The position numbers were made by a program, and so were the translations under genes. The notes under the pieces are model-generated. The model had not been told where the DNA came from. It did no database searches and worked only from the letters and a program-made list of their open reading frames with translations. A stretch of DNA of 40,091 bases from a virus: positions 1-40,091 of the IMG/VR virus record IMGVR_UViG_3300044712_002474, one strand, 5' to 3'. Positions 1 through 40,091 of the stretch are shown here, piece by piece (the first letter of the stretch is position 1; each line of letters opens with the position of its first letter).

Positions 1-1008
1 AAAACAGGTTACGAACTGAGCGAAGATGTACTGAAAGAGGTTTCGGCACTAATCAAAAAATTTTCGAATAAACGACAAGTTTTGCTAAACGAACGCCTGC
101 GCGAAGCTAAAAAAATATTAACCGATGCCGACTACGCACTTACGGCAAACGAAACAAACGAATATTGGCAGAACTTTTTTGCCGAAGTGAAAACAGAATA
201 CAAAACGTATGTTGCCCTAAAAAAGCAACTGCAAACGAACAATCAAAGCGAAGGGTTAACTACTAACAATCAAATGTTTATGAAGCAATATAAAAACATA
301 GTGAATTTAGTGAAAAAAAACAGCTTCATCATTAGTTTTTACAACAATGCTATAATTCTAAAAAACAACATTCCGCACCAAATTAGTGATGTAGAAAAAC
401 GAACCCATTGGATTGATTTCTACAAAAATCAAAAGTACAAAACTGCCTTCACAAAGGCGGTAAACAAAGCCCTAAAAACCAACTATTCGAAAGAAACCGT
501 AAACAAAGTACTTGCAGCCATGTACAACAGTTTAAATCGCCTTACAAAATGGTTCTACTCACTAGAACCCATTGTTCGACGGATGGTGAAATTTGGCGCA
601 CCTGGGTTAATCCTCATGTTTCTTTTGTTAGGCGCAAACAAATATTACGAACGCCAAACCAACCAAATCATAACCGATGCCGAAACAACCATCGACAGCA
701 TCGACAGTATAGGAGTTTTGAACACCGCCAAACAAATGCTACCCAAAACACAAATCATGCAAGCCGGTGTTTCATCCGTATTCGATGACGAAATATACGA
801 TAAAATGTACGGCGAACAACTCGATTTTCTTATAGCAGAGTGGAACCGCCAGCGTATGAAACCGGCTATCTATCCATTGCGCGCCAAGCGCATAAAATTC
901 TGGATTATGAATGAACTGGCTATACCATCAGGGAAGTCGGACAAAATATATTGGAATTACATAAAAACCGGAAGCAGTAAAAACTTTGATAAAATGTATG
1001 TGCGATGA
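1..1008 (+). CDS. Membrane-anchored hypothetical protein, 5' end outside window
   Basis: The reading frame is open from the first base of the window, so the start codon lies upstream; the first in-window start-like codon (TTG at 82) is probably internal. The visible part is mostly charged and helical. One hydrophobic segment encoded at about 592-648 (core GAPGLILMFLLLGA) is likely a single transmembrane helix, followed by a soluble tail of about 120 residues. The stop overlaps the next start by 4 nt (ATGA), so the two are translationally coupled. I do not recognise the family. Its position before the primase gene suggests an early or replication-associated membrane protein, which is inference only. 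Confidence 0.75.
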   Translation, partial: KTGYELSEDVLKEVSALIKKFSNKRQVLLNERLREAKKILTDADYALTANETNEYWQNFFAEVKTEYKTYVALKKQLQTNNQSEGLTTNNQMFMKQYKNIVNLVKKNSFIISFYNNAIILKNNIPHQISDVEKRTHWIDFYKNQKYKTAFTKAVNKALKTNYSKETVNKVLAAMYNSLNRLTKWFYSLEPIVRRMVKFGAPGLILMFLLLGANKYYERQTNQIITDAETTIDSIDSIGVLNTAKQMLPKTQIMQAGVSSVFDDEIYDKMYGEQLDFLIAEWNRQRMKPAIYPLRAKRIKFWIMNELAIPSGKSDKIYWNYIKTGSSKNFDKMYVR

Positions 1009-1238
1009 ACAAAAAGTACTATCACACCAACGACAAAATCTACATGATTAGCGACATTCAAGTCCTAATCTACTCACTCGACAAAGTGAGTATCGAAGAG
1101 CCGAAATCCACCGCCAAACAACGCCTTCAGAAAAAGGCGAAATTAAAAGACAAAGAAATCCCCTTTGGTGAAATGTGGGATATGCTTAAGGAAAAGGGAT
1201 ATGACCCAAGACACATTCAATTAGCAATATCATTCTAA
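1005..1238 (+). CDS. Small hypothetical protein
   Basis: A 77-aa protein starting at an ATG that overlaps the preceding stop by 4 nt, typical of coupled translation. It is lysine-rich and basic in the middle, with no membrane segment, cysteines or recognisable motif. A long-loop hairpin with a T-run follows it, so it probably closes the operon that enters the window from the left. Coding status is supported by the tight overlap and lack of a competing frame. Function unknown. Confidence 0.7.
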   Translation: MNKKYYHTNDKIYMISDIQVLIYSLDKVSIEEPKSTAKQRLQKKAKLKDKEIPFGEMWDMLKEKGYDPRHIQLAISF

Positions 1239-1243
1239 AACAT

Positions 1244-1307
1244 AGGTGCGCTGAAACTAATTCTAACCGTAGCTTGTTGATGATTGGTTAATAAGCGCAC
1301 CTTTTTT
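1244..1307 (+). terminator. Hairpin with T-run, unusually long loop
   Basis: AGGTGCGCT (1244-1252) is perfectly complementary to AGCGCACCT (1294-1302), which runs into six T. The 41-nt loop contains a nested pair TAACC/GGTTA. This is the shape of a rho-independent terminator, but the loop is long enough for a structured leader. The next start codon lies only 11 nt after the T-run. Confidence 0.65.
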
Positions 1308-1317
1308 AATTTGCAAT

Positions 1318-1545
1318 ATGACCGAGAAACAACAAACGATGCTCAACTGGATACAAAATACCATGCGATACAACGAATGGTATCCGGTTAAATCGGACGA
1401 AGCATTCGAAACAATTGAATATCTATTTGAAAATGATCTCATAGAAGAATGTGAGATGAATGACCTTTATACTCACATTCGTAAAGTCGATATTGCGATG
1501 ATAAAAAAAGAAACCATCAAATTCGGGAATAATGAAAAAAAATGA
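1318..1545 (+). CDS. Small acidic hypothetical protein
   Basis: A 75-aa protein, acidic in the middle and lysine-rich at the end, with tryptophans at positions 11 and 22 and no membrane segment or zinc motif. It starts right after a hairpin/T-run element with an A/T-rich leader (TTTGCAATATG), and its 3' end overlaps the primase-helicase start by 14 nt, so it is the first gene of the replication operon. I do not recognise the family. A small accessory replication protein is one possibility from position alone. Confidence 0.7.
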   Translation: MTEKQQTMLNWIQNTMRYNEWYPVKSDEAFETIEYLFENDLIEECEMNDLYTHIRKVDIAMIKKETIKFGNNEKK

Positions 1546-4500
1546 TAACGTTGAAAAGGTAAAACAAGCAGCTAATATAGTTGATATAATTAGCGAGTTT
1601 GTAAGCCTCAAAAAAAAGGGTAAAGATTACCTCGGACTTTGCCCATTCCACAACGAAAAAACACCTTCGTTCACGGTGAGCGAAGCAAAACAAACTTACA
1701 AGTGTTTTGGTTGTGGCAAGGGAGGCGACGTATTATCGTTTTTGCAGGAACATGAAAAACATAGTTTTGTTGAAGCGATTGAATTTTTGGCGAAAAAGTA
1801 CAGCGTTCAGATTGAACGCCCCGAACAAAGCGACTCCGAAAAAGCCACTCACGAACATCTGAGGAAACTGAAAACAGCCAACCAATGGGCTGTAGATTTC
1901 TTTCATAAGAATTTAGCCAAAAGCGCAGCTGCAAACTTCTTCACCATGCGCGGGATAAGACCCGAAGCCATTGAATTTTTTCAATTGGGCTTTCATATCG
2001 ACGATTATAATTTGATGAGCCAAACCGCCCAAAAGGAAGGGATTGCCATCGAATTATTGAAGGAATTAGGTTTGCGATATTCCTACGAAACAAAGGAATT
2101 CGACTTTTTCAAGGGCAGAGCAATCTACCCGATTCAACATCCATTGTTTGGGCACACTATTGCATTTGCAGGTCGAACCCTGAAAACAAAGGCAGAATTG
2201 GACGAATACGCAACGAAATCGGGTAATCAAATACCAAAGTTCACCAATTCAAAAGAAAGCGTCTTATACAAGAAGTCTGAGGCATTGTACAACTTTTTCA
2301 ATGCCAAGAAAGCAATCTCGCAAAAAGAGTATTGCATTATAGTGGAAGGCTATCACGATGTAATTTCCCTTTGGCAACATGGTATTCACAATGTAGTTGC
2401 ACCCTGCGGAACGGCACTCACAACCGAACAATTGAAATTGATTAAGACCCGCACCACCAATGTTGTGTTTATGTTGGACGGCGACAATGCCGGTCAAAAA
2501 GCAATCGAAAAAGGGATTATCAAGGCATTGGAATTGGATATGGACGTTTCAATCGTTCCATTACCAGCCAACGAAGATCCCGACACCTACGCCCAAACGC
2601 ACACCAAAGAAGAAACCATTCTGTTGGTCGAAAACAATACCTCATTCATACCCTATTTGTCGCAATACTATTTGCGTTCCACCAAAGATAATCCCGATGG
2701 CAGAACCAAATTATTGAAAAACATCATTGATATTATTGCTGTAATCCCCAACGCGCTGAAGCAAGAACTTCATTTGAAAGACCTTGCCAAATACTTTTCG
2801 GTCGAATTAACTTCGATACAAAAGCAATTGAAACCAAGCAACCTGCCGGTTGCCGATGCCAACGAAATACCCGCAGGCGAATTGTTCGGCTTCGAACAAG
2901 CCAAACACAGCATTGTGAAAGAGCAATGTTGTATTTTTGTGGACAACAAACAAGACGTAATTACCGAACATTTGGACGGTACAACCAACATAGTAGGGCA
3001 CAATTGCACCATAAAACCCGCCTTACTTAAGGAATTGAAAAAGCTAACCAAGCACATTCTATTTCGTCAGGTAACCGATTTTGAATTGTTTAAGGACGTG
3101 AAAACGTTTACCGAGAAAAACAACATTACCCTTGCCAAACATCTAATTTCAAAGGGTTTTAATGTTACATTTACGCTCTTCAACGAGCTGACCAATAATA
3201 ATATAGAATATAACTTTGTCGATTTTTACATTAAAGCAATAGTTCATCAAATTTCATTATCCAATCGCAATACCAAGAACATCGCGATAGAGCGCACAGC
3301 CGAATTGATTTCGTTCTTATCACAAACCGATAGAATAACTACTATCGATTTTGTGAAACAAACCTTCAAAACCAAAGATATTCCGTTCAACAATACGGAA
3401 TTCAAAAAGTTACTGAACGACTATCAAAAAAAGAACAGCAAAGGAAAGGAAAAAGACTACAAAGAAACTACCATTGAGGTTGAAAACCCTCAGAATTTAA
3501 GTGGCGAGCAATTGAAACACTTAAACGATTACGGTTTGTTTTTCGACCAAAACAAAATCTGGTACGAAACCAAAGAAACCGGACTGAAAGCTTATTCAAA
3601 CTTCATCATGGAACCCATATTGCACACCATTTCAATCAATAATGTGCAGAAAATATTCCGCTTGCACAATACCATTGGTCAAGATTCGATGATAAGCATC
3701 GGCACCGATGTATTGAACAGTGTGGACAAATTTTGCGCGAAATGTGAAGAAAAAGGAAATTACCGTTTCGATGGCTCAAAATGGGAACTTCGCAAGCTCA
3801 AACATTATCTTATGGATAGAACGGTTTACAGTTACGAAATTGAAGATTTGGGCTGGAATTACAACAACTTTTGGGCATGGGCTGACGGTGTATCCACCAC
3901 AACAGGCGAATTTATTCCCATTGATGAATACGGATTGATTACCGTAAACAAAAAATCATTCTACATCAAGCCTTTCAGTAAGTTGTATATTGATGACAAT
4001 ACCGTGTTTGTGAACGAACGCAACTTTCGGTACCTGACTTCAAACGTTACTCTCGAACGCTTTGCCGATGAGTACATTTCGGTATTTGGCGAAAAAGCCA
4101 AACTTTCGCTATGCGGATATTTCACTACTTTGTTCAGCGATTTTATATTTGCCCGCAAAGGCAAAATTCCAATCTTCAATTTTTTCGGTCCCAAAGGAAC
4201 CGGAAAAACCGAACAAGCCATAGCACTGCAATATTTGTTTGGCGAGCGACCGGATATTATCAACATATCCAGCGCCACACCCTTTGCCAGCGCGTATCTG
4301 TTGAAAATATTCGTCAATGCCATTTGTCTGATTGACGAATACAAAAACGATATTGGCATCGACAAAATCGAATTCCTGAAATCCATCTACAACCGTCAAG
4401 GGCGCGTAAGAGGTTCGATTAAGGAAGGTGTGAAAGTGGAGCGTATTCCTGTGAATAGCATCGTTTTTCTGTGCGGTCAGGAAATGCCAACTTTCGACGT

Positions 4501-5320
4501 GGCACTATTGAGCCGTTGTATATTCATATCGAACTACAAAGACAAGCACACACAAGAAGAAAAAGACCATTTCAACCGCTTTCAGGATATGTGCCGCGAG
4601 GGATTGTCGCATATTACACACGAACTATTGAAATTCCGTGTAATCGTTGAAAACGATTGGGAGGCAAACTTTCTGCTTATCGAAAAAGAACTGAAAGAAC
4701 AATCGAACAAACATGAGATTGACTCGCGCTTAATTGAGAACTACTCCATTATTCTGGCATCTTTCAAAACACTGGAAAACTATATCAAAGTGAATGTTAC
4801 CTATCAGGAACTCCTTACTTTGAGCATTCAATGTATGAAAGAACAAATGAGCATCATAAGCAGTTCCAACGAATTAGCAATATTCTGGAGCACGTTGACG
4901 GCATTGTTCGAGAAAAACCAAATCAAAGAGGGATACAACTTCGTAATCCGCGATGAAGTGCAAGTGAATTTGACCGTTGACAAAGGCGGAAACGTAGAAG
5001 AATATGAATACAACTTCCAAGGTAGTAAGGAATTACTCTACCTACGTTGGAACGGTTTGTATCAGGTATTCTCAGAACAGGCAAACAAGGCAAAACAAGA
5101 AGTAATGCCCGAACGTTCGCTTACCTTTTACTTAGAGCACAACAAAGCATTCATGGGCAAGAAAAAGAATTTCCGTTTCAAAGACAACGTGAATCAAGCA
5201 TTAGTGTTTGATTACGAAATGTTAGGCATTAACCTGTTCAAAACCACCGACGAAGCCAAACTAAACGAACTCGAAGCCGGTGGAAAAGCCAGCAATAACG
5301 AAGAAGGATTACCATTTTAA
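1532..5320 (+). CDS. DNA primase-helicase (CHC2 zinc finger, Toprim, P-loop ATPase)
   Basis: This 1262-aa protein should make RNA primers and unwind DNA at the phage fork. Near the N-terminus is a DnaG-type CHC2 zinc finger (C37-P-F-H40, then C58-F-G-C61). A Toprim domain follows, with E272 in VEGYHD and D316/D318 in MLDGDNAG, the usual metal ligands. After a long middle region comes an ATPase with Walker A GPKGTGKTE (from residue 886) and Walker B AICLIDEY (from residue 930), giving a primase-helicase fusion as in many phages. The ATPase looks closer to SF3/AAA-like than to DnaB. It overlaps the previous gene by 14 nt and is followed directly by the repeat-rich origin candidate. Primase assignment is firm; helicase class is inferred. 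Confidence 0.93.
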   Translation: MKKNDNVEKVKQAANIVDIISEFVSLKKKGKDYLGLCPFHNEKTPSFTVSEAKQTYKCFGCGKGGDVLSFLQEHEKHSFVEAIEFLAKKYSVQIERPEQSDSEKATHEHLRKLKTANQWAVDFFHKNLAKSAAANFFTMRGIRPEAIEFFQLGFHIDDYNLMSQTAQKEGIAIELLKELGLRYSYETKEFDFFKGRAIYPIQHPLFGHTIAFAGRTLKTKAELDEYATKSGNQIPKFTNSKESVLYKKSEALYNFFNAKKAISQKEYCIIVEGYHDVISLWQHGIHNVVAPCGTALTTEQLKLIKTRTTNVVFMLDGDNAGQKAIEKGIIKALELDMDVSIVPLPANEDPDTYAQTHTKEETILLVENNTSFIPYLSQYYLRSTKDNPDGRTKLLKNIIDIIAVIPNALKQELHLKDLAKYFSVELTSIQKQLKPSNLPVADANEIPAGELFGFEQAKHSIVKEQCCIFVDNKQDVITEHLDGTTNIVGHNCTIKPALLKELKKLTKHILFRQVTDFELFKDVKTFTEKNNITLAKHLISKGFNVTFTLFNELTNNNIEYNFVDFYIKAIVHQISLSNRNTKNIAIERTAELISFLSQTDRITTIDFVKQTFKTKDIPFNNTEFKKLLNDYQKKNSKGKEKDYKETTIEVENPQNLSGEQLKHLNDYGLFFDQNKIWYETKETGLKAYSNFIMEPILHTISINNVQKIFRLHNTIGQDSMISIGTDVLNSVDKFCAKCEEKGNYRFDGSKWELRKLKHYLMDRTVYSYEIEDLGWNYNNFWAWADGVSTTTGEFIPIDEYGLITVNKKSFYIKPFSKLYIDDNTVFVNERNFRYLTSNVTLERFADEYISVFGEKAKLSLCGYFTTLFSDFIFARKGKIPIFNFFGPKGTGKTEQAIALQYLFGERPDIINISSATPFASAYLLKIFVNAICLIDEYKNDIGIDKIEFLKSIYNRQGRVRGSIKEGVKVERIPVNSIVFLCGQEMPTFDVALLSRCIFISNYKDKHTQEEKDHFNRFQDMCREGLSHITHELLKFRVIVENDWEANFLLIEKELKEQSNKHEIDSRLIENYSIILASFKTLENYIKVNVTYQELLTLSIQCMKEQMSIISSSNELAIFWSTLTALFEKNQIKEGYNFVIRDEVQVNLTVDKGGNVEEYEYNFQGSKELLYLRWNGLYQVFSEQANKAKQEVMPERSLTFYLEHNKAFMGKKKNFRFKDNVNQALVFDYEMLGINLFKTTDEAKLNELEAGGKASNNEEGLPF

Positions 5321-5750
5321 CATTTTAACAAGTTGGCGAGGCTCTTTTTTTTTTGAAAATTCATTTTTTTGTCGGGCACGCAAAAAACCGGCTACATCGG
5401 CTACATTGGCTACATTTAATATAATCAATTAGTTAAGTATATCATTTATGTAGCAAAAGTGTAGCCAATGTAGCCTAACAAAATTTTAACACGCTCTTTT
5501 TAACATTTGCCTTAACACTTCGGCTACATTGGCTACATTTTGGCTACACGTTAAAAAGCTAATATTTAATAACTTAAATCAATGTAGCCATGTAGCCAAA
5601 CGAATCTGGGGTATTTTCATTTTTTCAAGAAAAAAAAAAAATACCAAATCTCAGTTTCCCGAATTTCAAAAACTGAGAAAAAAACAAAAAACACCAATTA
5701 TTAAATGATAAGTTAAAATTAACGAACGCACTAAAAAATTAAACGAAACT
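5321..5750. other. 430-bp non-coding region after primase gene (origin candidate plus leader)
   Basis: No protein-like frame is present. The left half carries the GGCTACAT/ATGTAGCC arrays annotated separately. The right half is very A-rich, with a poly-A tract (5629-5640) and a 9-bp hairpin TCTCAGTTT (5649-5657) pairing with AAACTGAGA (5670-5678). The last 60 nt form a typical A/T-rich leader to the gene at 5751. Confidence 0.7.
5390..5597. repeat. Two inverted arrays of GGCTACAT iterons, putative replication origin
   Basis: GGCTACAT occurs at 5390, 5399 and 5408 (exact 9-bp period) and at 5522 and 5531, with GGCTACAC at 5542. The reverse form ATGTAGCC or TGTAGCC occurs at 5460, 5468, 5582 and 5590, with a partial at 5448. 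Each forward group faces a reverse group across about 32 bp of AT-rich DNA (5416-5447 and 5550-5581), giving two similar dyads side by side. Tandem iterons with AT-rich spacers beside a replication gene are the classical layout of an iteron origin; operator sites for an early regulator are the main alternative. Confidence 0.65.
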
Positions 5751-6473
5751 ATGGAAAACATTCAGGTAACAATCAATGCAGCAGTACTACAAGCTGAGGC
5801 AAACAACGCCGCAAACCAGGCGTATCTCGATGAGATTAAAAAATACTATACCGGACACAACAGCCCATTCCGCGAGGCAATAAGGGAACACCTCAATAAG
5901 CAAGGCTTTCACCTGTTCATGAAGTTGCCCGATGTAATGGCAATCATCAACGAAGAAATAGAACGACATTGCATTGAAGTAGCAAACACCGCAGTTGCAG
6001 CCAGCTACCTGCCATTGATTAACGATATGCTGTGCGATATAGATAGAAAAAAAATCTACTTTTCAGAAATCGTTGAAGAGCTAAAACAATTGGCTAAAGA
6101 TGAAAATGAGAACATCAATGCGATATATTGTGTTGCAGAAAAAGACACAAAATGGGGCTGGTACAATGTGAAAATGGATCTGAAAGATATTACGTTCATA
6201 CAAGACGCTAAATATCAATTTACGCTGCACCAAGATACTTCGCCGGTTGATTTCAAAAAAATGGACCAGTACAAATTATATTCGCTACCCTATGATAAAC
6301 ATTACCAACAAACAATGACCATTACTTTTGAAGGGAAAAAAATTGAAATGCCCTTTCAAAAATCGGTATTGCAGGATAAATTCATGCGGTTCTTAACCGG
6401 CTTAGTATTAGGACAGGTAACAATATACATGGATGATTATGATACAGAAATAGAAATGGAAAACGAAAACTAA
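5751..6473 (+). CDS. Hypothetical protein, first gene after origin candidate
   Basis: A 240-aa soluble protein with an alanine/asparagine-rich helical N-terminal third, a middle region rich in acidic residues, and a mixed C-terminal part ending in a strongly acidic tail. No catalytic or metal-binding motif is visible. It starts at an ATG after a long A-rich leader and is followed 13 nt later by the next gene, so it heads a small early operon. Residues 35-75 are clearly helical, but I cannot place the family. Confidence 0.75.
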   Translation: MENIQVTINAAVLQAEANNAANQAYLDEIKKYYTGHNSPFREAIREHLNKQGFHLFMKLPDVMAIINEEIERHCIEVANTAVAASYLPLINDMLCDIDRKKIYFSEIVEELKQLAKDENENINAIYCVAEKDTKWGWYNVKMDLKDITFIQDAKYQFTLHQDTSPVDFKKMDQYKLYSLPYDKHYQQTMTITFEGKKIEMPFQKSVLQDKFMRFLTGLVLGQVTIYMDDYDTEIEMENEN

Positions 6474-6486
6474 AAATCAACACATT

Positions 6487-6966
6487 ATGATACTACCATT
6501 TTTAAAAGAAATCAATGGCAAAGAAACATATTTTGCCGAAAAAATTTGGGCGAACAAACTATGGACTAAAGAAGAAAATGACCAATTCTATAGTTCCACA
6601 CGCAACAAGTTGATAATTCATACTATATTAGATATGGATTATGCTTTAAAATGTACTCCGAAAATACACACCATAAGAGCGGATGTGAAAAATCGTTGGA
6701 AGGTTGGCGCTAAAATTCATGCGGTTTATCATAACCGCCAAAAAAATCAAATTCAGTTTGCGCCTGTTTTTGAATGCAAAGGCATACAGAAAATCGAAAT
6801 TTCAAATTATGGTCTAAGCATTCGTATTGATGATTTTTTAGTCCCACTTGGAGAAATAAACATATTAACTAAAAATGATGGATTTGACAATGTAAATGAG
6901 TTTTTATCATTTTTTGAAAATGGGTTTACAGGCAAAATTATCCATTTCACCGATTTAAAATATTAA
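6487..6966 (+). CDS. ASCH-like domain protein
   Basis: A 159-aa protein whose central segment KIHTIRADVKNRWKVG, followed by a predicted strand and a positively charged NRQKN turn, resembles the RNA-binding ASCH/PUA-like small proteins common in Bacteroidota phages (pattern HTIR-x-D-x3-RWK-x-G). ASCH proteins are thought to bind RNA or modified nucleotides; a role here is unproven. It lies 13 nt after the previous gene in the same operon, and its C-terminal 40 residues look like an added acidic extension. The family call rests on the central motif only. Confidence 0.55.
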   Translation: MILPFLKEINGKETYFAEKIWANKLWTKEENDQFYSSTRNKLIIHTILDMDYALKCTPKIHTIRADVKNRWKVGAKIHAVYHNRQKNQIQFAPVFECKGIQKIEISNYGLSIRIDDFLVPLGEINILTKNDGFDNVNEFLSFFENGFTGKIIHFTDLKY

Positions 6967-6970
6967 TGCC

Positions 6971-7102
6971 ATGATTATCATTATTCTTATAATCATTTTT
7001 CTCATCATCGTTTACCTAATGAAAGGCGCAAGCAGCGATTATGAAAAAGAAATCATTGATTTTGACGAGGAAAATATGAACAATATAAATTTACAAAAAT
7101 GA
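6971..7102 (+). CDS. 43-aa single-pass membrane peptide
   Basis: This short gene starts at the ATG at 6971. Residues 2-16 are almost all Ile, Leu, Phe or Val (IIIILIIIFLIIVYL), a clear transmembrane helix, followed by a charged, acidic cytoplasmic-type tail. Its stop overlaps the next start as ATGA at 7099-7102, the same coupling used elsewhere in this genome, which argues for real translation. Small phage membrane peptides often affect host membrane processes or superinfection, but nothing here indicates which. Confidence 0.6.
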   Translation: MIIIILIIIFLIIVYLMKGASSDYEKEIIDFDEENMNNINLQK

Positions 7103-7677
7103 AAGTAGGAAAAACAAGCGAAAAAGAAATAAAATCATTATTTCATTTCTTCAATGAATTAAGTTGGTTATCAGATGCAATGAATAACCTTGAATTTGAA
7201 GATGTTGAATTAGATGCAGATTTTGAAATATTATCAAAATTCGACCAAAAACACCCCGAAAACTTCATTCAGGAGATTGCCGACCATGCCAAGAGTTTAT
7301 TTTACGAAAGAGTGTTAACCAATTGTCAGGTGTTACTTGATAATGCCGCCGACCCAAGTTTAACACATTTAGATTGGAAGCCTGAGCTCAAAAAATTGTT
7401 TGAACCCAAAGGATTTAAAGATAAAAACGGGAAACAATTTGGCGACGGTGATGTGTTGCAATTCACGCATCATTCCGGTTATTTATTAGATACAGGCAAA
7501 ATGCTTGTTTGTTGGGACGAAGAATATGGCGCTTATGGTTACAAGTGGGAACACGACGAAGTTAAATGCATTCATGTATTTTCCAAACACGACGAATTAA
7601 TAGAAGATGTTTTTAACCATTGCGAATTAATAGGCGATATCGAAAAACACCCTGAATTGTTATCGGTTTTTCAATAA
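7099..7677 (+). CDS. Two-part hypothetical protein with YopX-like C-terminal half
   Basis: A 192-aa protein. Residues 1-100 form an acidic helical domain of a kind I recall from other Bacteroidota mobile elements (pattern KxGKTSEKEIxxLFxFxxEL). The second half contains GFKDKNGKQFGDGDVLQF, resembling the DxNGxxxxxGDxV core of YopX-family phage proteins, which have a small beta-rich fold. Two functional units therefore seem fused. It is the last gene before the attC-like cassette region; the first cassette-type junction (GTTAGC at 7685) follows its stop by 7 nt. Confidence 0.6.
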   Translation: MKVGKTSEKEIKSLFHFFNELSWLSDAMNNLEFEDVELDADFEILSKFDQKHPENFIQEIADHAKSLFYERVLTNCQVLLDNAADPSLTHLDWKPELKKLFEPKGFKDKNGKQFGDGDVLQFTHHSGYLLDTGKMLVCWDEEYGAYGYKWEHDEVKCIHVFSKHDELIEDVFNHCELIGDIEKHPELLSVFQ

Positions 7678-7693
7678 CGTATTAGTTAGCAAC
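7673..7693 (+). other. Degenerate recombination-site remnant at left edge of cassette array
   Basis: AATAAC (overlapping the stop codon of the preceding gene) and GTTAGCAAC at 7685-7693 resemble the R'' and R' boxes of an attC site, but no folding arms lie between them. It could be a deleted attC or a simple insertion point. It marks where the AT-rich cassette genes begin. Confidence 0.3.
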
Positions 7694-7712
7694 TTAATTA
7701 ATTTTACAATCA

Positions 7713-8453
7713 ATGTCAAAACAAAACGGAAATATGTACGATTGGATTACTCATACTGCTAATCCTTTGGCTGGTGAATGTATCCATAATTGTAGTTATT
7801 GTTATGTGCAAAAATTGAAACGTGCAAAACCTGTAATTGCAGCAAAATACACCGGAAATCCAACATTAGATTTCAATGGATTAAAGCAAATTTCGGGTAA
7901 AAGCAAATTCATTTTCTTGTGCGATATGACTGATTTATTTGCTGATAACGTTCCTTTTTCAGTTATCAATGAAATTATTGAAAAATGTAAAAGTAAACCT
8001 GAAAACAGGTATCTTTTGCAAACAAAAAATACCAAAAGGTTATTGGAGTTAGCATGGATGATTAACCCATTTTGGACAGGGAACTATTGGAAAGGTGAAT
8101 CAATGGTAAAGCATAATATTTTTTCTGTTTGCACCACCGCCGAAACGAATAGAATTTATCCTAAAATAATGGGAACTGCTTTTACTCCAATGCTTAGACT
8201 AAGTTATCTGCAACGACTTGGACTTGCATGTTTTGACAAATACGTAACAATCGAACCTATCTTGGATTTCGATTTGGAAGAATTTGTGCGAGAAATCAAA
8301 TTTGTTCATCCAATACAAGTAAATATTGGAGCTGATAGTGGCAAAAACAATCTGCCAGAGCCTAAAGCCGAAAAAATCATGAACCTTATCAAAGAACTTG
8401 AACAATTTACAATTGTCAAACAAAAATCTAATTTACAGCGCCTTTTACAATAA
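7713..8453 (+). CDS. DUF5131 (phage Gp37/Gp68-type) radical-SAM-like protein
   Basis: A 246-aa protein starting MSKQNGNMYDWITHTANPLAG, with a C-x3-C-x2-C triad (C23, C27, C30) matching radical SAM iron-sulfur ligands. It also has the family hallmarks FLCDMTDLFAD, LLQTKNTKRL and a late TIEPILDFD segment. DUF5131 proteins are found in many phages and mobile elements; their substrate is unknown, though the fold and cysteines suggest iron-sulfur cluster-dependent chemistry. It is the first gene of the cassette region, followed at once by the first full attC-like site. The left junction of this putative cassette is degenerate, so it may instead be an ordinary phage gene beside the array. Confidence 0.8.
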   Translation: MSKQNGNMYDWITHTANPLAGECIHNCSYCYVQKLKRAKPVIAAKYTGNPTLDFNGLKQISGKSKFIFLCDMTDLFADNVPFSVINEIIEKCKSKPENRYLLQTKNTKRLLELAWMINPFWTGNYWKGESMVKHNIFSVCTTAETNRIYPKIMGTAFTPMLRLSYLQRLGLACFDKYVTIEPILDFDLEEFVREIKFVHPIQVNIGADSGKNNLPEPKAEKIMNLIKELEQFTIVKQKSNLQRLLQ

Positions 8454-8454
8454 T

Positions 8455-8555
8455 AAAAAACGAATACGGGTAGCCGAAGTGGGCTGGTTTTTTGAGCGTT
8501 AGCCCGTGTGTCCGGCAAAAAACCAGACCATTGACGGCTACCCGATGTTAGTGGC
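8455..8555 (+). other. attC-like site 1
   Basis: AAC (8459-8461), then arm CGGGTAGCCG (8467-8476) pairing with CGGCTACCCG (8535-8544), an unpaired interior spacer, then CTGGTTTTTTG (8484-8494) pairing with CAAAAAACCAG (8516-8526), a 21-nt terminal loop, and GTTAGTGGC (8547-8555). Two stems split by an unpaired spacer, bounded by AAC and GTT, is the canonical attC plan. The loop shares GTGTGTC with site 2. Confidence 0.65.
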
Positions 8556-8602
8556 TTAATCATTTTTTTATCTAATTATTATTTATTCTAAATTGCAATA
8601 TT

Positions 8603-9202
8603 ATGAAATTCAAAATATTAAGAGAAAAAGGATTGTGTTTTAAACATATCGTAAACGATAAAAAAAACATAAATTATATTCCTATCAATTTATTACTCTT
8701 GGCAAAAGGTTGTAAATCTAATTTTGAAATTTTAGATTTTTTAGGTTATATTGATGAGGTTCAAGTTGATGAGCAAATTATTGGTAAAAAAACTATTCAT
8801 CATATCATTCGTAAATGGAATGAGATTTTTAATGATGAAGCCGCTGCAATTCAACCTTGTAATATAACAATTGAACGATCAGAATTACTCATCGCAGAGG
8901 GAATGACAATAAGCAAGGAACATTTTGAATTGCTTAATAAATATGGATTTGATAGAGTTTTTGTTCAAAAAAATCATAATAAATTATATGATTGTCTTTT
9001 AAATACATTTAGTTTAAATCCATTTAAAAATCAAAGTGATGCTCTCCATGCGATTGAAAATTTATATACTTTTTATTCCAACGTCCAAAATCTTCCAGAT
9101 GAAACTCTTACGGATATAATGGATTGTTTATTTGAACTTGGTTGGGAACTTGACGATTTAAACGATAAAAAAGAATTTTCAATAATTCCATTACCGTATT
9201 AG
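8603..9202 (+). CDS. Cassette-borne hypothetical protein
   Basis: A 199-aa soluble protein with mixed helix and strand character, no membrane segment and no recognisable catalytic motif. The middle part (from about residue 75) carries TIERSELLIAEGMTISKEHFE, and the C-terminus is acidic (LFELGWELDDLNDKKEF). Base composition is clearly more A/T-rich than the neighbouring phage genes. The gene fills one cassette between attC-like sites 1 and 2, starting after the leader TTGCAATATTATG. Most integron cassettes encode unknown proteins like this; a phage-defence or regulatory role cannot be excluded. Confidence 0.7.
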   Translation: MKFKILREKGLCFKHIVNDKKNINYIPINLLLLAKGCKSNFEILDFLGYIDEVQVDEQIIGKKTIHHIIRKWNEIFNDEAAAIQPCNITIERSELLIAEGMTISKEHFELLNKYGFDRVFVQKNHNKLYDCLLNTFSLNPFKNQSDALHAIENLYTFYSNVQNLPDETLTDIMDCLFELGWELDDLNDKKEFSIIPLPY

Positions 9203-9218
9203 ATTATCGGTGTTCACA

Positions 9219-9316
9219 GCCACTAACGGATACATGTAGCCGATGTGCTTTTTTTTCAGCGCGTTGGCTCTGTGTGTCGGGGAAAAAAAGCATAGTCGGC
9301 TACATGATGTTATGCC
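9219..9316 (+). other. attC-like site 2
   Basis: GCCACTAAC (9219-9227) is the exact complement of the GTTAGTGGC that starts this cassette at 8547. CATGTAGCCGA (9233-9243) pairs with TCGGCTACATG (9296-9306), and TGCTTTTTTT (9246-9255) with AAAAAAAGCA (9283-9292), around a 27-nt loop. GTTATGCC (9309-9316) closes it. The part ATGTAGCCGATGT (9234-9246) is identical, inverted, to bases in the iteron array at 5393-5405. Confidence 0.7.
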
Positions 9317-9364
9317 TTTTTTTCTCTTTATATATTTAGTTTTTACATTATAAATCAATATATT

Positions 9365-9793
9365 ATGAAAAATTATAAATTCTCTGATTTAGTTGCAAGA
9401 TACGGCGAACCAATTCTAAAATTTAAGCCACATATCGAAGGTGCAACACGAGAGCAACTTGATAATGAAAATATTCCGGTTGAATGTGCTATTTTTGAAA
9501 TGAAAAATAATAACCTCGTAAAACCTATTGTTTGGTCTTCTTCTTTCGGTGATAATTGGCAATGCAATTATGGCGAAAGAGTTGTAATCAACGAATTAAT
9601 AAATAAAAATCTAAAATGGAAATATCCAGCAAAAGGCGAATTACCTGATAATGATAATTTAGTTTTTTGCTATTTCGCATTTGAAGTTCCCGAATTATGC
9701 AAATACAATATACACCTTAAAGAATGGTATGATAGAGAATTTAATGTTCTCAAAGTTCCAAAATGCTGGTGCGAATTGCCTGCTTCAAAATAA
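9365..9793 (+). CDS. Cassette-borne hypothetical protein
   Basis: A 142-aa soluble protein, rich in tryptophan and aromatic residues, with scattered cysteines (CAIFEMKN, WQCNYGERVV, CYFAFEVPELC, CWCELPASK) but no clean metal-binding spacing. It is A/T-rich and occupies one cassette by itself between attC-like sites 2 and 3. The stop codon is embedded in the R''-side box AAGGCATAAC, as is often seen when cassette genes run to the edge of their attC. Function unknown. Confidence 0.7.
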   Translation: MKNYKFSDLVARYGEPILKFKPHIEGATREQLDNENIPVECAIFEMKNNNLVKPIVWSSSFGDNWQCNYGERVVINELINKNLKWKYPAKGELPDNDNLVFCYFAFEVPELCKYNIHLKEWYDREFNVLKVPKCWCELPASK

Positions 9794-9861
9794 GGCATAA
9801 CACCAAAGCAGCCGACGGCGGGCTTTTTCTGCCCGCTGCTCGGTCTGCTGACTGTTAGCGG
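9792..9861 (+). other. attC-like site 3
   Basis: AAGGCATAAC (9792-9801) is the 10-bp complement of the junction at 9309. AGCAGCCGA (9807-9815) pairs with TCGG-T-CTGCT (9840-9849), leaving T9844 bulged; CGGCGGGC (9816-9823) pairs with GCCCGCTG (9831-9838). GTTAGCGG (9854-9861) closes it. Extrahelical bases of this kind orient integrase on attC hairpins. The site is shorter and more compact than sites 1 and 2. Confidence 0.65.
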
Positions 9862-9902
9862 TTTAATTATCATTTAGTTGTCAAATTATAAAGTAAAAAA
9901 AA

Positions 9903-10166
9903 ATGCAGATACATAAATTTATAGTAAGCAAAAATCAAGTAAATTACTTTTTCACTAAGAGTCAAAGCAAATGTTTACTTGTAGAATATAATCCAAATGA
10001 GGATTATTTCGGAACAAGCTCAGGAACGAAATTAGAAATAACTATCCATGAGTATAATGCTTTCTTTATAGAAAAATTTGAAAAAATTACCCTTGCTGAT
10101 GTTCCTATGTCTATTCAAAGCGTATTAACTTATCTTAAAATCAATAATAAACATGAAAATCATTGA
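9903..10166 (+). CDS. Small cassette-borne hypothetical protein
   Basis: An 87-aa A/T-rich gene starting MQIHKFIVSKNQVNYFF, with no motif I recognise. It overlaps the next gene by 14 nt, so the two are likely co-translated and may act together; two-gene cassettes are often toxin-antitoxin pairs, but neither protein shows a known toxin or antitoxin motif. It begins about 45 nt after attC-like site 3. Confidence 0.6.
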   Translation: MQIHKFIVSKNQVNYFFTKSQSKCLLVEYNPNEDYFGTSSGTKLEITIHEYNAFFIEKFEKITLADVPMSIQSVLTYLKINNKHENH

Positions 10167-10371
10167 ATTTAAACACGATAATACAGATGATAACTTTATG
10201 ATTTCTAAAAATACTCCGCTATTTTTAGGAAAAAATTATAAAGGTGAATTTGTAGGGAAATTACAACCTGTTTTAGCTTATATGTTTGATGAAGAAGAAA
10301 TTAAAAAAGCTGAGAATTTTTTAAAAGAAAATAATGCTCGGGATATTAAATTTATCCCAGTTCAAAATTAA
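10153..10371 (+). CDS. Small cassette-borne hypothetical protein
   Basis: A 72-aa protein (start MKIIEFKHDNTDDNFMIS) overlapping its upstream partner by 14 nt. It ends with a charged helix (EEEIKKAENFLKENNARD). The stop is followed directly by a truncated attC-like sequence, so it once ended its own cassette. No family recognised; the pairing with the upstream gene is its main clue. Confidence 0.6.
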   Translation: MKIIEFKHDNTDDNFMISKNTPLFLGKNYKGEFVGKLQPVLAYMFDEEEIKKAENFLKENNARDIKFIPVQN

Positions 10372-10372
10372 G

Positions 10373-10392
10373 CAATAACACCAAAGTAGCCG
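10373..10392 (+). other. Truncated attC-like site (left half only)
   Basis: ATAACACCAAAGTAGCCGA matches the left half of site 3 (ATAACACCAAAGCAGCCGA) with one change. The right arm and the GTT box are missing: the sequence goes straight into the leader of the next gene. The site is probably dead, fusing two former cassettes into one 921-bp unit (9855-10775). Confidence 0.55.
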
Positions 10393-10414
10393 AAACCGAT
10401 TTATAATTATAAAA

Positions 10415-10774
10415 ATGTTAACTCTAAATATAGTTAAAGCAATCAATACTGAATCATTTGATATTTTTAGTAAGTTTTTTGAAATTTCTAAGCCAAATGA
10501 ATTTACAGTATTATGTCATTATCGTTTTTTTTATACTTATCCTGCATTTGGAAAAAAATGGATTAATAATGAAAATAATTTTCAATATCATCGTTTTGAA
10601 CCATTTTGCGAAATATGTAAATCTAAACCAGACTATAATCGTTTTGGAATTGGTTCGATTTATTTACTTAACTCTGGAAAAAATATTGTTTTTCGTTGCG
10701 AAAATCATTTATTAGCAGCAAAAAAATTTGGAATTCATTCAAAATCAAAACAACTAACGTTGTTTAACTGCTAA
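10415..10774 (+). CDS. Cassette-borne hypothetical protein with possible zinc site
   Basis: A 119-aa A/T-rich gene. The C-terminal half contains CEICKSKPDYNRFGIG, then FRCENHLL, giving a C-x2-C ... C-x2-H arrangement compatible with a treble-clef or HNH-like zinc site; I see no complete nuclease motif. The tail is basic (KKFGIHSKSKQL). Its stop overlaps GCTAAC, the R'' box complementary to GTTAGC at 9854, so it is the last cassette gene. A zinc-binding nucleic-acid protein is plausible; confidence in any function is low. Confidence 0.6.
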   Translation: MLTLNIVKAINTESFDIFSKFFEISKPNEFTVLCHYRFFYTYPAFGKKWINNENNFQYHRFEPFCEICKSKPDYNRFGIGSIYLLNSGKNIVFRCENHLLAAKKFGIHSKSKQLTLFNC

Positions 10775-10775
10775 C
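10770..10775 (+). other. R''-like box closing the cassette array
   Basis: GCTAAC is complementary to GTTAGC at 9854-9859, where this cassette begins. No hairpin arms follow; the sequence passes directly into the leader of the gene at 10791. It appears to be the truncated right edge of the array. Six bases alone would be weak evidence, but it sits exactly where the pattern predicts. Confidence 0.4.
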
Positions 10776-10790
10776 GAACATAAAAAACCA

Positions 10791-10985
10791 ATGCAAACCG
10801 AAACACAAATAAAATGTCGAATTTCTGATTGGGGGTGTGCGTTTCATGCCTGTATGAGCAATCATTGCCAAATGCGGTATGTGTTGCAGTATGGCAATTG
10901 CGAATATACCCCTAAATGCGGGAAAACAAAAAAAAGAACAAGTAAGTATTTACACTTGCTGTCCTTTGCGCCACCTCCAAAATAA
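10791..10985 (+). CDS. Small cysteine-rich protein
   Basis: A 64-aa protein with seven cysteines and three histidines in its first 53 residues (CRISDWGC, HACMSNHC, GNCEYTPKC), ending in a basic stretch. The spacing suggests a small zinc-binding fold, or a disulfide-rich one if exported, but there is no signal peptide. It lies between the cassette array and the head operon and ends 15 nt before the next start. Family not recognised. Confidence 0.6.
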   Translation: MQTETQIKCRISDWGCAFHACMSNHCQMRYVLQYGNCEYTPKCGKTKKRTSKYLHLLSFAPPPK

Positions 10986-11000
10986 TAGAATTTTGTGAGT

Positions 11001-11318
11001 ATGAAAACAATAGCAGGTACAGAGGCAATCCGATTGATGCGCGAAGTGAGTAAGTTACCCGATGGACATTTTACGCTGTCGCACCTTACTTACGACCGCC
11101 GCAAAAGGCAATCGGACGGATGGCGACAAGTGAAACGTTGCCGGCTTAGACCTTCGTTACCCAATGAAGTTTTCGCAACCGACAGCGATTTGTATTTGCC
11201 CTATCACGATATTACGGCAGATGCGCCCCGCTTATGTTTCAAGTTGCTTATCAGGTTTGTAGGCTTCGCGCCAAATTATGAATTAATGAAAATAAACTGG
11301 TTCACAGATGAAGAATAA
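11001..11318 (+). CDS. Small head-operon protein preceding portal
   Basis: A 105-aa protein. I start at the ATG at 11001 rather than the GTG at 10995. It is basic (DRRKRQSDGWRQVKRCRLRP) with a hydrophobic C-terminal part. Genes of this size and composition sit just before the portal gene in other Bacteroidota phages, but I know no assigned role. It overlaps the portal start by 11 nt, so expression is coupled to the head genes; base composition returns here to the less A/T-rich phage norm. Confidence 0.65.
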   Translation: MKTIAGTEAIRLMREVSKLPDGHFTLSHLTYDRRKRQSDGWRQVKRCRLRPSLPNEVFATDSDLYLPYHDITADAPRLCFKLLIRFVGFAPNYELMKINWFTDEE

Positions 11319-12771
11319 TTTCGGAATTTTCGAACACAATAGTAAGGTGATAACTTACCAAATATCAGCGCAAAGCGAAAACGAGGATTTCGTGAAAACG
11401 AAAGACCTTTTTGAAACTCCAATCCTAAGGATTGGCGATTACAACATTGCCGCTTTTGGCGATAACAATATGTTACCGTTGGAGGTCAAGGAATTGGTCA
11501 AGAACAACAAACTCTTACCCAACTTGATTGAAACCCAACAAGTATTGTTGTATGGCGATTACCCGTATCTATACCAATTGGTTAACAAAGAAGGCGTTCA
11601 AGAACGTGAAGCCGTTGAAGATGCCGAAATAACCAATTGGCTTGAAAGTTGGGACGATAATGGTTTTCTTAATTACCGTGATTACCTGATTCGAGTGATA
11701 GACGATTTCTATCATACCAAAGGATTTTTCACCCGCTTCATATTCAACAAGGGCAGACGGTTGAAAGCTCCAAAAAGCATCACAGCCCTCGAACACGTTG
11801 CAGTTGATGAATGTAGGCTGGCAAGCGACAAACCTTACAGCGCATTTGCAACCCGATTGAAAGAAAAAGATTTTCAATACGTAGCCGTAGCCGATTGGCT
11901 GAATGCAAATCCCGAAACTACGGAAATCTTTCCGAAGTTTAACGAATCCAGACCGTTCGATTATAACAATCCTATTGCTTACAGTAGGTATTATTCTTTT
12001 GCAGAGCCATTATACAGCTATGCAAAATGGTTTTTTGGCTTGCGACAATGGATTAGAGGAGCGAACAACTCACCAAAGTATATCAATGATTTCCTGAAGA
12101 ATTCATTGAGCGCCAAACTTCACGTATTAATCCCCAACGCTTGGATTGACAAACAAGCATCAAATTTGGAAAAGCTTTGCGATGAAAACAAAGATTTAAT
12201 CAGCAACGGATTAACACCCAATGAAGAATATAAGGGTGTGAAACTTACTGCCATTGTAAACAATCAGGTAGTTGCATTGGGTTTCCGTGAGCAAATGGTT
12301 ATTGAATTAATCAATAACGAATTGCGCAAAATAACCGAACTCATGAGCGGCGAAGGCGAAAACCAAGGCAAAATATTTACCTCACAAAAGTTCCTGTCCG
12401 ATGCCGGTCTCGAAGCATGGGAATTTCAGGAAATCCCGATGAAATATAAAGAATACATACAAGCTCAGCTCGACTACGATAAGCGAGCCGATGACAGCAT
12501 CATTGCAGGTTTCGGCTTGGACAATACGATTGCAAACATATCGAAAGAAGGTATGATTAGCAAGTCGGGTTCCGATGCTTATTACAATTATTTGATATAC
12601 CTTACTAAGTTGTCAATTCCCGAATACGTGTGTACTTGGGCGATCAACAGAGCTATTCATCTTAATTTTCCGAATAAGAAAAATATTTGGTTGGGCTTCT
12701 ATCACAATGTTCCCAAACAACAACAAGAGGTAACACCTAATGACAGAATGCCAAATACAGCAGCTAATTAA
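11308..12771 (+). CDS. Putative portal protein
   Basis: A 487-aa protein, the usual size for a siphophage portal, the ring that forms the DNA entry channel of the capsid. Features in keeping: an N-terminal beta-rich part with FGDNNMLPLEV, a middle region with LIRVIDDFYHTKGFFTRFIF, a tryptophan/tyrosine-rich central part (YSYAKWFFGLRQWIRG), and a long helical C-terminal third with EIPMKYKEYIQAQLDYD and ADDSIIAGFGLD, typical of Bacteroidota portals. It opens the head operon, with protease and major capsid genes downstream. There is no single catalytic motif to prove the call; position and architecture carry it. Confidence 0.7.
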   Translation: MKNNFGIFEHNSKVITYQISAQSENEDFVKTKDLFETPILRIGDYNIAAFGDNNMLPLEVKELVKNNKLLPNLIETQQVLLYGDYPYLYQLVNKEGVQEREAVEDAEITNWLESWDDNGFLNYRDYLIRVIDDFYHTKGFFTRFIFNKGRRLKAPKSITALEHVAVDECRLASDKPYSAFATRLKEKDFQYVAVADWLNANPETTEIFPKFNESRPFDYNNPIAYSRYYSFAEPLYSYAKWFFGLRQWIRGANNSPKYINDFLKNSLSAKLHVLIPNAWIDKQASNLEKLCDENKDLISNGLTPNEEYKGVKLTAIVNNQVVALGFREQMVIELINNELRKITELMSGEGENQGKIFTSQKFLSDAGLEAWEFQEIPMKYKEYIQAQLDYDKRADDSIIAGFGLDNTIANISKEGMISKSGSDAYYNYLIYLTKLSIPEYVCTWAINRAIHLNFPNKKNIWLGFYHNVPKQQQEVTPNDRMPNTAAN

Positions 12772-12772
12772 C

Positions 12773-12805
12773 AAACCCAACGGGTTTTCAAAACCCGTCG
12801 GGTTT
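12773..12805. repeat. Palindromic hairpin between portal and next head gene
   Basis: AAACCCAACGGGTTTT (12773-12788) faces AAAACCCGTCGGGTTT (12790-12805), a 16-bp stem with one G-T wobble and a minimal loop. It begins right after the portal stop. It is one of several short palindromes placed between genes in this window and may be a REP-like element, an mRNA-processing site or a partial terminator. Confidence 0.6.
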
Positions 12806-12818
12806 AAATTTAAATACT

Positions 12819-13754
12819 ATGATATTCAACGATTTTGCACAATTATATTCCTTAGTTCCGGGTGTTCACGTATCGAACGAGATTTCGAACATCGAACCCA
12901 GTTTGCCTTGGGGCGAAGATTTTGTTAAGGATATTTGCGGAAAGGAAATATACGACTTAGCCGAAGCGCATTACAATTCCGACCAATACAATTTGTCCGA
13001 CGATACCGATGCCGACAATATCCGATTGAATAGGTTGGTGAAACTCATTCAATATTGCCACGCTCATTGGACCATTTACCACCATTTACCATTTTTTGAA
13101 GCCAAAATTTCGGACGTGGGGATAGTGAAGCAACAAACCGAAAGCCAAACCACCGCTTTCAAATATCAGGTGGATGCGCTAAAATTTGCCATACCCGAAG
13201 CAGCCTATAAGCATGCTGCCAAATTAATCGAATTTCTGAACGATAATGCAACCGACTTTCCCGAATGGACAGAATCGCCCGAATACGCCGAAAGTCAAAG
13301 CATCTATTTCACATCCTATAAGGATTTTCACAAGGTTGTACACATCGATAATTCTGCTTTGTTCTATCACAACATTCGCACATTTATCAACAAAATCATA
13401 CTTCAAGACGTCAATCCGCGCTTGCCCGATTCGTTCACCACAACCGAACGAATAACCAATCAAATAAAAACTGCCATTGCTAACGAGGCAATGTATATGG
13501 CATTAGAACGGTTTGATTATTTCGCATTGCCGCCAAGCATAAGCCGCCAATTTCAGAACGAATTCAATAAAAATTTAAGCACTGAAAAGGGCGAAAAATA
13601 CGCAAAAGAACGACTGATGAATTATCATAAATCGGAAGCAAAACGCGCCTTCGAAGCCCTCGACATCGAACTGGACAAACTTAACACCGTTCCCGAATTG
13701 CAATTTACAGTAACTCCAATTGTATCAACCGATAAATTCTACAGTATATGTTAA
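12819..13754 (+). CDS. Putative virion structural protein (DUF6712-like)
   Basis: A 311-aa protein starting MIFNDFAQLYSLVPGVHVSN, with an N-terminal helical domain and recurring aromatic/histidine patches (YCHAHWTIYHHLPFFEAK). It resembles what I recall as DUF6712, a family found beside portal genes in Bacteroidota phages and presumed to have a head or connector role. It follows the portal after a palindrome and overlaps the next gene by 7 nt. Family call is from memory of the pattern and tentative. Confidence 0.6.
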   Translation: MIFNDFAQLYSLVPGVHVSNEISNIEPSLPWGEDFVKDICGKEIYDLAEAHYNSDQYNLSDDTDADNIRLNRLVKLIQYCHAHWTIYHHLPFFEAKISDVGIVKQQTESQTTAFKYQVDALKFAIPEAAYKHAAKLIEFLNDNATDFPEWTESPEYAESQSIYFTSYKDFHKVVHIDNSALFYHNIRTFINKIILQDVNPRLPDSFTTTERITNQIKTAIANEAMYMALERFDYFALPPSISRQFQNEFNKNLSTEKGEKYAKERLMNYHKSEAKRAFEALDIELDKLNTVPELQFTVTPIVSTDKFYSIC

Positions 13755-14650
13755 CAATCGAAACCCACGAAACAAAAGAAAAATTTGAAATTCCTAACAC
13801 ATGGGAAGAACTTAACCAAGCCAAGTTCATTAAGATTATCGATTTGATATTGACTTATTTGAATACCGATATGAGTTATGAAACCTTTCAGAGTTTTTTG
13901 TTTATAAGACTGTCGGATTACGAAGAAAGTATTGAGCTGAAATACCGTAAAAAGAAAGGTGAATACAATATTGCCGACAATGTGTATGAACAATTGTACA
14001 TCTTATCCGAACAAACTCAATTCGTATTCAAACCCAATACCAAGCAATTGAATTTGAATTTTGCAAAAAACCTCATTCCCGAATTCACATTCAGGTCGAA
14101 AAAATATACCGGCTATAAGTTTTCAATCGAAAACAACATGCTGTTTACCGATTTCACTGCCGAACAATTCTGCAACGCGTATGAGTTATATACCGCCTAT
14201 GCTAAGAGTGGCAATGTATTGTATTTGGACATGTTAATCAACGTTTTGTATCGCAACAAAAAAGCATTGACAAAATCGATTGATTTGCCAACAGAAGCCA
14301 AAAGAACACATAAGCTTGATTTTCGCATCAAATATGGCGTATTCCTATGCTTTCAGGCGATTATGACTTGGTTGATTGACAAGTCAACCTACTCGCTACT
14401 TTGGACGCGAACCGACGACGAAATCCATTCCAAAATAAACCTCGGCATGGGTAGCACCATCTATTCGATGGCGAAAACCGGATATGGAAGCATAATCGAA
14501 GTGAATAACATGAATTTGGTTGATTTCCTTTCTGTTCAATTGTCCGAACGAATTGAATACGTAAGAACATTGAAGCAAATGGAAAAGAGCGACGAAGAAA
14601 TAATGAAAGAAACCGGATTAAATGAAAATCAATTGAAACTTATCTTATAA
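13748..14650 (+). CDS. Head-operon hypothetical protein
   Basis: A 300-aa soluble protein overlapping the preceding gene by 7 nt. It alternates predicted helices and strands and ends with SDEEIMKETGLNENQLK, which looks like a small helix-turn-helix or chaperone-type tail. No enzymatic motif is visible. Its place between portal and protease genes suggests a connector or head-completion role. It is followed by a perfect 16-bp palindrome. Confidence 0.65.
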   Translation: MLTIETHETKEKFEIPNTWEELNQAKFIKIIDLILTYLNTDMSYETFQSFLFIRLSDYEESIELKYRKKKGEYNIADNVYEQLYILSEQTQFVFKPNTKQLNLNFAKNLIPEFTFRSKKYTGYKFSIENNMLFTDFTAEQFCNAYELYTAYAKSGNVLYLDMLINVLYRNKKALTKSIDLPTEAKRTHKLDFRIKYGVFLCFQAIMTWLIDKSTYSLLWTRTDDEIHSKINLGMGSTIYSMAKTGYGSIIEVNNMNLVDFLSVQLSERIEYVRTLKQMEKSDEEIMKETGLNENQLKLIL

Positions 14651-14657
14651 CCCAGCC

Positions 14658-14692
14658 CAACCCTGCCAGCCTTTCGAAGGCTGGCAGGGTTG
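14658..14692. repeat. Perfect 16-bp palindromic hairpin
   Basis: CAACCCTGCCAGCCTT (14658-14673) and AAGGCTGGCAGGGTTG (14677-14692) form a perfect stem around a 3-nt loop. It is unusually GC-rich for this genome and there is no T-run. Short palindromes of this form are scattered through Bacteroidota chromosomes, so it is probably a REP-like element shared with hosts. Confidence 0.7.
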
Positions 14693-14704
14693 AAAACCAA
14701 TATT

Positions 14705-15253
14705 ATGATACTAAACCTGATAAAATACTTTGGCAAGTTCCCGCTATTAGAGGGGGTATTGAACTTATTTTCAATGCAAAATAATAGTTATCAACAGTAT
14801 GCTGAGTTGAAAAACTATTTTGTAACTTTACCTCTTGAAAGTCAATCGTTAATTCCCGAAATCAAAAATTTCATTATCGGCGTAAATGCCGATAAATTAA
14901 CCACTAAAATTCAGTCGCTCAAAGACTTGTTTTTGTTAGTGGAATATGGAAATGAAGAGATTGTAAAAAAAGAAGGCAATACCAACAGTACGTTACACAT
15001 TACCATTACCATTGGTTTGCCGTTCGCTTATCAAAATCATGACTTAATGAGCGAAAGCATAGCATTCGATTTGTGTCGTGAAACGCTTATCAAACTATTG
15101 AAACTGATGGAGGTGGAATGGAAGAAAAGATGTCATCAAATCGACTATCTTAATTTCCCGATTACGATTGGACCGGTAGAACCCAAAGCGCTTTGCGGGT
15201 GTGCAGGTTATTTTGCAGAATATAAGATTACAAACCAAACAATTCTATATTAA
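14705..15253 (+). CDS. Head/tail-joining region hypothetical protein
   Basis: A 182-aa protein; I start at the ATG at 14705, since the upstream TTG at 14690 lies inside the palindrome. It has an amphipathic N-terminus (MILNLIKYFGKFPLLEGVL) and a C-terminal beta-rich part with CGCAGYFAEYKI. The stop overlaps the next start by one base (TAATG). It could be a tail-completion or neck protein by position; I see no diagnostic motif. Confidence 0.65.
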   Translation: MILNLIKYFGKFPLLEGVLNLFSMQNNSYQQYAELKNYFVTLPLESQSLIPEIKNFIIGVNADKLTTKIQSLKDLFLLVEYGNEEIVKKEGNTNSTLHITITIGLPFAYQNHDLMSESIAFDLCRETLIKLLKLMEVEWKKRCHQIDYLNFPITIGPVEPKALCGCAGYFAEYKITNQTILY

Positions 15254-15810
15254 TGGACAGAACACAAGTTACAATTTCGTTGAAACCAGTTTTAGAAAGC
15301 TTCTTACGCCAGGAATTTGAATGCGAAAGCGGTCCAATTATGACTACATTGAAACATCGGATTGGAAAATATCTTTATTCCAAAATCAGCACTATGGATT
15401 ACCCGCGCAAAATAAAAGTTGGAATAAATCCTGTAACTCTTTTGTTTCCACGCCAACACGATTTCCATCTCGAAAAATTTGTGTTTGTAACCATCGAGGA
15501 TCAGATAGATATTCAATATATGCTTACAACTGAGGTGTATAACCTTGCGGTAACATACATTAACAAAGCCATTACAATGGACTTATCCATTAAGGATGGA
15601 ATCTACTCATTTTTGGAGCGATTTCCACTACGCGAAAATCATCTCAATTATGAGATGATCAAGAAATATTACTACCGATACAGGCAAAAACTTGAAAAAC
15701 TGGACGTAAAAAAACATCATTTCATTGATAGACAATCAATAAAAAACGTCAGCCGCACTTTGTCCCCTGAAAATGCTTTTGTAACTGATTTTATAATCGA
15801 AAATAACTGA
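15253..15810 (+). CDS. Head/tail-joining region hypothetical protein
   Basis: A 185-aa protein, translationally coupled to the gene before it by a 1-nt overlap. The N-terminal two thirds look alpha/beta (MDRTQVTISLKPVLESFL), and the C-terminal part carries a tyrosine/arginine-rich helix (MIKKYYYRYRQKLEKLDVKK). No family recognised. Size and place before the protease and capsid genes suit a neck or tail-terminator protein, as an inference. Confidence 0.65.
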   Translation: MDRTQVTISLKPVLESFLRQEFECESGPIMTTLKHRIGKYLYSKISTMDYPRKIKVGINPVTLLFPRQHDFHLEKFVFVTIEDQIDIQYMLTTEVYNLAVTYINKAITMDLSIKDGIYSFLERFPLRENHLNYEMIKKYYYRYRQKLEKLDVKKHHFIDRQSIKNVSRTLSPENAFVTDFIIENN

Positions 15811-15814
15811 AAAT

Positions 15815-16192
15815 ATGAACAACATCATTTGTCAATATATAAGTTTCATTCCTATTCACTTGGTCGCGAGTATAACTAATAATATAGTTAGTTTTGAAAC
15901 CGATGCCGATTGGATACCCATTGCAGCCGATAACAATCTGCAATTGCGCCAAAGTTCCGCTTTGGATAGTGGTAATATTAAGTACAACCAAGAGCTAAAC
16001 GTGTTGAGTAACGATTATGCTTTGATTGATTATCTGTGCGATAATCAATTCTTCGTGTTGTTGCTTTCGAAACCCGACGGCAAAACCCTGCTTTGGGGTG
16101 ATAAAGAAAATCCGGTTCAATGCCAAATCAATAAAGAGAATGATAATTATGCTATTAAATTCATTAGAGAGTCTATCCCAATACTAAAGTAG
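15815..16192 (+). CDS. Small head-operon protein, last before terminator
   Basis: A 125-aa beta-rich protein with motifs like FETDADWIPIAADN and LLSKPDGKTLLWGD. It starts 4 nt after the previous stop and is followed by a clear rho-independent terminator, so it closes the portal operon. Family unknown; structural role inferred from context. Confidence 0.65.
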   Translation: MNNIICQYISFIPIHLVASITNNIVSFETDADWIPIAADNNLQLRQSSALDSGNIKYNQELNVLSNDYALIDYLCDNQFFVLLLSKPDGKTLLWGDKENPVQCQINKENDNYAIKFIRESIPILK

Positions 16193-16217
16193 CTTTTTTG
16201 TTTTTTCGTTTAATTTC

Positions 16218-16251
16218 AAAGCCGTGTGGGTCCATCCAGCGGCTTTTTTTT
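16218..16251 (+). terminator. Rho-independent terminator after portal operon
   Basis: AAAGCCG (16218-16224) pairs with CGGCTTT (16240-16246), followed by an eight-T tract. It separates the portal operon from the protease-capsid operon, which presumably has its own promoter in 16252-16300. The best match there is TTTG (16249-16252), 19 nt, then TAGCTTGT, only 6 of 8 to the -7 consensus. Confidence 0.8.
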
Positions 16252-16307
16252 GTCCTTATCTTTCAGGTTTTTAGCTTGTAATATTGCATCTACAAACATG
16301 CAATATT

Positions 16308-17171
16308 ATGAATATATTCAGTTTCCGAAACATTATTACCAATAACTTTTGGTTTCTCGATCCTCAAATAGCCCTGACTTATCAACCTTTGATACGCAGG
16401 ATTATTGCAGGTGAAGATATTCCAATGCCCGAACTTCAACCCCGAATAGAACCGTGTGCAGCATCGCCTAACATAAACCAGGCAGCCAGCGAACCAACAC
16501 AACCCGAAATGGTTGCAGTAATTCCGCTTATGGGCGAAATGACTGCCGATGGTGGATTGTGCAATTATGGCACGCGCGAAATTGCTGATATGATTAGAGG
16601 TGCAATTGCCGATGAGAAAACATCGTCGATTGTATTGCACATCAAAAGTGGCGGAGGTGCAGCCGACTCGGTGAAACATCTTACCGATGTTATTTTGAAC
16701 AGCCCAAAACCTATTGTTGCTTTTGTCGAAAGTGCTATGAGCGCTGCTTATTTCGTGGCAGCCGCTTGCCGAACCATTGTAGCATTCGACGAATACAGCA
16801 TGATAGGTAGTATCGGCGTTATGATAAGTTTTGCCGATATGCAACCTGTTTATGAGGCGCAAGGTGTGAAGTTTCACGAAGTTTACCCCCCCGAAAGTCA
16901 GGACAAAAACCTCGCTTTCCGAAATGCCCTGAAGGGTGATTATGAGTTAATCACTTCCGATATGTTAAGCCCACTTGCTCAATGGTTTCAAAATTCCGTG
17001 AAACAATATCGCAGCGGAAAATTGGACGAATCTATTCCCGGACTACTTACCGGAAAAACATTTTTTGCTAAGGAAGTTATGCCCTCTTTGGTTGACGAAA
17101 TCGGGAATATCGACCGAGCTGTCAACCTTGCTCATGCTATTTCAATAGCCGATAAATTCATTAAAAAATAA
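16308..17171 (+). CDS. S49-family head maturation protease (SppA/ClpP-like)
   Basis: A 287-aa serine peptidase that should cleave the capsid scaffold during head assembly. Translation most likely starts at the ATG at 16308 (leader TGCAATATTATG); the frame continues upstream only through weak start codons. The central domain has the SppA fold markers: VAVIPLMGEMT, the oxyanion stretch SGGGAADS near residue 113, nucleophile S145 in VESAMSAAYF, and YSMIGSIGVMI. K200, 55 residues after S145 in ESQDKNLAF, is the likely general base of the Ser-Lys dyad. It lies directly upstream of the major capsid gene, the standard arrangement. Confidence 0.88.
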   Translation: MNIFSFRNIITNNFWFLDPQIALTYQPLIRRIIAGEDIPMPELQPRIEPCAASPNINQAASEPTQPEMVAVIPLMGEMTADGGLCNYGTREIADMIRGAIADEKTSSIVLHIKSGGGAADSVKHLTDVILNSPKPIVAFVESAMSAAYFVAAACRTIVAFDEYSMIGSIGVMISFADMQPVYEAQGVKFHEVYPPESQDKNLAFRNALKGDYELITSDMLSPLAQWFQNSVKQYRSGKLDESIPGLLTGKTFFAKEVMPSLVDEIGNIDRAVNLAHAISIADKFIKK

Positions 17172-17208
17172 AATTCCAAAACCCAAAAACCAACCAAAAT
17201 AAGTAATT

Positions 17209-19068
17209 ATGAACAAATTATTGCAAGCAGTTCTCGAAGTATTAGGATTGAAATCTTTCGAAATGAAGGAGAACAAACCTAATCTGACCGACGAACAGAA
17301 AGAAAAACTCCGCACCACGTTTGGGAATGATTTTCCCGATACGTTTTTGAAATCATTCGATAAGCATGCCTTAGAGGGTGAAATTCAATCGAAAGCTGAA
17401 GAAGTTGCACAACTGAAAGCTGCTTTGGCAGAAAAAGAAATTGCTATTGCCAACAAAGACAAAGCAATTGCTATTTTATCAGCCGAACCCGAACCAACCA
17501 AACCCATTGCCGTTATTGTAGGTGAAGACCACAGCGCTAACAAACCATTTACCGAAATCAAACATCCATTGTTTGACCAGAATAAACGTTGGAACAAAGT
17601 TGCACTTACCGGACAAGCATTCGACACGCCGTATTCTGACCAAGAAGGAAAACAGTTAGAGGCTGATTTAGCTTCATTATCCGCAATGATTGCAGCCGTG
17701 AAAGGTAACAGTCCATTCAAAATGGCAAGCGGCGACATTAGTTTCACCGATTTGAGCAATGAATTTGGCAGTCGTTATTTGGTGCCTCGCAGCAACCAAA
17801 TTTTCACGTTTCTCGAAAAATTGCGTACGCTCGAGCAAGTATTCACACTTCGCAGTAATGTACAGGACAAAGAAAGTATCATCAAAGGTTTTTTAGGCGA
17901 CAGCTATACGCAAGCCTATCAGACCGGCGACGTTACCAATGGCGCTTACGCATTTCAACCTCAATTGAGCGAAATGTTTGATGTGATGATGAAAACCAAA
18001 TTCAAAGATTTGAAAGCCATCGAACGTCAGTACATTGGTTATTTGAATACTTCGGGTAGTGATCCAATCAAATTATCGTTCATCGAATTCGTGATGCAAC
18101 AGGTGTATATGAAGATGTACAACGAGCGTGAAGAACGCCGCGTATTTGGTACGCATGCCACGCCTACAACCGGCAAATCGGCACATTATCTGAACGCTTC
18201 GAACGGTTTGGTTTTGGCGGTAGATAAATATGTTGACGATTTCAGCATGTGGCAATTCACCGCTTTGAAAGATTATTCGGAATCGACTATGTACGATTAT
18301 ATCGATAGCATGGTGGATAGTATTAATGATTTGGTTGGAACTCCGGTTGCTTTGAAAATCTATTTCAATGCAAACCATACCAAGATGTTCCTGAAATCGT
18401 ATCGAACCAAATGGAATACCGATCCGAATTACGATGGTGCCAAAATGACGATTGAATTTTCGCCAAATATTACATTAATTGGCGTACCCAACATGGGCAA
18501 ATCGAAGTTGATGATTGCCGAACGCGGACAGAACCTTATTGAATTGCAGCAATTCAAAGCAGGTGAAGAATATAACATTCGTTCACAAATTCTTTGGGAA
18601 GAAGCTAATTTGATGAGTTACTGGAAAGAAGGGTTCATGATGTTCCCGGGTAGAAAATATGCTTCGGCTGCTACTTTGGCTGCATCGAATGCAAAGAACA
18701 CTTATCTATTCTGCAACAATCCGGTTACCGAATTGGTTGCCGATGCCACCACTTGTAATGGTGCCGTTAACCATCAGTTCCAAACCATTGCAAACACAGG
18801 AGCCACCGCAATAACCGATATTACAAGTGCCGTAGCCGGTATGCGTTATCGTATCAAATGCGGTAGTGCTACCAATGCAACCACCATTGCAAAAGCAAAT
18901 AAGTTCTCGACATTAACAGCCGCTTATACGCCAACAGCAGTTGGTGATTATATTGATGTGATTTACGACCCCACCGCTTCGAAATTCTACGAATACGCTC
19001 GAAAAGTGGGTGGTACCATTACCATCAACACTGCCTTAGTTGCACCTGAATACGTAGCAAGCGCATAG
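17209..19068 (+). CDS. Major capsid protein with fused scaffold-like N-terminus
   Basis: A 619-aa protein encoded right after the head protease. Residues 1-110 are charged and coiled-coil-like (AEEVAQLKAALAEKEIAIAN), as expected of a delta/scaffold domain removed in maturation. From about residue 175 the sequence suits an HK97-fold capsid subunit: FTDLSNEFGSRYLVPRSNQ, IKLSFIEFVMQQVYMKMYNE, an extended EERRVFGTHATP loop and a late ALKIYFNANHTKMF / ITLIGVPNMGKSKLMIAE region. The last 110 residues form a separate alanine/threonine-rich beta domain, perhaps a surface decoration. Call rests on position, size and architecture. Confidence 0.82.
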   Translation: MNKLLQAVLEVLGLKSFEMKENKPNLTDEQKEKLRTTFGNDFPDTFLKSFDKHALEGEIQSKAEEVAQLKAALAEKEIAIANKDKAIAILSAEPEPTKPIAVIVGEDHSANKPFTEIKHPLFDQNKRWNKVALTGQAFDTPYSDQEGKQLEADLASLSAMIAAVKGNSPFKMASGDISFTDLSNEFGSRYLVPRSNQIFTFLEKLRTLEQVFTLRSNVQDKESIIKGFLGDSYTQAYQTGDVTNGAYAFQPQLSEMFDVMMKTKFKDLKAIERQYIGYLNTSGSDPIKLSFIEFVMQQVYMKMYNEREERRVFGTHATPTTGKSAHYLNASNGLVLAVDKYVDDFSMWQFTALKDYSESTMYDYIDSMVDSINDLVGTPVALKIYFNANHTKMFLKSYRTKWNTDPNYDGAKMTIEFSPNITLIGVPNMGKSKLMIAERGQNLIELQQFKAGEEYNIRSQILWEEANLMSYWKEGFMMFPGRKYASAATLAASNAKNTYLFCNNPVTELVADATTCNGAVNHQFQTIANTGATAITDITSAVAGMRYRIKCGSATNATTIAKANKFSTLTAAYTPTAVGDYIDVIYDPTASKFYEYARKVGGTITINTALVAPEYVASA

Positions 19069-19073
19069 CCTTA

Positions 19074-19106
19074 AGACCTCACATGTTTCAAAAACCTGTG
19101 GGGTCT
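19074..19106. repeat. REP-like palindrome after capsid gene
   Basis: AGACCTCACATGTTT (19074-19088) faces AAACCTGTGGGGTCT (19092-19106), with one mismatch and one wobble. It shares the CCTCACA/AACCTGTG core with copies at 20672-20696 and 32344-32383, so it is a diverged member of one family. It lies just after the capsid stop and may slow or end transcription. Confidence 0.6.
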
Positions 19107-19159
19107 AATCATCTTTTTAATTGAAAATTTAATTACAAAATCTTATAAATCTATTAATT

Positions 19160-20167
19160 ATGTGGAATGATAAACGAGAGAGACACTCTCAAAATAAAAT
19201 AGCAAAATCGAAATTCGGATTACTGTTCAACATGAGTATGTTGATAGTAATTATGTTGATGATCACCACCGGATTATACACCGCTGCACATGCCGAGACT
19301 GCTAATGTGAACGACTTTCTGAAAATATTCGGAAGCGGCGCAGTGTATTGCGGACTTGGAATGATCACACTGGTAGAAGCGCCCGCAAAAGACGGACAGC
19401 CCAATCAATACACCAGCGAAGTCTATTTGTTGCGATTGCGCGACGAAGTTGATCGCACAACATTTCCTATGGCACAACAGAACAATACCATAATGCCGGC
19501 TATTCCGCGCATAACAGGAATGTATTGGCATTTTGTAGGCTATATCGAAAAATCGTTTTCATACAACGGGAAAAGCGAGGGCGACGATGCTTATATTATG
19601 AACAACGAGGTTAAATTCAAAATCAGAGGCTTGAACGAGACCGCAATATCATTCATCAACACCAACAATGGCGAGAAATTCATTGTCGGAATAAAACGTT
19701 GTGAAGATGGATATAAGCGCGTATTAGGTTCAACTTGTAGTGGTATGAAATTAAAAATCGATGCCGTGATTGACGAAAAAAGCGAAAGCGCTGAATTTTC
19801 GTTCACTCACACTTGCAACCATCTATGGATGCGTTATGAAGGCGATTTCACCCTGCAAACCCCCGATATTGTTGCCGCCGATGCCACCACAATTCCGTTG
19901 ACCACCAACCCTGAGTATCAACTTTCGGACGGTGCAAGTTCACCCGCTTCCATTACCGCATTCAGTGGTTATGCTGCAACCGATGTAGGACGCTTTGTAA
20001 CCGTTATTGGTTCGGGTGGAGCACACCCATCAACAATTGCAACAAGTGCAACTGTATTATTGAAAGATGGAACGCAATGGGCTGGAACATCAGGTGCTAA
20101 GATAACATTCGAGATATTCAAGAATGGTGCAAGCTCGTATGCTTTGATTGAACGCTCAAGAGTTTAG
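19160..20167 (+). CDS. Putative major tail protein carrying an N-terminal signal peptide
   Basis: A 335-aa protein. From residue 46 on it looks like a phage tail-tube subunit: a compact beta-rich body (NVNDFLKIFGSGAVYCGLG) followed by a small C-terminal Ig-like or decoration domain. It lies where lambda-like phages keep the tail-tube gene, after the capsid and before the chaperone pair. The odd part is residues 1-45: a basic stretch, a strong hydrophobic core (LLFNMSMLIVIMLMITTGL) and an AHA-E junction, a textbook signal peptide. No later in-frame ATG avoids it: M25 and M27 keep the hydrophobic core. Tail function is inferred from context; the signal peptide is directly visible. Confidence 0.65.
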   Translation: MWNDKRERHSQNKIAKSKFGLLFNMSMLIVIMLMITTGLYTAAHAETANVNDFLKIFGSGAVYCGLGMITLVEAPAKDGQPNQYTSEVYLLRLRDEVDRTTFPMAQQNNTIMPAIPRITGMYWHFVGYIEKSFSYNGKSEGDDAYIMNNEVKFKIRGLNETAISFINTNNGEKFIVGIKRCEDGYKRVLGSTCSGMKLKIDAVIDEKSESAEFSFTHTCNHLWMRYEGDFTLQTPDIVAADATTIPLTTNPEYQLSDGASSPASITAFSGYAATDVGRFVTVIGSGGAHPSTIATSATVLLKDGTQWAGTSGAKITFEIFKNGASSYALIERSRV

Positions 20168-20173
20168 CTAAAG

Positions 20174-20407
20174 CTATACTACTTCGATACGCCCCGTGTG
20201 AAATGATACATCAATAAGATATTGAATATCTTCGGGGTGTATCATTTCGCTTTTTCGGAAGTGTTCGAGCTTTGCTCTTACTTCATCCTTACGATGATTG
20301 AACACCTGGGTTAATCGCTCACGGCGATCGCAATCGCAAGGGAACTGTTCCCATTCGGGATACATTGCAGAAAAGATATGATCGAAGGAGTAATAATTGA
20401 TTTTCAT
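20174..20407 (-). CDS. Small minus-strand protein inside tail operon
   Basis: A 77-aa frame reading against its neighbours and filling almost all of the 292-bp gap between two plus-strand tail genes. It starts MKINYYSFDHIFSAMYPEWE and contains CDCDRRERLTQVFNHRKDE, charged and protein-like rather than a random frame. No plus-strand gene overlaps it, and the gap would otherwise be unexplained. It has no recognised family. A small regulatory or anti-host protein is possible; it may also be a decaying insertion. Confidence 0.5.
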   Translation of the reverse strand: MKINYYSFDHIFSAMYPEWEQFPCDCDRRERLTQVFNHRKDEVRAKLEHFRKSEMIHPEDIQYLIDVSFHTGRIEVV

Positions 20408-20459
20408 AAGATGAATTTTTCATCGAAATAACACTTAAAATAACCAAATACAAAGGACA

Positions 20460-20789
20460 ATGCTTAATTTCAACGATAAACAAAGTGCCCTATACCGGCT
20501 AAAAGGCACGCAACATATTAAAAAAGACTTGGAACTGTTGGCAATTAAACGCCCAAATCATCACTTATTGAAAGTTACCTATAATTCGTTCACCGCCGAA
20601 AACGTGAATGAAAAAATTATTTGGGAACTGCTTGAAGTGGCTACCGAAGCTGAAATATCAGCGAATAGAGCACAGGTTTCGAAAACCTGTGAGGTTTCGT
20701 CTGATGAGATTAAGAAGGTTTGGGAAAATGCCACGGAACTGAACGCCGAACCGGAAAAAAAAAGCGGGTCAAAAAGTCGCCCGAAATAG
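20460..20789 (+). CDS. Putative tail assembly chaperone, gpG-like
   Basis: A 109-aa soluble protein lying between the putative tail-tube gene and the tape measure region. Near its 3' end the frame passes through nine A (20755-20763) read as GAA AAA AAA AGC, the slippery heptamer A-AAA-AAA. A -1 shift there leads into the frame that continues to 21256 and has no good start of its own, the arrangement of lambda G and G-T and of many phage tail chaperones. A REP-like palindrome is embedded in frame at 20672-20696, coding AQVSKTCEVS. Chaperone function is inferred from order and frameshift, not sequence similarity. Confidence 0.65.
   Translation: MLNFNDKQSALYRLKGTQHIKKDLELLAIKRPNHHLLKVTYNSFTAENVNEKIIWELLEVATEAEISANRAQVSKTCEVSSDEIKKVWENATELNAEPEKKSGSKSRPK
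20672..20696. repeat. REP-like palindrome inside a coding sequence
   Basis: ACAGGTTT (20672-20679) pairs with AAACCTGT (20683-20690), followed by GAGGTT. The sequence from ACAGGTTTC to AACCTGTGAGG is shared with the intergenic palindrome at 32344-32383. It lies fully within the gpG-like gene and keeps the reading frame, implying an in-frame insertion. The left arm is shorter than in the intergenic copy. Confidence 0.6.
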
Positions 20790-21256
20790 AGTATCCGAAT
20801 ATCGCATGGCACGACGTATTGTTGGCAGATACGCAAGTAGCCCTGCTGATATATAAGGATAGAACAAACGCTTATTATCGAATGTTGGCAATTGACAGTA
20901 AGATTGATGAAGAACCAACATTCGATAATATTAGCAATTTGATTGAATTGCAAATACGTAACAAGCTTTGCTTTGCCGAGTTAGAGAGTTTCAATACTAC
21001 CGGAAAATGGCTGATGAAACATCCTATACTCGCACATCGCAAAGAATACGAAAGATTAAAAGATTTGCGACACAACAACCCCGAACGCTTTTTGAGTGAG
21101 ATGAGTTTGGCAAGACAATATGTGAAACGATATAGAAGCCAAATCAATACCGAAAAAGGCGACAAACAAAAAAATGAAGAAAACCTTCACTATTATAGTG
21201 AATTAATTACCATAGGCAGCGATTTGATTGAAACTAACAATTATGGACCAAGATAA
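20720..21256 (+). CDS. Putative tail assembly chaperone extension, gpT-like, read by -1 frameshift
   Basis: This frame has no convincing start: its only early candidate is TTG at 20720, buried 70 nt inside the upstream gene, and the first in-frame ATG is at 20882. It lies at -1 relative to the gpG-like frame and can be entered at the A9 run, so the likely product is a 265-aa fusion (101 codons of the first frame plus 164 of this one). The unique part runs KRVKKSPEIEYPNIAWHDVL, then becomes helical and basic. By analogy with lambda G-T it would coat the tape measure protein before tail-tube polymerisation. Confidence 0.6.
   Translation: MGKCHGTERRTGKKKRVKKSPEIEYPNIAWHDVLLADTQVALLIYKDRTNAYYRMLAIDSKIDEEPTFDNISNLIELQIRNKLCFAELESFNTTGKWLMKHPILAHRKEYERLKDLRHNNPERFLSEMSLARQYVKRYRSQINTEKGDKQKNEENLHYYSELITIGSDLIETNNYGPR
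20755..20763 (+). other. Probable -1 ribosomal frameshift site
   Basis: Nine A in a row, read in frame as GAA AAA AAA AGC, contain the classic slippery heptamer A-AAA-AAA. The zero frame stops at 20787-20789; the -1 frame is open to 21256. A weak CGGG (20765-20768) / CCCG (20780-20783) hairpin lies just downstream; no strong stimulatory structure was seen. Confidence 0.6.
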
Positions 21257-21473
21257 ACAAAACGATACCCGATTCAAGATTGAATTCGCCAAAATAGCCA
21301 TTGGAATTGCAGCTATTTTGGTACTGGTATTCATTTTCATTATGTTATTGAAAAATGGGTACTGGCAGGAAGAAAAAAACAACCAGTTTGAGAAAAACGA
21401 TAAGATTTTGCAACTCGAAAACAGGGTGCAGCAGAATGAAATCGACAGCATAAAAACAGTCTTAAAGAAATAA
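21243..21473 (+). CDS. Small membrane protein with coiled-coil tail
   Basis: A 76-aa protein. The ATG at 21243 is preferred to the upstream TTG at 21228. It has a short polar N-terminus, one transmembrane helix (about residues 18-36, IAIGIAAILVLVFIFIMLL) and a charged coiled-coil tail (KNDKILQLENRVQQNEIDS). The topology resembles spanins or small holin-associated proteins, but there is no other lysis gene beside it. It overlaps the gpT-like frame by 14 nt and precedes another membrane-anchored protein, so the two may work together. Confidence 0.65.
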   Translation: MDQDKQNDTRFKIEFAKIAIGIAAILVLVFIFIMLLKNGYWQEEKNNQFEKNDKILQLENRVQQNEIDSIKTVLKK

Positions 21474-21484
21474 ATTTCAGTGAT

Positions 21485-22468
21485 ATGCAAGAGTTTTTAA
21501 CCTATTCATTTTTTGTGATTGCCTTTCTCGTGTTGGTTGTAGGTGTCCGCTTATATTTCAAATTCAAACATATCTATCGTAAAGAAATGCTGTATAAGGC
21601 GGACGATGTGAAATTCAAATCCTTTCTGCAAAGCGAAATCGACCAACTGAAAGTAATTGTAACCGAAACCAACATCTTACTCAGCAGTACGGTATTGAAC
21701 AACCTTGAACTATCGAAAGAACTGATGAACATAGCCAAACAGGCAATGATTAGCATACGTTTGATGCCCGACTCCGAAGGATATTGTTTCATCACCAAAT
21801 ACATAAATGATAAGATACATGCTACCATACAAGCATATAAGATTGCAAAAGTGAATATTATGTATATTTACGATGCTTCATTCAAAAACATGTATCTGAA
21901 CCGCAATGAATTGAAACAATACTTTAACAGCGCCCAGGCAGATCACCTGATTGATGAAGTGGTACGAATTAATGAGAGCCTTTACAATCAGTTCAAAGAG
22001 TCGATGTCGCCCTTCATTTCATTGTATCTCAACAATCCCGACCGGTTGAACGAAATATTGAAGAAAAACCTGTTATTCCACATCAAACCCAACATTGAAC
22101 GTTGTGTACATGTGTTGGACGAATATTTTATGACCGTCGAAGAAAACGACGATGAAGTAATTAATTTCATGGAGTTCGTGAGCCAACAAAATCAACAAAA
22201 CGAAATCGTTAACCTGCTAAAGAAAAACTTTTTCGAGCGGGCGGTTGACAAATTCCTAAGCCACTTGAAAATTGACATACGTTATAATCCTGACGAACCC
22301 GAATTGACGCGCATCGAGCGCCAAGTGATGCTACAATCCAGTAAGTTTCACGAAATGATAGAAAATAACCTGAGCATCGACAAAGAGAAATACAGCCGCG
22401 AGATTATGTTTTTGTATAAAAATATGTATCAATTGGTTGCCGATTATGAAAAAGTGAAGAAAATATAA
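21485..22468 (+). CDS. Membrane-anchored helical protein
   Basis: A 327-aa protein with one N-terminal transmembrane helix (about residues 5-27, LTYSFFVIAFLVLVVGVRLYF) and an otherwise helical, charged body with no cysteine cluster or catalytic motif. It begins 11 nt after the small membrane protein. Membrane proteins in a tail operon are unusual and could act in DNA entry, superinfection exclusion or lysis timing; nothing in the sequence decides. It is the last gene before the first regulatory cassette. Confidence 0.65.
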   Translation: MQEFLTYSFFVIAFLVLVVGVRLYFKFKHIYRKEMLYKADDVKFKSFLQSEIDQLKVIVTETNILLSSTVLNNLELSKELMNIAKQAMISIRLMPDSEGYCFITKYINDKIHATIQAYKIAKVNIMYIYDASFKNMYLNRNELKQYFNSAQADHLIDEVVRINESLYNQFKESMSPFISLYLNNPDRLNEILKKNLLFHIKPNIERCVHVLDEYFMTVEENDDEVINFMEFVSQQNQQNEIVNLLKKNFFERAVDKFLSHLKIDIRYNPDEPELTRIERQVMLQSSKFHEMIENNLSIDKEKYSREIMFLYKNMYQLVADYEKVKKI

Positions 22469-22497
22469 CGTTCATTGAAAATATTTTGCAAAAAGGT

Positions 22498-22527
22498 TTT
22501 GTTTTCGAAAAACAATTCCTATCTTTG
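22498..22527 (+). promoter_or_regulatory. Bacteroidota-type promoter of cassette 1
   Basis: TTTG at 22498-22501, an 18-nt spacer, and TATCTTTG at 22520-22527 match the -33/-7 consensus of the Bacteroidota primary sigma factor (TTTG and TAnnTTTG). Transcription should start a few bases downstream, at or just before segment A of the leader at 22532. Confidence 0.8.
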
Positions 22528-22530
22528 CAG

Positions 22531-22737
22531 TGCAAAAAAAGGAAGTGGAGCAGCCGCGCCACTATAAGGAAAGCGGTTTTTTTATTTATTCCATAAGTCT
22601 ATATTCATTTTCCATAAGTGATATGGGCGTTATTCAGGTTAAATTTTAAGTGTACGAAAGTGCCACTTTCTTTTTTTGCAACCCTGTTTAACGCCCTTTT
22701 TATTTTTATTAACTTTTAAAAAGCAAAAAAAGAAAGT
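22531..22737 (+). ncRNA. Structured leader of cassette 1: A / T1 / B-in-T2 / A' RNA switch
   Basis: Segment A (22532-22548, GCAAAAAAAGGAAGTGG) is complementary over all 17 nt, with one G-U pair, to B (22663-22679). A' (22723-22737), which ends at the start codon, is a second copy of A and pairs with B over 15 nt without mismatch. T1 is AGCCGC (22552-22557) with GCGGTT (22573-22578) plus a T-run; its loop carries CCACT (22559-22563), complementary to AGTGG at the end of A. T2 is GGGCGTTA (22625-22632) with TAACGCCC (22689-22696) plus T5; an inner CAGGTT/AACC(C)TG helix holds B in its loop. A:B and B:A' exclude each other, so ribosome access should switch. Confidence 0.8.
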
Positions 22738-23316
22738 ATGAAAGAAAACTTTTCGATTATCAAGAACATTAACTCAGTTAATATTCTTGTAAGTAACGAC
22801 GGCAATGATTACATGCCAATTAGTCCAATTTGTGAAGCATTAGGCATTGATGACAAAAGTCAAAGAGACAAAATCAATGAAGATGAACTTTACAGTTCAG
22901 TTAAGGTGCTAATCCCCCTAACTGCCCGCGACGGAAAAGACTATGAAATGGTATGTATGCCGTTTGAGTATGTGATGTTGTGGATGGGCAGCATCAACCC
23001 CAAGAACGTAAAACCCGAAGCACAGGACTTGGTGCGCACCGTACGAATGGAAATAGTGAAAGCAATAGCCTTTTATTACCGAGCCTACAAAAAGTTTGCA
23101 ATGGAAAAACAAGCCGCTATTGAGTTTATGCTAACCGAATACGAAGGCTACCAAAAAGACTTTAAGGATGCCAAAAAACGTATGGAAGAAAGCAAAAAGA
23201 AACTAAACGAAGTACGCGCTATGAGTTTTGAGGATTGGCAACAACAAACCTTTGATTTTGAAGCCCAAAAAACCGAAGAACCCGAAGAAACAGAGGAAGG
23301 AGAGGGCGATGAGTAG
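22738..23316 (+). CDS. Antirepressor-like protein of cassette 1 (P22_AR_N-type)
   Basis: A 192-aa protein whose first 125 residues match the N-terminal domain of phage antirepressors of the P22 Ant type: VLVSNDGNDYMPISPICEALGI-like core, a DELYSS segment, MVCMPFEYVMLWMGSINP and EAQDLVRTVRMEIVKA. These proteins bind and disable phage repressors or alter gene expression. Residues 125-170 form a charged helix or coiled coil, followed by a strongly acidic tail. Translation starts at the ATG that touches leader segment A', so the leader should control it directly. It overlaps the coiled-coil gene by 8 nt. Its counterpart at 26298 has a different N-terminal domain. Confidence 0.8.
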   Translation: MKENFSIIKNINSVNILVSNDGNDYMPISPICEALGIDDKSQRDKINEDELYSSVKVLIPLTARDGKDYEMVCMPFEYVMLWMGSINPKNVKPEAQDLVRTVRMEIVKAIAFYYRAYKKFAMEKQAAIEFMLTEYEGYQKDFKDAKKRMEESKKKLNEVRAMSFEDWQQQTFDFEAQKTEEPEETEEGEGDE

Positions 23317-23509
23317 AACAGCACGATTAAAAAGGCGAATACTTAAGCTGAAATATAAAATCGAAATAAAAAACAACACTATAAATCAATTAACTGATGA
23401 GATTTACACCTTAAACCGTCGCACTGAGGTGCTAAAAATTGATTATAGCGAAATGTACAATTGTCAAAAGAAAATAATTGAAGATTTGATTGAAATATCA
23501 GCGATGTAA
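23309..23509 (+). CDS. Small basic coiled-coil partner, cassette 1
   Basis: A 66-aa protein beginning MSRTARLKRRILKLKYKIEI, basic at the N-terminus and coiled coil throughout. The ATG at 23309 overlaps the antirepressor stop by 8 nt, so translation is coupled. The first 40 residues are nearly identical to those of the gene at 27084 (MSKTARLKRQILKLRYKIEL), showing that the two cassettes share this component even though their main genes differ. It might bind the antirepressor C-terminal helix, or RNA through its basic end; both ideas are inference. Confidence 0.75.
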   Translation: MSRTARLKRRILKLKYKIEIKNNTINQLTDEIYTLNRRTEVLKIDYSEMYNCQKKIIEDLIEISAM

Positions 23510-23516
23510 ATAAAAA

Positions 23517-23544
23517 GCTGCGTATGCTATATAGCATACGCAGC
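23517..23544 (+). terminator. 28-bp perfect palindrome ending cassette 1
   Basis: The 28 bases read the same on both strands (half GCTGCGTATGCTAT). They lie 7 nt after the last stop of cassette 1, preceded by TAAAAA. In RNA this is a strong hairpin and a likely terminator or processing site, though only a short A-rich tract follows. The end of cassette 2 has a similar but not identical palindrome at 27331-27362. Confidence 0.7.
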
Positions 23545-31100: not shown

Positions 31101-32341
31101 TGAACATGCTGTTGCTTGAGAATGAAATGGATTTTCATCAACAAATGTTAGATGCGGGAGGCATATACGACGAACAACAAAAACAAGCCGAAAAAAATAA
31201 AATTGCAGCCCTTAAAGCAGCCTACGAAAAATTAAATATCGAACGCACCTCAGCCTATCTCAAATACTTCGACAAAGTGGACAAAGAAGGCTCTGCATTA
31301 TCGCCCGAAGAAATAGCAGCAAAAAAAGCAAAAGAAGCAAAAGACAAGGCTAAAGAAAAACGTGAAGGAAAATCAAAATACGGGTTACAAACCGATTTCG
31401 AAAAATATCAGGAAGATAAACAAAACATAGAACAAGACGTTACCGATGGTAAACTCTCAAAACAAGATGGTCAGATTGCCATTTGGAATAAACGCGCTGA
31501 AGCGTTCAAATCAATAACCAATACAATCACCGGTATATGGGCACAAGGCGTAGAGGCTCGCAAACAAAAAGAAATGGCAGGCTTAGACCAACGCATGAAT
31601 GCCGAACTTGCAGCCGCTGGAACTAACGAAGCCAAAAAGAAAGAAATAGAAGAAAAATTCGCCAAAGAAAAAACAGCCCTAACCAAAAAATACGCAAAAC
31701 AGGAAATGCGTATCAAAGTAATCAATGCTATTGCCGATACTGCTGTTTCGGTAGCAAAAACCTTTGCACAATTCGGATGGCCTCTTGGAATTGGACCCGC
31801 TATTGCAGCAGGTGCAGCAGGTGCTATACAAGTTGGAGCCATATTAGCCCAAGCAAAACAAGTGGACCAGGCAGGCGAAGGCGATTACACCTCAGTAATC
31901 GGAAAAACCGATAAAAAACGCTACAAAGCGCAGCAAAGTCAAAATAAAGGCGCCAATATAATAGACAAACCCGTATTGGTGAGCGAAAAAGGAGCCGAAT
32001 TCGTAGTGGACAATAACACCTTATTCTCACAAAAATCAGATGAATACGGACTTACAGCCATGGATTACGCCCGAAAAATAGCAAACATACGGTTCAACGC
32101 CCCTACCCCACAATACGCAATGGGCAGATACTCAAGCAGTGGGCTAAACAGTTCAAAAAACGAAGGAACCGTAAACCAATCGCAAAACAACGAAATGCTA
32201 ATGAGCATTATGGGCAAACTAAGCAAGCAATTAGACGAAGGAATACAAGCCCAAACCGTTTTCGGTTGGGACCACCTCGACAAACTAAACAAAGCAAACG
32301 ATAGAATGACAAAAATTAACGACAGCGCCACGCTAAAATAA
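28127..32341 (+). CDS. Tail tape measure protein
   Basis: A 1404-aa protein, the longest in the window, which sets tail length and is ejected ahead of the DNA. Residues 1-220 are coiled coil. About 235-440 is a TP901-type tape measure domain (LSDKIAGVVKNTDLSTEGVR, LLEISEIAGKLGITGK, KIAALGATLDSVKVNAEMGG). Hydrophobic segments lie near 571-594 and 639-656, then a long charged coiled coil (about 860-1200), and a glycine/alanine-rich hydrophobic hairpin near 1218-1242. The C-terminal 160 residues are glutamine/asparagine-rich. By its tail length of roughly 1.5 angstroms per residue this would imply a tail near 200 nm. The DNA at about 29750-30715 differs in composition from its flanks. Confidence 0.9.
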   Translation: MPRLTDETLKLTLIVNGDQSRVTLMNLQKEADKLRTELNKTAREMSKLTETDPNYAQKKKEFEAQTTALDNLNQKYKEAAKAIDLNTMSFRELQKLLREQKMNLDAITQGTEAHKLLSQEYIETANAIKNYNQRLKDEAIGTIDLNKEVNLNAMSLDKLEERYNQLELAMKKSNPDPEKMKQYRLEMERVEGRMTQLRTGAGQLRQAFDSWAEKLNTYQTAIATIGMSFYGLYQGIANYISGTADLSDKIAGVVKNTDLSTEGVRELMGEYKKFDTRTTTAQLLEISEIAGKLGITGKDNILSFTRESNQAIVAFGKDLGNSADEIINTMGKIIGAYGLDKSLGWDKSMRHLGSVINELAKSSTSSEKPIVEYISRLSAVGDSAGISIDKIAALGATLDSVKVNAEMGGTAMQKFIMGMAKDSNIPKFAKLLGLSVEEYKSKVNADTFGVMKQLLVVTKSNKKGLMEVAQSLGDAEVSGERMIMTVGKLQNNMDELNKQEAIAAKQWKEGTSLQNEYATMNDNFAGRLERSKKVIEGFTMSLKSGLEPATGAIIEKTGQLFGWLTQHIGVVKALGKAVITLATFFGVYKAVILSHNVYTTVAIALKSLWTKVTTLWTAVTNTATRAQALLNLTTKATPWGLIIGFIGAAAAAYAMFREELTNAQKVQKTLNDVQARAKTTLAEEQTATELLIMVAKDETRSKTERLEALKKLHDISPKYLGGLTLETVTTKEAKRATDEYIKSLEKKALIQAAQEELTSIKRQKIQIKSGASSSAETSTMQDIGNFAASFLTSDMSEVQKDYAKRTKLSSEINKDKEWRQLDAQEQALLNLVKDAKVSDINSNDNTSTDITKTTGYGSNSTTEKEADKRKKKLEEKYKAELENINNEAEIAKLSLGLKQHSKADELELEADHQEKVAGLKQKYVKSGILTQHEVAISQLQSQKASFDASMAILEEEEKKFKEKNDLEKAAREAEINDMNVDENYKKVLQKEMNMLLLENEMDFHQQMLDAGGIYDEQQKQAEKNKIAALKAAYEKLNIERTSAYLKYFDKVDKEGSALSPEEIAAKKAKEAKDKAKEKREGKSKYGLQTDFEKYQEDKQNIEQDVTDGKLSKQDGQIAIWNKRAEAFKSITNTITGIWAQGVEARKQKEMAGLDQRMNAELAAAGTNEAKKKEIEEKFAKEKTALTKKYAKQEMRIKVINAIADTAVSVAKTFAQFGWPLGIGPAIAAGAAGAIQVGAILAQAKQVDQAGEGDYTSVIGKTDKKRYKAQQSQNKGANIIDKPVLVSEKGAEFVVDNNTLFSQKSDEYGLTAMDYARKIANIRFNAPTPQYAMGRYSSSGLNSSKNEGTVNQSQNNEMLMSIMGKLSKQLDEGIQAQTVFGWDHLDKLNKANDRMTKINDSATLK

Positions 32342-32343
32342 TT

Positions 32344-32383
32344 AAAACACCTCACAGGTTTCCAAAAACCTGTGAGGTGTTTT
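32344..32383. repeat. REP-like palindrome after tape measure gene
   Basis: AAAACACCTCACAGGTTT (32344-32361) and AAACCTGTGAGGTGTTTT (32366-32383) form a perfect 18-bp stem with a 4-nt loop, ending in T4. It can act as terminator of the tail operon. The same core recurs at 19074-19106 and inside a gene at 20672-20696. Elements of this sequence type are common between genes in Bacteroidota chromosomes. Confidence 0.75.
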
Positions 32384-32398
32384 AATTTATAATTTTTG

Positions 32399-32406
32399 TA
32401 CTTTTG
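32399..32406 (+). promoter_or_regulatory. Possible -7 promoter element of secreted-protein gene
   Basis: TACTTTTG is a full match to TAnnTTTG, 14 nt before the ATG at 32421. No TTTG lies at the proper upstream distance, because that region is the palindrome. If used, the mRNA would be nearly leaderless. Confidence 0.35.
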
Positions 32407-32420
32407 CCCAAAAAAACAAT

Positions 32421-32840
32421 ATGAAACTATACCTGTTATTCCTACTATTCCCATTATTAGTCAAAGCCCAACAACCAACCTTCGAGATTGAAGATGTAAT
32501 TCTGGTACGTATTCAAACCGCCGAACAATCCAAAGATTTTTTACAATCAAAAGGTTTTGTTTTTGTTGAAAAAGCAAAACAAACCGATTGTTATGCAATC
32601 AACTACAAAAAAAACAAAGCCAAACTGTGGCTGTATAAACACGAAAGCGGTAAAGTAAAACTCGCTCAAAGTGGATATCCTCAATTTATCTATTACTTAA
32701 AAGACCAAATAAAAGACTATCAAACCCAAACCATCCCCGACAAAGACGGGTGGATTGAAATTGATTACCAATATAAAAACCTATTCATATACGTTCGTGA
32801 GAACGACGTACTGAAAAAATACGAATTTTATATCCAGTGA
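32421..32840 (+). CDS. Secreted hypothetical protein (accessory gene)
   Basis: A 139-aa protein with a clear signal peptide: MKLYLLFLLFPLLVKAQQ, with likely cleavage after A16 and glutamine at the mature N-terminus, a pattern common in Bacteroidota exports. The mature part is about 120 residues, lysine- and aromatic-rich, with repeated IEDVILVRIQT-like strands. It lies after the tail operon's terminator-like palindrome and may have its own promoter, so it looks like a moron: a gene expressed from the prophage that changes the host surface or periplasm. Exact function unknown. Confidence 0.7.
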   Translation: MKLYLLFLLFPLLVKAQQPTFEIEDVILVRIQTAEQSKDFLQSKGFVFVEKAKQTDCYAINYKKNKAKLWLYKHESGKVKLAQSGYPQFIYYLKDQIKDYQTQTIPDKDGWIEIDYQYKNLFIYVRENDVLKKYEFYIQ

Positions 32841-32886
32841 AAAAATAACGCTTCTTCATTTTCCGTTATAATTTAACACTAAAAAT

Positions 32887-32917
32887 TTTGTGGTATAAAA
32901 ATTTATACTGACTTTTG
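32887..32917 (+). promoter_or_regulatory. Putative promoter of HicB/HicA-like operon
   Basis: TTTG (32887-32890), 19 nt, then GACTTTTG (32910-32917), 7 of 8 to consensus once the free positions are counted. It lies 66 nt before the start at 32984 in a 143-bp A/T-rich gap, giving the accessory pair independent expression. Confidence 0.5.
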
Positions 32918-32983
32918 ACAACACAAAATAGTTGAATTTTAAACATGTATTTCATTTAATATTAGCACAAAACACTATTTAAA

Positions 32984-33991
32984 ATGATAGATAAATTAGA
33001 TGATATTGCATTCCGAATTCATATTGAGCCGCTTAAAACTATTCAACATGCTGCCAAAGTTGATACAGTTATTAAGGTACTATCCAATCTTACCAAATCA
33101 TATAATAATTTTTTAGAAGTTGAATTTTTAAAAAACAACGATTTCAGAAAAGCATATCAAACCAACAACAATATTCTTAATACAATAAAGAACGAATTAA
33201 ATCTATTAATCATTGATTTAAATTTTAGTAGTTTCGAGGCTGCCTTAGCACCCAATCTGATTGATTTGCAATCACCCATTTTTAAAGATGAAATTGGCGA
33301 TTGGAAAAAAGATACATTCGAAAATTATAAAGAAATCATACTTTTTGGTGATTTTGAAAAATCTGGCTATGTTCAAAAAATAAATGATAAGTATTCCGAA
33401 ACCGAGCGAAACCACATTTACAAACCCTTTTTCGACTCGATAGGTGAGGGCAAAGATTACAAATTAAACCTCAAAAATAAAGAACATAAAGTAATAAGAA
33501 CCATTCAATTACCACAAAAAGACAAACGTAGTTTTTATGTACCCAAAACAGCACCTAAAGATAAAGAAGAACCTAATTATGTAACTACACAGGTTTATTT
33601 AAGATTAAAAAAAGATGGTGATAAACCTCAAAAAATAACCAAACAAAATATAAAGGAAGTACTTTATTTCGAAGAGCTTGAACACGAAACATACCCCTAT
33701 AAACCCGAATTCCTTAAATATAATGATTTTATGTTTATTCTCAATCAAAAATTGCAATGTGAAGTAGAATTTGAAGAAGAAACCTACCTCATAAAAAACA
33801 ATGAATTAGATATTGTTGTTTGGGGGCAAACACGCGAAGAAGTTGAAGACGCATTTTGTTTTAGTTTCTATTCCATGTATTTGAATTACTATTTAGAAAA
33901 CGACGAGAATTTATCCGACGAAGCAATACAACTAAAAAATAAACTCAAAAACACAATCAAAAATGTGATCGATGAAACCAAGAAAAACTAA
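32984..33991 (+). CDS. Hypothetical protein with HicB-like C-terminal part
   Basis: A 335-aa A/T-rich gene. The N-terminal 220 residues are charged and not recognised. The C-terminal 100 residues (CEVEFEEETYLIKNNELDIV followed by VWGQTREEVEDAFCFSFYSM) resemble the HicB antitoxin pattern, in which a small beta domain ends in a G-x-T-x-E-E-A helix. It overlaps the HicA-like gene by 20 nt, the typical coupling of toxin-antitoxin pairs. Typical HicB proteins have 80-150 residues, so the long N-terminal extension is unusual. Antitoxin assignment is tentative and depends on the neighbour. Confidence 0.5.
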   Translation: MIDKLDDIAFRIHIEPLKTIQHAAKVDTVIKVLSNLTKSYNNFLEVEFLKNNDFRKAYQTNNNILNTIKNELNLLIIDLNFSSFEAALAPNLIDLQSPIFKDEIGDWKKDTFENYKEIILFGDFEKSGYVQKINDKYSETERNHIYKPFFDSIGEGKDYKLNLKNKEHKVIRTIQLPQKDKRSFYVPKTAPKDKEEPNYVTTQVYLRLKKDGDKPQKITKQNIKEVLYFEELEHETYPYKPEFLKYNDFMFILNQKLQCEVEFEEETYLIKNNELDIVVWGQTREEVEDAFCFSFYSMYLNYYLENDENLSDEAIQLKNKLKNTIKNVIDETKKN

Positions 33992-34268
33992 AGACATTCA
34001 GAAAACATTAGAAAAAAAAGGGTTTGTTTTAGAACCGGCTAAAGATCATCATCAGTTTTATTTCTTGGTTATTGATGGTAAAAAGCAAGCTATCAAAACT
34101 TATTTTAGTCACGGGAAAAATGAATATGACAAATATTTAATGGGACAAATAAAAAACCAACTTAAATTTAAAGAAAGCAACAAAGCCGAAGAATTTTTCG
34201 ATTGCCCGATGACTAAAGAACAATATGTACAAATGCTTTACGATACCGGCGAGATTAAGAAAAAATGA
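33972..34268 (+). CDS. HicA-like small RNA-binding protein (candidate toxin)
   Basis: A 98-aa protein beginning MKPRKTKDIQKTLEKKGFVL, followed by DHHQFYFLVIDGKKQAIKTY. This matches the HicA/YcfA double-stranded RNA-binding-like fold: helix, then a strand pair with a histidine (H26 or H27 here) that in HicA toxins is catalytic for mRNA cleavage. The C-terminal 35 residues extend beyond the usual HicA length. It overlaps the preceding HicB-like gene by 20 nt. In a phage such a pair would aid prophage maintenance or exclude other phages. Confidence 0.6.
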   Translation: MKPRKTKDIQKTLEKKGFVLEPAKDHHQFYFLVIDGKKQAIKTYFSHGKNEYDKYLMGQIKNQLKFKESNKAEEFFDCPMTKEQYVQMLYDTGEIKKK

Positions 34269-34272
34269 TTAT

Positions 34273-34974
34273 TTAGCACATTTTTTCTATTTTTTTTCGT
34301 GTTATTATTTTTTTAGGTTTATTCATTTCAGAAGTACAAGCTTTAAACAATTCTTCATAAAATAATTCGAATTTAGGTTTTACACGTGTATAAAAAGTTT
34401 TCATACTTAAACAATTTAATTCATCTTCATCCTTAAATTCTTCTATTTTTTTCTCTTTTATAGTCAACATCTCTCCTTCATGTTTTATGAAGTTATTAAT
34501 GATGCGTAAATCGTTTAATTCTCTATAACCTTCCAAATTGTATATTTTAATATTTTTTGATTTTAAAAAAAATGATATGATGTCTTTCCATTTAGTACAT
34601 TTTTTTCTATTTTTAGGTTCAATCTGTTTTATGAGAATTTTCATACTGATTTCAATATTTCTATATAAATAAATAATTTTCATTTCGTATAAAGCCTTTA
34701 GATAACACGTAGAAATATATATTTCTATATCTAAACGAAGTTGTTCATCTCTAATATATAGGTCATCAATCGTTGGTTCATACTTATGTGTATTTTTGGC
34801 ACCCATAGACAATGATTTTTGTAACTCATCTAATTTTTTATTATCAGATTCTATTTTTGTCTCCATTTCTAATATTATACCTTCAATTGCTTTATCAAAA
34901 TGATTTCTATGATTCGCGTTGAAGTTGTTAGAAATATTTGTTATAGAATTAAGAAAGACATCAGAATTTTCCAT
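34273..34974 (-). CDS. HEPN-like accessory protein
   Basis: A 233-aa A/T-rich gene, convergent with the HicA-like gene (4-nt gap between the stops). It is almost wholly helical. The segment LNDLRIINNFIKHEGEM resembles the conserved NN/RN-x-x-x-H helix of HEPN proteins, many of which are RNases in abortive infection or toxin systems; the canonical arginine directly before the asparagine is replaced, so activity is uncertain. It has its own strong minus-strand promoter. An infection-response or defence role fits its neighbours. Family call is moderate to low. Confidence 0.55.
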   Translation of the reverse strand: MENSDVFLNSITNISNNFNANHRNHFDKAIEGIILEMETKIESDNKKLDELQKSLSMGAKNTHKYEPTIDDLYIRDEQLRLDIEIYISTCYLKALYEMKIIYLYRNIEISMKILIKQIEPKNRKKCTKWKDIISFFLKSKNIKIYNLEGYRELNDLRIINNFIKHEGEMLTIKEKKIEEFKDEDELNCLSMKTFYTRVKPKFELFYEELFKACTSEMNKPKKIITRKKIEKMC

Positions 34975-35025
34975 ATTTTGTTGATTTAAATTTGTTATTC
35001 GATTTTTCTATGTTTTTAATCACCT

Positions 35026-35055
35026 CAAAAATAGATTTTTTTTTACTTTTCCAAA
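35026..35055 (-). promoter_or_regulatory. Promoter of HEPN-like gene
   Basis: On the minus strand, TTTG (35055-35052), an 18-nt spacer and TATTTTTG (35033-35026) match the Bacteroidota consensus fully. The start codon at 34974 is about 50 nt downstream. This shows independent expression of the gene against the direction of the tail operon. Confidence 0.7.
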
Positions 35056-35101
35056 AATAAAACTTTTTTCCAAAATTAATTGTCCTTTTTACCTCGCCCA
35101 A

Positions 35102-35141
35102 GTCTCAGTATTTTTGTCCTAATAAACTAAAATACTGAGAC
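35102..35141 (+). repeat. Inverted repeat abutting the start of a tail gene
   Basis: GTCTCAGTATTTT (35102-35114) is perfectly complementary to AAAATACTGAGAC (35129-35141), a 13-bp stem with a 14-nt loop. The start codon used by the tail gene (TTG at 35143) is one base away. The left arm contains TATTTTTG (35109-35116), a possible -7 element; a transcript from it would begin in the loop and escape the hairpin. Confidence 0.6.
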
Positions 35142-35142
35142 A

Positions 35143-37644
35143 TTGTTAACCTTAATTACATATCCAGCGCTTGTAAGTTTAGTCGGTAACCCCATCATAG
35201 TGGGTATCAAAACCGATAACCAATACGATAACCTTGGCGCACCGCGCCCCTTCTATCGTATAGTATTGAAACTAAAGATATATGCAAAATCCTATATCTT
35301 AGTAGCCGAACCCGATAGCAACAATATGGCTTACTTCAATCTTTCGGCATTCCTTAAGCCCAAAGTAAGCACACGCTTCACCTATCCCGAAGATGCCTCA
35401 CTCATTAGCTTACAGTCAAACGCTTGCGCCGAATATTCTTTCGAATATTACGACAGTTACAACATTATAGCCGTAACATCCACACCCAAAATAAGCAATA
35501 TCTATTATGCCTTGCCGGGCGGAATTAGCGATGAGTTATACGACAGGTTGTTAACTCAAAAATCCAACATTCACACCGTACTCAAAGCAAACAAACAATT
35601 CTTCACATGGCAGCCCTACCAACGTGAGGTTACCAAAGACGAAATCATTAAGCTATACTTTTGCAATCTCAATCCGGTTAAGGAAACCACCAACATCGAC
35701 GGCGATGCCATGAACCTTAATCTATACATCGATGTTCATTACTGGGACGGACAGATTGTAACCATGCCCAAATACGCAACCACCATAAGCCTGTTGCCAA
35801 AATTGTACGAAATTCAATGCTCCTACAATTGGCTAAACATCGACGCAATCAGACCAAACCATTCTGTGCGAGCCTACGAAGTATATCTGAAAAACAACAC
35901 TTCCGAAGTAAGCGAACGTCGTATTTTTGTACTCGATAACAAACACTATCATTTTCAACGCCAATTCATTGTACGCAATTCGTTTGGGGTGTACGATTGT
36001 TTTTCAACCAAAGGATTAATGAACGTAAGCAGCGAGTTCGAACGACAATTAGCAAGCCGTTCCATTAATTTCCTGAACCGCAATTTTCAACCCAACCAAA
36101 GCATCGAAAGCGAACTTTTCGAAGTCAATTCCGGTTGGTACGCTCAAATATGGATTGATTATTTTCGCGAAATGTTTCTCAGTGCCGAACTATACACCAT
36201 CAACAGCAATATACTAAGAGCAATAATTGCAAAATCGTCAAAAGCAATCATCAAACACGATTCCAGCGCGTTGTATTCCATGAATATCGAATGCCAATAT
36301 ACTTTCAATTCAAATTTCTATTCCAAAATTCAAGAGAAATACGCATTAGCGCCCATCGAAATCGAACCCGAAGAAGTAGTTTGGGTCTGTCCGCCAACCG
36401 TAGCCGTGAAAAGCGGAACAGTAGTAACCAACAACATTCAACAAGGCGCACCGCTAACCTTCGATGTAACGTTAGGTCGCAGCGATACCGGTTCGCAATA
36501 TGCACAACAACAAGTATATGTTAATCTAATCATTGGGGGTAGTAACAAATCGGGCTTCCCTTACACGTTTCCAATCGTATTTGGCGAAGTTGCAACCGAA
36601 ACCCGAATAAAAAGCAACACCCAAACCTTTGCCATGCAAGGGAACAACACACAAACGCTTTCGTTCGAATTCCTTACCGGCAGTCTGCCCTTAGGTCCAA
36701 TCCGCTACGAAGTAATAAGCGATGCTTGCAGCCCTGTAACCGGTGTAATTACCCTCGAAAATGCAACCAAATCGCGAACCGAAATCACTTTTGTCGAGAT
36801 TGTTGAAGGCTCAACTGTTCAATTCAATCTCAATTCAAAACAGGTGATCCTTACTTCTTCGCCGGTTTCGAACCCCAACACCTTCAATTCTGCCGACGAT
36901 TTCTTAGCTCAGGTAAATATCCAATTGGCTGCACTTGGTTGCGCCAACCTATACACGGTAACAAAAACTAACAATACCGTAATCATCGAAGCCAACCAAT
37001 TGGGCAGTCAGTATAATTTTGCAACCAAAATTAAAAATAGTGCCAAAAACATTCTTACACAAAACATTAACGCCATACCTGCAACGGGCAAAGGCGTATT
37101 CAACCAAGCAATTACGGTACTTACCGATAACAGTTGGATAGTTGTTGCCTTTGGTCCGGGTGGTGGACAAAACAGGGTATCTCTGATTAAGAACGGAACT
37201 GTGGTTGCACAATCGAATTGCAACCGTTTCTTAACCGATAATGTAACCTCTTCAAACTGTGGTTACCCAACGGCTGGCACTTTCGACACCGCCGCATTCA
37301 ATCCCGTACAATCCGATATATATTATTATACCAATCCTGCTTATGTTGGTGGTAATTATTTGGTTGGTTCTGCTACACCTAAGTTTGTTGCACCCCACCG
37401 TTTTGATGAAATGATTGCCGAAACCGAAGTCAACGCGCTCAAATTATGGTGCGATGTGAATGGAAATCAATTATTCAACCCTGTTCAATATTATTGCGGT
37501 CAATATCTCTGGTGCAAAGCGAATATTGCCGATACTCTTGTACTTGAAAATGTAGAATCGATGTATTATAGTGGAATCGCTGTTGCTGTAATGCAACTTG
37601 CCGGTGCCGAAAGTCTCATAACATTCACCGAAACAAACGTTTAA
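35143..37644 (+). CDS. Large tail-tip/baseplate-like protein
   Basis: An 833-aa protein. The start is placed at the TTG at 35143 because the protein begins naturally there (MLTLITYPALVSLVGNPIIV, as in related tail proteins) and no ATG is near. Residues 1-400 are beta-rich (YAKSYILVAEPDSNNMAYFN, NSFGVYDCFSTKGLMNVSSE). The middle has Ig-like repeats (PPTVAVKSGTVVTNNIQQGA onward), and the C-terminal 200 residues contain a glycine-rich VVAFGPGGGQNRVSLIKNG domain. It follows the tape measure module after the accessory block and precedes fibre genes, so a distal tail or receptor-contact role is likely. No enzymatic motif seen. Confidence 0.7.
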   Translation: MLTLITYPALVSLVGNPIIVGIKTDNQYDNLGAPRPFYRIVLKLKIYAKSYILVAEPDSNNMAYFNLSAFLKPKVSTRFTYPEDASLISLQSNACAEYSFEYYDSYNIIAVTSTPKISNIYYALPGGISDELYDRLLTQKSNIHTVLKANKQFFTWQPYQREVTKDEIIKLYFCNLNPVKETTNIDGDAMNLNLYIDVHYWDGQIVTMPKYATTISLLPKLYEIQCSYNWLNIDAIRPNHSVRAYEVYLKNNTSEVSERRIFVLDNKHYHFQRQFIVRNSFGVYDCFSTKGLMNVSSEFERQLASRSINFLNRNFQPNQSIESELFEVNSGWYAQIWIDYFREMFLSAELYTINSNILRAIIAKSSKAIIKHDSSALYSMNIECQYTFNSNFYSKIQEKYALAPIEIEPEEVVWVCPPTVAVKSGTVVTNNIQQGAPLTFDVTLGRSDTGSQYAQQQVYVNLIIGGSNKSGFPYTFPIVFGEVATETRIKSNTQTFAMQGNNTQTLSFEFLTGSLPLGPIRYEVISDACSPVTGVITLENATKSRTEITFVEIVEGSTVQFNLNSKQVILTSSPVSNPNTFNSADDFLAQVNIQLAALGCANLYTVTKTNNTVIIEANQLGSQYNFATKIKNSAKNILTQNINAIPATGKGVFNQAITVLTDNSWIVVAFGPGGGQNRVSLIKNGTVVAQSNCNRFLTDNVTSSNCGYPTAGTFDTAAFNPVQSDIYYYTNPAYVGGNYLVGSATPKFVAPHRFDEMIAETEVNALKLWCDVNGNQLFNPVQYYCGQYLWCKANIADTLVLENVESMYYSGIAVAVMQLAGAESLITFTETNV

Positions 37645-37647
37645 ATC

Positions 37648-39495
37648 ATGATAAATAAGTATTCCAATACAAAACAAGACGATACGGATGGAAGCATCAC
37701 CAATCAGGAGATGTTACACGCATCCGAATTCAACGATTTCGTTAATTCGCACAACGCGCTGGTGGGTTCCATCTATGCCGATAATCTTAGCGGTATCTAT
37801 GCCACGCGCCCAAGCGCCAATACCATTCAACTGAAGGGTGTGAATACCGTAGTGAACGATACCGCTGCAATATCCAATATCGATATTGGTCCGTTACTCA
37901 GTAAGCCGGCTCTCTATAACATCATCACCATTCAGCCCGTAACCATTAACAATAGCGCAGGTGGCAGTGGTCAAATTCACTTGAAAAAACAAGCCAATTA
38001 TACCACAGCAGCCAACGAAGGATTACTGTTATTTTTCAATGGAACCGATTTCTACGAATTTTCCAACAGTTCCATTGTCTATAGCAATACCCACCCCATC
38101 AATCAGGACGATTACTTAGCCTATGGCGGTCAAAATCAGGTATCGGCTTATGAATTGCGTACCATGCTCGATACTACTTTTGTCGATAGTGCTGAATTAT
38201 TCGCCGATATTGCCGCGATTAGAGCGATTACCGACCATAGCAACGGACAATTAATTAAGGACGTTTCAACCGGAATTATCTATCGGTTCAATTCCACATC
38301 CACGGCAACCGACGATGGTACTACCATTATTCGCCCAACCGACATTGCCACCAACGACCCTGGACGTTTCCTAATCGTTTCGAAAACAGCAATGAGTAAT
38401 AATAATGAGAATGTTACCGGCTTATGGACATTCCAAAAAGACATCCGGTTGAAAGACCAGGGCGCACCACCAAGCGCACCACCTGCCGGTAATGTCGATT
38501 TGTATTCTTATGCAGGAAAACTCTATTTCGTATTGCCATCAGGCACTCGCGTAGAAATTACCGACCAATACGCTGCAATCGCTCATACCCATGGTCAATT
38601 GCACACCCACAATACCGATACTATTTTGGATCAAGGCGGAACAAACGAAATAAGTGCAGCCACACTGAAAACATTAGACACCAACGCCGCCCGAAAAAAC
38701 ACAACAAATACCTTTGCCGAAATCAACACCTTCGACAAAGAAAACAAGCTAAAATCCTTAGCCTCAATTGCCACACCTGCCAGTGGTTATTGGCATTTCG
38801 GAATGAAATCCGATGGCGCTTACATTAAGGACAGTTCGGGTAACGAATTCAAATTGCAGGTTTCGAACAATGTAATTTGGTGGCAGATAAGCCAAATAAG
38901 TGCTACCCCCCCCACAGATAGCACTATAACCACTACCAGCGATTTAACCGGAAGCGTTCCAATTGGTTCGGGCGTAAGGTTCAAAAGCAGTACAGGCAGT
39001 TGGCGATATTCAAAAATAACAAACGTTACCAGCAACACTATAACCATTCATGGTAATCCACTCACAACCGGCACCGGCGACCTTACCGAACTCTGGTTCT
39101 GCGACGGTCGGAATATCGAAATGGTAGTAATCGCAGGTACCGACAAATCATTGTTAAGCACCAGCCCCGCCAATATTTTAGTCGATTCCACCAGTGGAAA
39201 TTTCCACCCGATATGCTGGCAAAAACAAGCCGCCGCATTAGTGGACGTAATTGGTAATGCAAACGGCACATGGTCGAGCGCGGGACCGGCTTTCAATGTG
39301 AAATTCGGTAACAACGGAAACGCACTAACCAGCAACCTAACACTTACCAACCCGAATACCGATTATAACGCAGGCGTAACCATTAGCTTAACCAACAATG
39401 CCATCGCGCATGGCGATCAGATTAAACTAATATGCACCACAGCCAATTCCTTAGCAAAAGAATTAGAAGTAACCCTTGTAATATTAATGAAATGA
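37648..39495 (+). CDS. Putative tail fibre protein
   Basis: A 615-aa protein, 3 nt after the previous gene. The N-terminal 40 residues (NQEMLHASEFNDFVNSHNALVG) look like a virion-attachment segment. The rest is serine/threonine/asparagine-rich and beta-stranded, with a collagen-free shaft containing HTHGQLHTHNTDTILDQGG, a histidine-rich element reminiscent of the HxH iron sites of tail needles and fibres. The C-terminus is a compact beta domain. Suits a receptor-binding fibre. Overlaps the next gene by 4 nt. Confidence 0.75.
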   Translation: MINKYSNTKQDDTDGSITNQEMLHASEFNDFVNSHNALVGSIYADNLSGIYATRPSANTIQLKGVNTVVNDTAAISNIDIGPLLSKPALYNIITIQPVTINNSAGGSGQIHLKKQANYTTAANEGLLLFFNGTDFYEFSNSSIVYSNTHPINQDDYLAYGGQNQVSAYELRTMLDTTFVDSAELFADIAAIRAITDHSNGQLIKDVSTGIIYRFNSTSTATDDGTTIIRPTDIATNDPGRFLIVSKTAMSNNNENVTGLWTFQKDIRLKDQGAPPSAPPAGNVDLYSYAGKLYFVLPSGTRVEITDQYAAIAHTHGQLHTHNTDTILDQGGTNEISAATLKTLDTNAARKNTTNTFAEINTFDKENKLKSLASIATPASGYWHFGMKSDGAYIKDSSGNEFKLQVSNNVIWWQISQISATPPTDSTITTTSDLTGSVPIGSGVRFKSSTGSWRYSKITNVTSNTITIHGNPLTTGTGDLTELWFCDGRNIEMVVIAGTDKSLLSTSPANILVDSTSGNFHPICWQKQAAALVDVIGNANGTWSSAGPAFNVKFGNNGNALTSNLTLTNPNTDYNAGVTISLTNNAIAHGDQIKLICTTANSLAKELEVTLVILMK

Positions 39496-39935
39496 TACTG
39501 TTACCACGACGTAAAACTTTAGGCTCCGGTATTCTGTACGATGCCGGCGCCGGCGCCTCCGATTGGCAACAAGGCTATGTAAGTAATGGAAGTGTAATAT
39601 TCAATTCGAATAATATTGAATGTGTCGCAAATGGTAACAGCTATTTTGCATTCGCGGTTTCAAAAAACTTGGTCAGTTTGGTTGGATATACCTATCTGAA
39701 TGTATTGTTCAGTAGTGCTGCAGGCGGTAGTTCTAATGACGATGTCTTATTGTATATCGATAGTGTACAAATGAATAATGGATACTTAGCAAGGGTATAT
39801 CATTCTTACTTTTCTACATTAACTAATTATACCTTAACTCTTAATGTATCAGCTTATCAAGGATTGTTCTACATCAAAACCGGTGGGGATTATATCTCAT
39901 CCGCAAAAATTTCAAAAATATGGTTATCTAACTAA
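39492..39935 (+). CDS. Small fibre-associated protein
   Basis: A 147-aa protein starting at the ATG at 39492, coupled to the fibre gene by ATGA. It begins MILLPRRKTLGSGILYDAGA and continues as a beta-sandwich-like sequence rich in serine, asparagine and tyrosine with no cysteine clusters, similar in feel to carbohydrate-binding or fibre-tip modules. A fibre-tip or accessory receptor-binding role is inferred from position. Confidence 0.65.
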   Translation: MILLPRRKTLGSGILYDAGAGASDWQQGYVSNGSVIFNSNNIECVANGNSYFAFAVSKNLVSLVGYTYLNVLFSSAAGGSSNDDVLLYIDSVQMNNGYLARVYHSYFSTLTNYTLTLNVSAYQGLFYIKTGGDYISSAKISKIWLSN

Positions 39936-39943
39936 AATATACT

Positions 39944-40091
39944 ATGAAAACAATCATCTCAAAAGCACATCAGTTCAATCATTTCGAACAGCGTTTTTTC
40001 AAAGAATTCGAAATTAAAAATCTAACAACCGAAGAGTTAGACGGTCGTAACATTCTATCCAATTATGGATTAGATATTACGGACAATAATG
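39944..40091 (+). CDS. Hypothetical protein, 3' end outside window
   Basis: The frame starts at the ATG at 39944 (MKTIISKAHQFNHFEQRFFK), 8 nt after the preceding stop with an ACTAAAATATACT leader, and is open to the last base. Only 49 codons are visible; they are charged and helical, unlike the fibre proteins. It may begin a different functional unit such as a lysis or accessory gene. Confidence 0.6.
   Translation, partial: MKTIISKAHQFNHFEQRFFKEFEIKNLTTEELDGRNILSNYGLDITDNN

Follow-up and report, generated by a model that had tools for sequence, protein, structure and literature searches.

A phage-borne, integrase-less and probably antisense array of attC-like gene cassettes in a tailed Bacteroidota phage

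Introduction

Cassette arrays in phages are already known, and one of them lies in a Bacteroidota phage. Qi et al. (2023) reported 17 phage CALINs, including that of Polaribacter phage P12002L, and showed that five of the six phage attC sites tested recombine with IntI1 (PMC9892861). In the case of P12002L_attC2, recombination with IntI1 proceeded via the bottom strand, and the top strand yielded no recombinants (PMC9892861). Another group of phages of interest here, the Muminvirus phages of Flavobacterium, was isolated in a study that makes no mention of integrons or cassettes; in that study, plating efficiency was linked to whether one methyltransferase is present, which does not imply that this gene belongs to a cassette (PMC7077304). 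In the literature that we searched, whose coverage is incomplete, we found no description of antisense arrays or of cassette turnover at G/TT in Bacteroidota phages.

An earlier note, made from the letters of a virus record, had proposed that the record carries integron-type gene cassettes, and had regarded the carriage of cassettes by a tailed phage as unusual, a novelty that the 17 CALINs already reported take away. Here, we have analyzed the whole record, a stretch of 40,091 bases that will be called the window. Our analysis indicates that it probably contains a CALIN-type array, i.e., attC cassettes in a record that lacks an integrase, carried by a tailed phage of Bacteroidota; circles would have been inserted at G/TT and the genes would run against the attC polarity.

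Results

The phage and the limits of the array

The virus record was placed among the tailed Bacteroidota phages through its portal protein, which is 25-36% identical to the portals of Porphyromonas, Flavobacterium, Cellulophaga, and Bacteroides phages, some of them Duneviridae. An alignment search yielded 80 relatives, the nearest with a portal 43% identical, and a portal search using the single protein found nothing. In the collections searched, no relative is close enough to reveal the empty site, and there are no convincing cassettes among the portal relatives. Accessory genes near the portal are frequent among these relatives, and the primase is the only gene upstream of position 10995 that has a match, in one relative. 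For the small protein encoded at 10995-11318, directly upstream of the portal, 79 of 85 relatives have a homologue in the corresponding position, and no family was found.

Three attC-like hairpins, together with five small genes on the plus strand, occupy the region bounded by a DUF5131 gene (7713-8453) and by a gene encoding a 64-aa protein (10791-10985) (Table 1). These cassette genes are almost without relatives: none was found for the 142-aa protein, the 199-aa protein has matches at 22-23% only, and the defence and NCBIfam libraries gave weak matches only. Neither a TIGR02249 nor a PF00589 match, and hence no integron integrase, was found anywhere in the record, which may be a fragment, and the Rfam search of the window was negative. 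This region is best read, as the earlier note had suggested, as integron-type cassettes that lack an integrase.

The array most likely spans positions 8461-10775 and leaves the DUF5131 gene outside, so that the left limit previously placed at 7685 has to be moved. The DUF5131 gene was considered as a first cassette and rejected, since GTTAGCAAC lacks a cognate box before site 1. The empty site, with the DUF5131 gene on its left and the 64-aa gene (10791) on its right, would have read ...taataaaaaa/cgaacataaaaaacc... The DUF5131 gene itself, which is radical-SAM-like, resembles the PADLOC candidates PDC-M41B and PDC-M30B and adjoins a YopX-like gene.

Table 1. Features of the cassette region in the window, followed by the arrays of other phages used for comparison.
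Feature	Position	Strand	Remark
Putative inserted cassette array, most likely extent	8461..10775	polarity minus, genes plus	from hairpinless right-end box and hybrid box at site 1
attC-like site 1	8455..8553	-	outer box AAAAAAC on the plus strand, without cognate and probably half derived from the phage target; inner box GTTAGTG at 8547-8553
Cognate box GTTAGTGGCT	8547..8556		pairs with 9218-9227, 10 bp
Cassette gene, 199 aa	8603..9202	+	no known family
Cognate box AGCCACTAAC, first cassette	9218..9227		partner of 8547-8556
attC-like site 2	9221..9315	-	
Cognate box GTTATGCCTT	9309..9318		pairs with 9792-9801, 10 bp
Cassette gene, 142 aa	9365..9793	+	no relatives found
Cognate box AAGGCATAAC, second cassette	9792..9801		partner of 9309-9318
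attC-like site 3	9795..9860		polarity ambiguous
Box GTTAGCGGTTTAATT	9854..9868		pairs with 10761-10775: 6 bp exact, 11/15 bases with mismatches
Cassette gene, 87 aa	9903..10166	+	no family
Cassette gene, 72 aa	10153..10371	+	no family
Degenerate half-site	10372..10390		like left half of site 3
Cassette gene, 119 aa	10415..10774	+	no family
Hairpinless end box of array	10761..10775		
Polaribacter methyltransferase cassette	L042 31311-32277; L190 29807-30773		P12002L and P12002S, respectively
Muminvirus arrays of cognate-boxed attC-like cassettes	L191 2038-7351; L192 2060-9370; also L193, L194		several with DNA methyltransferases

Hairpins and cognate boxes

The three attC-like folds seen earlier between the small genes were borne out. 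When folded as DNA, sites 1-3 reach -18 to -29 kcal/mol, with z-scores of -3.8 to -7.2, and none of the dinucleotide shuffles folds as well as the three sites. The sites agree, loosely, with the attC box consensus, i.e., R'' (RYYYAAC) and R' (GTTRRRY) around an imperfect hairpin. The loose points are the outer box of site 1, which we read as derived from the target, and GTTAGTG, which is off consensus but present in IntI arrays. As to the degenerate folds that had also been described, one half-site is real; it lies inside the third cassette (10372-10390), and its box, which reads GTTATTGC on the minus strand, lacks a cognate partner.

In every cassette, the two end boxes complement each other, over 10 bases in cassette 1, 10 in cassette 2, and 11 of 15 in cassette 3. 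For the first cassette, the earlier note had given 9 bp (8547 with 9219); the complementarity stands, but its length is 10 bp. The 10-bp pair of the second cassette (9309 with 9792) had been correctly described, and so had the 6-bp pair of the third one (9854 with 10770), which becomes longer when mismatches are allowed.

The complementarity of the boxes by itself is weak evidence, and it is the combination with the adjoining hairpins that counts. Of the 39,570 GTT/AAC pairs that the window contains, 4 attain 10 bp; since box matches of this length alone arise by chance, we base our argument on the two elements jointly, box and hairpin. A scan that asked for two hairpins with cognate boxes was run on 1.3 Mb from the 85 portal relatives and on shuffles. 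It recovers the window array, the 85 relatives give one weak 7-bp match only, and the shuffled relatives gave nothing. The reasoning from boxes that had first been put forward for this region was correct in its logic, since 10-12 bp is the commonest length in IntI-linked arrays (see below).

Comparison with IntI-linked arrays

Reference arrays were read at integron-integrase loci (TIGR02249 above cut-off) in genomes G001-G395, from the phylum of a Cytophagales genome. Such an integrase is present in 105 of the 395 sampled genomes. Among neighbouring pairs of the IntI-linked arrays, 42/69 have cognate boxes matching over 10-12 bp, the commonest length. On the gene-sense strand, the R''-side spacer is shorter than the R'-side spacer in 135/142 sites, the 5' side carries the excess of extrahelical bases in 127 of 142, and the base preceding GTTA is C in 131/134 sites. 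With respect to attC, 94 genes are sense, 9 are antisense, and 2 are ambiguous. These chromosomal Bacteroidota integrons (L043-L062, L148-L187) are like the window in their boxes, mostly of 10-12 bp, in the existence of a spacer asymmetry, and in the sizes of the cassettes, and unlike it in having intI and mostly sense genes. One of the IntI-linked arrays, L167 (genome G006), contains an unusual attC-like pair with TAGCCGAC, of ambiguous polarity, and an antisense gene encoding 264 aa.

In the window, the spacer and bulge asymmetry of the gene-sense strand is the reverse of that of the IntI arrays in the three sites. The neighbouring bases of sites 1 and 2 strongly favour the minus strand, and the C before GTTA fits in these two sites on the minus strand only, whereas the bases next to site 3 favour the plus strand. 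In addition, the first element of an inserted array should be a hairpinless box, and the last one a hairpin in which target DNA makes up half of the outer box. There is no hairpin at the right end, GCTAAC (10770-10775), and the outer box of site 1, AAAAAAC, is an odd one. The ends of the array fit the minus polarity, since the hairpinless box is found at 10775 and the probable half-target outer box at site 1. Based on both the anatomy of the sites and the ends of the array, the attC polarity is most likely minus for sites 1 and 2, that is, opposite to the genes, and site 3 is ambiguous. The earlier note had overlooked this probable reversal.

Covariance models and motif searches

Covariance models were built from chromosomal and phage arrays, R1 being an attC model made from chromosomal arrays only. 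We had expected R1 and R2 to recover the window sites; this expectation failed, as no significant score was obtained on either strand and the best one was 11.0 bits (E 4.8). Models of attC that score no sites had been named in advance as a result that would speak against integron cassettes, and the models built here go part of the way in that direction. Since R1 and R2 give no significant score, the window sites are divergent, candidate attC sites. On the filifjonk phage, R1 detected seven sites on the strand opposite to the genes, the best with E 0.0016 and most of them weak.

An exact motif scan with TAACACCAAAGYAGCCGA returned one viral and ten genome matches, none of them with attC structure, a number close to that expected by chance. 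Structured patterns gave no matches, and an exact-pattern search for the TAGCCGA/TCGGCTA stem revealed no source array, either chromosomal or viral.

Cassette turnover in other Bacteroidota phages

A methyltransferase cassette, 98.6% identical between the two, is located at different places in P12002L and P12002S, both Polaribacter phages. The common stretch starts at GTTGTATG and finishes at GTTA in both phages, with GTT breaks on both sides. Like the putative array of the window, the P12002L CALIN belongs to a tailed phage of Bacteroidota and consists of attC cassettes that lack an integrase, and our analysis found in it cognate boxes and antisense genes as well. The window differs from P12002L in that it comes from a different, uncultivated phage, its cassettes carry orphan genes and not methyltransferases, and its sites escape R1 and R2.

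The Muminvirus comparison comprised four Flavobacterium phages (L191-L194), reported as lytic, and cognate-boxed arrays were mapped in two of them. The Muminvirus arrays (mymlan6-1, filifjonk9-1, mumin6-1, and tooticki6-1) resemble the window in their attC-like sites, their cognate boxes, which are 8-10 bp long, and the lack of an annotated integrase, and their genes are antisense, as those of the window probably are. Unlike the window, the two genomes scanned have 6-9 cognate-boxed cassettes, many with DNA methyltransferases, and other stem sequences; the sites keep little of the two-bulge pattern. A further difference is that the gain and loss of cassettes is visible between sister phages, which are near-identical in their common blocks, yet differ by whole cassettes. 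The ends of the shared blocks are at GTT in 20 of 27 cases. Three of the other seven coincide with the module border that precedes the array, and most of the remaining ones lie a few bases inside the start of a common cassette.

Thus, whole-cassette turnover at G/TT, with antisense genes, is observed in two other groups of Bacteroidota phages, and the breaks of gene gains in these phages fall at GTT, the position proposed in the earlier note for the relatives of the window phage. The 14 distinct cassettes (10 from Muminvirus, 4 from Polaribacter) are all antisense to attC. Compared with the 94:9 ratio of sense to antisense in the IntI arrays, this gives a Fisher p of ~2e-12, for cassettes that are not fully independent and that come from two phage groups besides the window.

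Discussion

We propose that each unit of the array was formerly circular, its complementary end boxes closing the circle, and that these circles would have entered by site-specific recombination at the G/TT of a single strand in folded form. This recombination was probably catalysed by a host integron integrase acting in trans during infection, which is plausible because TIGR02249 was found in more than a hundred of the sampled genomes. The first insertion would have taken place at a non-attC G/TT between two phage genes, and later cassettes would have joined at attC. Genes running along the phage operon would have been retained and, more speculatively, transcription of this operon may expose the non-template strand, which would be the foldable strand in this arrangement.

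The same cassettes might have the usual polarity, with a plus-strand attC after each gene and an array extending, as in the earlier note, from upstream of site 1 past site 3, whose ends would have decayed. Genes and hairpins do appear in the normal order of sense cassettes, and site 3 favours the plus strand not only by its neighbouring bases but also by model R2 (11.0 bits on plus vs 5.8 bits on minus). However, we consider this arrangement unlikely, since the spacer and bulge asymmetry would be reversed at every site, sites 1 and 2 would have the wrong neighbouring bases, the first hairpin would lack a cognate box on its left, and a hairpinless box would remain at the right end.

Other explanations dispense with integrons. 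Hairpin-bounded units could be moved by another recombinase, e.g., a Xer-like or a phage tyrosine recombinase, using the folded strand and the matching ends, in agreement with a record without integrase, with the failure of the attC models on the window sites, and with the faint two-bulge pattern of the Muminvirus sites. Nevertheless, the boxes, their lengths, and the G/TT breakpoints are those of integron arrays, and an attC site from the same kind of phage is active with IntI1 (PMC9892861), rendering this alternative quite improbable. It is very improbable that we are dealing with ordinary accessory genes separated by terminators or other hairpins, whose flanks are complementary by chance. 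Such genes are common near the portal in the relatives and box matches of 10 bp do occur alone by chance, but two consecutive hairpin-bounded units with 10-bp cognate boxes are absent from the shuffles of the relatives, and the T run of site 2 is found only after the box, about 10 bases away from the stem.

The reading that we prefer for the window is a phage-borne, integrase-less, and probably antisense array of integron-type cassettes. We further suggest, tentatively and with some doubt, that Bacteroidota phages may own integron-type arrays of a particular kind, whose genes almost all run against attC, and that co-occurring lytic phages may exchange whole cassettes, often with DNA methyltransferases, at G/TT; the window would be a divergent member of this kind with orphan genes. 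In Muminvirus, several methyltransferases that differ between sister phages sit in cassettes. The constant antisense orientation is unexpected in view of the 94:9 predominance of sense genes in IntI-linked arrays. Phages would then be, beyond mere carriers, exchange grounds for integron cassettes.
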